Source: Fodinibius saliphilus (GTDB lineage: Bacteria > Bacteroidota > Rhodothermia > Balneolales > Balneolaceae). From it: a DNA stretch of 64,000 bases. The notes beneath the pieces were generated by a model that searched no databases, was not told the origin of the DNA, and worked only from the letters and a program-made list of their open reading frames with translations. Made by a program: the position numbers and the translations under genes. The stretch is from the NCBI RefSeq assembly GCF_005869845.1, contig NZ_VAWF01000004.1:124001-188000 (forward strand), written 5' to 3'. This document shows positions 1-64,000 of this stretch, in pieces; within the stretch, counting starts at the first letter, position 1, and each line of letters begins with the position of its first letter.

Positions 1-326
1 TGAAACAACTCATCAATTTCTGTCTCATCGAGTCCGTAACCGATCAGTTCCTCCAGCAGTTTACGCATCTTTTCAGCCCCTACTTCCAAACGATCAGCCT
101 TATCAAGGTTCGTATTCTGGCGTTCTACGATAAAGCCCTTCCCACGTTCTCCGCGTATGAGACCTTCATCAGCTAAAATATGATATGCTTTCCGTACGGT
201 ATGGAAACTAGATTCAAGCTGCTGCCCCAATTGACGGGTAGAGGGCAACATTTCACCCACGCGAAATTGCTTGGTAGCAATCATTAAGCGAATACGGTCA
301 GCAATATATTTGGCAGAAGTTTTCAA
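1..326 (-). CDS. GntR-family transcriptional regulator (partial, C-terminus off the left edge)
   Basis: Reading leftward, about 108 residues are visible and the frame runs off the window. The N-terminal half is a GntR winged helix-turn-helix: residues 20-70 include VGEMLPSTRQLGQQLE, HTVRKAYHILADEGLIR and GERGKGFIV, the recognition helix and wing of the YtrA/GntR type. The next 30 residues look like a helix rich in Lys, Leu and Glu. I see no effector domain, which suggests the short YtrA-like subfamily, but the protein is incomplete. No ATG is available; the frame opens at 350 and the first plausible start is a TTG at 326, with an AAGAG stretch about 12 nt upstream. A perfect 14-bp palindrome lies 48 bp upstream and may be its own operator. 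Family is solid; target genes are unknown. Confidence 0.82.
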   Translation of the reverse strand, partial: MKTSAKYIADRIRLMIATKQFRVGEMLPSTRQLGQQLESSFHTVRKAYHILADEGLIRGERGKGFIVERQNTNLDKADRLEVGAEKMRKLLEELIGYGLDETEIDELF

Positions 327-373
327 AAATAGACATACTCTTTTTAAAGTTTACAGCACTAAAGATAGGTGTT

Positions 374-387
374 AGAATGATCATTCT
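374..387. promoter_or_regulatory. 14-bp perfect palindrome, possible GntR operator
   Basis: AGAATGATCATTCT is a perfect palindrome in the roughly 305-bp gap between the leftward GntR gene and the rightward cyclase. Flanking GTG and CAC extend the symmetry with a one-base offset. Its position 48 bp before the GntR start suggests autoregulation. I see nothing else of note in 331-635 apart from a good Shine-Dalgarno at 624-630. Confidence 0.4.
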
Positions 388-635
388 CACAGTTCGTTTT
401 AATCTTTAAGATCTTTCTACATCTAGAATTATACCTTTTTGACACTACCAGAAGAACCGTTAACAAAAATAGCTCTAAACTTGGTCAACCCTGTCGTTTT
501 TAAAGTATATTCAACTAAGTTGAACAGACTCCTATCCTTTTAAAAACATAGTTGCTTTTCCAGCCATATTACTTCAAATTGTTAGCGACCTTCATTAAGA
601 TGGTTCATATTCATTAGGGCAAAAAAGGGGTAAAT

Positions 636-2798
636 ATTCGCAACTTATCAAAAAAAACACACCTGGCGATATTAGCTGCCGGTTTTTTTCTGATTGGCTT
701 GCTGGGATTTTCAACAGGTATTTTTGATGCACTTGACCGTTTAATATTAGACTCTAAGTTCCGATACCTCCAGCAAGAAGATCCGAACAAAAAGATTGTA
801 CTTGTTAGCATAGATGAAAAAAGCCTCTCCTATTTTAATAAAAATGGGATGTATTGGCCTTGGCCCCGAGAGTTTTATCAAATAACAACAGACTACCTGT
901 CGCAATCGGGAGCCGAACTCATTATATATGATATTCTTTTTGATACCCCGGATTTTGATCGCCGTAATATCTCTGGCACGCGAAGCGATAAACGGTTTAT
1001 ACAATCGCTTGAGAATGCCCAAAACAGTATTCTTGCATTTAAATCAACAGCAGCTCAAGATTCTATTGGTGCAGCCGTCAATCAGTATGCTGCGCTTAAA
1101 CACTATCAAATAAATGATAAGGGCCCATATCAACAACCGCACCTGCTTACATCTAGGCCGATACAAAAGCTAGCCCAGTCGACCAAGCGTATGGGCAATA
1201 CTGTTATGTCTGCCGATGAGGACGGGTTGATCCGAACAGTACACCTTTTTGATAGCTTAGCTCATAAAGGATATGTACCTACTTTATCAATGGCAGCTTA
1301 TCTAGAATTACTTGATGGCAAACCTAAATTGGAATGGAAAAAACAGGGACTGCAAGTTGGAGATAAAGTTGTCCCACTTCAAGAAAACGGAGACTATCTT
1401 ATCAACTGGTATAGTAAAGGAGGCGTACAGGAGGGTACCTTTCCTTATTACTCATTTCATGCTATTGTTCAGAGTGCCATCCAGAAAATGAGAGATTCTA
1501 CTGCAACCGTCCCACTCCCGCCATCTGTATTTCAAGATAAAATTGTGATTATAGGAGCCTCTGCAGCTGGACTTGGAGATATTAAAAGCACACCTATGAG
1601 TTCCCTGGAAGCCTTCCCCGGCATGGAAATTCAGGCCACTATCCTAAACAACCTTATAGGAGAGAATTTTATAACCCAGCCTCCTTCCTGGCTGAACGGT
1701 GTTATTCTGTTACTGCTATGTGTTGGAATACCAATTTTAATTGCATACAGCCGTCCAACAAAGGGGGCCTCAATAACAATCGGAATATTAATACTGATTT
1801 TATTATCCGGACTGGCACTTTTTAGCTTCAGCAGAATCTGGATTCCTACCGGTATGTTTTTTGTAATGGGGGTGATTACTTATAGTGGCTCTGCAGCATA
1901 CAAATATTTTGCCGAAGAAAAACAAAAGAAAAAGATAAGATCTGCTTTTGGTCAATACGTACAACCTGAGTTTGTAAAACAGCTTATTGCCCAACCCAAG
2001 TTGTTAAAATTAGGAGGAGAAAAGAAACATCTTACGGTTATGTTTTCAGATTTGGCCGGCTTTACCAGCATTTCTGAGTCTAAACCTCCAGAAGAACTGG
2101 TATCCTTTCTGAATGAATACCTTGGGGCTATGACAAACATCATTTTTGACCACTCGGGAACAGTAGATAAATATATTGGAGATGCTGTTATGGCATTTTG
2201 GGGGGCTCCCATCAGCCAGGAAAATCATGCGGAACTCGCCTGTCGCAGTACCATAAAAATGCTTGAAAAGGTTAATCAGATGACTCCACAAAATACTGAT
2301 ACCCATGCACGTTTCGGTATTGCAACCGGTGATATGATTGTAGGAAATATTGGCTCATATAATCGCTTTAACTATACCGTACTCGGAGATACAGTCAACC
2401 TTGCAGCCCGACTCGAAGCAGCAAATAAGAACTATGGGAGTCGCGCTATGATTTCTGAAAAAACTTATGAATTAGTAAAAAAGCAGTTTGTATGCCGCCC
2501 ACTTGATATGCTAGTCGTTAAGGGGAAAACAAAACCTGTACGCGTTTATGAACTTATGGCAGATAAAGAATCACCAAATAACCTTGAAAGGCTTAATAAG
2601 GCAACGTATCTCTACCAGAATGGCTTAAATCACTACTACAATAGAAATTGGAATGAGGCTATTACTGCTTTCAGAGAAGTAACAGAATTACTGCCTGAAG
2701 ACGGTCCTTCGCTCATGTATATCGAGAGATGTCAAAAATTCATTAAAGAACCGCCCCCTGCCAACTGGGATGGCGTTTTCCACCTCAAAACAAAATAA
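636..2798 (+). CDS. CHASE2-domain class III adenylate cyclase
   Basis: Membrane-bound sensor cyclase. After an N-terminal hydrophobic helix comes a CHASE2 extracytoplasmic sensor domain (about residues 45-340), then three close transmembrane segments (about 350-430), then a class III cyclase domain (about 455-640). Metal-binding aspartates are visible in MFSDLAGFTS and in GDAVMAFWG. DKYIGD and YTVLGDTVNLAARLE supply the Lys, Asp, Asn and Arg expected of an ATP-using cyclase, so cAMP is the likely product. The C-terminal 60 residues resemble a TPR unit. Start choice is odd. The first ATG/GTG/TTG is a TTG at 699, which has no ribosome site and cuts the first membrane helix in half. The frame is open from 618, and AAAGGGG at 624-630 sits 5 nt before an ATT at 636 that would restore the helix. 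I use 636 as an inferred ATT start; 699 is the conservative alternative. Confidence 0.9.
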   Translation: MRNLSKKTHLAILAAGFFLIGLLGFSTGIFDALDRLILDSKFRYLQQEDPNKKIVLVSIDEKSLSYFNKNGMYWPWPREFYQITTDYLSQSGAELIIYDILFDTPDFDRRNISGTRSDKRFIQSLENAQNSILAFKSTAAQDSIGAAVNQYAALKHYQINDKGPYQQPHLLTSRPIQKLAQSTKRMGNTVMSADEDGLIRTVHLFDSLAHKGYVPTLSMAAYLELLDGKPKLEWKKQGLQVGDKVVPLQENGDYLINWYSKGGVQEGTFPYYSFHAIVQSAIQKMRDSTATVPLPPSVFQDKIVIIGASAAGLGDIKSTPMSSLEAFPGMEIQATILNNLIGENFITQPPSWLNGVILLLLCVGIPILIAYSRPTKGASITIGILILILLSGLALFSFSRIWIPTGMFFVMGVITYSGSAAYKYFAEEKQKKKIRSAFGQYVQPEFVKQLIAQPKLLKLGGEKKHLTVMFSDLAGFTSISESKPPEELVSFLNEYLGAMTNIIFDHSGTVDKYIGDAVMAFWGAPISQENHAELACRSTIKMLEKVNQMTPQNTDTHARFGIATGDMIVGNIGSYNRFNYTVLGDTVNLAARLEAANKNYGSRAMISEKTYELVKKQFVCRPLDMLVVKGKTKPVRVYELMADKESPNNLERLNKATYLYQNGLNHYYNRNWNEAITAFREVTELLPEDGPSLMYIERCQKFIKEPPPANWDGVFHLKTK

Positions 2799-2808
2799 CA
2801 AATCAACT

Positions 2809-4113
2809 ATGTTTCGAAAGTACCTTGTACCTTCGTTCATCTTTCTTCTAGTTACAGGAATTGCTGCAACCATTGCATTAAAAACATTAAACATCAAGAA
2901 CAGTGTAGATATGCGTAATGGGCCTGGCTCATACTATAAACTACTTCTCAGGCTACAACCCGGATCAGAAGTGGAACAGTTAGAACGAGAGCAGCAATGG
3001 TTGAAAGTTAAGACCCCAAAAGAGGTAGGGTGGATACCGGAGCGTTCTGTTTATACACAAAAACAAAAAAAAGAACCTGATGATAACGGCTCCTTAAAAG
3101 AGACTGCAGAGAATGCCTTTGATGAACTCTCCGATAAAAAAAATGATACTGCTAGTGATCCGTATGCCTCACGGGCCCAGGTTGCAGCTGCTGTAAAAGG
3201 ATTTGCCCAAAGCTTTACTTCCCAGAAAACAACTGCTCAAGAAGAGAACCTTCTTAAGAACTTTGATAGTTATGTAGATAAAGCTGCCTACAAACAATTC
3301 AGAAATCAAAGGTTAGATAACTGGAGTTGGGCCAAGGCACAATCACGACTCGCAATAGATCCTGGTAAGGCCCCTGCCTTAAACCCTCAAAGAGAACAAG
3401 CAGGATGGGGCATTGCCAATGTTATAGCCCAGCGAGGACTCCTAAAAGATAAAGCCTTACAGCAGTATTTAACTCATATTGCATTAGTAATAGCTGAAAA
3501 CTCTCATCGCTATGAAACCACTGTTCAGGTCTATATTCTGGAGACTAACAAAATCACAGGCTTTGCCGCTCCAAACGGCAGTATCTTTGTCTCCAAGGGG
3601 GCGCTTCAACTTATGAAGAATGAAGCAGGATTTGCCTATTTCGTTGCTCATGAATTAGCACATATTGTCTTTAATCACGGTGCTAAAGAAACAGAAAAAC
3701 GGGAACCAAAAATTAGAGCTGAAGAAGGGTTCGAAGAATTAAATGAAGAGACAGGACAAAATAGAGATCAAAAGTATATTGAAACAGAAGCAGAACTAAC
3801 GAAATGGGCTAACCAAGTTTACGAATACACGATTAAAGATCGCCTTAATGAATATGAATATGAAGCCGATTACTGGGGACTTGCATATACCTATAGGGCA
3901 GGATACGACGCTTACCAGGGACTTGAACTGCTAAAGCGAATTTATGACCGTCAAGGAGATTTTGACCGAGGTATTGGCCTTGTAAAATGGGAAGGTACTT
4001 CGTTGCGAAAAAGAATTACTAAAGTTAAAAAACACCTTCAAGATTTTAATATATCGTCCGGCTTTGGAAACCAGCACACATCAACATTCCAACAAATGGT
4101 AAGGGATATATAA
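2809..4113 (+). CDS. M48-family metalloprotease with N-terminal SH3 domain
   Basis: Starts 11 bp after the cyclase stop, so probably co-transcribed with it. An upstream in-frame ATG inside the cyclase gene is less likely than the ATG at 2809 (MFRKYLVPS), which begins directly with a signal anchor or signal peptide (VPSFIFLLVTGIAATIAL). Residues 30-85 form a bacterial SH3 domain (VDMRNGPGSYYKLLLRL, then VGWIPERSVY). The C-terminal half is an M48 peptidase: HELAHIVFNH gives the HExxH zinc site, and EYEADYWG supplies the third ligand. It is expected in the periplasm or at the membrane, in cell-envelope protein quality control. The acidic spacer after the SH3 domain looks disordered. The substrate cannot be inferred. 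Confidence 0.9.
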   Translation: MFRKYLVPSFIFLLVTGIAATIALKTLNIKNSVDMRNGPGSYYKLLLRLQPGSEVEQLEREQQWLKVKTPKEVGWIPERSVYTQKQKKEPDDNGSLKETAENAFDELSDKKNDTASDPYASRAQVAAAVKGFAQSFTSQKTTAQEENLLKNFDSYVDKAAYKQFRNQRLDNWSWAKAQSRLAIDPGKAPALNPQREQAGWGIANVIAQRGLLKDKALQQYLTHIALVIAENSHRYETTVQVYILETNKITGFAAPNGSIFVSKGALQLMKNEAGFAYFVAHELAHIVFNHGAKETEKREPKIRAEEGFEELNEETGQNRDQKYIETEAELTKWANQVYEYTIKDRLNEYEYEADYWGLAYTYRAGYDAYQGLELLKRIYDRQGDFDRGIGLVKWEGTSLRKRITKVKKHLQDFNISSGFGNQHTSTFQQMVRDI

Positions 4114-4146
4114 AAGGCAGGACTTTTAGTGCCCTGCCTTTTTATT
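4112..4146 (+). terminator. Intrinsic terminator after the protease
   Basis: GGCAGG at 4116-4121 pairs with CCTGCC at 4133-4138 and is followed by TTTTTATTT. A-rich sequence on the left flank means it could also work for the converging TonB-receptor transcript. Confidence 0.75.
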
Positions 4147-4193
4147 TCACACTGTTTTATGTAACCATCATTAAATAAAATGGTATAAGGTGA

Positions 4194-6707
4194 TTAAAAT
4201 GTAGGAAGGTTAGCTTTCAATTCAATCATCGCCATTCGCCCAATTGTTGGAGAAGCAACAAACTCTCGGACTTCGGATCCAAACAAATTAGTAACCTGTG
4301 CCGACACAGTTACATAATCGCTAAACTTATAACCTCCACTTATATCAATATTTACAAAGCCTCCCAAAGGACCGTCATTCCAGTCTCTGCCTACCCGTGC
4401 ATTTTCAACAACAGGATCACCACCTACGGTAATATCTCTGTTTGTCTCTGATGCTACATTGATTCCTGAGAAGAAGTTATAACTCTGAACCCAGCGTCCA
4501 AATATGCTTCCAAAAAACTTGTCTTTATTAACATTGAGCCCGAGACTTATTTTGTTTTTTGGGGTGTTAATAGGCAAGTCTGTGGTCTGCACCTCACCAT
4601 CTCCATTCGCATCATTGGACAGATCACTTTTATCCAAGGAAAAATCAAAATATGAGTAATTCATCTTAATACTTATTTCATCATTAATGAAATAATTCAG
4701 CCCCAGATCAAAACCATAAGTATTAACTTTACCATAGTTTAAATAGGTGAGCACAAAGTCACCAGGCTGTACAATACCGCTCTGGAGTTCACTAATAGGC
4801 TGGTCGCCTCTTTTTGTAACGATAGGACCACCTGAGAATGCTTGAGGAACAATATTGTTTAAGGGACTTAAAAAGTCTTCGGAGAAATTATAATACGCAT
4901 TAGCATCTACAAACAGATTTGAAAGTGGAGTTCCCTTATATCCCAACTCCAAAGTCTGTATAGTTTCCACATCAATGGGATCAATTGTTGAACCATCGCT
5001 AAGTGTAAACCCTTCACCATTACCCAATACGATACCCCCAAATAGGTTCATCTCCATGTTTAGGATTGTAGGAGCTGCAATTCCCTTGCCGTAGGTAAAT
5101 CGCCAAGTGCCCTTTTCCCCTACCCGTAACAATCCTGCTTTAGGGATAAAGTTGAATCCATATTTATCGTGATTATCCCCTCGAGCTGCAAATATAGCTT
5201 TTAGACCACCAAAGCCCAGCGTTTTTTCCAATTGAACAGAAAACCCAATTTGGTTGATAACAATATCACTATTCCCATCACTATCCAGCAGGTATGTCCC
5301 CTTACTGTTTGCGATGTCTCGTTGATATTGTGCACCAATAATGTAATTAAAGTTACCGATATTGTTATTATACTGGACTTCTGCTGCCAAACGCCTAGAA
5401 TCATCTTTAAAAACCGAACCCCGATCTAGGGCTACTCCATTGCTGGGCGAACTACCAGCCCATTGCTCCGTAAATGAACGTTCCCGCGCCTCTTCTTCAC
5501 TGAATCCGGCATTTTTGAATGTAAGGTAATTTTGCGTTCGCTGGTTCATTGCAAAAGTATCATCGGTCTTACTCCAGGTGTGGTTTACCTGCATAAACAA
5601 GTTTTCTGAACTAAATCGTCCTTGCAGGTAATGAACTTGCCAGTCTTTGATATTATTTCTTCCGGCATTTGTCACCCCAATATAATTACTGTTACTACCC
5701 CCGTAATTCAAAATAATGTCTGATTCGTCCCCTACATCGAAATACAGTCCTGCTTCTCCTTTGAGCACATCAAAATCCGGTTCCAATCCTATTTCACGAG
5801 ATGCCTGGCTACCAAAATATACGGTGTCGGTATAAGCAAACTCTTTACCACGGGTATATCCTCCGGTTATTTTCAGACCTACCCCCTCAGTTATTTCATC
5901 AGCGTAACGTAAACGTCCTGTAAACTGTTCTTGGCTACCTCCACCTACCACGACAGTGGTACCTTCAGTATTCCTGGGATCCTTGGATATGGTATTGATA
6001 AGACCATTATGAGCATTAGGGCCATACAATGCTGCAGAAGGACCCAACACCACCTCTGTTCGGGCTATGTCTTCTTTTATCTTAGGCTCCATCAAACCGA
6101 ATGGTAACTCAGTAGCAATTAACGTAGAAAGCCGACCATCAGTCATTTGCAATACCTTCGTATTAAAAGCACTGTTAAAACCACGTACATTGATACCTGT
6201 TCCATAAACACCAGTACGAACGTAGTCAACACCTTTTAACCTAGAGAGCAACTCCCCGGTATTAAACGAAGCAGACTGCGAAAGCTGTTGATCGTCAATA
6301 ACCTCGATTGTAGCAGGAGCATCTGTAATTTTTTCTGCGCTCCTCCCCTTTGAAGCTGATACAACCACCTCATTCCCAGACCAAACGGTCTTCTCCAGCT
6401 GAATATCCACAGTTACTGTTTTCCCTGCTTCGACAGTAACAGGATCACTCTCAAATGACCCGAAACCAAGATAAGTGGCTTTTACTCTATATTGGCCATT
6501 AGCAAGGTCAGTAATCTTGTAAATTCCTGATTTATCTGTGGCCGCACCTTTAGTGGTGCCTACCAAAGATACATTAACCCCGGGCATGACCTCTCCGGTT
6601 TCCTCATCTGTAACCGTCCCCGTTATAGTGCCACTATTTTGCGCCCAGGCACTTGATGCTATAAACATCAAGGCACAGAACAATGTAATAGTTACTAGTT
6701 TTCTCAT
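4194..6707 (-). CDS. TonB-dependent receptor with carboxypeptidase-like N-terminal domain
   Basis: Outer-membrane active-transport barrel of about 837 residues. The ATG at 6707 is chosen over one at 6719 because GGGGA lies 6 nt upstream. A signal peptide ends near AWAQ. Residues 30-110 are a CarboxypepD_reg-like beta-sandwich (GTVTDEETGEVMPGVNVSL), followed by a plug domain (about 125-245, with VVLGPSAALYGPNAHNGLIN) and a beta-barrel to the end. The last residues, MAMIELKANLPTF, fit a barrel terminus. It is neither SusC-length nor paired with a SusD gene. It is the last gene of the leftward acyl-metabolism cluster. A 16-bp inverted repeat 58 bp upstream matches two others in that cluster, so control by the GbsR-type regulator is likely. 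Its substrate is unknown; family membership alone does not separate siderophores, lipids and other ligands. Confidence 0.92.
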   Translation of the reverse strand: MRKLVTITLFCALMFIASSAWAQNSGTITGTVTDEETGEVMPGVNVSLVGTTKGAATDKSGIYKITDLANGQYRVKATYLGFGSFESDPVTVEAGKTVTVDIQLEKTVWSGNEVVVSASKGRSAEKITDAPATIEVIDDQQLSQSASFNTGELLSRLKGVDYVRTGVYGTGINVRGFNSAFNTKVLQMTDGRLSTLIATELPFGLMEPKIKEDIARTEVVLGPSAALYGPNAHNGLINTISKDPRNTEGTTVVVGGGSQEQFTGRLRYADEITEGVGLKITGGYTRGKEFAYTDTVYFGSQASREIGLEPDFDVLKGEAGLYFDVGDESDIILNYGGSNSNYIGVTNAGRNNIKDWQVHYLQGRFSSENLFMQVNHTWSKTDDTFAMNQRTQNYLTFKNAGFSEEEARERSFTEQWAGSSPSNGVALDRGSVFKDDSRRLAAEVQYNNNIGNFNYIIGAQYQRDIANSKGTYLLDSDGNSDIVINQIGFSVQLEKTLGFGGLKAIFAARGDNHDKYGFNFIPKAGLLRVGEKGTWRFTYGKGIAAPTILNMEMNLFGGIVLGNGEGFTLSDGSTIDPIDVETIQTLELGYKGTPLSNLFVDANAYYNFSEDFLSPLNNIVPQAFSGGPIVTKRGDQPISELQSGIVQPGDFVLTYLNYGKVNTYGFDLGLNYFINDEISIKMNYSYFDFSLDKSDLSNDANGDGEVQTTDLPINTPKNKISLGLNVNKDKFFGSIFGRWVQSYNFFSGINVASETNRDITVGGDPVVENARVGRDWNDGPLGGFVNIDISGGYKFSDYVTVSAQVTNLFGSEVREFVASPTIGRMAMIELKANLPTF

Positions 6708-6764
6708 AATAATCCCCATTTATTATTTATGTTACCGTTTATTTCTTTTCATGTTTATCAAAGT

Positions 6765-6780
6765 TTTGGAAAATTTCAAA
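6765..6780 (-). promoter_or_regulatory. Candidate operator 1 of the GbsR-type cluster
   Basis: On the minus strand this reads TTTGAAATTTTCCAAA, an imperfect inverted repeat of half-site TTTGRAA. It lies just beyond the stop of the 6783-7868 hydrolase and 58 bp upstream of the receptor start. Copies at 13697 and 14277 share the consensus TTTGAAAnnTTYCAAA. Operator function is inferred from position and repetition. Confidence 0.6.
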
Positions 6781-6782
6781 CA

Positions 6783-7868
6783 TTAATTACGTAAATCGTT
6801 ATTTTTACTCTCAAAATACCCCACCATGGTATCAAGTACCTCTCCTTGCTTTTCTATAAAGGGTGTATGTCCACAATCATCGATGAACTTTTTATCAACT
6901 TTCCCCCCTTGCCCCAGATATTGCTGCAATGCATATTTAATTTGAGCTATCATCGGTTGTGGAGGATAGCTATCACTACCCGGCCAACCTTTCCTTAACT
7001 TCAACTTTCCCTGGTACCCCGGGTCAGAATATGACTGATCGGAAATAATTTTGTCATCTTTTCCGTGAATCCAGAGCAGTGGTGGCTTAGGACTAGCCTC
7101 TACAAATTGCTGTAGTAAATTGGTATTGTATTTGGGAGAAAGCGCATTTACCGGCCCATATTTACCGGGCGCTACCCCCGGCCAATAATCAGATTTCCTG
7201 TAATCACCCGGATATTTCATTTCTCCAGTATGAATTTGGAGCATGGCTGACAAGATTTCATCTTCTCGCTCCGCCCGAAACCCTTCTTTCCAAAAAAGCC
7301 TGTTCATTGTATTCCTTGGTGAAAACAAAGGATCTTCTGTCGACCGATCTCCGGCCCTGAGACGTTCCACAAATTCATCAACCACAATACCGCCCCCTGA
7401 ACCGGAATAATCCTTATTATTTGCGATTCCCGTGGCTTCGTGAATGCCTCCAAACCCCATGGGCGGTCCCGGTGAAATAAGTGTTACGGTGTCAATAAAA
7501 TTTGCCATTCGATCAATCATCCCCCAGCATACAAACCCTCCCAGAGAATGGCCTACCAAATGATAATGCGATAACTCCAAGGCATTAACTAATGAAGCCA
7601 GATCCTCAACCCAATCTTCTATTCCTTTTGTAGCATCAATAATTTGGTCTTCAGTCTGCCCAAACCCACGCAGATCGGGTGCTATACAGTAGTATTTATC
7701 AGATAGAGCCTTCATTAACGGCTCCCAGACAGTTGAAGAACAGGTATTTCCATGCAAAAATAACACAGGCGGACTTGCTACTTCACCAGCGATAAGCAAG
7801 TGCATCCGGATTCTTTCGGTAGTTATAAACCGAGAAGTGACACCCTTAAGATGAGTGATTTCATTCAT
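6783..7868 (-). CDS. Alpha/beta hydrolase (cluster hydrolase 2)
   Basis: A 361-residue alpha/beta-hydrolase-fold enzyme without a signal peptide, so probably cytoplasmic. Visible features are the oxyanion-hole region LFLHGNTCSS (about 36-45), the nucleophile elbow GHSLGG with Ser108, an acid in WIHGKDDKII, and the histidine in DDCGHTPFIEKQ. The segment between the nucleophile and the acid is long (about 130 residues with a Gly-rich stretch), which implies a sizeable lid. It overlaps the upstream acyl-CoA synthetase by 8 bp, so the two are translationally coupled. Hydrolysis of an ester, lactone or thioester made or imported by the cluster is a reasonable inference; the actual substrate cannot be read from sequence. 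Confidence 0.88.
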   Translation of the reverse strand: MNEITHLKGVTSRFITTERIRMHLLIAGEVASPPVLFLHGNTCSSTVWEPLMKALSDKYYCIAPDLRGFGQTEDQIIDATKGIEDWVEDLASLVNALELSHYHLVGHSLGGFVCWGMIDRMANFIDTVTLISPGPPMGFGGIHEATGIANNKDYSGSGGGIVVDEFVERLRAGDRSTEDPLFSPRNTMNRLFWKEGFRAEREDEILSAMLQIHTGEMKYPGDYRKSDYWPGVAPGKYGPVNALSPKYNTNLLQQFVEASPKPPLLWIHGKDDKIISDQSYSDPGYQGKLKLRKGWPGSDSYPPQPMIAQIKYALQQYLGQGGKVDKKFIDDCGHTPFIEKQGEVLDTMVGYFESKNNDLRN

Positions 7869-9360
7869 GCTTCAATGACCTAAATTCCTCTTCCAGATCC
7901 CGTTTCTGAATTTTATTAGAGTCCCCCACCGGAAGTTCATCTCTAAACGCAATATGTTTGGGCAACTGATATCCCGCTAAATATTTCCGGCAATGCGATA
8001 ACAGAACCTCTTCTGATAATACAGCATCATCATGTACCACAACAAAGGCACAGCCGACTTCTCCCCACTGTTCATCCGGCACACCAATAACGGCTACTTG
8101 TGCTACTGCATCGTGCTCATAAATTACTTTCTCTACCTGAACCGGGTAAACATTCTCACCGCCACTGATATACATCTCCTTTTTGCGCCCCACCATATAA
8201 TAGTAACCATCATTATCACAACGGAATAGGTCACCTGTATGCAACCAACCTTCATCAAGGGCTTGGTCTGTAGCTTCTGAATTTTGCCAATAACCTGAAA
8301 ACACATGCGGTCCTTTCATCAAGAGTTCCCCCACCTCTCCTCTGGATACTTCCTCATTTTGCTCATCAACAATTTTGACCCCTATATGGAAATTTGGAAA
8401 GCCTACTGACCCTTTTTTACGGATAGCATCTTCGGCAGGAAGCGAATAACAATTGGGGCCGGCTTCGGTAAGGCCATAGCCCTGACGAATGGGTACTCCC
8501 TTCTCTTGGTATTTTTTGATAATAGGAACGGGACATGATTCACCACCACATATAGCAAAACGGACACTACTAAAATCAGTATTCATAAAACTTTCTTCCT
8601 CCATCATCATACGTAACATGGTGGGGATCCCAAACAGTATACTAACCTCCTCTTCTTCTATCAGATTGTTACATGCTGCTGCATCAAATTCTGATTGCAG
8701 TACCAGCTTGCCCCCATGATGAATTAACGGCGTTAGTAATACATGCCAACCGCCGGTGTGATAAAAAGGAGTATTTACAAAAGAAGAATCATCGGACGTG
8801 AGCCCGAGGCTGATCTCAGTATTGAGGGAATTCCAGTGAACCTGCTGCCATGAAATCATTGCCCCCTTTGAACGACCGGTAGTACCAGAAGTATAGAGAA
8901 TCATTGCGATTTCTTCGGCTTTGGCATGGTATAGCTCCAGTTTGCCTCCTTCGGACTTCAGAACATTTTGTATGGTGTCTATAGACAATAGTGAGTACTC
9001 CTTACCGGCCTCTTTCACCACCGATTTAAATTTATCAGCATACACCAGCAGATGCGGCTTAGAGTCCTCAACTAATTCCATGAGACCCGCTTTGGGTAAC
9101 CGATAGTTCAACGGGACCATAATGACCCCGACTTTTGCGCATGCAAAGAACAACACTATATATTCTATGTTGTTTTTGGATACCACGGCCAAGCGATCTC
9201 CTGCTTCAAGACCCTGATTGTGCTGGAGGTAAAATGCCAATCGGTCGGCCTGTTCATTCAATTTCTCATACGTATATCGATTACCCGAAGAGGTATCGAT
9301 TACTGCCTCTTTATGGGGCGTATGCCGCTTCCGTTTTGTTAGCCAATCGTTATAATACAT
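7861..9360 (-). CDS. AMP-forming acyl-CoA synthetase (ANL superfamily)
   Basis: Activates a carboxylic acid as an acyl-adenylate and then as the CoA thioester. The 499-residue length is normal for a medium-chain or aryl acyl-CoA ligase. Motifs in order: the P-loop-like LYTSGTTGRSKG (about 155-166), GYGLTEAGPNCYS (A5), HTGDLFRCDNDGYYYMVGR (A7/A8), and the catalytic Lys in SNKIQKRDL near the C-terminus. It starts 2 bp after the symporter stop and overlaps the downstream hydrolase by 8 bp, so all three are tightly coupled. Chain length or aromatic specificity cannot be inferred. It lacks the features of the longer OleC-type synthetases. Confidence 0.92.
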   Translation of the reverse strand: MYYNDWLTKRKRHTPHKEAVIDTSSGNRYTYEKLNEQADRLAFYLQHNQGLEAGDRLAVVSKNNIEYIVLFFACAKVGVIMVPLNYRLPKAGLMELVEDSKPHLLVYADKFKSVVKEAGKEYSLLSIDTIQNVLKSEGGKLELYHAKAEEIAMILYTSGTTGRSKGAMISWQQVHWNSLNTEISLGLTSDDSSFVNTPFYHTGGWHVLLTPLIHHGGKLVLQSEFDAAACNNLIEEEEVSILFGIPTMLRMMMEEESFMNTDFSSVRFAICGGESCPVPIIKKYQEKGVPIRQGYGLTEAGPNCYSLPAEDAIRKKGSVGFPNFHIGVKIVDEQNEEVSRGEVGELLMKGPHVFSGYWQNSEATDQALDEGWLHTGDLFRCDNDGYYYMVGRKKEMYISGGENVYPVQVEKVIYEHDAVAQVAVIGVPDEQWGEVGCAFVVVHDDAVLSEEVLLSHCRKYLAGYQLPKHIAFRDELPVGDSNKIQKRDLEEEFRSLKHE

Positions 9361-9361
9361 A

Positions 9362-10930
9362 TTATTGTGCTACTGCTGATTCCGTTTTCTCACTTCTCAG
9401 AGTAAGTCCCCTGTTCTTTGTGGCGTATATGCTAAAACCAACAGCTACTGCACTAATAATCGCCAGGGCTGCTGCCACTCCTGGATTTTCTCCGTCCGCT
9501 TCTGAAAAAGGAACTCTTATCTGTCCATAATACACCGTAAAATGCACAATGACTGCTGTTACCGATGCCCAAATGGGAGCAGATTTGGGTACATCACGAA
9601 AGAACATCCCCATTAAAATGGGTACAAAGGCTGCTGAGAAGTAGGCATAAACACCATTTTGAGCAAAAATGCCTACGCTTAATTTGGGGTTCATGAGCTG
9701 TTGCCATGAAAGTATTGCGGCAACAATAGCCATGGCTACAATTACCACACGATTACAAACGAGTTTTGCCGGCAAGCCCCACAATTCTCGTTCAAATAGT
9801 GATGATCCCCCTAAGGGGCCGATAATATCATTAGTAATAGAGGTTGACAGGGACTGTATTAGACTTTCGAGTGTAGAGATACCTGCTGAAATCAATCCCA
9901 AAACTATAATAAGTGCTACCGCTACCGTAAATTCTTTAACAACGTAGGCCGAAATGATACCATCCATTGGCAATGCCTCTCCATTAACTGATAAATCAGC
10001 AAAGCTTATACGCGCGTATAATCCTGCGATGACGACCAAAAAGAATAAAAATTGAGCCGCTATGCCAACTAATAGGTACCGGTTCACATCCTTTTCATTG
10101 TTAAGTAACAACGATTTCGTAAGTATATGCGGCTGACAAACAATGGCAATACCTACAATAAAGGGAGCCACAAATATTTCAAAGTAATCTCGAAACAGGA
10201 AACTACTATCATTAGTCAGCTGCGTTAGTTTGGGATCGATAGCATTCAGTTTATCCAAAAAGCCTGAGATGCCATTGCTAAAATGTTCGTATCCGGAGCC
10301 CAACAGTATAAATGCCACAATCACCATCAGCACCGCTTGGATAGTATTTGTATATACCATGGAATTGGCCCCCCCGTACATCATATATCCGAAAATAAAT
10401 ATGATAATACCGGTGAGTACATAAAGTTCTGGCAGATTTAACGTACTGGAGAGCACTTTGGTAAGTCCCACGCAAATCAGCACAATAAAAGTTATAAGCA
10501 GCAACGATAAGAATCCGAAAAAGATGCCAAACCTTCTGCTATCGTATTTTTTTCGAATCCAGTCGGCCATACTTAACGCTTTGACATTAGCCCCATAGCT
10601 TCGAAATCCCTTTGTGAATAAGATCAACGATCCTAAAGTTGCCAGCGGAAGGGCTAGGCCCAGGGCGATAACACCACTAAATCCGTACAGGGCAACAAAA
10701 CCTGGATTAATTATAAAAGTTGCTGCACTAGTGATAGATGCTGCCAATGAGAGCCCCACTGCAGTAGGCGAAAACATCATACTGCCCAAAGCGTAATCAT
10801 CCAACTCTTTGGTTTGTCCGGCCCCTCTAATTACGAAATAGAGTATGATCGCGGCATAACAGAGAATCAGAATCCAACCTGCTGTAACCATTGTGGATGA
10901 TGCTAGGTCCATATCTATATACTTTTGCAT
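9362..10930 (-). CDS. Sodium:solute symporter (SSS) family transporter
   Basis: A 522-residue inner-membrane protein with about 13 hydrophobic segments spread along the whole length, typical of SSS transporters. The repeated transmembrane pattern starts with MVTAGWILILCYAAIILYFV, and a conserved early segment reads SLAASITSAATFIINPGFV. Family members import sugars, amino acids, acetate and other carboxylates with Na+. Placement directly before an acyl-CoA synthetase makes a carboxylate substrate likely here, but that is inference. The gap from the upstream KAS III gene is 43 bp and shows no terminator. Confidence 0.9.
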   Translation of the reverse strand: MQKYIDMDLASSTMVTAGWILILCYAAIILYFVIRGAGQTKELDDYALGSMMFSPTAVGLSLAASITSAATFIINPGFVALYGFSGVIALGLALPLATLGSLILFTKGFRSYGANVKALSMADWIRKKYDSRRFGIFFGFLSLLLITFIVLICVGLTKVLSSTLNLPELYVLTGIIIFIFGYMMYGGANSMVYTNTIQAVLMVIVAFILLGSGYEHFSNGISGFLDKLNAIDPKLTQLTNDSSFLFRDYFEIFVAPFIVGIAIVCQPHILTKSLLLNNEKDVNRYLLVGIAAQFLFFLVVIAGLYARISFADLSVNGEALPMDGIISAYVVKEFTVAVALIIVLGLISAGISTLESLIQSLSTSITNDIIGPLGGSSLFERELWGLPAKLVCNRVVIVAMAIVAAILSWQQLMNPKLSVGIFAQNGVYAYFSAAFVPILMGMFFRDVPKSAPIWASVTAVIVHFTVYYGQIRVPFSEADGENPGVAAALAIISAVAVGFSIYATKNRGLTLRSEKTESAVAQ

Positions 10931-10973
10931 TATAATTTTGACTTATTGTGGTAAAGCCGCTGCTACTATCTAA

Positions 10974-11963
10974 CTACCATCGATAAGCACAAGCTCCAAA
11001 GTGAAGCCCCCCACCCGAACCAACAAAAACCAAAAGGTCACCATCCTTAACCGCCCCATCTCGTAGTGCTTTATCAAAAACCATGGGAATGGCTGCCGAA
11101 CCAGTGTACCCAAAGCGATCCATAATAGTAGGGGCTGTATCACGCTCCAGAGAGAGGTTATCCATAGTTTCCCAAATCTGGTTAATATTTATCTGAGTCA
11201 TATAAGCACCGGCAATATCATCAGTATTAAATTTTGCTTTCTCAGCCATTTTGCGAATCATATCTGTCCAAATACGTGGATTTATCTCTTTTGGAAACTT
11301 TTCGACAAACTGAAGACATTGAGAACCTCCCTTCGTCTCACTCCGGGCCGCGGGTGCCGCTGCCCCGCCACCATAAATCCCCATATGTTTATAATACTCT
11401 GGTTTGGTACGCAAGTCGGATGCTAAAAAACCAACTCGCTTTTCATCTGTTGGTTCCAAAATAACAGCACCGGCTCCATCAGCAAATAACGTTACCGTTT
11501 TCTTATCATCCATATTTAAAAATCGACTCATCCCATAAGCTCCCATTACCATTACTTTTTGATAAGTAGCATCTGTTACCATCATACTATTGGCCAATGA
11601 TAGTGCGGTAGGAAAGCCCGCACAGGCGGTATTAGTATCTAGAGAAGTAGCATTGGCAAGGCCCATCTTATGCTGTACTACTGATGCAGTAGAAGGGGAA
11701 ATAAAATCTGGTGTATCTGTTGCAATTATCAACAGATCAATATCTTCTGGTTCCAATTCGGCCATCTCTAAGGCTTCCTGACCGGCCTGTACACATAAAT
11801 CACTCGTAGACTGTCCTTCTTCCATCCAGCGGCGTTCACGAATCGTCAAATTTTCACGTAGCCAAGTGTCAACATCTTCTCCAAGCAGTTTATTAAACCA
11901 TTCATTCTTTATAACCCTATCTGGGGCGTAAGAACCACTTGCGATAATCTTAGAGTGTCTCAT
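10974..11963 (-). CDS. KAS III (FabH)-like thiolase-fold enzyme lacking the usual His/Asn
   Basis: The 329-residue length and overall pattern match beta-ketoacyl-ACP synthase III: TNTACAGFPTALSLAN contains the acyl-accepting Cys114, and the C-terminal SGGGLHFGACAYRW matches the FabH end. In ordinary FabH, Cys works with His in HQAN and Asn in GNTS. Here the equivalent positions read TQIN (Thr256) and FGYTG (Tyr286), so two of the three triad residues are gone. Decarboxylating condensation is therefore doubtful. Acyl transfer, thioester hydrolysis or thiolysis, as in divergent KAS III-fold enzymes, is more plausible. Its start codon overlaps the SDR stop (TAATG). It is unlikely to be the housekeeping fabH, given its catabolic-looking neighbours. 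Confidence 0.88.
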   Translation of the reverse strand: MRHSKIIASGSYAPDRVIKNEWFNKLLGEDVDTWLRENLTIRERRWMEEGQSTSDLCVQAGQEALEMAELEPEDIDLLIIATDTPDFISPSTASVVQHKMGLANATSLDTNTACAGFPTALSLANSMMVTDATYQKVMVMGAYGMSRFLNMDDKKTVTLFADGAGAVILEPTDEKRVGFLASDLRTKPEYYKHMGIYGGGAAAPAARSETKGGSQCLQFVEKFPKEINPRIWTDMIRKMAEKAKFNTDDIAGAYMTQININQIWETMDNLSLERDTAPTIMDRFGYTGSAAIPMVFDKALRDGAVKDGDLLVFVGSGGGLHFGACAYRW

Positions 11964-12706
11964 TATACTACTAATCCCCCATCTACCTGTATAACGGTTC
12001 CCGTAATATATTCGGCTTGATCCGATGCTAAAAAGAGATAAGCAGCTGCAATATCTTTTGGTTTGCCGAGACGTCCCAGCGGTGTTTGATCTTTAAGCTG
12101 ATTGAGTACCTTTTCAGGCACTGTATCGACCATGGGCGTTTCAATAAAGCCGGGGGCTACTGCATTTACCCGAATACCTTTGCGTCCTAACTCTCGAGCC
12201 CATGTCTTGGTAAGCCCAACTACACCCGATTTTGTAGCCACATAATTACTTTGCCCAAAATTACCGTATAATCCTACCACTGAGCTGGCATTTAATATCA
12301 CCCCGGATTCCTGATCTCGCATTAACCCAGATGCCGCCTTTCCGCAATAGAAGACCCCATTTAAATTAACATCCATGACTTGCTGCCACTCGTCTGGATC
12401 CATTTTTTTAAGCGTTGCATCCCGTGTAATTCCTGCATTGTTTACGAGCACATCCAGCCTGCTCCACCGCTCCTGTAATTCAGACATCGTTTGCTTTACA
12501 GCTTCATAACTAGTAACGTCCAACTTCTCAAAATGGACATTATTCCCCTCATCAGTCCATTTTTGAGCCAATTCCTTACCGGCCTTTTCGGCCATATCCC
12601 AAATTTCCACCTTTGCTCCTCTATCAATAAACTGCTGAGCAGTTTCCCGACCGATACCACCGGCTCCACCTGTTATCAACACTACCTTATTTTCAAAATC
12701 CATCAT
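11963..12706 (-). CDS. FabG/PhaB-like short-chain dehydrogenase
   Basis: Classical SDR of about 247 residues. The nucleotide-binding TGGAGGIG motif lies near residue 13, NNAG near 90, the catalytic Ser in NASSVVGLYG, and Tyr-x-x-x-Lys in YVATK. The C-terminal PGFIETPM and ITGTVIQVDGG match 3-oxoacyl reductases and acetoacetyl-CoA reductases. Reduction of a 3-oxoacyl thioester, or oxidation of a 3-hydroxyacyl one, is the likely reaction. Two adjacent ATGs (12706, 12703) are possible starts; a TTG at 12715 is less likely. It sits between the exported hydrolase and the KAS III-like gene without terminators, in one leftward operon. The standalone FabG role in fatty-acid synthesis is less likely given that context. 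Confidence 0.9.
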   Translation of the reverse strand: MMDFENKVVLITGGAGGIGRETAQQFIDRGAKVEIWDMAEKAGKELAQKWTDEGNNVHFEKLDVTSYEAVKQTMSELQERWSRLDVLVNNAGITRDATLKKMDPDEWQQVMDVNLNGVFYCGKAASGLMRDQESGVILNASSVVGLYGNFGQSNYVATKSGVVGLTKTWARELGRKGIRVNAVAPGFIETPMVDTVPEKVLNQLKDQTPLGRLGKPKDIAAAYLFLASDQAEYITGTVIQVDGGLVV

Positions 12707-12721
12707 AAACTGCAATCGATA

Positions 12722-13675
12722 TTATTTATTTAAAAAACTTATAATCATTCCATTTACCATTTTTGATTGCTCAAAGTGAACAAAATGACCGGCTTTTTCT
12801 ATCATCTGCAACTCACTTCTGGGCAATTTATCATGACCAAAGCTTGCTACCTTTCTTGTCGTTAATTTGGGATGTACCTGTCGATTAGGAATAAGGCCAT
12901 CTTGCTTACCGAAAATGATTAGCGTTGGCTGCTCCACTTTATGCAATTTATCCGCAACCGGATGCATTAACATCGCTTTCACCGATGCTGCATACGCTCG
13001 TGCGTATCCATCAAAATTATTAGCCTTTCGAATCTTTATTCGATCTTCAATCATAAACTCTGCCTCTTCAGGAAAATCCCAAAAAGTAGTCTTAAACGTC
13101 TGTCGCACCAATGAATCTGGTGTTGCCTTAATGGAAGATGGAGTTACAAAGCTGCTTATCATCTGCCCCTCCTGTTCTGTAAACTTTTCAAATCCTGCAG
13201 GCGCTAGCAATATCAGTTTTGATACTTTTTCTGAATGACTCAATGCGGCCTGCAAGGAAATTTGTGCCCCCATAGAATGCCCTACCCAGCTTGCTTTTTC
13301 GATACCCAGCGAATCTTGTAACTGAACCACCGTTTCAGCAAAAAACGGTATACTATAATCAGCTACATTCTTTGAACTCTTACCAAAACCTGGCAAATCT
13401 ACAGCGATAACCCTAAATGACTTTCGCAAAATCCGAATATTCTTTTTCCATGCCGGAATGTAACTTCCAAGGCCATGGACCATCATGATAACCGGCCCTT
13501 CTCCAACATCTGTATAGGCAATACGATCTCCAGTACCCAATTGCTGGTATTCAACCGAATAGGGGTAGTCGAGATCAGAAAATTGCAGCGACTGTCCCTT
13601 AAGAAGGGAGAAAGGAATGAGTAAAGTGATTCCCAAAAACCCAAGTAATGCTATATGTTGAAGCTTTTCTTTCAT
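12722..13675 (-). CDS. Exported alpha/beta hydrolase (cluster hydrolase 1)
   Basis: A 317-residue alpha/beta hydrolase with an N-terminal hydrophobic stretch (HIALLGFLGITLLIPFSLL) that looks like a signal peptide or membrane anchor. Residues 20-60 then lead into the strand MMVHGLGSYIPAW. The catalytic triad is visible as Ser in GHSMGAQ, Asp in FGKQDGLIPN and His in KAGHFVHFEQ. An envelope or periplasmic esterase or lactonase that releases a substrate for uptake fits the neighbourhood. A 16-bp inverted repeat, the second of three, lies 22 bp before the start codon, so it probably overlaps the promoter or translation start region. The substrate is unknown. Confidence 0.87.
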   Translation of the reverse strand: MKEKLQHIALLGFLGITLLIPFSLLKGQSLQFSDLDYPYSVEYQQLGTGDRIAYTDVGEGPVIMMVHGLGSYIPAWKKNIRILRKSFRVIAVDLPGFGKSSKNVADYSIPFFAETVVQLQDSLGIEKASWVGHSMGAQISLQAALSHSEKVSKLILLAPAGFEKFTEQEGQMISSFVTPSSIKATPDSLVRQTFKTTFWDFPEEAEFMIEDRIKIRKANNFDGYARAYAASVKAMLMHPVADKLHKVEQPTLIIFGKQDGLIPNRQVHPKLTTRKVASFGHDKLPRSELQMIEKAGHFVHFEQSKMVNGMIISFLNK

Positions 13676-13696
13676 ACAAACTCAATTTATTAAATA

Positions 13697-13712
13697 TTTG
13701 AAAAGTTCCAAA
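13697..13712. promoter_or_regulatory. Candidate operator 2 of the GbsR-type cluster
   Basis: TTTGAAAAGTTCCAAA, in the 55-bp gap between the regulator stop and the exported hydrolase start. It is nearly identical to the sites at 6765 and 14277. It suggests that the metabolic genes are controlled separately from, or in addition to, read-through from the regulator gene. Confidence 0.62.
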
Positions 13713-13730
13713 CGTTAAATTTTAAAAAAA

Positions 13731-14216
13731 TTATTCCGAAATCTCTTCGTGTTGTTCTTCCCAAGCTTTCATAAATTTTTTGTTATACTCATCCATCAGT
13801 TCATAAAAGGATTTCATCATTTTCATCTGCTTTTCTACATAGTCTGCTGATGAGGAATCCATCCCTTTAACTTGGGCCAGATACTTTTCAGCAATCTCAA
13901 TATTGTCTTGCATCTTGTTTACCTGGTTGGAATACGCCTTCCCAAAGATATCTTCAGCAGTTTTATAGTAATCTTTTCGATCTCCGGGAATCCACACCTT
14001 CTCAATAAGTCCCCGCTCTTTGAGCCTGCGGCAGATTTGCGAGATAGGACCTTTACTCATCTCCAGCTTCTCCACAAAATCGTCCAATGATTGTGGGTCT
14101 TCTGATATAATCAGTAACCCTACAATACGTCCCATTAATGGATTTAATCCAAAATTACTATACCCTTCTGCAAAATCGGCTACTATCTGTTGCATAAGTT
14201 CGGGTTGTTTGGACAT
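13731..14216 (-). CDS. GbsR/MarR-type winged-helix transcriptional regulator
   Basis: 161 residues with a MarR-like winged helix: LVGLLIISEDPQSLDDFVEKLEM, then SKGPISQICRRLKERGLIEKV and a wing at WIPGDRKDYYKT. This pattern fits the GbsR family, whose characterised members repress choline/glycine-betaine genes. The C-terminal half is charged and helical and probably dimerises. It is the first gene of the leftward cluster, and an inverted repeat lies 61 bp before its start. Autoregulation, and control of the two other matching sites, is the simplest model. The ligand is unknown; nothing in the cluster looks like choline metabolism. Confidence 0.88.
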   Translation of the reverse strand: MSKQPELMQQIVADFAEGYSNFGLNPLMGRIVGLLIISEDPQSLDDFVEKLEMSKGPISQICRRLKERGLIEKVWIPGDRKDYYKTAEDIFGKAYSNQVNKMQDNIEIAEKYLAQVKGMDSSSADYVEKQMKMMKSFYELMDEYNKKFMKAWEEQHEEISE

Positions 14217-14276
14217 ATCTGTGAAAAAATTATGATTATATAAGTTGAGAAATGATTTTGCTCTGTGCCTCTATAA

Positions 14277-14292
14277 TTTGAAACTTTTCAAA
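14277..14292. promoter_or_regulatory. Candidate operator 3 of the GbsR-type cluster
   Basis: TTTGAAACTTTTCAAA, the most symmetric of the three sites, 61 bp upstream of the regulator start. The rest of the gap to mutS (14293-14496) shows nothing I can support; a possible 65-codon frame there lacks any recognisable features. Confidence 0.62.
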
Positions 14293-14496
14293 TTTTTGCA
14301 AACATATTTTTCAATGATTTTGAAGAGCTATCAGTTACCGGCTTATCATCACATAAGCTCCAAGAGAGTTGCAATCCCATTAAAGCGTTTATAAGCATCG
14401 ACGGCAGAACTACCAGCAAGAGGCGAAGATTTGCAAAGCTCGCTTTTCTTACTCTAAGGCAGTTCCAATAACCAACCGTTCGCAACTAGCCGGTTA

Positions 14497-17175
14497 CTAT
14501 CGCTTGTCGACCAGCTTTTTAAGCTCTGAGACCAGCATCAGCGATTCAATAGGGGTCATGCGATTGGGATCACAGGCCTCAATCTTATCAATAAGCTGCT
14601 CTACGTGCGGGTCGAGCTGTGTTTGGAACAGCGACATCTGATCGATCTGCTCCTGTTTATCTAGCTCTTGGGCTGCCTTTTTTACCGCAGCCTTCTTTTT
14701 CTTGGCTCCTTCTTCAAGAGTGCCATTGCTGTCGGTCACATCTAAGCTATGGCTTTCCAAGTTTTGCAAAATCTCCTTTGCCCGTTCTATCACAATAGAA
14801 GGCAATCCAGCCATATCGGCCACCTGTATTCCATAGCTGTGATCAGCTCCCCCACGGACAAGCTTACGCAAGAAAATCACCTTATCATCATGCTCCTTCA
14901 CCGACACATTGTAATTCACAATATGGTCATACATATTTTCAAGCTCATTGAGCTCGTGATAATGTGTAGCAAAGAGCGTCTTAGCCGCTACTGAAGGCTG
15001 ATTATGCAGGTATTCGGCCAATGACCATGCAATACTAAGTCCATCAAAGGTACTGGTTCCACGACCGACCTCATCCAGCAAGATCAGCGAGTTTCGTGTT
15101 GCATTATTTAAAATATTTGCGGCCTCATTCATCTCTACAAGAAAGGTGCTCTCCCCTGCGGCCAGATTATCCGAAGCTCCCACACGAGTAAAGATCTTAT
15201 CCACCAAGCCGATATGTGCCTCATCGGCCGGCACAAAACACCCAATTTGTGCCAAAAGCACAATCAAACCGGTCTGTCGCAGGATAATACTTTTACCCGC
15301 CATATTAGGACCAGTTATAATCAGGATCTGCTCATCTTCATTTTCAAGATGGATATCGTTGGGAATAAATGGGTCGCCCGGCGGCAAGGTCTTTTCTACA
15401 ACTGGATGACGTCCTTTGGTAATATCGATCTTTTGATCATCAGCAATAGCAGGTTTGCAATAGTTGTTATGATACGAAACCTCGGCAAAACTCTGTAGGC
15501 AGTCCAACTCGGCTAAAGCTACTGCTACCTGTTGAACCTCTTCAGCAAAACCCGCGATTTCGATGCGAAGTTCTTCAAAAAGATCGTATTCCAACGATTT
15601 ACTTTGTTCTTCAGATGAAAGAATTTTCTCTTCCACCTCTTTGAGCTCCGGGGTGATGTATCGCTCTGAATTTACCAAGGTCTGCTTTCGTATAAAATGC
15701 TCGGGCACCTTTTCGGTATGGGTCTTGGTTACTTCAATATAGTAGCCGTACACCTTATTATAACCAATTTTCAGCGAATCGATACCCGTTTCCGCTGCCA
15801 ATTCATCTCTCGTATCGGCAATAAAATCTTTCCCGTTTCTGGCTACATTGCGCAGCTCATCCAGTTCTTCATTATAACCATCTTTAAAAATTCCGCCATC
15901 TCGCACGCTCGTAGGAGGTTCTTCTCCAATCGCATTTTCAATTTTTTCTTGCACCTCAATTAACAACTTCAGGCGTTCCAAAATATCAACAAGCAGTGGT
16001 TCCTCAAGCTGATTAAACTGCATCTTAATACGGGGTACCTGCGCTAGCGACTCTTTCAGGCTCACTAAATCACGGGGGGTTGCACGTCCTACACAGATTC
16101 GTGAAATAAGTCGCTCCAGATCACCCACCTGATCTAGTTCATCGCGAAGCTTATCGCGCACCTCATGATTTACGTTTAAAGCTTCTACCGCATTAAGGCG
16201 TTCCCGTATCGGCTGCATTCGTTTGAGGGGCCGCATTATCCACTTGCGCAGCATACGCCCTCCCATAGCCGTATTCGTCTCATCTAAAATTGAGATCAAT
16301 GTTCCTTCACTGCCGTCATCCTGGATAGAGGTTATCAGTTCCAGATTCCTCTTGGTCGAGCCATCCAGCGCCATATATTCATTATTCTCAAACTTGTGCA
16401 GGCGCTTAATATGTCCCAGCGAAGCTTTCTGTGTTTCCTGGATATAATGCATTAGCGCGCCGGCAGCAACATGAGCTACATCCTGATCTTCGACCCCAAA
16501 ACCCTTGAGAGAATGCGTCTCAAAATGATCAGTTAATAAGTTATAACCATAATCGCCTTCATACACCCAATCCTCAACAAAGGTCATATTGTAGTCCAAA
16601 AGGTATTCAGGTACATTATTTTTTAGCTTCTGAGGCAATAGCAGTTCAGCTGGTGTTATTGATTGCAAAAGATCGCCAAGCTGTTCTTTCGGCACTTCAC
16701 TAAGAGCAAACTCACCTGTTGAAACATCTGCAAAGCCGATACCGGCGGTCTTCCCTTCCCAGTAAATTGCAGCTGCGTAATTATTACGCTTATGTTCCAG
16801 AAGCTTCTCAGACATAGTAACACCGGGAGTAGTAATCTCAGTCACCTCTCGTGAAACAATCTTTCGACCTGCTTTTTTTGCTTCTTTGGGATTTTCGACC
16901 TGCTCACATACTGCAACCCGGTAACCTTTCTTTACCAGTTTGGGCAAGTACGTATCGAGCGCGTGATAGGGGAAACCGGCAAGAGGCGTTTGATCACTAC
17001 CGTTATTGCGCTTTGTCAATGTAATACCCAGCTCCTCACTAACCAGTTCTGCATCATCAGCGAAGGTTTCATAAAAGTCACCGACCCTAAAAAGTAAAAT
17101 TGCCCCTTCATGTTCATCCTTAATATCATGATACTGACGCATCAACGGGGTAAGTGATTTTGTTTTGGTACTCAT
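14497..17175 (-). CDS. mutS: DNA mismatch repair protein MutS
   Basis: About 892 residues, normal MutS length. It recognises base mismatches and small loops and starts repair. The N-terminal mismatch-binding domain contains the FYETF motif (GDFYETFADDAELV, near residue 32) that inserts the Phe and Glu at a mismatch. The ATPase domain near 630 shows GPNMAGKSIILRQTG (Walker A), DEVGRGTSTFDGLSIAW (Walker B and signature) and ATHYHEL. A Lys/Ala-rich linker precedes a C-terminal tail with SLFQTQ, which resembles a clamp-binding motif. The ATG at 17175 is preferred to a TTG two codons upstream. mutL is not in the window. It is divergent from the YihY gene. Confidence 0.98.
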   Translation of the reverse strand: MSTKTKSLTPLMRQYHDIKDEHEGAILLFRVGDFYETFADDAELVSEELGITLTKRNNGSDQTPLAGFPYHALDTYLPKLVKKGYRVAVCEQVENPKEAKKAGRKIVSREVTEITTPGVTMSEKLLEHKRNNYAAAIYWEGKTAGIGFADVSTGEFALSEVPKEQLGDLLQSITPAELLLPQKLKNNVPEYLLDYNMTFVEDWVYEGDYGYNLLTDHFETHSLKGFGVEDQDVAHVAAGALMHYIQETQKASLGHIKRLHKFENNEYMALDGSTKRNLELITSIQDDGSEGTLISILDETNTAMGGRMLRKWIMRPLKRMQPIRERLNAVEALNVNHEVRDKLRDELDQVGDLERLISRICVGRATPRDLVSLKESLAQVPRIKMQFNQLEEPLLVDILERLKLLIEVQEKIENAIGEEPPTSVRDGGIFKDGYNEELDELRNVARNGKDFIADTRDELAAETGIDSLKIGYNKVYGYYIEVTKTHTEKVPEHFIRKQTLVNSERYITPELKEVEEKILSSEEQSKSLEYDLFEELRIEIAGFAEEVQQVAVALAELDCLQSFAEVSYHNNYCKPAIADDQKIDITKGRHPVVEKTLPPGDPFIPNDIHLENEDEQILIITGPNMAGKSIILRQTGLIVLLAQIGCFVPADEAHIGLVDKIFTRVGASDNLAAGESTFLVEMNEAANILNNATRNSLILLDEVGRGTSTFDGLSIAWSLAEYLHNQPSVAAKTLFATHYHELNELENMYDHIVNYNVSVKEHDDKVIFLRKLVRGGADHSYGIQVADMAGLPSIVIERAKEILQNLESHSLDVTDSNGTLEEGAKKKKAAVKKAAQELDKQEQIDQMSLFQTQLDPHVEQLIDKIEACDPNRMTPIESLMLVSELKKLVDKR

Positions 17176-17297
17176 CGACAAGCAGTTATTTTATTTTTAA
17201 ATTTTTCAGTACTATTAAAGCGGTACAGCAGCCGACTGGGTATTCGGCGTACCGTGCAATAATTATAAGCTGACTTAATAATTAGTATTCATTTATA

Positions 17298-18203
17298 GTG
17301 CAGAAGTATAAGAATTTCTGGCGGCTCATCGTAAAATTGATCAAAAAGAAGGACGTCTTTTTTAGTGCGTCAGCAATAACTTTTAATCTATTTATCTGTG
17401 CTATTCCTTTTATCCTTCTGATGATTTCCATTATTGGGTACGTACTTTCATATGAAGATGCTTTTGCAGAGATTATTCGATACGGACGAGAGCTTTTCCC
17501 AAGCTTTACTTATGAGTCGCAATCCGGTGATGTCTATCGGGGTGCCATCACCTTAGAAACCCTGCTTAAACCTCTTGTAGGAGCCCGCCGGATCTTTGGA
17601 ATAGTCGGTACCGTTATCCTTATCTTCTTTTCACAAGGTTTTTTCCATACCCTCAAACATGTAGTGTTTGATATATTTGAATATGAAGATCGCAGGCACC
17701 CTATTTTAGAAATGGTATATAACTTTTTTACTTTCGGATTGGTTGGCGGTGTGTTTTTATTCTTTAGCTTAATTATATCACTGACATCCCTGCTCTCTTT
17801 TGATCAAATTGGGCTCCCCTTTACTGAAATGGTTATTAAACTAAGCTGGGTATATGATTTCTTAAATGTTCTTATTCCCATTGTATTTACTCTTATTCTT
17901 TTTTATACCATTTTTCGGTATATCAGTGAAAAACGTATGCAGCCTAAAGTAGCACTATTGGCTGCAGGTATCTACACCTTGCTTTTTGAAGCTGCCAAGC
18001 TCGGCGTAGGCTACTACCTGGAATATGCCCTCAGCGCATATCGCTATTTTTACCAGGGATATACCATCTTAGTAATTATTGGCATCTGGGCCTTCTATTC
18101 AGCAATTCTTTTTGTTATCAGTACGATTGTTGCACGCTCATACCAAGAACACTTCCTTAGCGAACCCTCTATCCCGGAGAATCCATATACAACTATCTCC
18201 TAG
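17298..18203 (+). CDS. YihY/BrkB-family inner-membrane protein
   Basis: A 301-residue polytopic membrane protein with about six transmembrane helices. The family signature lies near the start: KKKDVFFSASAITFNLFICAI, with the conserved small/Phe pattern and a Pro. These proteins were once annotated as ribonuclease BN by mistake; their real role is unsettled, with transport or envelope functions proposed. It uses a GTG start. The stop at 18203 is one base from the ATG of the glycosylase gene, so the two are probably co-translated. A hairpin between the divergent mutS and this gene (about 17221-17254) has an imperfect stem and no T-run, so I do not call it a terminator. Confidence 0.88.
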   Translation: MQKYKNFWRLIVKLIKKKDVFFSASAITFNLFICAIPFILLMISIIGYVLSYEDAFAEIIRYGRELFPSFTYESQSGDVYRGAITLETLLKPLVGARRIFGIVGTVILIFFSQGFFHTLKHVVFDIFEYEDRRHPILEMVYNFFTFGLVGGVFLFFSLIISLTSLLSFDQIGLPFTEMVIKLSWVYDFLNVLIPIVFTLILFYTIFRYISEKRMQPKVALLAAGIYTLLFEAAKLGVGYYLEYALSAYRYFYQGYTILVIIGIWAFYSAILFVISTIVARSYQEHFLSEPSIPENPYTTIS

Positions 18204-18204
18204 T

Positions 18205-18810
18205 ATGACCGACCAAAAACTACCTCCTGCATTTTATCGGCGAACTGATGTTGTCACTATTGCCCGAGAATTGGTAGGGAAAGTTCTATGTACTTCTTTT
18301 GAAGGAACCATCACGAGTGGCATCATCACCGAAGCTGAAGCTTATTGTGGCCGTGGAGATCCTGCATGCCACGCTGATGGTGATACCAGAACAAAACGTA
18401 CCGAGACGATGTACCAAGTCGGCGGCATTTCATATGTATACCTGTGCTATGGCATTCATCACCTTTTCAATGTGGTTACCAATATAGAAGACAAGGCGGA
18501 TGCCGTACTAATACGGGCAATTAAACCGGTGGATGGTATTGACATCATGTTAAAACGACGGAGTTTCCAAAAAGCATCACCCGAATTAACGGCAGGGCCG
18601 GGTCGCCTTAGTCAAGCATTAAACATTACAACTAACCACGATGGTACTTCCCTTTTCAGTGAAACCATATGGATTGAAGATCGAGGAATCGTTTTTAATC
18701 CCGATCAAATACACGCAACTAAGCGTATTGGGGTTGATTACGCCGGTGAAGACGCTCAACTCCCTTGGCGTTTTTATCCCAAAGAAACTCCATGGATAAG
18801 CAAAAAATAA
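18205..18810 (+). CDS. DNA-3-methyladenine glycosylase (AAG/Mpg family)
   Basis: A 201-residue base-excision repair enzyme that removes 3-methyladenine, hypoxanthine and other alkylated purines. The eukaryotic-type AAG fold is clear: the N-terminal ELVGKVL, the catalytic Glu in ITEAEAYCGRGDPACHA, then ETMYQVGGISYVYLCYGIHH with the DNA-intercalating Tyr region, and FNVVT. The C-terminal GPGRLSQALNI is also typical. I choose the ATG at 18205, one base past the YihY stop, rather than an in-frame start inside that gene at 18079, because homologues begin near LPPAFYRR. The terminator of the opposite gene overlaps its 3' end. Confidence 0.95.
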   Translation: MTDQKLPPAFYRRTDVVTIARELVGKVLCTSFEGTITSGIITEAEAYCGRGDPACHADGDTRTKRTETMYQVGGISYVYLCYGIHHLFNVVTNIEDKADAVLIRAIKPVDGIDIMLKRRSFQKASPELTAGPGRLSQALNITTNHDGTSLFSETIWIEDRGIVFNPDQIHATKRIGVDYAGEDAQLPWRFYPKETPWISKK

Positions 18811-18842
18811 AAAAGCCCACCCCGATAAAATGGGAGTGGGCT
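18805..18842 (-). terminator. Terminator of the DUF4168 gene, overlapping the glycosylase 3' end
   Basis: AGCCCAC and GTGGGCT form the stem, with one interior mismatch, around a GATAAAAT loop. On the minus strand it is followed by TTTTTTATTTTTT, whose DNA includes the glycosylase stop codon. On the plus strand there is no T-run. Confidence 0.75.
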
Positions 18843-18864
18843 CAGTAAGTAAAATCGAAAAAGG

Positions 18865-19371
18865 TTATTTCTTCATTGTATCTTGAGCAATTTTTTGGAA
18901 ACGCTTCATCACTTCAGGATTAGACTGCACAGCACGCATAATTGCCTGAAACCGTTGTGGTTGCAATCCACTTTCCTGAATAACGGACATCATCTGTTGC
19001 TGAGCACCTTGCCGAACTTTCATCAACTTAGGCTGAATTTCCTTAATTGTTTGTTCTTCCTGAGGTGTCACATTCATAGAATCAGCCATCTTCTTATTAC
19101 GCTTGCTCATCATAATCTGCTGAAACCGTTTCTCATCCATCTCTTTATCTTTAAGTGCAGCTTTTACTTCAGCCATCATCTTTTGCTGAATTTCACCATT
19201 TACCTTTTGCATCTTTTGGCTGGCAGTAGCAAATTTTTTCAGCTCTTTATCAGAAATACTGTCGGGCTGGGCGGCTTGTTGCTGCTTCATCTGTTGTCCT
19301 TGTGCAAATGCAGCACCTGCAATAAGAAAGAAGCCAAGAATGAAAACGGCAGAACGTTTAAAAATCTTCAT
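18865..19371 (-). CDS. Exported DUF4168 protein
   Basis: 168 residues with a clear signal peptide (MKIFKRSAVFILGFFLIAGAAFAQ) followed by a Gln-rich linker. The mature part is almost all charged helix, rich in Gln, Met and Lys. It matches the DUF4168 pattern of paired helices, each ending in an RFQxIM-like element: KRFQQIMMSKR near 95 and QRFQAIMRAV near 145. The predicted location is periplasm or outer surface. Its function is unknown. It is a single-gene unit with its own terminator. Confidence 0.82.
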   Translation of the reverse strand: MKIFKRSAVFILGFFLIAGAAFAQGQQMKQQQAAQPDSISDKELKKFATASQKMQKVNGEIQQKMMAEVKAALKDKEMDEKRFQQIMMSKRNKKMADSMNVTPQEEQTIKEIQPKLMKVRQGAQQQMMSVIQESGLQPQRFQAIMRAVQSNPEVMKRFQKIAQDTMKK

Positions 19372-19727
19372 ATAGTATATTTGGTAGTAAATTGCGATTA
19401 GATAAATCTATTCGATAGTAGTCGAACAAATATATCGATTTTTTGTTCCGATCTAAAACAACCCGCTGTTCTAACCTGTTTACCAAATAAATATTTGAAA
19501 AAGCTAACAAAGCTAAAAAAATTTGTCCTCAATCGTACTTACTATATCCTGCAAGTTGAATATTGAATTACCGCTGTTTTTATTGGTAATGAAACTGGAG
19601 AATCTCGGACTTTAGAACTTGAGATCTCTATCAAATAATTACTTTTTAACATCATTTTAACAGTCAGTCCTAAATTTCCAAACTGCCTGTTTTAAACTGA
19701 CCTATATCATAGAACAATTTGTTGACT
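19372..19727. other. Intergenic region, nothing supported
   Basis: About 356 bp between divergent genes. It is AT-rich with only a short weak inverted repeat (ATTACC/GGTAAT near 19566-19589). I see no tRNA, riboswitch or open frame. In particular I see no recognisable B12-box cobalamin riboswitch before the cobalamin-binding-like gene. Confidence 0.5.
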
Positions 19728-20675
19728 ATGCGCATTGTTTCTCTTTTACCAAGTACTACCGAGATTGTTGCTGCACTCGGAAGAAAAAATAAGCTTGTAG
19801 GACGTTCCCATGAGTGTGACTTCCCCGATGGCATTTCTGAACTCCCAGTCTGTACCGAACCTAAATTCAATCCTGACGGTACAAGCTATGAAATTGATCA
19901 ACGGGTAAAAGCACTATTGCAAGAAGGACTATCGGTTTATAGGGTCAACCAGGAACAACTGAAAGAACTAAATCCAGACGTTATAATCACACAAGACCAT
20001 TGCGAAGTTTGTGCAGTATCATTGGATGAGGTAAAAAAAGCTGTCCAATCTTCTGTTGGTGATCATGTTGAAGTAATATCCGTTTCACCCACAGATTTAT
20101 CATCCGTGGTACGTTCTATACGGACTATTGCTGAGGCTATCAATGCCTCTGAGCAGGCCGAAAAGGTAATGCAACAAATGAAATCAGAACTACTGCATAT
20201 TCAGAACAAAACAACCACACTGAATCATCCCGATATCTTAGCCATCGAATGGCTGGATCCACTTATGGCAGCCGGCAATTGGGTGCCCGAACTTATACAA
20301 CTGGCTGGCGGACGGGCCCTTGGAGCTGAAGCGGGTAAGCATTCACCTTGGCTTGAGTGGAAGTCAATACAAAAATGGAATCCCGATATTATTACTATTA
20401 TTCCTTGTGGATATGATATTGATCAAAGTCTTTCTGAATTATCACCTCTTACTTCCCAAAAAGGATGGAAAGAACTTGATGCCGTACGTAATAAACAAGT
20501 TTTTGTAGCAGACGGGAATCATTTTTTTAATCGCCCGGGTCCAAGGCTTGTAGAATCTACCCGTATTTTAGCTGAAATCATGCATCCGGCATCTTTTGAA
20601 AAACCCAACCAGAATTCGGGGCGCTGGATTAACCTTGCAAAACATCAATTTCACAAAAAAATTCAACAAATATGA
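19728..20675 (+). CDS. Cobalamin-binding-like periplasmic-binding-protein fold without signal peptide
   Basis: About 315 residues resembling the class III substrate-binding fold of BtuF/COG0614. It opens with MRIVSLLPSTTEIVAALG, and conserved elements follow: VGRSHECDFP, then LNPDVIITQDHCEVCAVS and HSPWLEWKSIQKWNPDIITI. Export is expected for a transporter component, yet the protein starts right at the fold with no signal peptide. It may therefore act in the cytoplasm, as in other cobalamin-binding proteins without a known transporter. No ABC permease or ATPase gene is nearby. It overlaps the next gene by ATGA. The start is the ATG at 19728; a TTG three codons earlier lacks support. Cobalamin as the ligand is family-based only. 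Confidence 0.82.
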   Translation: MRIVSLLPSTTEIVAALGRKNKLVGRSHECDFPDGISELPVCTEPKFNPDGTSYEIDQRVKALLQEGLSVYRVNQEQLKELNPDVIITQDHCEVCAVSLDEVKKAVQSSVGDHVEVISVSPTDLSSVVRSIRTIAEAINASEQAEKVMQQMKSELLHIQNKTTTLNHPDILAIEWLDPLMAAGNWVPELIQLAGGRALGAEAGKHSPWLEWKSIQKWNPDIITIIPCGYDIDQSLSELSPLTSQKGWKELDAVRNKQVFVADGNHFFNRPGPRLVESTRILAEIMHPASFEKPNQNSGRWINLAKHQFHKKIQQI

Positions 20676-21394
20676 GTAGAAAGATAGCCATTATCGGTGC
20701 AACATCAGGTATTGGTAGAGCTCTTGCAGTAGAACTCCATAATCGGGGGCATACAATTGGTGCCACCGGTCGTCGCGTTGAACGTCTCGAATCGTTAAAA
20801 CAAGAGTTAGGCACACGTATCTCTACAGCTTATATGGATGTTACCGACTATGATGACGCCATTGATCAGCTGGAACTTCTAAAGCAACGCATGCATGGTA
20901 TCGACAGCATTGTTATTAATGCCGGTGTTTCAAATTTTCAAAAACGGGTAAGCCACGAGGGAGATATGCATGTCATTGATGTAAATGTAAGAGGTTTCGC
21001 CAACTTGGCTGCCTATAGCTTTTCTATGTTTCACCGTCAGGAACATGGGCATATAATCGGTATCTCCTCGGTTGCCTCTTTTTTCGGCTGGGGATTAAGT
21101 GCCCCTTACAGTGCATCTAAAGCATTCATGAATACCTACCTGCAGGGGTATCGACAAAAAGCGAACCATACTGATGCTGATATATCAGTCACAACTATTA
21201 TACCCGGTTTCGTGGAATCCGAAATGACAGAAGGCAAAAGAGGGATGTTCTGGGTTTCCGATACCGACAAAGCTGCAAACCAGATAGCTGATGCTATTAA
21301 AAAGAAAAAACATCGTGCATATGTCACAAAACGATGGCGATATGTAGTATGGCTGCTAAAATTAGTACCCCACTGGGTGTGGAATCGGATGTAA
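20672..21394 (+). CDS. Short-chain dehydrogenase/reductase
   Basis: 240-residue classical SDR: IGATSGIGRALAVEL (cofactor binding), the INAG variant of NNAG, catalytic Ser in ISSVASFFGWG, and Tyr/Lys in YSASK. The ATG overlaps the preceding stop (ATGA), which implies coupling. The C-terminus ends in a basic, aromatic segment (KRWRYVVWLLKLVPHWVWNRM) that probably associates with the membrane, as in YqjQ/DltE-like SDRs. The substrate is unknown. Confidence 0.9.
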   Translation: MSRKIAIIGATSGIGRALAVELHNRGHTIGATGRRVERLESLKQELGTRISTAYMDVTDYDDAIDQLELLKQRMHGIDSIVINAGVSNFQKRVSHEGDMHVIDVNVRGFANLAAYSFSMFHRQEHGHIIGISSVASFFGWGLSAPYSASKAFMNTYLQGYRQKANHTDADISVTTIIPGFVESEMTEGKRGMFWVSDTDKAANQIADAIKKKKHRAYVTKRWRYVVWLLKLVPHWVWNRM

Positions 21395-21451
21395 TTTCGC
21401 TATACTTGGTTTTCATTAGAACCAACAACTTAAACAATCCTCAACCCTACC

Positions 21452-21913
21452 GTGTCTAGTACCAGTGCCGGCATCCTCTTATTTAGTCGAAAACCACATC
21501 TTCAATTACTTTTAGCCCATCCCGGCGGGCCTTACTGGTGGAATAAAGATGAAGGGGCATGGACTATACCAAAAGGAGAAATAGAAAAAAACGAACCCCC
21601 TTTAAAAGCAGCTAAAAGAGAGTTTGAAGAAGAGCTTGGGTTTATACCTGAAGGCGATTTTCTGGAACTAAATACCATTACCCAAAAAGGGGGAAAAACC
21701 GTGCATGCATGGGCTGTAGAATATCAAATACCTGATGATTTTATCTTTACGCCCAATTATTTTGAAATTGAGTGGCCACCAGACTCAGGAAAAACGGAAG
21801 AATTTCCTGAGATCGATCGCATCGAATATTTTGGCCCTTTTGAAGCACGAAAAAAAATCAACCCGGCGCAGCGACCATTCATTAATCGACTCATCACTAT
21901 TTGCAGTAAATAA
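21452..21913 (+). CDS. Nudix hydrolase
   Basis: 153-residue Nudix protein with a GTG start. The Nudix box is complete: Gly-Glu-Ile-Glu at GEIEKNEPPLKAAKREFEEE, followed by LGF, giving GX5EX7REUXEEXGU. The N-terminal SAGILLFSRK and AHPGGPYWWNKDEGAWTIPKG resemble the MutT-related/AP4A-type group. It hydrolyses a nucleoside diphosphate linked to some other moiety; the substrate is not predictable. It follows the SDR by 57 bp on the same strand. Confidence 0.93.
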   Translation: MSSTSAGILLFSRKPHLQLLLAHPGGPYWWNKDEGAWTIPKGEIEKNEPPLKAAKREFEEELGFIPEGDFLELNTITQKGGKTVHAWAVEYQIPDDFIFTPNYFEIEWPPDSGKTEEFPEIDRIEYFGPFEARKKINPAQRPFINRLITICSK

Positions 21914-21988
21914 GAACGCTATTGCAACTACAAAAGTTATATAATACACAACAGATCGTAAACACATATAAACTGAGAGGAAAACAAA

Positions 21989-22588
21989 ATGTTAGGAAAA
22001 AAACTATTGATGCTTGTCGGAGATTTTGGTGAAGATTATGAAATTATGGTTCCTTTTCAGGCCCTGCAAATGGTAGGTCATACCGTTCATGCCGTTTGTC
22101 CCGACAAAGAAGAGGGCGACATTGTTAAAACTGCAATTCACGACTTTGAGGGCGACCAAACTTACACAGAAAAACCGGGTCACAACTTCACTCTTAATGC
22201 AACATTTAATGAAATCACCCCAAGCGATTACGACGGATTAGTGATAGCAGGTGGTCGTGCACCCGAATATTTACGTCTCGAAAAAGATGTCTTGAACATG
22301 GTAGTGCATTTTTTCGAAAAAAATAAACCGGTAGCTGCCATTTGCCACGGGCTTCAAATTCTATCAGCCGCAGATGTAATCAGAGGCAAAACACTCACCG
22401 CTTATCCCGCTTGTGGTCCGGAAATGGAAGCAGCCGGAGCCCATTACAAAGAAGTAGAACCAACGGAAGTTGTTGTTGATGGAAACCTGGTAACCACACC
22501 AGCGTGGCCGGGCCATCCTAAATGGCTTTCAGCTTTCCTTGATGTACTTGGTACAAAAATTACTCATAAAGAAAGGGCCACTGCCTAG
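21989..22588 (+). CDS. DJ-1/PfpI family protein
   Basis: 199 residues of the DJ-1/PfpI superfamily. It has the nucleophile elbow [10 protein letters not shown] with Cys near 118 followed by His, and the conserved Glu in GGRAPEYLR. Related proteins are described as glyoxalases, deglycases or chaperones, and this group is often called a protease without proof. A good ribosome site (GAGAGG) precedes the ATG. A strong terminator follows directly, so it ends a transcript. The role is probably in carbonyl or oxidative stress. Confidence 0.9.
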
Positions 22589-22601
22589 TATTATTTATTA
22601 A

Positions 22602-22634
22602 TAGCGGGGAGAAATGACCTCCCCGCTTTTTTAT
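22602..22634 (+). terminator. Strong intrinsic terminator after the DJ-1 gene
   Basis: AGCGGGGAG pairs with CTCCCCGCT across a short loop and is followed by TTTTTTATT. The remaining gap to 22980 is AT-rich and shows no open frame or RNA I can support. Confidence 0.88.
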
Positions 22635-22980
22635 TACCAAATAAAATGATCTATCCCATATTTTTTCGGCGTTCGGTTTCGTACTTCCTCTAAGCAACAT
22701 CCTTACTTTCTTCTGTACTATACAACATTACAGATAAACACTTATCCACATCGGCTAATCGTGCAACGCTAAACTATTATAATCAGATACAAGAAACCTC
22801 AATTACTTATTAATTATTGAAAATTGTGGAGTTTGAGATGAGCGTGTAACATATGCATATTTACAACTATTTAAATAACATATTGCACTCATTATTCGAT
22901 ATTAATCTGAAAGGATTGTATAATGCTAAGCTATTAAGAAACTGACACTTACGCATATTGGCTAAAACATAATTGAAGGC

Positions 22981-24108
22981 ATGGTCAATAGAATTAAAAG
23001 CGTTACAAGATGGGGGCTTCTGCTATTTATGATATTAGGTTGTAGCTCTACACCCCCATCCGAGAATATTATTAAGAAGCTTACTCTACCCGAAGATTTT
23101 TCAGTTGAGGTATATGCAGAAGATCTACCTGATGTCCGCCAGTTAGCCCGAGGAGATGATGGTACTATCTATGCCGGTAGTCGTAATGCAGGAAAGGTTT
23201 ATGCTATCGCCGATAGAAATAATGACTTTAAAGCAGACAAAGTTTACGTCATTGCCGAAAATTTACGGTTGCCCAGTGGTATTGCATACCGTGAAGGGGA
23301 CCTCTATATCGGTGCGGTCAGCAAAATACTGAAGTTAACCAATATTGATTCCCACCTTCAAGATCCACCTGAACCCAAGCTTATAACAGAGCAATATCCT
23401 ACTGATGGTCATCACGGCTGGAAATTCATTGCTTTTGGACCTGACGGAAAACTGTATGTTCCCGTTGGCGCACCCTGCAATATCTGCAATCCTGATAAAG
23501 ATATTTTTGCAACCATTACTCGCATCAATACTGATGGCACTAACCGTAAAATTATCGCTAAAGGGGTCCGTAACTCAGTAGGCTTTGATTGGCATCCTAA
23601 AACTGGCGAGCTTTGGTTTACCGATAACGGCCGTGATTGGATGGGAGATAATCGTCCTCCCTGTGAACTCAATCACCTAACTAAAAAGGGGCAGCATTTT
23701 GGTTATCCATATGTGCACGGAAATAACATTCAAGACCCGAAATTTGGGGATACTGCCAAGCACATAGACACTGAATTTAAAGCTCCGGCCCAAGAGCTGG
23801 GACCCCATGTTGCCCCCCTTGGAATGATCTTTTATACCGGAGATATGTTTCCTGATTCTTTTAAGAACCAAATATTAATAGCAGAGCATGGAAGTTGGAA
23901 TAGAAGTAAAAAAATCGGTTATCGTATAACAAAGGTAAATTTAAAAAACGGGGAACCCACTTCCTACAAGCCCTTTATCAACGGTTGGTTACAAGAACAA
24001 GAAGCAGTATGGGGGCGCCCGGTTGATCTGCTACAGCTATCTGATGGATCTGTTTTAATTTCCGATGATCACAGCGGCACTATTTATCGCGTCACTTATA
24101 ATTCATAA
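22981..24108 (+). CDS. Sorbosone-dehydrogenase-like PQQ beta-propeller lipoprotein
   Basis: 375-residue lipoprotein: a signal sequence ends in a lipobox (LFMILGC, Cys near 21). The mature part is a beta-propeller of the soluble glucose/sorbosone dehydrogenase family, with YAGSRNAGKVYAI, DGHHGWKFIAFGPDGKLYVPVG, CNICNPDKD, SVGFDWHPKTGELWFTDNGRD and HVAPLGMIFYTGD. Periplasmic sugar or polyol oxidation with PQQ is the family role; PQQ genes are not in the window. Two cysteines in CNIC may form a disulfide or bind haem or metal. It is followed by DoxX after 13 bp, so the two are likely one operon, with DoxX possibly accepting electrons. Confidence 0.88.
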   Translation: MVNRIKSVTRWGLLLFMILGCSSTPPSENIIKKLTLPEDFSVEVYAEDLPDVRQLARGDDGTIYAGSRNAGKVYAIADRNNDFKADKVYVIAENLRLPSGIAYREGDLYIGAVSKILKLTNIDSHLQDPPEPKLITEQYPTDGHHGWKFIAFGPDGKLYVPVGAPCNICNPDKDIFATITRINTDGTNRKIIAKGVRNSVGFDWHPKTGELWFTDNGRDWMGDNRPPCELNHLTKKGQHFGYPYVHGNNIQDPKFGDTAKHIDTEFKAPAQELGPHVAPLGMIFYTGDMFPDSFKNQILIAEHGSWNRSKKIGYRITKVNLKNGEPTSYKPFINGWLQEQEAVWGRPVDLLQLSDGSVLISDDHSGTIYRVTYNS

Positions 24109-24121
24109 TTAATGACCTTGT

Positions 24122-24559
24122 ATGATCAATAAACGAAAAAGAAATGAATTTCGAGATGCTGGGCTGTTAATATTGCGTTTTGGGCTTGGCATCATGTTTA
24201 TTATCCATGGCTATCCAAAAATGTTTGGCGGTCCCGAAATGTGGGCAGAGGTTGGCACTGCTGTCCAATATCTCGGGATTGATTTTGCCCCTATGTTTTT
24301 TGGATTCATGGCCGGAGTTACGGAATTTTTTGGAGGGATATTTTTAATAGCGGGGCTTTTTTTTACTCCCACTGCTTTTTTCTTACTAATTGTAATGCTC
24401 GTGGCAACAATTCAAGATTTGGGGGCAGGCGATTCTTTTTCCAGTTACTCGCATAGCATTGAAATGGCCATCGTTTTTCTGAGCCTGCTCCTAATTGATC
24501 CGGGAAAATATAGCCTGGACAAAAAGCTACAGGAAAAGCGTCGAAGGTCACGATATTAA
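24122..24559 (+). CDS. DoxX family membrane protein
   Basis: 145 residues with four predicted transmembrane helices. DoxX markers are LLILRFGLGIMFIIHGYPKMFGG, MAGVTEFFGGIFLIAGLF, and a final basic tail. DoxX proteins are linked to quinone- or thiosulfate-dependent redox complexes, but most are uncharacterised. Its position between a PQQ-type dehydrogenase and an alcohol dehydrogenase suggests a respiratory or redox partner role; this is inference. Confidence 0.9.
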   Translation: MINKRKRNEFRDAGLLILRFGLGIMFIIHGYPKMFGGPEMWAEVGTAVQYLGIDFAPMFFGFMAGVTEFFGGIFLIAGLFFTPTAFFLLIVMLVATIQDLGAGDSFSSYSHSIEMAIVFLSLLLIDPGKYSLDKKLQEKRRRSRY

Positions 24560-24581
24560 CTTCTAGTCGGAGATTCCAACT

Positions 24582-25574
24582 ATGAAAGCAATGGTTTTAC
24601 GTACTGTTGGAGAACCACTTGAACTGCAGAACCTGCCCAAGCCCGAAGCTAGCGAAGACCAGCTTTTGCTTCAAGTTAAAAGCTGTGGAATCTGTCGTAC
24701 CGATCTGCATATCATAGATGGTGACCTCAGCAACCCTAAGCTACCACTCATATTAGGACATCAAGTGGTAGGTATCGTTAAAGAAGTTGGCTCCAGTACC
24801 ACTGGCTTTTCGGTAGGGGATAAAGTGGGAGTACCGTGGCTTGGATACACCTGCGGCAGTTGTGAATTCTGTAAAAAAGGTCAAGAAAACCTCTGTAACA
24901 ATGCCCTATTTACCGGTTATAATATAGATGGCGGTTTTGCGGAGTACGCCGTTGCCGATGCCCATTTCTGTTTCCCTATTCCCAAACAATATCCAACCTT
25001 GCAAGCAGCTCCCCTGCTTTGTGCAGGGCTTATCGGTTACCGATCACTTCGTAAAACAGCCAATGCCCAGACTATTGGTTTTTATGGATTTGGTTCAGCA
25101 GCACACATCCTAACACAAGTTGCATTGCATCAACAAAAAAATGTATATGCCTTTACCAAGCCCGGTGATACAGAAGGACAAAACTTCGCCCGTTCTTTAG
25201 GCGCTACATGGGCGGGCGGATCTGACACCATGCCTCCCCAAAAGCTGGATGCCGCTATTATTTTCGCTCCTGTAGGCCCGCTGGTTCCCAAAGCCCTTAA
25301 TGCAATTAAAAAAGGGGGCAAGGTGGTATGTGCTGGTATTCACATGAGCGATATTCCCGGTTTTACCTATAGTGACCTTTGGGAAGAACGCTCCATAGAG
25401 TCAGTAGCCAACCTTACTCGTCAAGATGGTACTGATTTCATGGAACTAGCACCCAAAATTCCTATTAAGTCAAAAGTTACCAGCTACCCCCTGGAAGATG
25501 CCAATAAGGCTTTAAATGACCTTCGCGAAGGGAATTTTGAAGGCTCGGCAGTATTAAAAATCAATGAAGACTGA
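24582..25574 (+). CDS. Zinc-dependent alcohol dehydrogenase
   Basis: 330-residue medium-chain dehydrogenase. Catalytic zinc ligands are visible in CGICRTDLH and GHQVVG. Four structural-zinc cysteines lie in CGSCEFCKKGQENLC, followed by a Rossmann region at GFYGFGSAAHILTQVALH. The residue after its glycine motif is Ser/Ala rather than the usual GxGxxG, a mild variation seen in some ADH groups. Reaction: NAD(P)-dependent oxidation of an alcohol or reduction of an aldehyde. It is on the same strand as the dehydrogenase and DoxX, 22 bp downstream. Confidence 0.93.
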   Translation: MKAMVLRTVGEPLELQNLPKPEASEDQLLLQVKSCGICRTDLHIIDGDLSNPKLPLILGHQVVGIVKEVGSSTTGFSVGDKVGVPWLGYTCGSCEFCKKGQENLCNNALFTGYNIDGGFAEYAVADAHFCFPIPKQYPTLQAAPLLCAGLIGYRSLRKTANAQTIGFYGFGSAAHILTQVALHQQKNVYAFTKPGDTEGQNFARSLGATWAGGSDTMPPQKLDAAIIFAPVGPLVPKALNAIKKGGKVVCAGIHMSDIPGFTYSDLWEERSIESVANLTRQDGTDFMELAPKIPIKSKVTSYPLEDANKALNDLREGNFEGSAVLKINED

Positions 25575-25671
25575 CTAATATTCCAAAATATACTGACATC
25601 ACGCAGTATTCTTTGTATATTTGGGGCCTCTGCAAAATATTTTTGAAACCTTTCTAAATGTACTCCTCCAC

Positions 25672-26673
25672 ATGCATGATATAGTTTTAATTCCCGGAGA
25701 CGGAATTGGCCCTGAAATTACTAACTCAGTAACAACCATTTTTGATGAGGCCGGTGCCGACATCAACTGGATTGAACACATTGCCGGTCTTACCGCCCAA
25801 GAAGAGTTAGGTAACCCCTTGCCCGATGAAACCATTGCCGCGATCGAAAAACATCGTATCGCACTTAAAGGCCCCCTTACCACCCCAGTGGGTGCCGGGT
25901 TTCGTTCTGTGAATGTTGCTATGCGCAAAAAGTTTGAACTATACAGCAATATTCGTCCGGCTAAAACCTTACCTCATATTCACAGCCGGTTTGAAGATGT
26001 TAACTTGGTTATGTTTCGTGAAAACACTGAGGGACTTTACATCGGTAAAGAACAGTGGGTTGAACAAGACAGCCATGCCGAAAGCATTGCAGTTGTTACT
26101 CGTGAGGCCAGCGAAAAAGTAATACGTGCAGCATTTGAATACGCCAAAAATAAAGGGCGTAAAAAAGTTACGCTTGTTCACAAAGCAAACATCCTAAAAT
26201 TCACCTGTGGCCTATTTATGGAAGTTGGTGAAGAAATTGCCCAAGATTATCCCGATATCGAGTATGAAGATCTGATTGTGGATAACATGGCAATGCAGAT
26301 GGTTATGCGTCCCGAAGAGTTTGATGTGATTGTTACCACAAATCTCTTCGGTGATATTCTTTCCGACTTGGCTTCTGGTCTGGTTGGCGGGCTTGGGCTT
26401 ACAGGCGCTGCTAATATCGGCGACGATGCCGCAATGTTTGAAGCCGTTCATGGCTCAGCACCTGACATCGCCGGTCAAAACAAAGCGAATCCTATTGCAT
26501 TCTTGCTCTCAGGGTTAATGCTTCTAGAGCATATTGATGAAAACAAATTAGCTGATAGAATTAGACAGGCTGTTTACTATACTCTGGAAGATAAATCTGT
26601 CTGCACGCAAGACATTGGCGGCAGTGGAACTACCCAGAGCTTTACTGAGGCTGTTTGTAACAATCTCAAATAA
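25672..26673 (+). CDS. Isocitrate/isopropylmalate dehydrogenase family enzyme, probably NAD-dependent IDH
   Basis: 333-residue beta-decarboxylating dehydrogenase. The start is the ATG directly before HDIVLIPGDGIGPEI; an upstream in-frame start would add an unmatched tail. Signature elements: ALKGPLTTPVGAGFRSVNVAMRK with the substrate Ser and Arg, the NIRPAK arginine, MFRENTEGLYIG, and TTNLFGDILSDLASGLVGGLG with metal aspartates. The coenzyme loop is VHGSAPDIAGQNKANPIAF. The Ser-Val-Asn pattern in the substrate loop fits isocitrate better than isopropylmalate, and no leuCD is nearby. Citrate-cycle use is the simplest role; homoisocitrate cannot be excluded. Confidence 0.88.
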   Translation: MHDIVLIPGDGIGPEITNSVTTIFDEAGADINWIEHIAGLTAQEELGNPLPDETIAAIEKHRIALKGPLTTPVGAGFRSVNVAMRKKFELYSNIRPAKTLPHIHSRFEDVNLVMFRENTEGLYIGKEQWVEQDSHAESIAVVTREASEKVIRAAFEYAKNKGRKKVTLVHKANILKFTCGLFMEVGEEIAQDYPDIEYEDLIVDNMAMQMVMRPEEFDVIVTTNLFGDILSDLASGLVGGLGLTGAANIGDDAAMFEAVHGSAPDIAGQNKANPIAFLLSGLMLLEHIDENKLADRIRQAVYYTLEDKSVCTQDIGGSGTTQSFTEAVCNNLK

Positions 26674-26687
26674 ACTATTTTTAAATA

Positions 26688-26719
26688 GGGTAGAGGTATT
26701 CGAATAGATACTTCTACCC
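26688..26719. terminator. Hairpin between converging genes
   Basis: GGGTAGA at 26688-26694 pairs with TCTACCC at 26713-26719 and a further GTAT/ATAC extends the stem. It overlaps the last codons of the phosphoesterase gene. No long T-run follows on either strand, so the call is moderate. Confidence 0.5.
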
Positions 26720-27205
26720 TGTTAATTCTTTAAAGTCCACTTTCATTGTTTCGGTATCAACCAACGCTACGGTTGCCTCCCCTCCAAAACCGTGCACAGT
26801 ACCCGGATTTATGGCGAGGGTATCGTTAACAATTTTAGCTTTTTTCTTATGGGTATGCCCTGAAACCACAATATCATAATTGCTACACACTTCAAGAGCA
26901 GTAGTAATTGGGTGATCAGTTCCATGATAAAGAGCTATACGTTCTCCTGATAACTCAAACTCCCCGAAGGTCCCCATGTGTTCAGCACCAATCTCCTTGA
27001 ACTTTTCTAACAACAAATAATGGTCCCCATCATTATTACCAAAAACGCCTTTCAGCGGTAAGCCCTCAAAAGGCGGTATAGTAAAAGGACTGCAAAAATC
27101 TCCCGCATGCAGTACTAAGTCAACACTTTCATCCTTGAAAATAGTTACCGCCTGCTTAATATGTAGCACATGGTCATGTGAATCTGATAATAATCCTAGT
27201 AACAT
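26714..27205 (-). CDS. YfcE/MJ0936-type metallophosphoesterase
   Basis: 163-residue phosphoesterase with the calcineurin-like metal motifs: LLSDSHDH (D-x-H), LHAGDFC (GD), FGNNDGDH (GNND) and VVSGHTHKKK (GHTH), plus NPGTV. Small enzymes of this family hydrolyse phosphodiesters or phosphonates and usually work on 2',3'-cyclic or model substrates in vitro. The physiological substrate is unknown. It stands alone on the minus strand. Confidence 0.93.
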   Translation of the reverse strand: MLLGLLSDSHDHVLHIKQAVTIFKDESVDLVLHAGDFCSPFTIPPFEGLPLKGVFGNNDGDHYLLLEKFKEIGAEHMGTFGEFELSGERIALYHGTDHPITTALEVCSNYDIVVSGHTHKKKAKIVNDTLAINPGTVHGFGGEATVALVDTETMKVDFKELTG

Positions 27206-27337
27206 GTTATCTTATTTAGAACTTTATTTTTAAAAAAAATCAATTTAATTACCAAATATTTACGCAATACACAATAACATTGACATGCTTTATAAGCTTA
27301 ACAAGCAACGTCACTTTATCAAGGTATTAAAAACGAA

Positions 27338-28495
27338 TTAGTCCCTTATTTTTTTTAATAATTCTTCAGATTGGTCTCTATACTTATTATCTACCTCGGC
27401 ATCACCTACTTTTTTCAAATAGCTTTTAGCTTCAATTACTTTATTTTGGCTGAAAAGTAACTTGCCGGCAAGATAACCTGAAACAGTATAAAAGGATCGC
27501 TTCGAAAAGTTGGGTAAGTTCGAACTTATAGCAAAAGCCTTTTTGTACGCTTCGACTGCCCGCTCCGGTTTATTTTTCTTTTCCAGAATTCGTCCTTTCC
27601 ATGTCAACAGCTCTTCCTGCATCACTTTAAGATGTGAAAGTTTATTTCTTTTCCAACGATTCAAAATCTCTTCTATCGCCATAAAGGCCTTATTATAGCG
27701 ATGCTGCTTATAGTAACTCTTAACCAATATTCGGGCGTAGTAGTTATTATTGGGATATTTGTTATAGAGCTCTTCAAATTTCCGAACAGCAATGTTATAC
27801 CTTTTCTCATAATTGTAATTAATATTTCCCAAAAAATAGGTCGCCTCTCCCCGTGCAAATATAGCTTCTTCAGAAGCTTCTCCAATCAATTGCAGTCCTT
27901 TTTCTTTATTACCGGATGGCAAAGCCCAAGATATGGTCTTAACAATGGGATAAGCCTCTGGCAGATAAGCGGTGTAGTATAGCTTAAGCCCTTCTGCCAA
28001 CTTCAAGTCTGCAAGGTTGGGCTGTTTTTCCTTAAGATATTGATGAGCACTCATTGCTTTGCGACCATATCGCATACTGGTCACCCAATTACTGCGATTG
28101 GCATTATGCCGAGCCAGATAGCCGTTACTAATAGTCCGAACTATCAGACCATCGGCATGTGAAGGGTATTTGTGAAGGAATCTTCCGGCTTGGTAGTCCA
28201 CCTTTTTCATGATATTGACAAACCGCTCATCATGGGAAGTATCCTCCAAGTCAGAAAGCACCTTCCACCAGTATTCCATCCCTTCCAATAGCATCCAAAT
28301 CGGGTGCTCAGGGTATTTGTCCCTCCATGAGGCAAGATGGGCATGCGCCCCGTCAAAGTTAAAGTTATATATTGAATCTACAGCTGCTTTAGCATCGGGA
28401 TGAAATTCCGGGTCATTTATAAGTTCTGGTACCTGGGCTTGAACAGACCCTATTGCACTCATAAAAAGTACAATAAGAATAATAAATCGGTTCAT
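27338..28495 (-). CDS. Exported tetratricopeptide-like protein
   Basis: 385 residues with a signal peptide (FIILIVLFMSAIGSVQA). The rest is alpha-helical, with TPR-like units: AEEAIFARGEATYFLGNINYNYE, FEELYNKYPNNNYYARILVKSYYKQHRY, and ERAVEAYKKAFAIS. No catalytic motif is seen. TPR proteins scaffold protein complexes, here probably in the periplasm. It is 37 bp downstream of the alpha/beta hydrolase in the leftward direction, but a shared function is not evident. Confidence 0.82.
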   Translation of the reverse strand: MNRFIILIVLFMSAIGSVQAQVPELINDPEFHPDAKAAVDSIYNFNFDGAHAHLASWRDKYPEHPIWMLLEGMEYWWKVLSDLEDTSHDERFVNIMKKVDYQAGRFLHKYPSHADGLIVRTISNGYLARHNANRSNWVTSMRYGRKAMSAHQYLKEKQPNLADLKLAEGLKLYYTAYLPEAYPIVKTISWALPSGNKEKGLQLIGEASEEAIFARGEATYFLGNINYNYEKRYNIAVRKFEELYNKYPNNNYYARILVKSYYKQHRYNKAFMAIEEILNRWKRNKLSHLKVMQEELLTWKGRILEKKNKPERAVEAYKKAFAISSNLPNFSKRSFYTVSGYLAGKLLFSQNKVIEAKSYLKKVGDAEVDNKYRDQSEELLKKIRD

Positions 28496-28531
28496 TATTG
28501 CTTTTTCATTATTAACAAAACACTTGTTGAA

Positions 28532-29407
28532 TTATTGCAGGTACTTTTGGAACCACTCAATAGCATAGTGTAATGCTTGCTTAAATGCCTCAGGAAAATC
28601 ATCCGCATCAAATGGATGAGCGGTATTAAAGGTATGTCCCGAATTTTCTATAAGCTTGAGATCTTTGTGATCAGACGTGCAATTTCTATAGAGCTGTTCG
28701 GCATTATCATAAGAAACGGCCTCATCATCTTTTGAGTGAATAAAGAGCGCTGGTACTGTTAGCTCACGAGCCCGTTTTACTGCCATTAACCGATCGGCGT
28801 TCTCTTTAGCATCTTTATAAACCACATCTTTGACCGGCATAACCTGGCCGGTTCTACCATTCAGAATTTCCGTAACACCCTTATTGCTCCAGTCTGATAT
28901 CATTTCATCACTCCAACGTGCATTGTAATCGGATACTGCCGACCATGTAACAACTGCTGCGACTTCAGCATATTCAGCAGCTGCTGCAACAGCTGTATGT
29001 CCACCGCGAGAATGCCCCAGCAATCCAATATTACCGGTATCAACACTAATTCCAGCAGGAAAAACCTGCTCATTTTGAATAGCAGATATCATTGATCGTA
29101 CATCTTCGAGGTCTTGGCTCAGAGTTTCACGAGAAAAAAGATCTAATTGATCAAATTCCTTCATGTTCTCCCCTACACCGTTCAGCGAAAAGTTCATTGC
29201 TACCACTGCAAAACCGGCTTCACTTATTTTAGCACATGCTTCGGGAAATGCTCCCCAATCTTTAAACCCTTTAAACCCATGCAGAAAAATAACAACGGGC
29301 AAAGGTTCCTCCACACTTTTTGACGGTAGGTAAGAATCATAATAGATGGGGAGCCCTTCATTGGATGAAACAGAACCTGATTCTTTAGTGATCGCTGATG
29401 ATTTCAT
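28532..29407 (-). CDS. Alpha/beta hydrolase, dienelactone-hydrolase-like
   Basis: About 291 residues without a signal peptide. The oxyanion region is VVIFLHGFKGFKDWG; the nucleophile elbow GHSRGGHTAVAAAAEYAE has Ser near 140; the acid lies in LFIHSKDDEAV and His in ENSGHTFN. The set matches the S9/dienelactone-hydrolase-like group of broad-specificity esterases. Start: ATG at 29407 with GAGAG upstream; TTG at 29416 is possible. The substrate is unknown. Confidence 0.9.
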   Translation of the reverse strand: MKSSAITKESGSVSSNEGLPIYYDSYLPSKSVEEPLPVVIFLHGFKGFKDWGAFPEACAKISEAGFAVVAMNFSLNGVGENMKEFDQLDLFSRETLSQDLEDVRSMISAIQNEQVFPAGISVDTGNIGLLGHSRGGHTAVAAAAEYAEVAAVVTWSAVSDYNARWSDEMISDWSNKGVTEILNGRTGQVMPVKDVVYKDAKENADRLMAVKRARELTVPALFIHSKDDEAVSYDNAEQLYRNCTSDHKDLKLIENSGHTFNTAHPFDADDFPEAFKQALHYAIEWFQKYLQ

Positions 29408-29475
29408 TGCTCTCAATTACTGTTTACTTATTTTTTTATTTAAGATCTGCAACTATTGCAGATTCAATATCACTG

Positions 29476-30279
29476 CTAGTCAAAGTTGAGTGGATCGAGC
29501 TTTACCATCTTTCGGAGTGCATTAATCTCTTTCTTTCTCAGGTAGCGCCAACGGCTCATCTTCACATCCTTAAGGGTAAGTCCGGCATATTCAACTCGCT
29601 TCAATTTCGTGACTTCAGCACCAAAATACTCTACCATCCGGCGTACCAAGCGATTTCGGCCTTCAAAAATAGACATTACAAAACCATCTGGCGTTCGACT
29701 CAGCTTATGAGCTTCGGCCGGGCCATCTTCCAATTCAATACCATCCAGTAGTTTTTGAAGTTCATCGTCCTTTAAGCCTGGGAGTGTTTCAACCTCATAC
29801 GTTTTACGTACCTGGTAACTAGGGTGCATCAGCCGGTTGGCCAGATCCCCGTCATTCGTTAACAGCAAAAGCCCCATAGTGTGGCGATCCAGCCGCCCCA
29901 CAGGATATACGCGCTTGCCGGTAGCATCTTCAATCTTATCCATAACTGTATCACGTCCACGCGGATCATCAGTAGTTGTAATCGTATCCTTCGGCTTGTT
30001 GAGCAAGATATAAACAAACTTCTCGAGACTCAGTGTTTGTCCTTCAACAACCACCTTATCCGTTCTTCGCACTTTAACACCCATCTGGGTAACAACCTCC
30101 CCGTTTACCTCCACCTTACCCGCAGCAATATAGTCATCTGCCTTACGCCGTGATGTAAAACCGCAATGTGCGATATATTTATTTAAGCGAATTAATTCAT
30201 CTTTATCATAATTTTGTTCAGCTTGGTGTAACGGCTCATTCTTGTTATTCGATGGCCTATTCTTCTTCCTTCGACTCAT
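29476..30279 (-). CDS. rRNA/tRNA pseudouridine synthase, RsuA/RluB type
   Basis: 267 residues. A charged N-terminal tail (SRRKKNRPSNNKNE) is followed by an S4 RNA-binding domain (RLNKYIAHCGFTSRRKADDYIAAGKVEVNG). The synthase domain contains the catalytic aspartate in YPVGRLDRHTMGLLLLTNDG and the later EGRNRLVRRM. It isomerises uridine in 23S (RluB-type) or 16S rRNA; the exact site cannot be read. It overlaps scpB by 23 bp, a common pairing in many bacteria, so it is co-expressed with the chromosome condensation gene. Confidence 0.94.
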   Translation of the reverse strand: MSRRKKNRPSNNKNEPLHQAEQNYDKDELIRLNKYIAHCGFTSRRKADDYIAAGKVEVNGEVVTQMGVKVRRTDKVVVEGQTLSLEKFVYILLNKPKDTITTTDDPRGRDTVMDKIEDATGKRVYPVGRLDRHTMGLLLLTNDGDLANRLMHPSYQVRKTYEVETLPGLKDDELQKLLDGIELEDGPAEAHKLSRTPDGFVMSIFEGRNRLVRRMVEYFGAEVTKLKRVEYAGLTLKDVKMSRWRYLRKKEINALRKMVKLDPLNFD

Positions 30280-31102
30280 GATCTACCTGTTCTTCAGTAT
30301 CATTAATTTCATCTTCTGATTCTTCTTCATTCTCATCGTTCTCATCCAGCAAAAGCTCTTCCGCAGTATACTCCTCTAAATTAGGAATTTCGACCTCATC
30401 TTCGTCGATATTATCCACAGCTTCAATAAGAGACATAGCCGTTTCAGCGGTATCCTCATCTTCCACCTTATCCTGGAGCTCCTTAAGTTCGAGTTGACGA
30501 TCAAAAAGGAACTGACGGTGTTCCGCCATATCATCATCCTTAAGAATTTCTTCAATTTCTCGCGGCTTTGGTAACTCATCAATACTATTGATGCCAAAAT
30601 GTTTTAAAAAATGTTTTGTTGTTCGATAAAGCAACGGTTTTCCGGGAGCATCAAGCCTACCAGATACTTCTACCAGCACTTTTTCCAGTAACTGTCGCAA
30701 AATATATCCAGAATCAACGCCACGAATATCATCAACTTCTGGCTTTGTTACCGGTTGTTTATAAGCCACAATAGCCAGAGTTTCAATAGCCGATTGTGAA
30801 AGCTTACGATATGCTTTTTCATGCTGAAAAATGCTCAACCACGGTTCATATCGTTTTTTAGTGGCAAAAGTATATCCCCCGCCTACATAATCAATCCTAA
30901 AAGCCAATCCATTTTCTTCGTAGCGCTGATTTAACTTATCTATAAATGGTTCGACAGCATCTGTTTCAAGTCCCAAATTTTCTTCACCTTTCGCAATAAT
31001 TTCGCAAATTTTCTCCTCCGAAATTGGTTCTGGGCTGGCAAAAATAAGCGATTCAATCACTGATGATAGGCGGGTACCGTCAACAAATTGATAATCTTCC
31101 AT
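30257..31102 (-). CDS. scpB: Segregation and condensation protein B (ScpB)
   Basis: 281-residue winged-helix subunit of the SMC-ScpA-ScpB condensin. Typical elements are SVIESLIFASPEPISEEKI, YEPWLSIFQHEKAYRKLSQ, LSQSAIETLAIVAYKQPVTK, RGVDSGYILRQLLEK, and YRTTKHFLKHFGI. A strongly acidic C-terminal tail of about 60 residues (repeated Glu/Asp) is longer than in most ScpB and probably disordered. scpA and smc are not in this window. It is translationally coupled to the pseudouridine synthase. Confidence 0.95.
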   Translation of the reverse strand: MEDYQFVDGTRLSSVIESLIFASPEPISEEKICEIIAKGEENLGLETDAVEPFIDKLNQRYEENGLAFRIDYVGGGYTFATKKRYEPWLSIFQHEKAYRKLSQSAIETLAIVAYKQPVTKPEVDDIRGVDSGYILRQLLEKVLVEVSGRLDAPGKPLLYRTTKHFLKHFGINSIDELPKPREIEEILKDDDMAEHRQFLFDRQLELKELQDKVEDEDTAETAMSLIEAVDNIDEDEVEIPNLEEYTAEELLLDENDENEEESEDEINDTEEQVDHESKEEE

Positions 31103-31179
31103 AACCTTTTCTAATTGATGGGAATTCTATGCTTTAGCTAATAACCCGTTTCAAGCGCTTACTAAAATAACAAAAAAAG

Positions 31180-32133
31180 TTAACTCTCGTGCTCTTTGAT
31201 AATAAAGAATCCATCGTTACCCTGACTCTGATACAAGGGCATCAGGATATATCCATCACACCGTGCGACAATTTTTCCATCTTTATCAGTGGCAAGCCGT
31301 TCACCTTTCTTAATCGGCTGAAAATTTTTATAGCCAGACCGCATCCGAAACTCGTCACCATTTTCAATAATATGCTGATAAACTAATTCGGTCTCTACCG
31401 GTAGATATTTAGTGTGTGAACGCATATGCTTTTCATATTTTTCAATCTGATCCACATATTGTTCTTCTATACAACCTACGGCCTGCAATAATAACATAAG
31501 CGAAGCTGTGGTATTATACTCGGTTAATTGGTGGGTATGCTGACCGCCTTCTAACCCAAAAGAGATATAGCCTTGTTTCTGATAATATCCCAGCGCAGTA
31601 CCTAGTAAAGATTCTTCGATTCCAAAAACCATAGGCACGTGAAGATTGGATAACAACTTACGCTGCTTGGGATCAGAATTGGTAATCGTAAACATCCAAC
31701 CGTCGGCCGAAAAGGTATGTATATCAGCCATTATTACCGGTCCGTTAGTCTTATCATCAATACCATCAAGTGCAGCCAATAATCGCTTCATCTCCACCCG
31801 TTCACTGGATTCCAGCTCCGCTTCAGGCGTTTCTTGGACTTCATTAACAATGGATGGAAACCAGATGCGATTCATATCTTCATCGATATAACGCACATTA
31901 TGCTGCAAGGCACTAATATTAGCTCGCAGCCCCAGCAAACATCCATCAATGGGGGGGACTATGCCATCAAGAGTTCGAATTATATTCTTCACGGCCTCTA
32001 CCCCGGCTGATTCGTTGCCGTGCATACCGGCTAAGATGACCACAGTAGGACCATCGGGATCACCTTCAACAGAACCAATGATTCGTTCATTAATATCTTC
32101 AGTTTTTACTTCTTCTGCGATACTATTGTTCAT
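31180..32133 (-). CDS. Succinylglutamate desuccinylase/aspartoacylase-family zinc deacylase
   Basis: 317-residue M14-like enzyme that hydrolyses an amide bond near a carboxylate. Zinc ligands: His and Glu in LAGMHGNESAG, and His in MADIHTFSADG; a catalytic-type Glu lies in FGLEGG. The ATG at 32133 overlaps the stop of the GCS2-CBS gene by 11 bp, so the two proteins are made together. An N-terminal extension read upstream is inside that other gene and unlikely. The C-terminal beta-rich part (ENGDEFRMRSGYKNFQPIKKGERLA) is normal for the family. The exact substrate is unknown; the neighbour suggests a glutamyl- or amino-acid-derived amide. Confidence 0.87.
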   Translation of the reverse strand: MNNSIAEEVKTEDINERIIGSVEGDPDGPTVVILAGMHGNESAGVEAVKNIIRTLDGIVPPIDGCLLGLRANISALQHNVRYIDEDMNRIWFPSIVNEVQETPEAELESSERVEMKRLLAALDGIDDKTNGPVIMADIHTFSADGWMFTITNSDPKQRKLLSNLHVPMVFGIEESLLGTALGYYQKQGYISFGLEGGQHTHQLTEYNTTASLMLLLQAVGCIEEQYVDQIEKYEKHMRSHTKYLPVETELVYQHIIENGDEFRMRSGYKNFQPIKKGERLATDKDGKIVARCDGYILMPLYQSQGNDGFFIIKEHES

Positions 32134-34069
32134 CAGAATTGTTGTTCGAATGTAGTACTTTAAGCAACCGCCCTGTAATTGCCATATAGTTCTGTTCTGT
32201 AATAATGCCAACTAGTCGATTATTTTTCACCACGGGGAGACAACCAATCTTTTGGGTTTCCATAATATCCATGGCTTCCATTATAGAAGCTTCGGGATGA
32301 ATGGTAATAGGATTAGCAATCATAATATCCTCTACCGATTCAACAACCTCTTCATCATGATTTACCGATTTACTGTAAGCGTTGAATATCATCCGCATGG
32401 TAACGAGGCCCACAAGCTGTTTTTTATCATCCTCAACCGGAACATATCGTATACGCCGCCAATCCATCAAGTTTGCTGTAAATTCCAGGATATCATCCTT
32501 CTGAACGGTAAACAGATCCGTGGTCATAAACTCTTCAACAATCAAATTTGAAGGTTGCCAGTGTTCCAGATCCTCCATTCGTGCCCGTCCCCATTTATGA
32601 ACCGGCTCTCCCTTCTTTTGATTTTTGATCATGGCCGTTGTCATAGCGGCCAAACTCTGTTCTTTCGACTGGTTTTCTTTCATGAGTAAAGCGTAGTTAT
32701 TCAGCATCCAATACGAGGGCGTCTGGCCTGATTCCACGCGTTTCTCAATGGTTTCAAGATAGCCAGTAATGTCGTCATCATCAATATCCGCTTTTTCCAA
32801 ACCTTCACGAGCAATAGGCAATAACTCTTCGGTAATGAGATCAACAGCATTGATACGTTTATCATCGAACCAGCGAAACTTGGTATCAAGCCCAAGCTTG
32901 GAAGCTGCTACAAAATTCATTCGAGCATCATCGAAATCCATCTTCCCAGAAACATCTGGATAATAATCTTCCATTTTGTTCATCAACCCCAGCCAAAAGG
33001 CTGAATTTGCAATTTCATCGGTTACCGTAGGTCCCGAGGGAAATACCCTATTCTCAATACGTAAGTGGGCCTTACCATCAATCACACCATAACAAGGACG
33101 ATTCCAACGATAAACAGTCCCATTATGGACCTGTAGAGCTTTAAGAGCAGGAGGAGTTCCTTCATCAAGCATCTGTCCCACATCTTCTGTAACCTCAGAA
33201 CTGAGCATGACCCGGTAACGCGCAGTATCTTCCTGAAATATTTCGAGGATACTCTCCTCAACCCATTCATTGCCGAATGTAACCCTTGGACTACTCTCTC
33301 TGAGGTGATCTCCTACGGTTCTTGTATCTACAGACTGTTGAAACAGTGCAATACGCGTTTCATTCCAAAGCCGTTTGCCAAAAAGAATTGGGGAGCCCAC
33401 GGTACTTGCCAGTACCGGAGCTGTAATAAGTTGAGCTATATTATACTTTGTGACGAACTCCTCTGGAGCTACCTGCAGATGAACCTGGAAAGCGGTATTG
33501 CAGGCCTCTAACAAGGGCGAATCAAACTTCATTAACAGCTCATCCATACCCTGTATTCGAAGGTCAAAATCCTCACTCCGCAACGACATTATAGCCTCCG
33601 AAAGTGCCCGATATCGTTGAAGGGGAGTCATATTTTTCAAGTCGACATCCATCTTGCGAATAGTCGGCAAAATACCGGTGAGCAAAATTTCTCCCCCCAG
33701 TGCTTCAGTAACCTCCCGTGCCTGATCCACCTTCTTTTGCAGGTTTTCCTCCATACGGGACAAGCACCCCCCTTTAAACTTCAGAGGCTTAAGGTTGATC
33801 TCTAAATTAAACTTTGCAAATTCAGTGGTAAAGTCACCTGCATCATCAGCACTTAGCTTTTCCATAATCTCCATAGAACGAGGCCATGCCTTTGCCTGTT
33901 GATCTACAAGGCAAAGTTCCTGTTCGGCCCCAATTCTGATTGGATCTGTCTCAAACCAACTACCTTCCTCCAGCATCCGATCCAGTGCTCGCAAATCTTT
34001 GAGCACATATTTCATAAAACGCTGTACTTCTTCCTGACTGTCGGCTAACTTTACTCGTGATTCGCCCAT
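32123..34069 (-). CDS. Glutamate-cysteine-ligase-like (GCS2) protein fused to two CBS domains
   Basis: 648 residues. Residues 1-480 resemble the GCS2 family (carboxylate-amine ligases): RIGAEQELCLVD with the ATP/metal-binding Glu pair, FNLEINLKPLKF, FQVHLQVAPEEF, and RIENRVFPSGPTVTDE. Residues about 515-640 are a CBS pair (VEEFMTTDLFTVQKDD, then VEDIMIANPITIHPEA and GCLPVVKNNRLVGIITE), modules that bind adenine nucleotides and regulate enzyme activity. The fusion suggests a ligase tuned by energy state. Glutathione synthesis is uncertain, since no gshB is seen. It overlaps the deacylase gene by 11 bp. Start: ATG at 34069 matching MGESRVKLAD. Confidence 0.85.
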   Translation of the reverse strand: MGESRVKLADSQEEVQRFMKYVLKDLRALDRMLEEGSWFETDPIRIGAEQELCLVDQQAKAWPRSMEIMEKLSADDAGDFTTEFAKFNLEINLKPLKFKGGCLSRMEENLQKKVDQAREVTEALGGEILLTGILPTIRKMDVDLKNMTPLQRYRALSEAIMSLRSEDFDLRIQGMDELLMKFDSPLLEACNTAFQVHLQVAPEEFVTKYNIAQLITAPVLASTVGSPILFGKRLWNETRIALFQQSVDTRTVGDHLRESSPRVTFGNEWVEESILEIFQEDTARYRVMLSSEVTEDVGQMLDEGTPPALKALQVHNGTVYRWNRPCYGVIDGKAHLRIENRVFPSGPTVTDEIANSAFWLGLMNKMEDYYPDVSGKMDFDDARMNFVAASKLGLDTKFRWFDDKRINAVDLITEELLPIAREGLEKADIDDDDITGYLETIEKRVESGQTPSYWMLNNYALLMKENQSKEQSLAAMTTAMIKNQKKGEPVHKWGRARMEDLEHWQPSNLIVEEFMTTDLFTVQKDDILEFTANLMDWRRIRYVPVEDDKKQLVGLVTMRMIFNAYSKSVNHDEEVVESVEDIMIANPITIHPEASIMEAMDIMETQKIGCLPVVKNNRLVGIITEQNYMAITGRLLKVLHSNNNSDEQ

Positions 34070-34162
34070 AAGTATCTGGTTAAGTTACTGATACCATAAG
34101 TTTATGCTTGTAATAATCGAATTTATTATACAGAATGCAAGTCTATAACATTCCAAATCTTT

Positions 34163-36607
34163 TTACTCTAAGGCATCAACATTTACATTAATTCGCACTG
34201 AACTTGCCCCTTTGGGTTTTTGCTTGTCATAGTGTTCAAAAGTTGCATCAATAAGTCGTTCTATAGCCGTAGCTCCATTATCCGGTGAAATCTTAATAAA
34301 GGTTTCCCACCTGTAGTAGTTTTGCATTCTCGCTATTGCTGCGGGAGAAGGCCCCAGCAGGGACTCTGATTTCCCTATTATTTTAATTAAACTTTCTGTA
34401 AACGCTTCGGCAACTTTCTGTACCATCCACTCTTTTTTCCCTTTAAAAGCAAATCGCACAATCCTTGAATAAGGCGGGTACTGCAACATCTTTCGATAAC
34501 CCAGTTCTTTGCGGGCGAAAGATTTAAAATCATGTTTTTGTGCAGCTTGTATCGCTGCATGATCGGGCTGCCAGGTTTGAAAAAATACCTTTCCGGATTT
34601 TCCCGCACGCCCCGAACGTCCTGCCACCTGGCTTAACAACTGATACATTCGTTCACTCGAGCGAAAGGAAGGAAAGGCTAATTCGGTATCAGCATCAATA
34701 ACCCCTACCACGGTTACATCCGGGAAGTCCAGCCCCTTGCCCACTATCTGAGTTCCAACTAATATATCTGCCTGTTTGCGACCAAAAGCTTTCAAAATAT
34801 TCGAATGCGCATCTTTAGCCGAAGTAGTATCAAAATCCATACGCAATGTTTCTGCTTTAGGGAACAGGCTGGCTACCTGCTCTTCGAGCTGTTGCGTACC
34901 ACTACCCTGTGGGGCTACCGATTTATTGCCACACTGTCTACAGTGTCGGGGCTGGTGCTGTGAATACCCACAATAGTGGCACCTAAGTTGTTTCTTGGAT
35001 TTATGAAAAGTGAGACTCACCGAACAGTTGGGACACTTCGGAATATCACCACAACTTTCACACTGGATATATGATGAAAAACCTCTTCTGTTGTACAAAA
35101 ATATTGCTTGCTCTCCCCGTCCTACTGCTTCTTTGGTAGCTTCATATAACGGAATAGCAATGGGCCCTTTCATTGCCGACCGATACTGTTTTAAGTCTAA
35201 TACTTCAACATCGGGCATTGTAGCTTCAAACGGACGCTCGCTTAGTGTTAGGAGTTTGCTTTTGTCTTTTTTTGCACCATGTAAGGAAACCATACTTGGA
35301 GTTGCTGACCCCATAACTGCTACTGCACCATTGATATGAGCACGCATTATTGCTACATCCCTGCCATGATAACGCGGGGCAGGATCTACCTGTTTATAAG
35401 AAGAGTCATGTTCCTCATCTATAATAATAATCCCCAAATTCTGCACCGGGGCAAAAACTGCAGAACGTGCCCCTATTGCTATGCGCTTTTCTCCTTTTTG
35501 CAAAGCTCTCCAAGCATCATAACGCTCACGATTGGTTAACCGGCTGTGGAGCACCGCAATATCATCCCCAAAAATAGTATAAAACCGCTTTACAATCTGT
35601 GGGGTAAGCCCGATTTCGGGAACCAATACCAAGCCGCCCTTTCCTTGCTCTAAAGCCTTTTTAAGCGCATGAATATAAACTTCTGTTTTTCCACTTCCTG
35701 TCACCCCAAAGAGCAAAAAGCTGGCAAACTTATCCGCCACTAGTGACTCGTTTATCTCTTCAAATGCTGCAAGTTGTTCCTCATTCAGCTTATTTAACTG
35801 ACTTGGATCGTGATCCAGCTTTAAACTAACATTATTCGCTTCTACTTCTTCTGCAGCAATTAATCCCTCTTTAGCAATACGTTGCAAGGTATAGTGCTCC
35901 AACAGATCATAATTAGTAAGTTCCTTTTGAAACTCAGGTAAGCCAAGCTCAGTTAACAGCTCAAGGGCTTGTATCCATTTATGGAATTTATCCGCTTCTT
36001 TATACTCTTCAATAAATTCATCAATCTTTTTAGGCGAGAATTTATCGGTCCAGTCCCATAATTTATCTGTGCTGGGACTCATCTTCGTCACCGGTTCTTC
36101 TCGTATTTCTAACAGCTTTTGACCCACCAACTTTTTAATAGTTTCATCTCCCCATCGTTTTTGTGCTTCTTTTAATTGGTAAGAGTTTTGGGCTGTTATT
36201 TCTTCTATAATCTCTTTTTGTTGCTCATCCAGATAACTGGGGATATCGCTACAAGTAACTTTTAAATACTCCTCAGCATAAAAATTGAGCCCTAACGGAA
36301 GGGCAGCCTGGATAGTTTCGCCCCACCCGCAATAATAGAAACGATAGATCCAGCGTGTTAACCTAAGCATTTCCTGGGATAGTACAGGCCTTTCATCCAG
36401 TACCTGCTGAACCTCCCGAGTATTAAACTCCGGCTTTTCATTATGGATTTTAACAATCATGCCGATTGCCTTATGCTTTTGCAGGGGTACCCATACCCTT
36501 TTACCAACTTGTGCCTTTTCATCAAGAGATGCAGGCAAACTATAGGTAAAAGACTGTCTTACAGCCGTAGGAAAAACGATATCAGCGTATGTTGGCAATT
36601 GTTTCAA
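34163..36607 (-). CDS. priA: Primosomal replication restart helicase PriA
   Basis: 814-residue helicase, normal length, that reloads the replisome at stalled forks. N-terminal DNA-binding domain: YADIVFPTAVRQSFTYSLP and KRVWVPLQKHKAIGMIV. Helicase motifs: GVTGSGKTEVY (I), IIIDEEHDSSYKQ (II), GSATPS (III), then LYNRRGFSSYIQCESCGDIPKC with the zinc-binding cysteines CESC, CPNC, CHYC and CRQC. IVGKGLDFPDVTVVGV and QVAGRSGR close the second RecA domain. It starts with TTG (36607). SusD-gene transcripts are stopped by a terminator upstream, so it has its own promoter in the 110-bp gap. Confidence 0.97.
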   Translation of the reverse strand: MKQLPTYADIVFPTAVRQSFTYSLPASLDEKAQVGKRVWVPLQKHKAIGMIVKIHNEKPEFNTREVQQVLDERPVLSQEMLRLTRWIYRFYYCGWGETIQAALPLGLNFYAEEYLKVTCSDIPSYLDEQQKEIIEEITAQNSYQLKEAQKRWGDETIKKLVGQKLLEIREEPVTKMSPSTDKLWDWTDKFSPKKIDEFIEEYKEADKFHKWIQALELLTELGLPEFQKELTNYDLLEHYTLQRIAKEGLIAAEEVEANNVSLKLDHDPSQLNKLNEEQLAAFEEINESLVADKFASFLLFGVTGSGKTEVYIHALKKALEQGKGGLVLVPEIGLTPQIVKRFYTIFGDDIAVLHSRLTNRERYDAWRALQKGEKRIAIGARSAVFAPVQNLGIIIIDEEHDSSYKQVDPAPRYHGRDVAIMRAHINGAVAVMGSATPSMVSLHGAKKDKSKLLTLSERPFEATMPDVEVLDLKQYRSAMKGPIAIPLYEATKEAVGRGEQAIFLYNRRGFSSYIQCESCGDIPKCPNCSVSLTFHKSKKQLRCHYCGYSQHQPRHCRQCGNKSVAPQGSGTQQLEEQVASLFPKAETLRMDFDTTSAKDAHSNILKAFGRKQADILVGTQIVGKGLDFPDVTVVGVIDADTELAFPSFRSSERMYQLLSQVAGRSGRAGKSGKVFFQTWQPDHAAIQAAQKHDFKSFARKELGYRKMLQYPPYSRIVRFAFKGKKEWMVQKVAEAFTESLIKIIGKSESLLGPSPAAIARMQNYYRWETFIKISPDNGATAIERLIDATFEHYDKQKPKGASSVRINVNVDALE

Positions 36608-36693
36608 GACTCATTAATAATTGCAGGGCATCATATTCAATTTATTGTCCCGAATCAATCATAAATAAAGCTTACTCTTTTAGTAGCAAAAAT

Positions 36694-36722
36694 AAAAAAA
36701 GCCCCTTCCCGAGGAAGGGGCT
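36694..36722 (-). terminator. Strong terminator after SusD-1
   Basis: AAGCCCCTTCC and GGAAGGGGCTT on either side of a CGA loop, followed on the minus strand by TTTTTTTATTTTT. It ends the leftward SusC/SusD-1 operon before priA. Confidence 0.9.
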
Positions 36723-36749
36723 TAGTAGTAAATACTACTTATAAACCAC

Positions 36750-38228
36750 TTAGTTTACATCCCACCAGAGCTTTGTATCTAAACCATCTGATCCCTGTGC
36801 TTTAACTGCCGCTTTATAATTTTCGGTGTTAAGCTCAGATTCAGATGTTGGATATGCTTGGCGTACGGGGATTTCGCCACTATCATTAACTGCATCAGGT
36901 GCAGGATCTAATGCTGGATAATCCAATCGCCGCCACTCAGCCCAAGCCTCATAACCTAGAGGAAATAAAGCGATCCATTTTTGAAAACCAATACGTTGTT
37001 TCCATTGGCCAGGATCATAAGCAATATCTGATTTTGATAAATAGTTATTGAAGTCTTGATTTTCGTAAACGCCCCATTGCTTCCAAGAAGCTTCAATACC
37101 TGCTTCATAATGACCTTGAGCTGTTCCTGGTACGTTCCATCCTCGCTCCTTTGCTTCAGCGAGTGCAAAATGAACTTCGGCCATTGTAAGAATTGGCAGC
37201 TCTGCATCTTGCTGAAGGATTTGGTTACCGGGCAAAGAACGACTGGTATTGCCAATTTCAGCGGCGCTACTTTGTGATAGCCCATAAGGGAAGCCTTCAA
37301 TGTCATCCAATCCATGAGAACCATCTCCTTGTAACGGGCCAGAGTTGGCAGAATCTGCAGCATACACGGTTAAACGCATATCCTCATAATTCTTCATTGT
37401 ATCAGCAATTGTCTTGGAAATAGCATAGTCAATTCGTGTTTCGTAACGATCATACCAAGGGTTTTCATTATCATTGTTGCTTCCATACGGAAACATAACA
37501 CTTTCCTGGATGATACCATCATTGTATGCATCTTCAAATGCTTGTTGGGCATCCTGTCCATTTTTATCAGCCATTCTAAGGGCAATTCTCATTCGAAGAG
37601 TATTGGCAAATGCTTCCCAACGGCCCATGTCTCCACCAAAAATAAAATCTCCAGTAGGGCCAGGCTCTCCATTCATTTGAGCAACGGCTTCAGAAAGCTC
37701 TTTCAACAAACCCTGATAAATTGATTTCATGGAATCATATTTCGGAGTTACGTTCCCCTGCCCCTTAAGAGCTTCCGAATATGGAACCCTCCCCCAACGA
37801 TCAGTAATTGTGTGAAAGAAATAGGCTTTTAAAATACGAGCCACAGCCAATTGATTTTGGGTGCCTCCTCCGGCTATTACATTGCTATTATTTGCTGTAT
37901 CCTCATTATTGTTTAGTTCTATGATTGTTTGCAAATTAGTCAATGGACCAGTCTGCCCATTATTGTTGGTATTTGCATACCATCCACTAAAGTCAAAGTT
38001 AATTGTTGTATAAACAGACGAGTCTGTATAATAAACTTCAGAAAAATATTGTGAATACAGTGTTCCCGTAACAGCACCGACATAACTGCCAATCGTTCGC
38101 TGTGCATCCGTCATTAGCAAATCAGTACGTGGTTCTGCAGGATTATTGGGGTCATTATTTAAGTCCCCGAAATCACTGCATCCGACCATCCATAAGGTCA
38201 AAAAAAGTGTTCCAATTAATTTTCTCAT
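36750..38228 (-). CDS. SusD/RagB-family outer-membrane lipoprotein (pair 1)
   Basis: About 492 residues, a surface lipoprotein that binds a nutrient and caps its SusC partner. The ATG at 38228 starts a signal peptide with lipobox LWMVGC (Cys near 17). SusD-like TPR region: AVARILKAYFFHTITDRWGRVPYSEAL, and the C-terminal half with ILTMAEVHFALAEAKERGW and KWIALFPLGYEAWAEWRRLDYP. An extra ATG 12 codons earlier is possible. It lies 51 bp downstream of SusC-1 and is followed by a terminator. The fold is that of the SusD_RagB/SusD-like 2 group. The substrate is unknown, as no glycosidase or peptidase is adjacent. Confidence 0.94.
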   Translation of the reverse strand: MRKLIGTLFLTLWMVGCSDFGDLNNDPNNPAEPRTDLLMTDAQRTIGSYVGAVTGTLYSQYFSEVYYTDSSVYTTINFDFSGWYANTNNNGQTGPLTNLQTIIELNNNEDTANNSNVIAGGGTQNQLAVARILKAYFFHTITDRWGRVPYSEALKGQGNVTPKYDSMKSIYQGLLKELSEAVAQMNGEPGPTGDFIFGGDMGRWEAFANTLRMRIALRMADKNGQDAQQAFEDAYNDGIIQESVMFPYGSNNDNENPWYDRYETRIDYAISKTIADTMKNYEDMRLTVYAADSANSGPLQGDGSHGLDDIEGFPYGLSQSSAAEIGNTSRSLPGNQILQQDAELPILTMAEVHFALAEAKERGWNVPGTAQGHYEAGIEASWKQWGVYENQDFNNYLSKSDIAYDPGQWKQRIGFQKWIALFPLGYEAWAEWRRLDYPALDPAPDAVNDSGEIPVRQAYPTSESELNTENYKAAVKAQGSDGLDTKLWWDVN

Positions 38229-38279
38229 AACGAAAATATTTAATTTTTGTTCAAAAAATTTCATGAATTAAATCCCTCT

Positions 38280-41200
38280 CTACAGTCCGACATTTACGGT
38301 GAAGCCAATAGATCGTGCTCCGGGTAAAGAACCTCCTTCCCACCATCCACCAAAATCATTTCCACTTTCCTGAATAATGGAAGCATCGACATCATTAACA
38401 GAGGCCCAAATAATCAATGGATTCTGTGCATGTACAGAGATATTAACACTTTCAATAGGTAATGATTCTAACGTACTGCCAGACAAACTATATCCTAAGC
38501 TAACAGACTTTAACTTGATATAACTTGCATCGTAGAGATAAGCTTCCTGGTTGATGAATTCTGTATAGTAGAAGTCCCGTGTATAAGCCATGTATTGTAC
38601 AGGGTCACCGTTCTCATCTACCCCCTCAACCAAGATACCACCTGAATCATCACCTGCTTGATCCAATGGAATTGCTGAAAGAGGGTCTCCATTTCCATCT
38701 ACCGGTACATTGCCATTTTTATCTCTTAACTGATTTCGCAATGGATTGCCCAAGGTATTTGTACCAGCAGTTGCCGCACCAAGACCAGCATAATTATTGA
38801 ACATTTTGGACATAGAATAGAACTGACCTCCTTTTTGGAATTCAATAAAAGCACCGAGTGACCAGTTCTTATATTTAAAGTCAGCTCGGAAACCACCATT
38901 CCAATCGGGTAGAATAGTACCGTGATCTACATTAGTAGCGGTTTTATATCCGCCAGTCTTGGGATTAAAAATGGGCTCCCCGTTTTTATGACGTTTATAA
39001 CCATTACTTACAATTTTACCCCAAGTTTCCCCTTCCCGAGCGTAAAGTTGAGAAATGAACCTGGCATTATCCAATAAGCGGCTATTAATTTGGGGAGCCA
39101 ATTCGACAACCTCATTTTTGAGGAGCTTCCCCCAATTAAAAGTAGTATTGAGAGTAAAGTTCTCCTTTTCAATAGGTGTACCACCAAATTGGACTTCGAC
39201 TCCATTTTTAACGAACTCACCAGCATTAACTAGCAACTGATCGTAACCACTTGTTGCCGAAAGCTGAAGGTTAAGAATTTCATTCTCACTAACAGACTGA
39301 TACCAAGTACCATCTAATCTTAGCCGCCCCTCCAAAAACCGCAAGTCAGTACCGAGCTCATAGTCGGTAGAAATAGCTGCTTCTAAATTAGGGTTGGACC
39401 TTGTCTGTGGTACCCTCATCGCCGGATAACTTCCCCGTGGTGGCTGAACATTATAGTTCCCTGACACTTGATATGGATCAAGATCATTACCCACTTGTGC
39501 CATGGATGCACGAATTTTACCGTAAGTTAACCAATCTATATTATCAAATAGTGACAGCTCTGTAAAAACAAAACTACCTGAGAAACCATAATATAAATAC
39601 GAATTATTATCTTCGGGCAGAGCGGATGACCAGTCATTACGCAATGTAATATCAGCATATAACATATCTTTCCAGCCAATATTTACTGTCCCATATACAC
39701 TGCGAACTTCTTTTTCTTGTGTTTCATTTGCAGTTGATGGCCTGTCTGCAGAAGCATCAATATTGTACAGACCGGGAACAGTCAGCCCTCCCTGTGTTGA
39801 TTGACGTACAAACTTGTACTTCTGCTGTCTTAGATTTGCTCCAACGAAACCTTCGACAGAAAAATCTGCAAAGTCCTTAGAGTACTGTAATGAACCTTCA
39901 TAGTTCATTTCTCTACGACTTCTTTGCTGTACGCTATACCAATCCGTATTCAAACCACCTGAAGCGATACGATCCTCTACATTAAAACCATATACATCGG
40001 CATGTACTCGAGCAGTAGCCTGCAAGTTTTTTGTGATATTGTAATTCAATGTATAGTTACCATATACCCTATTTCGATCTTCAAAAGGAACATTTTCATG
40101 TGTAGTAAAATAAGGTGAGTTCCAATATTGAGGAGTCAAGTTTTCTGCAGTTGGATCAATGATATTCCAAGTTGCAATAGAACCATCTTCGAGACGATAG
40201 TTTTTCAACTCATCCATACCTAATTGACGCTGGAACCACTGATTAAACATTTGATTTACATTACCTGTCAGTGGAGAATAAGATTGAGAAGCACGCCCTC
40301 TGGATTCCGTTTTTATATAGTTGAATGATACACGGGACTCAAAGCTATTACCGTGTTTTAATGATCCCTTAAAATTTAAAAACGTCTTGTCCAACTTGGA
40401 GTTAGGCATTACTCCAGTTTTATTGAGGTCCTTAACTGATACACGATATGTCCCATTCTTAGAACCCCCACTAATTGCTAAGCTGTTTGATACTTTCACT
40501 CCGGTATCATAAAAATTTCTGACATTATCCGGATTAGGATCAAGAGTAGTAGTAGTACCATAATCATCCTTCCCATCACCAGTAAAATCACCGTGATACC
40601 AAGAATACCATGGTCGATATTTTTGTCCTTCCATAGGAGGCCCCCAACTTTCATCAGCTTCATATTCCAGTCCTGGAACTGAATTACCTGTTTCAGGATC
40701 AGTATAATTCACAAGCTCGCCACTGTAACCCCCTGCGTATTTATTTTGATAGTCGGGCAACTTATAAACCTTAGAAATAACAGTTGAATTCGTAAATTCA
40801 ATATCCGCCGATTGTCCTGCCTGGCCAGACTTTGTTTCTATAACAATAACTCCATCAGCAGCACGATTCCCATATAGGGCAGAAGCTGATGCTCCCTTTA
40901 ATACAGAAATAGACTCAACATCACCTATATTCAAGTCTTGTGCTAGGTTACCGAAGTCACGATTATTAATGTTAAAACTTCTATTACTAATAGGTGTACC
41001 ATCCACAACAAATAGTGGATTGCTTGCAGAGAGACCTGACTCACCACGAATACGAATTTTTTCTGATCCCCCTAACGATGCACCGGGAGATCCGATAACT
41101 TGCACGCCGGATATTTTTCCAGAAAGAGATCCAACAAGGTTTTCCTCACTAGCCATCGTCAAATTTTCACCGCTCACCTCTTGAACAGAATAACTGACAG

Positions 41201-41567
41201 ATCGCTCTTCCCGGGCAAGTCCAAAAGCTGTTACAACAACATCATCCAACTGCATCTGTTTTGATGCTAATTGAATTTCTAGTTTTGTATTAGCTTGATC
41301 TATTTCTACTTGCTGTTCATTAGTTTCGTAACCGATAAAACTAACACGAATAGTATAAGTGCCATATTCAATATTAGATATTTCAAACTCACCTTGGGCG
41401 TTAGTGGGTGAACCCCGTTGTAACTCAGGCAAAAATACATTTACCCCTGGTAAAGTTTCTCCCGAACTTGCGTCAATAACAGTCCCACTTATACTAGCAG
41501 TCTGCGCAAACGCAGATCCGATAGCCAAAAGACATGCTATTGCCGTAAAAAGTAACTTTCTAAGCAT
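38280..41567 (-). CDS. SusC/RagA-family TonB-linked outer-membrane protein (pair 1)
   Basis: About 1095 residues. Signal peptide ends at GSAFAQ. The N-terminal CarboxypepD_reg-like domain (GTVIDASSGETLPGVNVFLP) is followed by the SusC-specific plug (VVTAFGLAREERSVSYSVQEV, then GASASALYGNRAADGVIVIET) and a beta-barrel. The last residues GARSIGFTVNVGL suit a barrel terminus. With SusD-1 it forms a TonB-dependent uptake complex. Start ATG at 41567; an upstream in-frame alternative (41579) exists. The upstream 439 bp hold no gene. The locus has no catabolic enzymes around it, so the nutrient cannot be inferred. Confidence 0.95.
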   Translation of the reverse strand: MLRKLLFTAIACLLAIGSAFAQTASISGTVIDASSGETLPGVNVFLPELQRGSPTNAQGEFEISNIEYGTYTIRVSFIGYETNEQQVEIDQANTKLEIQLASKQMQLDDVVVTAFGLAREERSVSYSVQEVSGENLTMASEENLVGSLSGKISGVQVIGSPGASLGGSEKIRIRGESGLSASNPLFVVDGTPISNRSFNINNRDFGNLAQDLNIGDVESISVLKGASASALYGNRAADGVIVIETKSGQAGQSADIEFTNSTVISKVYKLPDYQNKYAGGYSGELVNYTDPETGNSVPGLEYEADESWGPPMEGQKYRPWYSWYHGDFTGDGKDDYGTTTTLDPNPDNVRNFYDTGVKVSNSLAISGGSKNGTYRVSVKDLNKTGVMPNSKLDKTFLNFKGSLKHGNSFESRVSFNYIKTESRGRASQSYSPLTGNVNQMFNQWFQRQLGMDELKNYRLEDGSIATWNIIDPTAENLTPQYWNSPYFTTHENVPFEDRNRVYGNYTLNYNITKNLQATARVHADVYGFNVEDRIASGGLNTDWYSVQQRSRREMNYEGSLQYSKDFADFSVEGFVGANLRQQKYKFVRQSTQGGLTVPGLYNIDASADRPSTANETQEKEVRSVYGTVNIGWKDMLYADITLRNDWSSALPEDNNSYLYYGFSGSFVFTELSLFDNIDWLTYGKIRASMAQVGNDLDPYQVSGNYNVQPPRGSYPAMRVPQTRSNPNLEAAISTDYELGTDLRFLEGRLRLDGTWYQSVSENEILNLQLSATSGYDQLLVNAGEFVKNGVEVQFGGTPIEKENFTLNTTFNWGKLLKNEVVELAPQINSRLLDNARFISQLYAREGETWGKIVSNGYKRHKNGEPIFNPKTGGYKTATNVDHGTILPDWNGGFRADFKYKNWSLGAFIEFQKGGQFYSMSKMFNNYAGLGAATAGTNTLGNPLRNQLRDKNGNVPVDGNGDPLSAIPLDQAGDDSGGILVEGVDENGDPVQYMAYTRDFYYTEFINQEAYLYDASYIKLKSVSLGYSLSGSTLESLPIESVNISVHAQNPLIIWASVNDVDASIIQESGNDFGGWWEGGSLPGARSIGFTVNVGL

Positions 41568-42006
41568 AGATAACCTCATGTTGATTAGCTTTTTTTGTTG
41601 TAGTATTACTGTTGTTTAAAGAACCCCAATACTGCAGAAAAGACGTACCACACCTATTTTCAGAGGTGTAAATTTTAATCCATCCCAGTATAATGAGCTC
41701 TATTACATTTGTCCTAGGAGAGCATAATACCCACCCAAGCCAAAGCAATTTGATATAAAACTCTAATGAAAATTTGTACTGCGTTTAGTGCCTGTGGCTA
41801 AGTGTGTTTACTACATGCCTTTATTAAGATGACACTTGAATAGTAGGTCTAGCTGCTCTTATTACTCTATAAACTTTTGACTTAAGACAAATTCTCTAAT
41901 AACGCACCTATTTATAGCAATTATTAACACTTACTTCAAATTAATTTTACCTAATGCTATTGTTATTGATAGATTAAAGACAGTCACGACCTTACTAATG
42001 CTATTG
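41568..42006. other. Upstream region of SusC-1
   Basis: About 439 bp without a gene. It must carry the SusC-1 promoter on the minus strand, but I cannot place the elements. The only clear structure is a 16-bp direct repeat at its right end. Confidence 0.5.
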
Positions 42007-42010
42007 TTAT
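41951..42010. repeat. Two 16-bp direct repeats, 44 bp apart
   Basis: CTAATGCTATTGTTAT occurs at 41951-41966 and again at 41995-42010, the second copy running into the comM stop codon. Exact identity over 16 bp at this spacing is unlikely by chance, but the role is unknown; it may be a small duplication. Confidence 0.7.
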
Positions 42011-43551
42011 CCTAGCCACCCTTCTCGGTCTAGGCTACGGTACTGAATGGCTTCGGCAATATGATTAGGAACAATATCTGGTTCCTCTTCGAGATCGGCA
42101 ATTGTGCGAGAAACTTTAAGAATACGATCATATGCACGAGCCGAAAGGCCCAACGAAGTAATAGCTTTTTTTACCATCTGTGCACTGGCATCGTCTAAAA
42201 CACATACCTTGCGCGACATCTTTGTGCTCATCTGTGCATTGCAATATACATTTTCGATACCATCAAAGCGCCTAGTCTGTATTTTACGCGCATTGATGAC
42301 TCTCTGGCGAATTGCCTTTGATGGCTCTCCTTTAGATTCACTGGAGAGCTCTTCATAACTCACCTTTTGCACATCTATATGTAGATCAATACGATCGAGC
42401 ATTGGCCCACTGATCTTACTTAAATAGCGCTGCATTTGTGCTGGTGAAGCCCCGCCGGGATCAGTCGGATCATACCAGTCTCCTGTTGGGGATGGGTTCA
42501 TAGAAGCTACTAACATAATACGACTGGGATAACTAACGCTCATGCGAGCACGCGAAATACTGACGCTCCCATCTTCCAATGGTTGACGCATCACCTCGAG
42601 AGCACTTCTTTTGAATTCAGGCAGTTCATCCAAAAATAATACCCCGTTGTGTGCCCTTGATATTTCACCCGGCATCGGAATACTTCCCCCACCGACTAAT
42701 GCTACGTCCGAGACGGTATGATGCGGAGAACGAAAGGGGCGCTGGGTCACCAATGCTTCACCGCCGGGCAACAATCCCGCTACCGAGTGTATTTTTGTGG
42801 TCTCCAAGGCTTCATCTAACGTTAACGGGGGCAAAATAGTAGGCAAGCGACGAGCCATCATCGTTTTACCTGATCCGGGAGGACCTACCATCACAACGTT
42901 ATGTCCGCCGGCGGCAGCAACTTCAAGTGCTCTTTTAACATTCTCCTGTCCTCTCACATCGCTAAAATCCAAAATCTCCCCTTTCCCGTTTCTACTGAAC
43001 ATTTCCCTTACATTTACATCCATCGCAGAATGAGAACTTTCATCTTTTAACCATTCCATTACTTCCGTTAAGTGAGAAAATGCAAACACATCAATCCCAT
43101 CTACAACAGCAGCCTCGGGACCATTCTCCTTGGGTACAATCATGTTTTCCAGTCCTTTATTACGTGCTTGTACAGCCATGGGCAATACTCCTTTAACAGC
43201 ACGCAATTGGCCGTCCAAGGCTAACTCTCCTAAGATAATTGTGTTCTCCAACTTATCCGTTTTTATTTGCCCAGAAACATTAAGCAGCGTTACTGCGATC
43301 GGTAGATCAAACGCACTTCCCTCTTTCGGCAGATCGGCCGGTGCCAAATTCACGGTAACACGTCCACCAGGAAATTCTGCATTGGAGTTTTTGAGTGCTG
43401 CTTCTATACGGTCGCTGGATTCGCTTACCGCTCGATCGGGTAAGCCCACTAAAAAATATTTAGGCATGCCCCCGGGCGACATATGAATTTCAACTTCGAT
43501 AAGGCGAGCATCAACACCAATAGTAGAAGCACAATAAACACGTGATAACAT
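42007..43551 (-). CDS. comM: YifB/ComM-family Mg-chelatase-like AAA ATPase
   Basis: 514 residues, normal family length. N-terminal Lon-like fold (EIHMSPGGMPKYFLVGLPD, FPGGRVTVNLAPADLPKEGSAFDLPIAVTLL), then an AAA+ module with Walker A in VGPPGSGKTMMARRLP, Walker B in NGVLFLDELPEF, and a long Mg-chelatase C-terminal region with GLSARAYDRILKVSRTIADLE. In transforming bacteria ComM is a branch-migration helicase for incoming DNA; elsewhere its role is unproven. It is a monocistronic leftward gene. No com or DNA-uptake gene is adjacent. Confidence 0.95.
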   Translation of the reverse strand: MLSRVYCASTIGVDARLIEVEIHMSPGGMPKYFLVGLPDRAVSESSDRIEAALKNSNAEFPGGRVTVNLAPADLPKEGSAFDLPIAVTLLNVSGQIKTDKLENTIILGELALDGQLRAVKGVLPMAVQARNKGLENMIVPKENGPEAAVVDGIDVFAFSHLTEVMEWLKDESSHSAMDVNVREMFSRNGKGEILDFSDVRGQENVKRALEVAAAGGHNVVMVGPPGSGKTMMARRLPTILPPLTLDEALETTKIHSVAGLLPGGEALVTQRPFRSPHHTVSDVALVGGGSIPMPGEISRAHNGVLFLDELPEFKRSALEVMRQPLEDGSVSISRARMSVSYPSRIMLVASMNPSPTGDWYDPTDPGGASPAQMQRYLSKISGPMLDRIDLHIDVQKVSYEELSSESKGEPSKAIRQRVINARKIQTRRFDGIENVYCNAQMSTKMSRKVCVLDDASAQMVKKAITSLGLSARAYDRILKVSRTIADLEEEPDIVPNHIAEAIQYRSLDREGWLG

Positions 43552-43674
43552 AATATTCTCCTGATGAATCTTTTTTTACTCTTTAACGTAGTAAGACCCT
43601 GTGGCAGATGATTCCTTACAAAAGAAGAATTAATTTGATCACAAGAATACTAGCAAAAAATAAGTGAGAATATT

Positions 43675-44097
43675 ATGGAAACATCAGAAAAATCCAGAAA
43701 AACATTTACAGAAGAAATTAAAGGGACTGTTTCTGAAATCATTTCCCAGGTAAAAAAAATTATTAAAAAAGGAAATGCACGACGTATCCTTATTAAGAAC
43801 AAAGATGGTAAAGTTCTATTTCAGTCACAATTAACGGTAGGTGTGGGTGGAGCGGCTCTTTTAACATCGATAGCCCCCGTTGTATCGGCCATCAGCATGT
43901 TCGTACTTTTTTCCAATGACGTAAAAGTCATTGTGGAACGCTACCCAAATGAAGAATCGGAGGATGAATATGAAGTTGAAGCAGATTTTATAGAGATCCG
44001 TGATGATGAGGATGAAAATGAGGCAGAGAAAAAAAATAAGAAAAACTCCCATGGAGAAACTGACAAAACGGTAGGGAAAGATGACAGCGATCAATAA
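43675..44097 (+). CDS. DUF4342 protein with C-terminal acidic tail
   Basis: 140 residues. The N-terminal 80 residues match DUF4342: EEIKGTVSEIISQVKKIIKKGNARRILIKN (helix and strand), then a short hydrophobic segment (VGGAALLTSIAPVVSAISMFVLF) and FSNDVKVIVER. The rest is a Glu/Asp/Lys-rich tail, probably disordered. Homologues are often called transmembrane or stress-related proteins, but the function is unknown. It is divergent from comM and converges on trxB. No terminator with a T-run is visible between it and trxB. Confidence 0.85.
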   Translation: METSEKSRKTFTEEIKGTVSEIISQVKKIIKKGNARRILIKNKDGKVLFQSQLTVGVGGAALLTSIAPVVSAISMFVLFSNDVKVIVERYPNEESEDEYEVEADFIEIRDDEDENEAEKKNKKNSHGETDKTVGKDDSDQ

Positions 44098-44148
44098 CCG
44101 ATAAACAAAAATTGGTTCATCAGCTATGGATCGCTGTTAACTAGTATT

Positions 44149-45120
44149 TTACTCAGCTACTGCTTTTTCCTCTTCAACTTCAGCATGAGCTAAAAAACGT
44201 TCGGCATCAAGAGCTGCGCGGCATCCAGTGCCTGCAGCTGTCACTGCTTGACGATAGACAGGATCCATAGCATCACCGCAGGCAAAAATTCCCGGCAAGT
44301 CGGTCTTTGTTGACTGTCCTTTCGTTTCGATATATCCAACATCATCCATCTTGATAACACCTTCAAAAAGGTCGGTATTCGGCTTGTGTCCAATAGCAAT
44401 AAAGACTCCTTTTACATCATCGAGGGTAGTCACTTCCTGAGTTTCATTATTAATAACTTTTACCCCCTTAACAGCTTCTTCACCCAGAACTTCTTTGAGT
44501 TCGGTATCCCACATGAACTCAATCTTCTCATCATTAAATGCGCGATTCTGCATCGCTTTAGAAGCTCGTAATTCTTGCCGGCGATGAAGCACGGTAACTT
44601 TGCTTGCAAATTTAGTAAGAAAAGTTGCTTCTTCCATTGCGGTATCACCACCACCCACTACAATAACATGTTCGTCTCGGAAGAAGGCGCCATCGCATGT
44701 GGCACAGGCTGAAACCCCCTTCCCACGCATCTCCTGCTCACTCTCCAGTCCCAGCCATTTAGCTGAAGCTCCTGTAGAAACGATAATCGATTTTGCAAAT
44801 ACTTCTGTTTCTTCATCGACTTCAATTTTATACGGACGGTCATCAAAATCGATATCTGTTACCATCCCATACCGACAGTCAGCACCAAAGCGTTCGGCCT
44901 GGGCACGAAAATCCTGCATCATTTGTGGCCCCATCACCCCTTCAGGATAGCCCGGATAGTTCTCAACATCCGTTGTTTGCATTAACTGGCCACCAGGTTC
45001 AGGCCCCTCAAAAACAAGAGGATTCAGATCAGCCCGTGCAGCATAAAGGGCTGCCGTTAACCCAGCAGGACCACTTCCAACGATAATTACATCAAATGTT
45101 TTTCCAGCAATATCTTCCAT
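44149..45120 (-). CDS. trxB: Thioredoxin-disulfide reductase
   Basis: 323-residue flavoenzyme that reduces thioredoxin with NADPH. FAD site VGSGPAGLTAALYAARA, redox-active CATCDGAFF, NADPH site VVGGGDTAMEEATFLTKFASKVTVLHRR, and the C-terminal GIFACGDAMDPVYRQAVTAAGTG. The C-terminal tail (AHAEVEEEKAVAE) is slightly longer than usual. It is divergent from the pnt operon, which supplies NADPH; a functional link is plausible but not shown. Confidence 0.97.
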   Translation of the reverse strand: MEDIAGKTFDVIIVGSGPAGLTAALYAARADLNPLVFEGPEPGGQLMQTTDVENYPGYPEGVMGPQMMQDFRAQAERFGADCRYGMVTDIDFDDRPYKIEVDEETEVFAKSIIVSTGASAKWLGLESEQEMRGKGVSACATCDGAFFRDEHVIVVGGGDTAMEEATFLTKFASKVTVLHRRQELRASKAMQNRAFNDEKIEFMWDTELKEVLGEEAVKGVKVINNETQEVTTLDDVKGVFIAIGHKPNTDLFEGVIKMDDVGYIETKGQSTKTDLPGIFACGDAMDPVYRQAVTAAGTGCRAALDAERFLAHAEVEEEKAVAE

Positions 45121-45183
45121 CAGTACAATTCAAAAGTGTTTTTTAGATTATTTGATCAAAGGTACAAAATTTAGCTCAAAGGA

Positions 45184-45250
45184 TTGAGTCGAAATTTTCT
45201 ATTGGCTTTATAAGGTTAGTCAATTGACTTCCCGTTATGAGTCGACTCAA
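45184..45250. promoter_or_regulatory. Inverted repeat in the trxB-pntAA divergent gap
   Basis: TTGAGTCGA at 45184-45192 is matched by its exact complement TCGACTCAA at 45242-45250. Between them GTCAATTGAC is a perfect palindrome, and GAGTCGACTC covers 45239-45248. A redox regulator could bind here; this is a guess from position. Confidence 0.3.
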
Positions 45251-45340
45251 AAGACTCCACAACCTTTACGAATCTTATGATATTATCCATTTGCAATACT
45301 CTAAGTTTTCGATAAGTTATGCTTTAACTTAAAACTGTTG

Positions 45341-46474
45341 GTGATGACCGTGATTTTAGCTATTCCAAAAGAAACAGGTGAGCGTGAACAGCGGGTTGCT
45401 CTAACCCCCGATACGGTAGAAAAACTCTGTGAAGAAGGTTTGGATATCCGTATTCAAAGTAATGCTGGCAAAGCCGCTAATTATCTTGATGAAAACTACC
45501 GGGAAACCGGGGCTTCAATAATATCTGATCGCAGCCAACTCTTTAGCGAAGCAGATATATTGATTAGTATTCAAACACCTCCTAAAACAGATATTGAACA
45601 GATGAAAGCAGGAAGCATTTTAATATGTTTCCTATGGGCTCTCCAAAATGAAGAGACTGTCACCCAGCTTAAAGAACAAGAGATTACCGCATTGGGGATG
45701 GATGCTATACCCCGTATCTCTCGGGCACAAAATATGGATGCTCTTTCCTCAATGAGTTCTATTGCCGGTTATAAAGCAGCACTTATTGGGGCCAACAAAT
45801 TAGATCGCTACCTACCTATGATGATGACTGCAGCAGGTACTATCGCACCGGCCAAAGTTCTGGTTTTAGGAGCCGGTGTTGCCGGACTACAGTCAATAGC
45901 TACTGCTAAACGGTTAGGAGCTGTTGTTGAGGCTTTTGATATACGACCGGCCGTTAAGGAACAAGTTGAGAGCCTCGGTGCTACTTTTGTTGAAGTTCCA
46001 GACCTTGATGAAGAATCAGAAACGGAAGGCGGTTATGCCAAAGAACTTGCCGAAGATGAGCAAGAACGTCAGCGACAGGTTATTCACCAACACGTAAAAA
46101 AATCTGACATTGTTATCACAACGGCGCTCATTCCCGGCAAGCCTGCCCCACTGCTCATTACCAAAGAGATGGTGCAAGATATGCATGCAGGTGCTGTTAT
46201 TGTAGATTTGGCAGCAGAACAAGGAGGAAATTGTGAGCTTACGAAACCGGGAGAAACCACTGTTATCAATGATGTTAATATCGTTGGTCCGCTTAATATC
46301 CCAAGTATGCTTGCATACCATGCCAGCCAAATGTATTCAAAAAATATGATGGCCTTGTTAAAACATTTACTGCGCGAGGGTGAACCAACATTTGATTTCG
46401 AAGATGAAATCACACTCAATACAACAATAACGCATCAGGGTGAAATTATTAGTCCCATGCTAAAATCAGAATAG
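45341..46474 (+). CDS. pntAA: NAD(P) transhydrogenase subunit alpha, part 1
   Basis: About 377 residues, the peripheral NAD(H)-binding domain I of proton-translocating transhydrogenase. N-terminal PKETGEREQRVALTPDTVEKL, RAQNMDALSSMSSIAGYKA, the Rossmann loop VLVLGAGVAGLQSIATAKRLGAVVEAFD, and TALIPGKPAPLLITKEMV are diagnostic. Start: ATG at 45341, with GTG 45338 and 45347 as alternatives. It is the first gene of pntAA-pntAB-pntB. The enzyme makes NADPH from NADH using proton motive force. Confidence 0.96.
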   Translation: MMTVILAIPKETGEREQRVALTPDTVEKLCEEGLDIRIQSNAGKAANYLDENYRETGASIISDRSQLFSEADILISIQTPPKTDIEQMKAGSILICFLWALQNEETVTQLKEQEITALGMDAIPRISRAQNMDALSSMSSIAGYKAALIGANKLDRYLPMMMTAAGTIAPAKVLVLGAGVAGLQSIATAKRLGAVVEAFDIRPAVKEQVESLGATFVEVPDLDEESETEGGYAKELAEDEQERQRQVIHQHVKKSDIVITTALIPGKPAPLLITKEMVQDMHAGAVIVDLAAEQGGNCELTKPGETTVINDVNIVGPLNIPSMLAYHASQMYSKNMMALLKHLLREGEPTFDFEDEITLNTTITHQGEIISPMLKSE

Positions 46475-46528
46475 AACCCAGAGGACACAGGGCCTTACGG
46501 ATGTCTTTTTTAAAAATAACTAAGCATT

Positions 46529-46822
46529 ATGTCTGGACTCATATTTAATCTCTTTATTTTTGTGCTGGCCTCATTTGTGGGGTTTGAGCTCATTTCAAAA
46601 GTGCCACCCACCTTACACACTCCACTTATGTCGGGTGCAAATGCCATATCGGGTATTACCATTATCGGTGCCTTGGTAATTGCTGGGCAAGTTGATCATG
46701 AATTTGCCCAAATTATAGGCTTTATGGCCATTGTATTCGCAACCATTAACGTTGTAGGCGGCTTTATGGTAACCGACCGCATGCTGGAAATGTTCAAGAA
46801 AAAAGATAAAAACGATGAGTGA
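46529..46822 (+). CDS. pntAB: NAD(P) transhydrogenase subunit alpha, part 2
   Basis: 97 residues with three or four membrane helices, the domain II half carried by the alpha chain. FVGFELISKVPPTLHTPLMSGANAISGI is the conserved opening; the protein ends in a basic Lys-rich tail. It overlaps pntB by 8 bp, so the two are translationally coupled. The split alpha subunit (three-gene form) occurs in alphaproteobacteria and many others, in contrast to the two-gene E. coli form. Confidence 0.96.
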   Translation: MSGLIFNLFIFVLASFVGFELISKVPPTLHTPLMSGANAISGITIIGALVIAGQVDHEFAQIIGFMAIVFATINVVGGFMVTDRMLEMFKKKDKNDE

Positions 46823-48236
46823 TTTTCTACCCCCTTCAGTTCAGGCGGTACTGCCGAATATCATACAACTTATATATCTGCTGGCTACCGGCGTATTTAT
46901 TATGGGAATCAAAAGGCTTGGTTCTCCTGCTACCGCGCGATCAGGAAATCAAATGGCCGCACTGGGAATGTTTATTGGTGTTGTTGTCACTCTTTTTGAT
47001 CAACAGATTATCTCATATGAACTCATTATAGCAGGCATAGTAGTAGGCTCTGCTATCGGAACCTTTGCAGCAAAAAAGGTAGAAATGACTGCAATGCCCG
47101 AAATGGTAGCTATCTTTAATGGATTTGGCGGTGGTGCCTCTGCCCTTGTTGCATGGGGGGAATTTGTCCGCGTTGGTGATCCTGCGATGCTTGCCAGTCA
47201 AGACCTTGTCACAATTGGACTCAGTATTCTAATAGGTTCTATTACCTTTACCGGTAGCTTTATCGCTTTTGGAAAACTTAAAGGCTTCATAAGCGGGAAC
47301 CCGGTGACCTTTCCCGGACAGAATTTCTTTAATGCCCTATTAACGATTGGCACCCTGGTTCTCGTTGGCTGGCTTACCTACGATCCATCTAATCAACTCG
47401 TATTCTGGCTCATTTTCGGCATCGCTTTACTCTTGGGAATACTCACCGTTATGCCCATTGGTGGAGCTGATATGCCGGTTGTCATCTCATTGCTCAATTC
47501 CTACTCAGGCATTGCAGCATCAATGGCCGGATTTGTGATCAACAATAACCTGCTCATTATCAGTGGAGCTCTTGTTGGGGCCGCAGGTCTTATTCTCACT
47601 AATATCATGTGCAAAGCGATGAATCGCAGCCTCGGTAACGTACTTTTTGGAGCATTTGGTGGCAGCGACTCCTCGGGCAGTGGTCCGGCAACCGATACGG
47701 ATAAAACTGTTCGTGAGACAACTGCTGATGATGTAGCTATTCAATGTACTTATGCCAATAAAGTCATTATAGTACCCGGATATGGATTGGCCGTAGCCCA
47801 GGCACAACATGTACTCAAAGAAGTTGCTGACAAGCTGGAACAGAAGGGCGTTGAGGTAAAATACGGTATCCACCCTGTAGCCGGACGTATGCCCGGGCAT
47901 ATGAATGTACTACTAGCCGAAGCGGATGTCCCTTATGATCAGCTCTATGATATGGAACAGATAAACCCTGACTTTAAATCAACGGATGTAGTACTGATAA
48001 TCGGGGCTAACGATGTGGTCAATCCAACAGCAAAAACAGAACCCGGAAGTCCTATTTATGGCATGCCTATTATGAATGTTGCTGATGCTGAGCGAACAAT
48101 TGTGTTTAAACGAAGTCTAAGCCCTGGTTTTGCTGGTATTGACAACCCACTTTTCTACAAAGAGTCAAACCAGATGTTCTTTGGCGATGCTAAGGATTCG
48201 CTGCAAGCTATTACACAATCATTGAATGAAGTGTAG
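46815..48236 (+). CDS. pntB: NAD(P) transhydrogenase subunit beta
   Basis: 473 residues. About eight or nine membrane helices (domain II) are followed by the NADP(H)-binding domain III, with VIIVPGYGLAVAQAQHVLKEVADKLE, the GHMNVLLAEADVPYDQL segment and DVVLIIGANDVVNP. Protons pass through the membrane part. The last residues, DSLQAITQSLNEV, agree with a complete protein. No terminator follows that I can see in the next 246 bp. Confidence 0.96.
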   Translation: MSDFLPPSVQAVLPNIIQLIYLLATGVFIMGIKRLGSPATARSGNQMAALGMFIGVVVTLFDQQIISYELIIAGIVVGSAIGTFAAKKVEMTAMPEMVAIFNGFGGGASALVAWGEFVRVGDPAMLASQDLVTIGLSILIGSITFTGSFIAFGKLKGFISGNPVTFPGQNFFNALLTIGTLVLVGWLTYDPSNQLVFWLIFGIALLLGILTVMPIGGADMPVVISLLNSYSGIAASMAGFVINNNLLIISGALVGAAGLILTNIMCKAMNRSLGNVLFGAFGGSDSSGSGPATDTDKTVRETTADDVAIQCTYANKVIIVPGYGLAVAQAQHVLKEVADKLEQKGVEVKYGIHPVAGRMPGHMNVLLAEADVPYDQLYDMEQINPDFKSTDVVLIIGANDVVNPTAKTEPGSPIYGMPIMNVADAERTIVFKRSLSPGFAGIDNPLFYKESNQMFFGDAKDSLQAITQSLNEV

Positions 48237-48482
48237 CAAGATGCAGGATGCGTGAAATCGGGGCAGGGATGCGAAATTGTTTCGACAAGTAATTATAACA
48301 ATACTATCTGTATACAAAATCTTTATATGGGTAAAATAGATTCAAACGGATTAGTAATAAATTAGATCTGCTTGGCAGAAAGTTGTACCAGTTTATCAAA
48401 TCAGTAAAGCAAAATCATAAGTCCGAATATTAAAAAGGCACTAGTTCCCGTAATTAAGATCCCATATCATGCATTTCGTATG

Positions 48483-49784
48483 CTATCCTAAAACCTGCTC
48501 CATTTCTTCATCTAAATGATAACTCTGCATTGCCTTCCAAAAACAAAGGCTACCCAGTACACCACAGCATGTAAACACTAGCATTAATGCTTTGGCAGGG
48601 CCATAATGACCGGTAAATATCGTATCCATCAACCAACCGGTAAGGGGCGGCCCCACACCAAACCCAACCACACTAACTACAAATAGATATAGCCCACCGG
48701 CTAACGCTCGCATATTGGGCTTCACTAAGTACTGAATCAATGCAGCTGCAACACCATTATATGAGGAGGAGATTACATTAGCACTGCCTATTAAAATCAA
48801 GGCCATTGTTGCTGATTCTGCAAATAAACCAAGATAGTACAGCGGCAAGCAAGCCAATCCAGCCACCATCCCCATTACAAAACGGTATGATGCATTCCAT
48901 TTTTTAGCCAACCAATCTGCTATCTTTCCTGAAGCCATTACACTTACTCCTGTTGTCAGCATAAACCAGCCATATTGAGGAGTGAGTGAAGCCGAATTAT
49001 GTATATCTTTTAACACAATGCCAACAAATCCTAATATCGTATAACCGGTAAAAGCTAAAAAAGAAAAACCTAAAAAGTGGTATCGAATTGTTTTCTTACT
49101 AAGAATATAGGTCACTACTTCTATAAAGCTCTGTCGAGTTTCAAATCGCTGATTGGTTTGCATAATACCGCGAGGCAGTTCTCGCACAACCAACCATGCA
49201 ATCGCGGCAATCAGCAAACCCGGCGCCCCTACGGCAATTAATGCTATTCGCCAGTCATATGCCTGCGCAATAGTTCCTCCTCCTAAAAAAGCAACACCAA
49301 CTCCTATAAAAATACCTGCTGCATATATAGAAAATACCGTTGCGCGCTGGGTAGGATGAAAATAATCTGAGAGCAGGGAATAGACGGCCGGACTAAGAGC
49401 TGACTCGCTCATTCCAACAAAAAACCGTGCTACTATTAAGGCAACAAGTGTGTTTGCAAAACCACTTATAACGGTCATTAGGCTCCAAACCACCAGGCCA
49501 GTGACAATCATTATTTTACGAGAATATATATCAGCAAGCCGCCCCATGGGGACCCCACAAAGGGCATAAATAAAAGAGAATGCAGTACCATAAAGCAAAC
49601 CTACCTGGAAATTACTGAGCGAAAGTTCTTGTTGAATTTGTGGAGCTAAAACGGCAATAATTTGCCGATCGACAAAACTGGAAATATAGATGAGCGTGAG
49701 TAACCCAAGCACAAGCCACGCATATGGACTTGATACTAAATTTTTAGCTTTATCTTTTGTTAGAGACATTATGATTGTTTTCAT
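48483..49784 (-). CDS. MFS transporter, spinster-like
   Basis: 433-residue permease with 12 hydrophobic segments. The motif A region reads GVPMGRLADIYSRKIMIVTGLV. The FVDRQIIAVLAPQIQQEL segment in the first loop is typical of the spinster/ProP-like MFS group. Substrate unknown; group members move lipids, aromatic acids or sugar phosphates. It stands alone on the minus strand. An ATG at 49769 is an alternative start. Confidence 0.9.
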   Translation of the reverse strand: MKTIIMSLTKDKAKNLVSSPYAWLVLGLLTLIYISSFVDRQIIAVLAPQIQQELSLSNFQVGLLYGTAFSFIYALCGVPMGRLADIYSRKIMIVTGLVVWSLMTVISGFANTLVALIVARFFVGMSESALSPAVYSLLSDYFHPTQRATVFSIYAAGIFIGVGVAFLGGGTIAQAYDWRIALIAVGAPGLLIAAIAWLVVRELPRGIMQTNQRFETRQSFIEVVTYILSKKTIRYHFLGFSFLAFTGYTILGFVGIVLKDIHNSASLTPQYGWFMLTTGVSVMASGKIADWLAKKWNASYRFVMGMVAGLACLPLYYLGLFAESATMALILIGSANVISSSYNGVAAALIQYLVKPNMRALAGGLYLFVVSVVGFGVGPPLTGWLMDTIFTGHYGPAKALMLVFTCCGVLGSLCFWKAMQSYHLDEEMEQVLG

Positions 49785-49889
49785 TTATTTTATGAAGCTA
49801 AAGGTAGTATAAAAGTATAGTAGAAATCTACCTTAACTAGGCTCCATATTTTCGCTATATATTGAATTGCAGAAATAAGACTATAACGA

Positions 49890-50603
49890 ATGCCCAATAA
49901 AAAACAGTACGAAGACCTGCCCGAACTCCCTCAGAAAACCGATGAAGAACAAAAACGGGCAGAAGAAATATTAGACGTTCTATATCAACATTATCCCAAC
50001 CCTCATTGTGCTCTTGATCACCGAAATCCTTTTGAGTTGCTTTGTGCCACTATATTAAGTGCGCAGTGTACTGATGTTCGAGTTAATAAAACGACACCAG
50101 ATCTGTTTGAAGCCTATCCTACCCCTGAGGCAATGGCCCATGCCCCGATCCAAGAACTTGAGGAGTTAGTTCGCTCCACCGGGTTCTACCGAAACAAAGC
50201 TAAAGCACTCAAACAATCATCGCAGACTATCGTGGAAAAACATAAGGGAGAAGTTCCCCAAAAAATGGACGACCTTCTGGAACTTTACGGTGTAGCAAGA
50301 AAAACAGCAAATGTAGTATTAGGAAATGCGTTCAACATTAATAATGGAGTGGTAGTTGATACCCATGTGCGCCGTTTTTCGAACCGATATGGACTTACAG
50401 AACATGAAAAAAACACCGATAAGATAGAACAGGACCTGATGGCTCTATTTCCCCGAGAGCACTGGACAGAACTTTCGCACCTCATGATACATCATGGAAG
50501 AAACGCCTGTAAAGCTCGAATTTCAGAACCGCCGGAACATCCTCTTTGTGAAGAGTACGGTATTAACTGTGAATGTCAACAGATGAGAGAAGCAGCAGAA
50601 TAG
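49890..50603 (+). CDS. nth: Endonuclease III (unusual Fe-S cysteine spacing)
   Basis: 237-residue base-excision DNA glycosylase/AP lyase for oxidised pyrimidines. The catalytic Lys lies in LYGVARKTANVVLG and the catalytic Asp in VVDTHVRRFSNR. The N-terminus EQKRAEEILDVLYQHYPNPHCAL adds about 25 residues. The C-terminal cluster reads CKARISEPPEHPLCEEYGIN followed by CEC: spacing C-X12-C-X6-C-X1-C, against C-X6-C-X2-C-X5-C in E. coli Nth. Either the cluster is bound differently or it is partly lost. It is one base upstream of the AmrB-like gene, so the two form an operon. Confidence 0.95.
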   Translation: MPNKKQYEDLPELPQKTDEEQKRAEEILDVLYQHYPNPHCALDHRNPFELLCATILSAQCTDVRVNKTTPDLFEAYPTPEAMAHAPIQELEELVRSTGFYRNKAKALKQSSQTIVEKHKGEVPQKMDDLLELYGVARKTANVVLGNAFNINNGVVVDTHVRRFSNRYGLTEHEKNTDKIEQDLMALFPREHWTELSHLMIHHGRNACKARISEPPEHPLCEEYGINCECQQMREAAE

Positions 50604-50604
50604 C

Positions 50605-51849
50605 ATGAGTAACAATTCCCTATTTGATTCTACTACGGCCCCGATTCCACCATTACGCAAAGATCTACAAATATTTCCTGTCGAAGAGAATGGGCGATCG
50701 TATCTCTATTTTTATGATCAACGGGGCTATGCCACACCGGAAATGGCACTTCACAAGCAAGCGGGTACTGTTCTCAATCTTTTAGATGGGGAAAAAAGTA
50801 TCAACGACCTGGAACCATTTCTGGGTAAAGACCTGAGCAAAGATGACCTGCTGGAGTTTGTGCAGTTCCTGGATAAAAACAGGATTCTTCAATCAACTCA
50901 CTTTGAACAGCATGCTTATAGAAAAGAAAAGGAATATGAAGAATCTACAATTCATCAATCCGTAACAGCAGGCAATTCGTACCCCGCTGACCCCACAGAG
51001 CTAAAAAACTATCTAAACGAAGCATTTAATAATTATACTCCTAAAAACGGTACGGCTGATAAAAATCCTAAAGCATTATATGCCCCCCATATCGATCCCC
51101 GTGTAGCACTAAACAGCTATGTAGAAGCTTTTGCCCCCCTTAAACATCTTACACCCAAACGTGTTGTAGTACTAGCTACTTCCCACTATTCCGGGTTATA
51201 TCCCGACATATACCAGAACAACCCATTTGTTCTGGTCAATAAAGACTTTAAGCTCCCCCTCTCTACCATACCAAGGGATAAAGAAGCTATTTCTGATCTC
51301 AAAAATACCAATGGAGATCACGGTATTACGATTCAAGATCGTGCGCACCGTATGGAGCACAGTATAGAACTACACCTGCTATTTTTAAGTTACCTGTGGG
51401 ATCATGATTTTTCGGTCGTCCCATTTTTAACGAGTGGCATAGACGATCTCTTCTATATGAAAGATGGGCATCTCGGGAAACAGCTCAAGAAATTCACCTC
51501 TCTGCTAAACAATAAGTACGCAAATGATGAAGATACCTTCTTTTTAATCAGTGGCGACTTATCCCATATCGGTAAAAAGTTTGGAGATACCAACCCCGCT
51601 TCGACCATGTTCGAGGGTGTTAAGCAGTTCGACCAGAAGTTTTTAGATTATGGTGCTTCCCAACAACACAATCAGCTTTTAGAACTTATGAAGCAAGACC
51701 TGGATCCTTATCGTGTTTGTGGCTTCCCCCCGCTCTATACTTTTCTAAAAACTATCCCAAACCTTGAGGGTAAAGTATTGAGTTATGATCTTTGGGATGA
51801 ACAAGAACGCGAAAGTGCTGTCACTTTTGGCTCTATACTTTACTACTAA
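50605..51849 (+). CDS. amrB: MEMO1/AmrB-family protein with N-terminal extension
   Basis: 414 residues. The C-terminal 280 residues are the AmmeMemoRadiSam B (MEMO1) domain: SVTAGNSYPADPTELKNYL, LYAPHIDPRVALNSYVEAF, RVVVLATSHYSGLYPDIYQN, RMEHSIELHLLFL, and LISGDLSHIGKKFGD, with the His residues of the dioxygenase-like metal site. Residues 1-105 are extra; they look like a small winged-helix unit (VLNLLDGEKSINDLEPFLGK, then LLEFVQFLDKNRIL) reminiscent of PqqD-like peptide-binding domains. The usual radical-SAM partner and AmmeMemo A are absent nearby. Coupled to nth. Function unknown. Confidence 0.9.
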   Translation: MSNNSLFDSTTAPIPPLRKDLQIFPVEENGRSYLYFYDQRGYATPEMALHKQAGTVLNLLDGEKSINDLEPFLGKDLSKDDLLEFVQFLDKNRILQSTHFEQHAYRKEKEYEESTIHQSVTAGNSYPADPTELKNYLNEAFNNYTPKNGTADKNPKALYAPHIDPRVALNSYVEAFAPLKHLTPKRVVVLATSHYSGLYPDIYQNNPFVLVNKDFKLPLSTIPRDKEAISDLKNTNGDHGITIQDRAHRMEHSIELHLLFLSYLWDHDFSVVPFLTSGIDDLFYMKDGHLGKQLKKFTSLLNNKYANDEDTFFLISGDLSHIGKKFGDTNPASTMFEGVKQFDQKFLDYGASQQHNQLLELMKQDLDPYRVCGFPPLYTFLKTIPNLEGKVLSYDLWDEQERESAVTFGSILYY

Positions 51850-51877
51850 AATACATATCCTTTCTAACCCTAGCTAT

Positions 51878-51910
51878 ATCTCGCCACAACACAAAGCGAT
51901 GTGACGAGAT
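51878..51910. terminator. Hairpin between converging amrB and gldC
   Basis: ATCTCGCCACA (51878-51888) pairs with TGTGACGAGAT (51900-51910), one mismatch. There is no long T-run, so it is a plausible but weak terminator for either transcript. Confidence 0.45.
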
Positions 51911-51927
51911 GATAAAATTATATATTT

Positions 51928-52266
51928 CTACTGTTTTAGAATCTCCATTTTTTCAGCAAAATAAGAGATAAAATCACGCATATCTTCTGCCATCCCGTGC
52001 TCTTCTGTAGCATTTTCAAAGGTTTCTGCCATTGTAATAAGCGTTTGATGATAAAATATTTTCATCTCCTCCTTTGTCATCTCTTTCGTCCAGAGATCTA
52101 ACCGCAGGGTATCTTGCTTTTCGGGATCCCACATCGACAACAACATTGCCTTACAATTGGCAATACCTTCCCCCTCTTTATCGGTCGCATTCCAATCGAT
52201 CTTTTCGGGAACATTATTTTCATCTAATTCTACTGTAATACTAATTTCTTTTTTCTGGTCAGCCAT
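51928..52266 (-). CDS. gldC: GldC-family protein
   Basis: 112 residues. ISITVELDENNVPEKIDWNA, then CKAMLLSMWDPEKQDTLRLDL and WTKEMTKEEMKIFYHQT are the core of GldC, first described in gliding Bacteroidota. There is no signal peptide, so it should be cytoplasmic. The motor genes gldB/gldN/sprA and their like are not near it. The presence of an isolated gldC does not show that the organism glides; homologues are also found in non-gliders. Confidence 0.9.
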   Translation of the reverse strand: MADQKKEISITVELDENNVPEKIDWNATDKEGEGIANCKAMLLSMWDPEKQDTLRLDLWTKEMTKEEMKIFYHQTLITMAETFENATEEHGMAEDMRDFISYFAEKMEILKQ

Positions 52267-52425
52267 AGCTGTGCTTATTTTACTTTCAAATAAATAATTT
52301 GCAGGTTAGTGATTAACAGATTGTTTAGGATAAAATCAGGTTATGAGAGTACAATGCCATTCTTATTCTTTTAATTACCCTAAACAAAACGCTAATAAAC
52401 GAATTAAAATATCATGGAGAAAAGT

Positions 52426-53409
52426 ATGAAAAAAAGAAGTCAATTTAGATTCGCTTTTACAAAACAGCTGGCTCTTATATTAGGGATAGGATTGCTATTG
52501 TCTGCTTGTAGTCCCAGCGCCCAAATGCTTAATCGCATTCCGGTCAACGAGGTAAGCTTTAAAGTTGTTGATGCTGATGGCCAACCGATAAAAGGAGCTA
52601 CTGTTGAATCAAACAATGGCAATAATACTGCCACTAACGCTGATGGAATAGCAACCATTCGTTTTGGGTCGGTAGGGATTCATACCGTTACCGTTTTTGC
52701 ACAAAATCATAATCCAAGCACCACAACAGTTACCCTGCCCTCAGATCGTGGAGATACTAAAACAATACATCTAGCGGAACAGGTAACCTATAGCGGTAAT
52801 GCTTTTACACAGATGGGATCTACCCAGATGTATACCATGATGTTCCGATATATGTTCAATAGTTATGGCTATAGCATGGAACTATCCGATTACCAAGAAG
52901 GCGAATGGACAAAATGGAAAATATCTTCTGGAGATACAGACAATGCTATGGTCATGAAAAAAGCATTTCTCAAAGAAAAGGATAACGGACAGCAATGGTG
53001 GCAAATACAAATGACTAATGATGGAGAAAACACCTATACCGCTGAAGTACTTTTTGAAAAAGACCGTTCATCTATTCTGCGATATCGGGAACAAGTTGGC
53101 GACAGTGAGCCACAGGAAAAACCTGTTACTGAAAACTATTATAGCCAACCAAATAAACTTACCGCAGAATCTGTGGAAGGGGCAATCACCGAAAAAAATG
53201 TATCTATTGAAGTACCAAAGGGTACTTTTACAGCAGATTTAATTAAATATGGGGTTGTGCCTGAAATTGATCTTAAAATTTGGCGAGTAAAGGATATACC
53301 AGGTGGTACCGTTCGATATGAAACAGTACAAGAAGGAGAAAACCTCATTTATGGTGTTACGTTAGTTGACTATGGCGATAATGCTCAAACAACACTCGAT
53401 TCTTTTTAA
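52426..53409 (+). CDS. Lipoprotein with carboxypeptidase-regulatory-like domain
   Basis: About 327 residues. GGAG sits 7 nt before the ATG at 52426, which I prefer to one at 52414. The signal peptide has a lipobox, LLLSAC (Cys near 28). Residues 45-110 form a CarboxypepD_reg-like beta-sandwich (VSFKVVDADGQPIKGATVES, then GIATIRFGSVGIHTVTVFA). The C-terminal 200 residues are unlike anything I recognise, with Met- and Tyr-rich segments (GSTQMYTMMFRYMFNSYGYS). It is probably anchored in the outer or inner membrane. Function unknown. Confidence 0.85.
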   Translation: MKKRSQFRFAFTKQLALILGIGLLLSACSPSAQMLNRIPVNEVSFKVVDADGQPIKGATVESNNGNNTATNADGIATIRFGSVGIHTVTVFAQNHNPSTTTVTLPSDRGDTKTIHLAEQVTYSGNAFTQMGSTQMYTMMFRYMFNSYGYSMELSDYQEGEWTKWKISSGDTDNAMVMKKAFLKEKDNGQQWWQIQMTNDGENTYTAEVLFEKDRSSILRYREQVGDSEPQEKPVTENYYSQPNKLTAESVEGAITEKNVSIEVPKGTFTADLIKYGVVPEIDLKIWRVKDIPGGTVRYETVQEGENLIYGVTLVDYGDNAQTTLDSF

Positions 53410-53611
53410 CCCGAACTTCTCCCAAATAGTGAGTAAAATTACTGAAGTGTATTTTTGCTGTAAAGTTTATCTCGACAGCAGGCGGGAAGCGTTGGAAATG
53501 CAAGAAGTTTGAAAATGTACGCTATTTACTATTTCCTGCACTTTTTTTGCCTCGCTTTGCATGCGCCTAAATTTCCTGGTTAGAGATCCAGTTTAGTGCT
53601 TATTATTTCCT

Positions 53612-53649
53612 ATAATTAAGCCCCGACAAAATTGTCGGGGCTTAATTAT
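53612..53649. terminator. Bidirectional terminator, 18-bp perfect inverted repeat
   Basis: ATAATTAAGCCCCGACAA and its exact complement TTGTCGGGGCTTAATTAT flank a 2-bp AA centre. AT-rich arms and T-rich sequence on both sides fit termination of the converging lipoprotein and ahcY transcripts. The rest of 53410-53696 holds no gene. Confidence 0.8.
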
Positions 53650-53696
53650 TTTCAAGAAATCAATAGCAATTCTACCATTGGTCAGAGCGTATCATC

Positions 53697-55010
53697 CTAG
53701 TAGCGATAGTGTTCAGGCTTATATGGTCCCCCTTTAGGAACATCGATGTATTCAGCCTGTTCATCCGTAAGCTCTTCGAGCTCAACACCAATTTTCTTGA
53801 GGTGTAGTCGCGCTACCTTTTCATCCAGATCTTTTGGAAGTACACTTACTTCTAGATCGAAATCCTCAGGACGTTGCCATAATGCGATCTGTGCCAATGT
53901 TTGATTGGTAAAGCTGTTGGACATTACAAAAGAGGGATGTCCTGTTGCGTTTCCAAGATTCATCAAGCGACCCTCAGAAAGCAAGATAATTTCTTTACCA
54001 TTTTCATTGAGCTCAAACAGATCGACCTGAGGCTTCAGGTTATCTTGCTCAGCATTTTCTTTCAACCAAGCTACATCAATTTCATTATCGAAGTGCCCGA
54101 TATTACCAACGATGGTTTTATCGTTCATCTTCTTGAAATGACGCCCGGTAATAATGTCTTTATTTCCTGTTGCCGTAACAACGATATCCGCTTTCGGGAT
54201 GGCATCATCCATCTTCATCACTTCATAGCCTTCCATTGCCGCTTGTAAAGCACATATGGGGTCGATCTCCGTAACAATGACACGTGCACCGGCACCACGC
54301 AATGAAGCAGCAGAGCCCTTACCTACATCACCGAAACCAGCAACAACAGCAACCTTACCGGCCAACATGATATCTGTAGCTCGCTTCACGGCATCTACGC
54401 AAGACTCTCGGCAACCGTACTTGTTGTCAAACTTCGATTTAGTAACAGAGTCGTTAACATTAATGGCAGGTGCACCGAGTGTGCCTTCTTTTGCCATTTT
54501 GTAGAGACGGTTAACACCGGTTGTTGTTTCTTCAGAAATCCCGTTAATACCGTCAAGAAGCTCGGGATACTCTTCATGAACAAGCTTAGTCAGATCACCG
54601 CCATCATCCAAAATCATATTTAGCGGTTTGTCATCTTCAAAAAAGATCGTTTGATCAATACACCACCAAAATTCTTCTTCATTCATACCCTTCCATGCAT
54701 AAACCGGGATATCCTGTTCAGCAATAGCCGCTGCTGCATGATCCTGAGTAGAAAAGATATTGCAAGATGACCATTGTACATCAGCGCCAAGCTCAACCAA
54801 TGTTTCAATGAGCACCGCTGTTTGAACCGTCATATGCAAACATCCAGCAATACGTGCCCCGGCTAACGGTTGTTCATCCGCATACTCTTCGCGAAGCGCC
54901 ATCAATCCGGGCATTTCTGCTTCGGCCAACCGAATCTCTTTACGTCCGAAATCAGCTAAACCAATATCTTTTACCTTATAAGGAAGTTTTTCTTTTACCT
55001 TCTGTGCCAT
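53697..55010 (-). CDS. ahcY: Adenosylhomocysteinase
   Basis: 437 residues, normal length. It reversibly cleaves S-adenosylhomocysteine to adenosine and homocysteine, clearing the product of methylation. Clear elements: [31 protein letters not shown]-like [33 protein letters not shown] (NAD site), [14 protein letters not shown] and the C-terminal [17 protein letters not shown]. Monocistronic, with a 134-bp upstream region showing no SAH riboswitch that I recognise. Confidence 0.98.
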
Positions 55011-55144
55011 AGATATGTTACTTATTTTCTGTTTTGTGAAAGTCTCATAAAATACAAGAATTATCTGCGTTACTCAACATAACTGCCAACAAATAAATTC
55101 CTGAAACTATTGTTGTCCATTGCTACTGAAATAAAGATAATAAC

Positions 55145-55717
55145 TTAATTGGCAGCGGTAGTATCCTTTTCCGATCCGGAGTGCTTCTTAATGAGTTTTT
55201 GAATTATCTTATAGTCTTCATCAGGCCCATAACTACCCATTGACTTCTTGATAAAGTTCCCTTCTGCATCTACAAAAACTTTATATGGAATACCCTGAAC
55301 ACCTAACTTTTGATGTAGTTTATTTGAATCCATCAAATATGTAAAACTATAGTCATGTTCCTCAGAAAAAGATTGGGCGTCTTCCCGGCTATCTGTAAAA
55401 CCGGGTGTCACTGCCAGGACTACAAACCGCTCGGGATAGTCTTCTTGCAGTTGTTGGAGCGTTGGAAAGCTGGCAAGGCAGGGCTTACACCAGGTTTCCC
55501 AGAAATCTATCATTACCACTTTTCCCTTATAATCAGAGACCGCGACATCATTTCCCTGCAGATCAGTAAACGTTGCTTGTTCTACAAATTCTGCATCCGT
55601 TTGGGGCTGCGTTTTTTCTGATTCTTTTTCTTCTTGGGGTTTTTCCGATGGACTGCATCCAACCAATAAACTAAACAACAACACACAGAGAAGTTTCCGA
55701 AATCCTAAGTTGATCAT
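55145..55717 (-). CDS. TlpA-like thioredoxin-fold lipoprotein
   Basis: About 190 residues. The lipobox is LLVGCS; a Glu/Lys-rich linker follows. The thioredoxin-like domain has redox-active Cys pair in WETWCKPCLASFPTLQ and cis-Pro region VQGIPYKVFVD. It is a membrane-anchored thiol-disulfide reductase of the periplasm, as in TlpA/ResA, likely serving cytochrome or other envelope protein maturation. An ATG at 55717 is chosen. It is divergent from the SusC-2 gene; a link is not evident. Confidence 0.92.
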   Translation of the reverse strand: MINLGFRKLLCVLLFSLLVGCSPSEKPQEEKESEKTQPQTDAEFVEQATFTDLQGNDVAVSDYKGKVVMIDFWETWCKPCLASFPTLQQLQEDYPERFVVLAVTPGFTDSREDAQSFSEEHDYSFTYLMDSNKLHQKLGVQGIPYKVFVDAEGNFIKKSMGSYGPDEDYKIIQKLIKKHSGSEKDTTAAN

Positions 55718-55946
55718 AAATATTTTATTTACCAATACCTTGCCGATGAATTAAGCTTTAATATAAGGTTATTTAAGAAATAACTAATCTCTCTATAAAA
55801 TTATTTTTTTAGCTTTTTCTTTATATAATCTATAATTATTATGATAACAACGGGATAAACATAAATTAATTTAATAAACAACCCCATATTTCTACTATTT
55901 ATTATACTAAATCAATCTTTCTGTTCTAATCTCTAATATATCTGCT

Positions 55947-58900
55947 ATGAATAAAAAAGTTATACAATGCGCTTTTATGATTGTGTTGCTACTTAGCACA
56001 CATTCAGCAGTAGCTCAATTTACCGTTACCGGAACCGTAACTGATGCCGAAAGTGAAGAACCTCTTATTGGGGTAAACATCTTTCATAAAGCTTCCCAAA
56101 AAGGTACTACTACTAATATAGATGGCGAGTTTAGCTTAGAACTACCGGGAGAATCAGCCGTTCTTCGTGTTACTTATGTAGGCTATATTACGCAAAAGGT
56201 AGAAGTAAGCACCTCTAACAATAGGCTCTCTATTTCATTAGCTCCCGATATTGCCAACCTAGAAGAAGTTGTTGTAACCGGTTTGGCTTCTACCGTAAAA
56301 CGAGAAAACTTAGCAAACGCCGTTACCTCTGTTGATGCGGAAGAGTTAGTAGGAGCCTCACCAAAGCAAACCCTGAGCTCAACACTATATGGAAAAATTC
56401 CAGGTGCTAATATTAGCTCTAACTCCGGCGCCCCGGGTGGAGGTATCTCTGTAAAATTACGCGGTGTTACTACTATTAACGGTTCTTCAGAACCACTTTA
56501 TATTGTGGATGGGGTTTATCTGAATAATGACGCTATTGCCAACGGTTCTAATGCCGTGACACAAGCAGCAGCCGGCGGTAGTTCTTCGAACCAGGATAAC
56601 CCTGTAAATAGGGTGGCCGATCTGAATCCAGATGAAATAAAAAGTATTGAAGTACTCAAAGGTGCGTCTGCAGCCGCCATTTACGGGCAACGAGCCTCCG
56701 GTGGTGTGGTTATTATTACAACCAAAAGAGGCAGTGGAGGGAAGGCCCAATTTAGTGCTACTCAGTCTATTGGCTTTACTACCATCCAGAAAAAGCTGGG
56801 ACAGCGCCAATTTACAGAAGCAACTGCTGACTCGACCTTCGGTCCTAAAGGAAAAGCGCTTTTTAATGAAGCCAAAGCCAACGATCGCTTCCTGGATTAT
56901 GAAGAACTCATGTATGGACAGGAAGGGGTACTCTCCAAAACCCAGGTCAGCAGTAGCTTTGGAAATGAATCTACTTCGATCTATGTGAGCGGAATGCTTC
57001 AAAATGATGAGGGTATTATTAAGACTACCGGTTATGAAAAGCAATCGATCCGGGCCAATGTGGACCATCAATTTACCGATAAATTTAATGTCTCCGTTTC
57101 CTCAAACTACATCCATTCGGAATCGAGACGTGGACTTACCGGTAACGACAATACCGGAACTACTTTTGGAGTTTCGATGGTAGCCACTCCAAATTTTGTT
57201 GATTTGCGCCCTAAAAATGGTGTATACCCTGCACATCCTTTTAATACGGCAAATCAACTGCAAACACGCGACCTATTTTCAAACAATGAGAACGTTAACC
57301 GTGTTTTGACTTCCGTTAAGGCTGAATATGACATTCTCCAAAAAGATGGAAATTACCTGACGCTCCAGTTCCAGGGCGGCGTTGACTTTTTTAGTCAAAA
57401 CAATAAACTGATCTTCCCAAGTGACCTTCAGTTCGAACGCATCAGCGCTCAACCGGGCACCCTGGTAGAAACCAATACCAACAACCTGAATACCAACACA
57501 TCATTAATGTTGGTTCATACCTACAGCCTTTCCGAAGATATGACACTGGTCTCGCAAGGTGGATATACTTCATTTAATAACGACCAGAACACCATTTCTA
57601 CTGTTGGTAGAGGTATTTTAGGTACCCAAACCAATGTAGATCAAACTGTAAGTATCACCAATAATCAAAACCGAGTATTCCAGCGAGATCGTGGATTCTT
57701 CATCCAGGAAGAGCTTAACTACGATGATACCTATATTGCCACTGTAGGATTACGTGGCGACAAATCGGATCGTAATGGAGATGTGAATCAGATATTTTAT
57801 TATCCCAAAGCATCATTCGCGTGGAATATTTCCAATATGGACTTTTGGGATGGCGATGGCCCCATCGACAATTTAAAATTCCGTACAGCATACGGACAAA
57901 CAGGAAACCTTTCTACCTTCGGAGCAAAGTTTACTTCGCTGGGCCCGTCTAACATAGGTGGATCTGGGGGAATATTAATCACCAATACACGGGGAACCGA
58001 TGATATTCAACCAGAGCGCCAGAAAGAACTGGAAGCCGGTTTTGATATCAGCGCATGGAAAGGAACAGCGAACCTAAGCGTTACCGTATACCAGAAAAAT
58101 ATTTCGGAACTACTTCTACAGCGCGAACTGGAACCATCTACCGGCTTTAGTTTTGAAAGCTTCAACGGAGGAGGATTACGCAACCGGGGAATTGAAGTCA
58201 GCCTGGACCTTACTCCCGTTCGCAGTAACAACCTCAATTGGAACTCCACATTCAACTTCTCCAAAAATGTTTCTGAGGTAACAGACCTCTCTGTTCCTGC
58301 CTTTGATGTAGGTGGTTTCGGAACATCACTGGGTGTTTATCGCATAGAAGAAGGGAAATCAGCTACACAAATTGTGGGTATTGATCCTGTCAAAGACAGC
58401 AACGGTAATTTTAGTGGAGAGATTACTACTAAAAAATTAGGTGATGGTGAGCCCGACTTTCAGCTTTCTTGGTATAACCAACTAAACATACTCAAGAATG
58501 TAGACTTCTCCTTTATGCTACACTGGAAAAAAGGAGGCGACGTTATCAACCTCACCGAACTCCTGTCGGACCTTAATGGTACCACCGCCGATTATGATGA
58601 TACCGATCTTACCTTCCCCGACTTTGTTAACGAAGCCGGTGGTATTACAGATGATACTAAGAACGGGGTAAAGCGTGCCAGTCTGCTGGGGGTTACTACC
58701 CGACAATTTGTTCAGGATGGGTCCTATCTTCGTATGAGAGAAATTGGGCTTTACTATAATGTTCCGGTTTCAACACTGGAAGGCATTAGTTCAGCTATAC
58801 GAGGGGTACGCTTTGGAGTATCTGCAACAAACTTGTTTACCATATCCCCCTATCGCAGCTATGATCCCGAAGTTTCCAACTTTGGTAACCAACCCATTGC

Positions 58901-58970
58901 TCAAGGTATTGAGGTGACACCTTATCCCTCAACCAAGCAGTACTACTTCCACTTTAATATCGATTTTTAA
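55947..58970 (+). CDS. SusC/RagA-family TonB-linked outer-membrane protein (pair 2)
   Basis: 1007 residues. Signal peptide ends near AVAQ. The N-terminal CarboxypepD_reg-like domain (GTVTDAESEEPLIGVNIFHK) and SusC plug (EVVVTGLASTVKRENLANAV, then SIEVLKGASAAAIYGQRASG) precede the barrel, whose last residues PSTKQYYFHFNIDF end in Phe. It is shorter than pair 1, and about 20 bp upstream of the SusD-2 gene. The gap before it (55718-55946) is very AT-rich and probably holds its promoter. Substrate unknown. Confidence 0.95.
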   Translation: MNKKVIQCAFMIVLLLSTHSAVAQFTVTGTVTDAESEEPLIGVNIFHKASQKGTTTNIDGEFSLELPGESAVLRVTYVGYITQKVEVSTSNNRLSISLAPDIANLEEVVVTGLASTVKRENLANAVTSVDAEELVGASPKQTLSSTLYGKIPGANISSNSGAPGGGISVKLRGVTTINGSSEPLYIVDGVYLNNDAIANGSNAVTQAAAGGSSSNQDNPVNRVADLNPDEIKSIEVLKGASAAAIYGQRASGGVVIITTKRGSGGKAQFSATQSIGFTTIQKKLGQRQFTEATADSTFGPKGKALFNEAKANDRFLDYEELMYGQEGVLSKTQVSSSFGNESTSIYVSGMLQNDEGIIKTTGYEKQSIRANVDHQFTDKFNVSVSSNYIHSESRRGLTGNDNTGTTFGVSMVATPNFVDLRPKNGVYPAHPFNTANQLQTRDLFSNNENVNRVLTSVKAEYDILQKDGNYLTLQFQGGVDFFSQNNKLIFPSDLQFERISAQPGTLVETNTNNLNTNTSLMLVHTYSLSEDMTLVSQGGYTSFNNDQNTISTVGRGILGTQTNVDQTVSITNNQNRVFQRDRGFFIQEELNYDDTYIATVGLRGDKSDRNGDVNQIFYYPKASFAWNISNMDFWDGDGPIDNLKFRTAYGQTGNLSTFGAKFTSLGPSNIGGSGGILITNTRGTDDIQPERQKELEAGFDISAWKGTANLSVTVYQKNISELLLQRELEPSTGFSFESFNGGGLRNRGIEVSLDLTPVRSNNLNWNSTFNFSKNVSEVTDLSVPAFDVGGFGTSLGVYRIEEGKSATQIVGIDPVKDSNGNFSGEITTKKLGDGEPDFQLSWYNQLNILKNVDFSFMLHWKKGGDVINLTELLSDLNGTTADYDDTDLTFPDFVNEAGGITDDTKNGVKRASLLGVTTRQFVQDGSYLRMREIGLYYNVPVSTLEGISSAIRGVRFGVSATNLFTISPYRSYDPEVSNFGNQPIAQGIEVTPYPSTKQYYFHFNIDF

Positions 58971-58989
58971 TTTATAAGCATTGACTATT

Positions 58990-60363
58990 ATGAACAATAT
59001 TAAACATCGTATATCGATCGCTTTTGTATTACTGCTTGCCTTGATTTTTGTAAGCTGTAATGTTGTAAACATTGAAGATCGTCCGGATCCGAATAACACG
59101 GCACTACAAACAGTAGTCGAAAATCCGAGCCCTTCTGAGATTAACACTCTTGTAACGGGTACTGAATCGAGCCTGAGAACCGACCTTCGTATCTACCACA
59201 TCAACGTTGGTATGATCGGTCGGGAAATGTATCGCTTTTTAGCAGCTGAACCACGCAACACCCAGGATCTGTTGGGCGGCGGTTCTTCTGAACTGGATGC
59301 CGGTTCTTTCTATACCACACGCCCCTGGGCAGCGTTCTATACCAGCATACGTAATGCCAATATTCTCATTGAATCAGTAAAAACCATTACTGACAACAAT
59401 GCAGTAAGTGAAGCACAACGAAACGGTATCTTTGGATTTGCCAAAACCATTAAGGCCTATCAATACCTTATGGCCCTAACGATGCATAACGAGAACGGGA
59501 TTCGTCAACAAAATCAAACGGATTTCTTCACTACTGGTCCATTATTGAGCAAAGCTGACAGCTATCAGCTGATTGCTGACCTTCTTGATGAAGCTGCTAC
59601 GCATCTTTCAAATGCCGGAAGTGAATTCTCTTTCCCTTTGTCAGATGGCTTTGCCGATTTTAACAGTCCTTCCACCTTTTTAGAGTTTAACCAAGCCCTG
59701 AGAGCACGGGTTGCCGTGTACCGCGGGAATTTCGACGATGCTCTGGGCTTTGTCAATAACTCATTTGTGGATGCCAGCGGAGATCTCGAAAATGGTGTAT
59801 ATCATATCTTTTCCACTGCAACTAATGATGTGACTAACCCATTGTTTTCAAATCCGCAATCCGGAGCCGGTGACAGTTACGTAGTTCACCCCTCATTTGT
59901 AGCGGATGCCGAAAGTGGAGACAACCGGGTAGTTGGCAATAAAGCCATTTTGCGCGTAGATGATAACGGCGACGTAAACACTGCTAGCCTTGATGGGCTT
60001 TCCAGTGATTATGGCCTGTTTGTTTACAAAACCCAAACATCCCCAATGCCAATTATCAGAAATGCGGAATTGCTTCTTATTCGTGCAGAAGCCAACATCA
60101 ACGGAAGTTCTCCTGATTTGGCTGCTGCAGAAGATGATATTAATATAATTCGCAATGCAGCAGGACTATCTGACTACGGTGGAGCTCAAACACAACAAGC
60201 TCTCGAAGATGAAATGCTGCGTCAGCGGCGATACGAACTATTCTTCGAAGGGCACCGCTGGGTGGATATGCGTCGGTACAATCGGTTGGGGAATCTACCA
60301 CTCGACCGTTCCGGTGATAACGTCTGGGCATCATTTCCGATACCGGAAAGTGAAAACCTATAA
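58990..60363 (+). CDS. SusD/RagB-family outer-membrane lipoprotein (pair 2)
   Basis: About 457 residues. The ATG at 58990 begins a signal peptide with lipobox IFVSC. Characteristic blocks: GFAKTIKAYQYLMALTMHNENG, IRNAELLLIRAEANI, DINIIRNAAGLSDYGG, and ELFFEGHRWVDMRRYNRLG near the C-terminus. A TTG at 58981 would add three residues. It is followed by a strong terminator, so the pair forms a two-gene unit. No glycan-degrading genes are around it. Confidence 0.94.
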   Translation: MNNIKHRISIAFVLLLALIFVSCNVVNIEDRPDPNNTALQTVVENPSPSEINTLVTGTESSLRTDLRIYHINVGMIGREMYRFLAAEPRNTQDLLGGGSSELDAGSFYTTRPWAAFYTSIRNANILIESVKTITDNNAVSEAQRNGIFGFAKTIKAYQYLMALTMHNENGIRQQNQTDFFTTGPLLSKADSYQLIADLLDEAATHLSNAGSEFSFPLSDGFADFNSPSTFLEFNQALRARVAVYRGNFDDALGFVNNSFVDASGDLENGVYHIFSTATNDVTNPLFSNPQSGAGDSYVVHPSFVADAESGDNRVVGNKAILRVDDNGDVNTASLDGLSSDYGLFVYKTQTSPMPIIRNAELLLIRAEANINGSSPDLAAAEDDINIIRNAAGLSDYGGAQTQQALEDEMLRQRRYELFFEGHRWVDMRRYNRLGNLPLDRSGDNVWASFPIPESENL

Positions 60364-60388
60364 CACCTATATTTAAAACTATCATCAG

Positions 60389-60420
60389 GCCGGAGCTAAT
60401 CACTCCGGCTTTTTTTATTT
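60389..60420 (+). terminator. Intrinsic terminator after SusD-2
   Basis: GCCGGAG at 60389-60395 and CTCCGGC at 60403-60409 form the stem, followed by TTTTTTTATTTTT. Confidence 0.92.
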
Positions 60421-60486
60421 TTACCCCTACCCACTGTTTTTGTATTTTAGCGGCTCATTTTAAGTGACGAACAGATTATCAACCAA

Positions 60487-61689
60487 ATGACATACGATTT
60501 TCTTATTGTCGGTGCAGGTATCGTCGGGCTCTCAACAGCCTATAAATTATCTGAACGTTTTCCAGATACTAATATACTGGTCCTTGAAAAAGAAGATGAA
60601 GTAGCGGCCCACCAAACCGGAAACAACTCGGGGGTTATTCACTCCGGTATCTACTACGACCCCAATAGCTATCGTGCAAAAAACTGTGTCGAAGGCCGTC
60701 ACCAGCTGGTTGATTTTTGTGAAAAACATGGGGTTGATTATGAAATTTGCGGCAAAGTTATTGTTGCTACTGAGGAAGAAGATATCTCCCGTCTGAACGG
60801 TATTTTCGAGACCGGTAAAATAAACGGCATTGAAGGAATCAAAAAAATTGGGCCCAAAGAACTTAATGACATAGAACCCTACACCACCGGTGTAAAAGCA
60901 ATCCATGTGCCATGCTCCGGCATCGTCGATTATATTGGCGTTTGTAAGAAGCTGAGTGATCTTATAGAAGAACGAGGTCATACCGTGGCTTGCGGCAAAG
61001 AAGTAAAAAAAATTAGTAACAATGGCAAAAACCTGTCTGTGCTAACCAATTGTGGCACCTTTAATAGCCGCTACCTCATTAACTGTGCCGGCTTGTATAG
61101 TGATCATGTTGCTGAGTCTGCAGGGGTATTCCCTGACATTCAAATTGTGCCTTTTCGCGGGGAATACTTTGAATTAAAACCGGAGGCCAAGCACTTTGTA
61201 AACGGTCTTATCTATCCTATGCCAAATCCTGCATTCCCATTTTTAGGAGTACATTTTACCAAGATGGTGAATGGGGCTATTGAATGTGGACCCAATGCCG
61301 TATTCGCTTTTGAACGAGAAGGCTATGATAAAATCTCTTTTGACCTGGAAGAAACAATTGAAACCCTGAATTTTCCCGGCTTTTGGAAGCTTGCAAAAAA
61401 GCACTGGAAAATGGGTCTTGACGAATGGTATCGCTCTTTTTCAAAGAAAGCATTTGTGAAAGGGTTACAAAAACTGATCCCTGCTATTCAACCTCAACAT
61501 TTAAAACCTTCTCCTTCAGGAGTTCGGGCGATGGCTTTGAAACCGAATGGCGAAATCCTTGATGATTTCCATTATGAGGCCACCGAAAATGAGATCCATG
61601 TTCTTAATGCTCCCAGTCCGGCCGCTACTGCGGGCCTGGCCATTGGTGATGAAATCGTGAAACGGGCAGAAGACTCTTTTTCACTTTAG
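60487..61689 (+). CDS. lhgO: L-2-hydroxyglutarate oxidase/dehydrogenase
   Basis: 400-residue FAD enzyme of the DAO family. FAD site: FLIVGAGIVGLSTAYKLSER; the family block is HQTGNNSGVIHSGIYYDPNS; substrate-side PFRGEYFEL and the C-terminal APSPAATAGLAIGDEIV. It oxidises L-2-hydroxyglutarate to 2-oxoglutarate and passes electrons to the quinone pool in E. coli. It is followed by a gene for a likely D-2-hydroxyglutarate dehydrogenase on the same strand, 247 bp downstream. The gap shows no obvious terminator. Confidence 0.94.
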   Translation: MTYDFLIVGAGIVGLSTAYKLSERFPDTNILVLEKEDEVAAHQTGNNSGVIHSGIYYDPNSYRAKNCVEGRHQLVDFCEKHGVDYEICGKVIVATEEEDISRLNGIFETGKINGIEGIKKIGPKELNDIEPYTTGVKAIHVPCSGIVDYIGVCKKLSDLIEERGHTVACGKEVKKISNNGKNLSVLTNCGTFNSRYLINCAGLYSDHVAESAGVFPDIQIVPFRGEYFELKPEAKHFVNGLIYPMPNPAFPFLGVHFTKMVNGAIECGPNAVFAFEREGYDKISFDLEETIETLNFPGFWKLAKKHWKMGLDEWYRSFSKKAFVKGLQKLIPAIQPQHLKPSPSGVRAMALKPNGEILDDFHYEATENEIHVLNAPSPAATAGLAIGDEIVKRAEDSFSL

Positions 61690-61936
61690 TTTTTAAGCGA
61701 CACAGTTGCAGAGTAACACAGACAACTAGCCGATTAACATATATTATATTAGTGACCTTTTAATAAAGACACGCTACTGGGTTATTTTACATATAATTGT
61801 TCACTTTACAGCTTTTCTGTGACCCACCCTACATAACAATTCTTGTCATGCTGATCTTGTTTCACCATCTTTGCAGGTATAGATTAATGAAGTGCGATCT
61901 CATATCGGCTTCACAACTACATCAACAGCCAGATTT

Positions 61937-64000
61937 ATGGAGCAAGACCTGCATATTGTAACGGATGAACAAACGCGGCGACTGTATGCTACCGACGCTT
62001 CCAGCTATGAAGAGTTGCCTCAAAGTGTCGCTTTCCCTACCTCAATAACCGATATTGCTGCAATAGTCAAACATGCCCGAGACCATGGGGTAAGTATCAC
62101 TGCGCGTGGGGCAGGGACCAGCCTCGCAGGCCAGACTACCGGCCCCGGCATTGTTATGGATGTTGGCCGCAATATGAATGAAATAATTGAGATCAATCCC
62201 CAAAAAAAGCAGGCTACCGTACAACCCGGTGTGATACGAGATTCCTTAAACCGAACGACTGACAAACATAACCTTCTTTTCGGTCCGGATACTGCTACTA
62301 CCAACCGCTGTATGATTGGCGGCATGATTGGGAATAATTCTTGTGGTATCTTTTCTATTAAGCACAACACTACGCGCGAACATATTATTGAAATTAATGC
62401 GGTGCTAAGTGATGGATCTCGGGCTACCTTTAAACCGCTGACACCGGAAGAGCTAGAGAAAAAAAAGCAGCTTGATACCCTTGAAGGGGAGATCTATCGT
62501 GGGATTACAGCCCTGGTTGAAAACCACCGGGATGAGATTCTTGCCAGCTACCCACATCCCGATATTAGGCGGCGTAATACCGGCTATGCACTCGATCGTT
62601 TGTGCGAAATGCAGCCGTTTGTAGAAGATGGACGCCCGTTCAATATGGCTGAATTATTATGTGGCAGCGAAGGCACCCTGGCCATGACCGGTTCCGCAAC
62701 AGTGAACTTAGTAGAAAAGGACCCAGAATCAGTTATCGTGGTTCCACATTTCTCTACCATTCGTAAAGCTTTGGAAGCTACTGTAGAAGCGGTAAAAATG
62801 GAACCGGCTGCTGCTGAACTGGTTGACCATATTATTTTAGATGCCACCAAAGAAAATATTGAACAGCGGAAGAACCGGTTTTTCCTCGAAGGGGAACCAC
62901 ACTGTATTTTAATCATCCAGTTTGATGGGCACAACCAACAAGCGCTTGTGAACAAAGCCAAAAAATTGGCAACACGACTAACCCAATTAGAACTTAGTGA
63001 CTCAACACCTATCATCACTGATGAAAAGAGAAAAGAACGTGTTTGGAACTTGCGTAAAGCCGGACTTGGGCTACTGATGGGACTAGGCTCAAAAGGAAGA
63101 ACCCCCACTTTTTGTGAGGATACGGCCGTGCGCGTCCCTGACCTACCTGACTATATTGATGACTTCCAACAAATCCTGGATAACCATAACACAGACTGTG
63201 TTTTCTATGCCCATGCTTCTGTAGGAGAACTGCATTTGCGACCTGTTATTAACTTGCAAGATCCTGAGGGCATACAAAAAATGAAAAGTATGGCCGGTGA
63301 TATTGCCGAATTGGTCCGCAGCTATCGTGGCTCCCTTTCCGGCGAACACGGTGATGGTCGCGCCCGTGCCCCCTATATTGAAAAAGTGCTCGGCTCCGAG
63401 ATGATGCCATTACTAAAGCAAGTTAAGCAGATATGGGATCCGGAAAATATCTTTAACCCCGGAAAAATCACCAATCCCAAACCACTAGAAGAAGATCTGC
63501 GCTACTCTCCTTCTTATGAGCGCCCCAATCCCGATACCCATTTCAACTGGCGAAAAGAGGGGAGCTTTGGGCATGCCCTGGAACTCTGTAATGGGGCCGG
63601 CGTTTGCCGTAAACTTGCTGATAGCGGCGGCACCATGTGTCCCAGTTATATGGCTACTAAAGAGGAGAAAGATACCACCCGTGGACGTGCAAACTTATTC
63701 AGACAGCTTTTTGCTGGAAAAAAACAGGACGCCTTTAGCTCTGACGAGCTCAAAGATGCTCTCGATCTATGTCTAAGTTGCAAAGCCTGCAAGAGTGAAT
63801 GTCCTGCTAATGTCGATATGGCCAGGATGAAAGCAGAGTTTACCCAGGGCTGGCACGAAAAGCACGGCATTGACTTGGAAGAGCGTTTCTTTGGCCAGGC
63901 AGCCAAACTATACCCCATGGCCAGTTACTTTCCGAAGGTATCGAACTGGTTCATGAGCCAACCCGTAATCAAAGAATTACTTGAGCAATTTCTGGGAATC
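61937..64000 (+). CDS. YdiJ-like FAD/Fe-S 2-hydroxyacid dehydrogenase (partial, C-terminus off the right edge)
   Basis: 688 residues are visible out of roughly 1000. Domains in order: a PCMH-type FAD domain (VSITARGAGTSLAGQTTGPG, about 50-120), the FAD-linked oxidase C-terminal domain with SGEHGDGRARAPYIEKVLG (about 470), then Fe-S modules: LCNGAGVCRKLADSGGTMCP and LCLSCKACKSECPANVDMAR. This layout matches bacterial YdiJ, a D-2-hydroxyglutarate dehydrogenase, with D-lactate dehydrogenases as the main alternative. The start ATG at 61937 is preferred; a GTG at 61892 in frame could add 15 residues. It neighbours lhgO, so both enantiomers may be handled here. Confidence 0.92.
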   Translation, partial: MEQDLHIVTDEQTRRLYATDASSYEELPQSVAFPTSITDIAAIVKHARDHGVSITARGAGTSLAGQTTGPGIVMDVGRNMNEIIEINPQKKQATVQPGVIRDSLNRTTDKHNLLFGPDTATTNRCMIGGMIGNNSCGIFSIKHNTTREHIIEINAVLSDGSRATFKPLTPEELEKKKQLDTLEGEIYRGITALVENHRDEILASYPHPDIRRRNTGYALDRLCEMQPFVEDGRPFNMAELLCGSEGTLAMTGSATVNLVEKDPESVIVVPHFSTIRKALEATVEAVKMEPAAAELVDHIILDATKENIEQRKNRFFLEGEPHCILIIQFDGHNQQALVNKAKKLATRLTQLELSDSTPIITDEKRKERVWNLRKAGLGLLMGLGSKGRTPTFCEDTAVRVPDLPDYIDDFQQILDNHNTDCVFYAHASVGELHLRPVINLQDPEGIQKMKSMAGDIAELVRSYRGSLSGEHGDGRARAPYIEKVLGSEMMPLLKQVKQIWDPENIFNPGKITNPKPLEEDLRYSPSYERPNPDTHFNWRKEGSFGHALELCNGAGVCRKLADSGGTMCPSYMATKEEKDTTRGRANLFRQLFAGKKQDAFSSDELKDALDLCLSCKACKSECPANVDMARMKAEFTQGWHEKHGIDLEERFFGQAAKLYPMASYFPKVSNWFMSQPVIKELLEQFLGI

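Follow-up and report, generated by a model that had tools for sequence, protein, structure and literature searches.

Three matching inverted repeats lie around a cluster of uptake and acyl-metabolism genes in Fodinibius saliphilus, raising the question of whether they define a local regulon and, if so, which protein reads them and in response to what ligand. The window considered here, i.e., the whole stretch of 64,000 nucleotides that was analyzed (positions 124,001 to 188,000 of contig NZ_VAWF01000004.1), had been interpreted earlier without database searches. This sequence-only reading proposed that a GbsR-type regulator, a set of enzymes and a receptor are jointly controlled through the repeats.

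All three 16-bp sites match TTTGAAANNTTYCAAA at the positions given in that reading, and each precedes one of the genes it had named, all cluster genes being on the minus strand. Putative operator 1, TTTGAAAAGTTTCAAA (14277–14292, minus strand), precedes the regulator gene, with its center 68 bp before the start codon; putative operator 2, TTTGGAACTTTTCAAA (13697–13712, minus strand), is centered 29 bp ahead of the exported hydrolase; putative operator 3, TTTGAAATTTTCCAAA (6765–6780, minus strand), has its center 53 bp before the start codon of the TonB-dependent receptor. A scan of all 3,606,883 bases of the genome found the pattern TTTGAAAnnTTYCAAA nowhere but at these three places, all within the cluster (6765–14292), while the reversed control pattern occurs nowhere in the same genome and none would be expected from 100 dinucleotide shuffles of the window. 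Hence the impression that the window holds no further copies proved right, and the motif is not scattered at background frequency. When one mismatch was allowed, 11 genome places were found versus 10 for the reversed control, so that the exact sites alone stand out; one-mismatch sites were accordingly rejected as extra regulon members. In the window, the one-mismatch matches at 25642 and 61382 fall within open reading frames.

The gene lying between operators 1 and 2 (13731–14216, minus strand) encodes a 161-residue protein with a MarR_2/GbsR-type winged helix. Its assignment as a GbsR/MarR-type regulator was borne out by the Pfam MarR_2 score (28.2 bits, cut-off 27) and by a match over residues 8–149 to Mj223 (1ku9; E = 2.3e-15), the structural template of GbsR-type proteins. 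It does not appear to be the choline regulator CudC, since it scores 57.6 bits against NCBIfam NF047500 (cut-off 218). Among 19 regulator orthologues, the recognition region MSKGP-SQI is nearly invariant. Choline-responsive GbsR proteins carry an aromatic cage for choline close to the linker; among the aromatic residues of the present regulator, W75, Y84 and F91 are invariant in the 19 orthologues. The hallmark of GbsR/MarR systems, a short inverted repeat near the regulated starts, own gene included, is seen in the three conserved sites. From these features we infer that the 161-residue protein binds them.

Downstream of the regulator lies HydE, an exported α/β hydrolase of 317 residues with a GHSMG box (12722–13675, minus strand; Abhydrolase_1, E = 1.2e-31). 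It is followed on the same strand by a FabG-like SDR reductase/dehydrogenase (11963–12715, minus strand; NCBIfam NF004198, 305.9 bits, cut-off 296), a KAS III-like enzyme (10974–11963, minus strand), a sodium:solute symporter of the SSF family (9362–10930, minus strand; PF00474, E = 1.2e-28), an AMP-binding acyl-CoA ligase (7861–9360, minus strand; PF00501, E = 3.3e-85), a second α/β hydrolase of 361 residues, HydC (6783–7868, minus strand; Abhydrolase_1), and the 841-residue TonB-dependent receptor (4194–6719, minus strand). The SDR reductase, FabH-like enzyme, transporter, acyl-CoA ligase and an α/β hydrolase form the conserved core; some clusters of relatives also carry a MaoC hydratase. 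The receptor is chimeric, its N-terminal domain resembling that of genome G004 and its plug and barrel those of locus L058. A SusC/SusD polysaccharide utilization locus was rejected, because the RagA/SusC score is 57.1 bits versus a cut-off of 368.25; no SusD-like gene occurs among the eight cluster proteins. Two outer-membrane/lipoprotein families of the system have no Pfam match. A structure model of OMPx, of modest confidence (pLDDT 61.6), matches AlgE (E = 2.5e-16), and a model of the cluster lipoprotein resembles lipocalins only weakly (E = 0.014 or worse).

The sites are conserved upstream of orthologous clusters in several phyla, in both position and sequence. In same-genus genomes, a site is found at the three equivalent places with 0–1 mismatch, as is operator 1 itself across the genus; operator 2 is exact in the four same-genus clusters, and operator 3 with its flanks is identical in G004, despite the different receptor body there. 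A de novo palindrome scan of 42 non-redundant clusters, drawn from Balneolia, Rhodothermaceae, Calditrichota, Marinimicrobia, Kapaibacteria, Ignavibacteria and others, ranked TTTGAA-N4-TTCAAA at the top, with 19 loci, against at most 4 loci for any palindrome in shuffled controls. In the same set, the exact site is present in 35 upstream segments versus 0.05 expected from shuffled DNA, and sites occur at SDR, REG, TBDR, HydE, ACS and KAS starts; none precedes the internal SSS, OMPx or LipoX genes. In five of the 42 clusters the scanned segments hold neither an exact site nor one with a single mismatch, although in one of these, L090, an exact site is found in another part of the locus. The motif as originally written thus stands for the three sites, and its form can be refined: the natural symmetric form is TTTGRAANNTTYCAAA, many relatives add CG on each side, and the full operator looks like CGTTTGAAAnnTTTCAAACG.

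Across 59 related genomes of the order we found 37 exact sites, 23 of them in orthologous clusters; the remaining 14 are to be set against 10 occurrences of the reversed control. Nine of these outside sites were inspected and were not taken as regulon members: six lie inside open reading frames, and of the three intergenic ones, those in L190 and L195 adjoin genes of no obvious relation, while that in L189 precedes a same-family receptor on another contig, the cluster of that genome having no receptor. An exact site is present in 18 of 19 genomes with the orthologous regulator versus 6 of 40 without it; the exception, G042, in which the regulator lies on a short contig devoid of the cluster genes, shows no exact site genome-wide. 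The confinement of the sites to the cluster, their retention across phyla and this co-occurrence support the proposal of a local regulon.

We consider it likely that the palindromes are operators of the regulator, whose dimer would occupy all three and repress its own gene, the operon that begins with the exported hydrolase, and the gene of the outer-membrane receptor, presumably by stopping transcription as it starts or shortly afterwards. The single inducer, an organic acid or its CoA form arising in the pathway, would bind the regulator and thereby release it from DNA. The controlled genes would then serve the uptake and activation of an acid in esterified or oligomeric form, by means of the exported hydrolase, an outer-membrane receptor or porin, the inner-membrane symporter, the acyl-CoA ligase, an R-type reductase and the FabH-like acyl enzyme.

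Could the regulator instead activate the operon from the same sites when its ligand is present? Activators are known among MarR-superfamily proteins (PMC6207618), and some sites leave enough distance to the start codon to accommodate one, such as that of the regulator (68 bp) and those of receptors (45–71 bp). However, in the 42-cluster set, 36 of 54 sites have their centers less than 40 bp upstream of the estimated start codon, down to 7–14 bp, which leaves no room for an upstream activator, as the transcript start would fall inside the gene. With two-thirds of the sites so placed, repression is far likelier, and we regard activation as improbable. A little less probable still is that a different transcription factor, encoded elsewhere, binds the palindromes and that the MarR-type gene is merely a member of the cluster. 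The sites track the orthologous regulator, as detailed above, the regulator's own gene is preceded by one, and in G042, which has the regulator without cluster genes on its short contig, the exact site is missing.

A role of the palindromes as promoter or structural elements, such as an A/T-rich core promoter or an RNA hairpin, rather than as protein operators is also very improbable. They are indeed A/T-rich, and a T/A-rich block follows them at similar spacing; promoters, on the other hand, are everywhere, whereas exact copies of the site are found nowhere else in the genome, and known promoter consensus sequences are not enriched. The Bacteroidota consensus TTTG-N17-21-TAnnTTTG occurs at 116 genome places versus 105 for the reversed control and shows no enrichment in 73 upstream regions either, so that the first half-site TTTG was rejected as a –33 box; a strict sigma-70 consensus occurs at 6 genome places versus 19 for its control. 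With neither consensus enriched, occlusion and roadblock both stand as candidate modes of repression by the regulator.

The KAS III-like enzyme belongs to the FabH fold family and shares its catalytic Cys in TACAG, C114 being invariant in the aligned orthologues. However, the FabH His (PHQAN) is replaced by Thr256 (TQIN) and the Asn (GNT) by Tyr286 (GYT), in 17 of 17 aligned orthologues; a wider orthologue set includes one Ser at the His position. Given the absence of both residues and a TIGR00747 score of 213 bits (cut-off 292.1), the enzyme does not appear to be a typical FabH. The same genome also encodes a normal FabH with PHQAN and GNT.

As to the substrate, (R)-3-hydroxy acids, as from polyhydroxyalkanoates (PHA), are a tentative candidate class, separate from the case for the operators. 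The hint arises because phaE-phaC (class III PHA synthase) adjoins the regulator in Kapaibacteria/Ignavibacteria, and is thus based on one lineage: PhaE and/or PhaC genes directly precede the regulator in L085, L086, L087 and L090, and L091 keeps this gene order. Searches of the window's genome and of the 59 related genomes of the order gave no match to class III PhaC. The FabG-like reductase, the α/β hydrolases and the CoA ligase would fit PHA synthesis or 3-hydroxybutyrate use, and the phaEC neighborhood recalls PHA systems with their phaB-like reductase, thiolase and oligomer hydrolase; the FabH-like enzyme would here take the place of the expected thiolase.

There is a somewhat short of even chance that the regulon is as described and that its substrate is instead a hydroxycinnamate, a fatty acid or another ester-bound acid. 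The structures nearest to the ligase, 8weu/8wev, are of a fatty-acyl/feruloyl-CoA synthetase, that nearest to HydE is a meta-cleavage product hydrolase, and the MaoC hydratase of some clusters would suit an unsaturated acid. Against this stand the phaE-phaC neighborhood and the hydrolases themselves: both fall below family cut-offs (the best NCBIfam match of HydC, i_nPHAscl, gives 89.9 bits, cut-off 300), but a P(3HB) depolymerase is among the nearest structures of each (8ynv for HydE). A TIGR00366-like gene near the L175 cluster (349 bits, cut-off 575.75) also speaks for 3-hydroxyalkanoates. The most specific proposal, an undescribed, widely conserved scavenging route for (R)-3-hydroxy acids and their oligomers, in which the Cys-Thr-Tyr enzyme performs thiolase-like cleavage or acyl transfer under a GbsR-type repressor with a cross-phylum operator, appears rather unlikely.

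GbsR and OpcR of Bacillus subtilis and OpuAR of B. infantis are small MarR-type proteins of the Mj223 type, like this regulator, which would share their dimeric state; their operator, too, is an A/T-rich inverted repeat near the operon start (PMC6207618, PMC7396694). All three, as well as CydE, are repressors; GbsR of B. subtilis forms a roadblock at an A/T-rich inverted repeat that lies downstream of the transcription start (PMC6207618, PMC7396694). GbsR, OpcR and OpuAR repress uptake and conversion genes, as may be the case here, but their targets are choline and compatible-solute genes, whereas the present ones concern acid uptake and acyl-CoA metabolism. The sulfate-responsive GbsR-type CydE of Alishewanella offers a precedent for a repressor outside osmostress control, although its target, cydAB, and its inducer are unlike those of this cluster (PMC6207618).

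In the searchable literature we found no paper combining GbsR, Bacteroidetes and regulon, and no earlier description of this switch or cluster. The gene neighborhoods of the Bacteroidetes GbsR group had yielded no consistent picture, and its members had no consistent role (PMC6207618). One orthologous group among them would now gain a defined operator and gene set, together with an inducer class that can be tested. Poorly annotated genes would also be joined into one multi-phylum system, among them those of two outer-membrane/lipoprotein families and of a FabH-like enzyme that lacks the His and Asn typical of FabH.

The cluster comprises eight genes, all on the minus strand: the regulator (13731-14216), the exported alpha/beta hydrolase HydE (12722-13675), a FabG-like SDR (11963-12715), a KAS III-like enzyme (KAS, 10974-11963), a sodium:solute symporter (9362-10930), an acyl-CoA ligase (7861-9360), a second hydrolase, HydC (6783-7868), and a TonB receptor (4194-6719). 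MutS, upstream of the cluster, is outside its membership. The sequence-only reading had described three inverted repeats here, and these were confirmed by a pattern scan: TTTGAAANNTTYCAAA occurs at 6765-6780, 13697-13712 and 14277-14292, nowhere else in the window, and in none of 100 dinucleotide shuffles of it. The sites are intergenic, their centres 68 bp (regulator), 29 bp (HydE) and 53 bp (receptor) 5' of the start codons. The impression that further copies were lacking was borne out genome-wide (3,606,883 bases, 11 contigs, with the window at C4:124001-188000), as the full scan returned the same three places only, and no occurrence of the reversed control pattern. When one mismatch was permitted, 11 genomic places were found versus 10 for the control, so that looser copies represent background. 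One-mismatch copies in the window, at 25642-25657 and 61382-61397, both lie within open reading frames.

The regulator is a MarR_2 member similar to Mj223, the template for GbsR models, and its HTH stretch LEMSKGPISQI is near-invariant in 19 orthologues. It is not the choline regulator CudC, reaching 57.6 bits where that model requires 218.

Across 59 related genomes, 19 orthologous regulators were recovered (E <= 1.8e-38). Four genomes of the same genus (G003, G004, G005 and G009), together with G019, show the gene order of the window cluster and carry sites at the matching three places with 0-1 mismatch, while in more distant Balneolia an exact site is located between the regulator and SDR genes. 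Exact TTTGRAANNTTYCAAA sites numbered 37 in the 59 genomes, 23 of them within orthologous clusters; against the 14 outside, the reversed pattern gave 10. At least one exact site was present in 18 of 19 regulator-bearing genomes, versus 6 of the 40 without it. When nine outside sites were inspected, six fell in open reading frames (one of these short and doubtful) and two were intergenic, with neighbours bearing no clear relation to the cluster.

The ninth, an exact operator-like site at L189:331-346 (G037:C95), lies some 70 bp 5' of a gene for another TonB receptor of this family, on a contig other than that of the cluster. The G037 cluster has a porin-like gene where the receptor would be; judged by its upstream site, the L189 receptor is a putative member of the regulon, encoded far from this receptor-less cluster. 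In the window receptor, the upstream DNA with the operator, the signal peptide and the N-terminal carboxypeptidase-like domain, up to about residue 110, are 76-80% like those of G004, whereas the plug and barrel are mostly ~30% like G004 and 42-68% like the L058/G020 receptor. By these comparisons, the receptor is chimeric relative to its genus, its body having been swapped as a module under an unchanged operator.

In a wider sample, composed of named loci and further genomes of the phylum retrieved via the KAS enzyme, the regulator-SDR-KAS-transporter-ligase-hydrolase set, complete or partial, occurs under the record labels Balneolia, Rhodothermaceae, Calditrichota, Marinimicrobia, KSB1, Kapaibacterium, Ignavibacteria and Gemmatimonadota. 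We counted every hexamer palindrome with every gap of 0-12, without bias, in 234 upstream segments of 42 non-redundant loci. The top palindrome was TTTGAA-N4-TTCAAA (shifted twin TTGAAA-N2-TTTCAA), found in 19 of 42 loci; in shuffled segments, any palindrome occurred in at most 4. Exact sites were observed in 35 segments versus 0.05 expected (26/42 loci); with up to one mismatch allowed, 54 segments had a site versus 0.36 expected (37/42 loci). By gene start, the exact sites preceded SDR (17/36), regulator (8/42), receptor (4/12) and HydE (4/23), plus one ligase and one KAS gene; none lay 5' of symporter, OMPx (outer-membrane barrel), LipoX (lipoprotein) or HydC genes in the 42 loci, these being operon-internal. 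In many relatives the flanks lengthen the palindrome to CGTTTGAAAnnTTTCAAACG, an extension that the window's three sites match only partially. The proposal of a local regulon is thus supported and widened, the sites being kept at orthologous clusters in relatives and across phyla. To judge from these sequences, this is a new regulon under a known kind of regulator, and a fair case can be made that no earlier description exists of the pathway it would control.

Repression is the best reading of the site positions. With start codons in the cross-phylum loci estimated by aligning the gene products with those of the window, 36 of 54 sites have their centre less than 40 bp before the start, some at 7 to 14 bp, which leaves no place upstream of a promoter serving the gene; at such a site the regulator would block the promoter or the moving polymerase. 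This agrees with both Bacillus subtilis GbsR, which acts as a roadblock, its A/T-rich inverted repeat being situated downstream of the start site, and its relative OpcR, which covers the promoter (PMC7396694). Neither of two promoter consensus patterns tested was enriched in the window's genome.

As for the chemistry, KAS is a FabH relative scoring under the fabH cut-off. It retains the catalytic Cys, and the FabH His and Asn are replaced by Thr and Tyr in 17/17 aligned orthologues; in wider orthologues Thr/Tyr is nearly constant, with one Ser at the His position, and this type of enzyme is conserved in dozens of Bacteroidota genomes. Since a separate FabH with PHQAN and GNT is encoded elsewhere in the window's genome, the cluster KAS is not the housekeeping enzyme, and FabH chemistry makes ordinary decarboxylative condensation doubtful for an enzyme without His and Asn. 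Order-level clusters also hold a MaoC hydratase, a lipoprotein without Pfam match and an outer-membrane barrel whose predicted model matches AlgE and OprD-type channels. In locus L066, the AlgE/OprD-like barrel (L066:13256-14803) and the small lipoprotein (L066:12677-13183) represent two conserved families without Pfam/NCBIfam match, the latter with a weakly lipocalin-like predicted model.

(R)-3-hydroxyacyl groups are what FabG-like reductases and MaoC hydratases work on. In four loci from Kapaibacteria and Ignavibacteria (L085, L086, L087, L090), a class III PHA synthase gene pair, with PhaC at 447-459 bits against a cut-off of 365.3, is followed by the regulator, an arrangement shared by L091. 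Together, the phaE-phaC adjacency, the reductase and the hydratase favour (R)-3-hydroxy acids as a candidate substrate, whether released from PHA or from other 3-hydroxyacyl esters, the PHA link coming from one lineage. The substrate may instead be hydroxycinnamates or fatty acids, the ligase and HydE matches being compatible with these too. If it is (R)-3-hydroxy acids, the pathway would serve scavenging in the window organism, because class III PhaC was not found in the 59 related genomes. Two of the Ignavibacteria/Kapaibacteria loci encode a chemotaxis receptor within the cluster, close to the operator (L090:11569-13641, with Cache and MCP signal domains, and L086:9786-11825), as if the cell might also swim towards the substrate.

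A survey of the GbsR family described its Bacteroidetes members as being without a consistent neighbourhood (PMC6207618); the present cluster supplies such a neighbourhood for one orthologous group of GbsR-type regulators.
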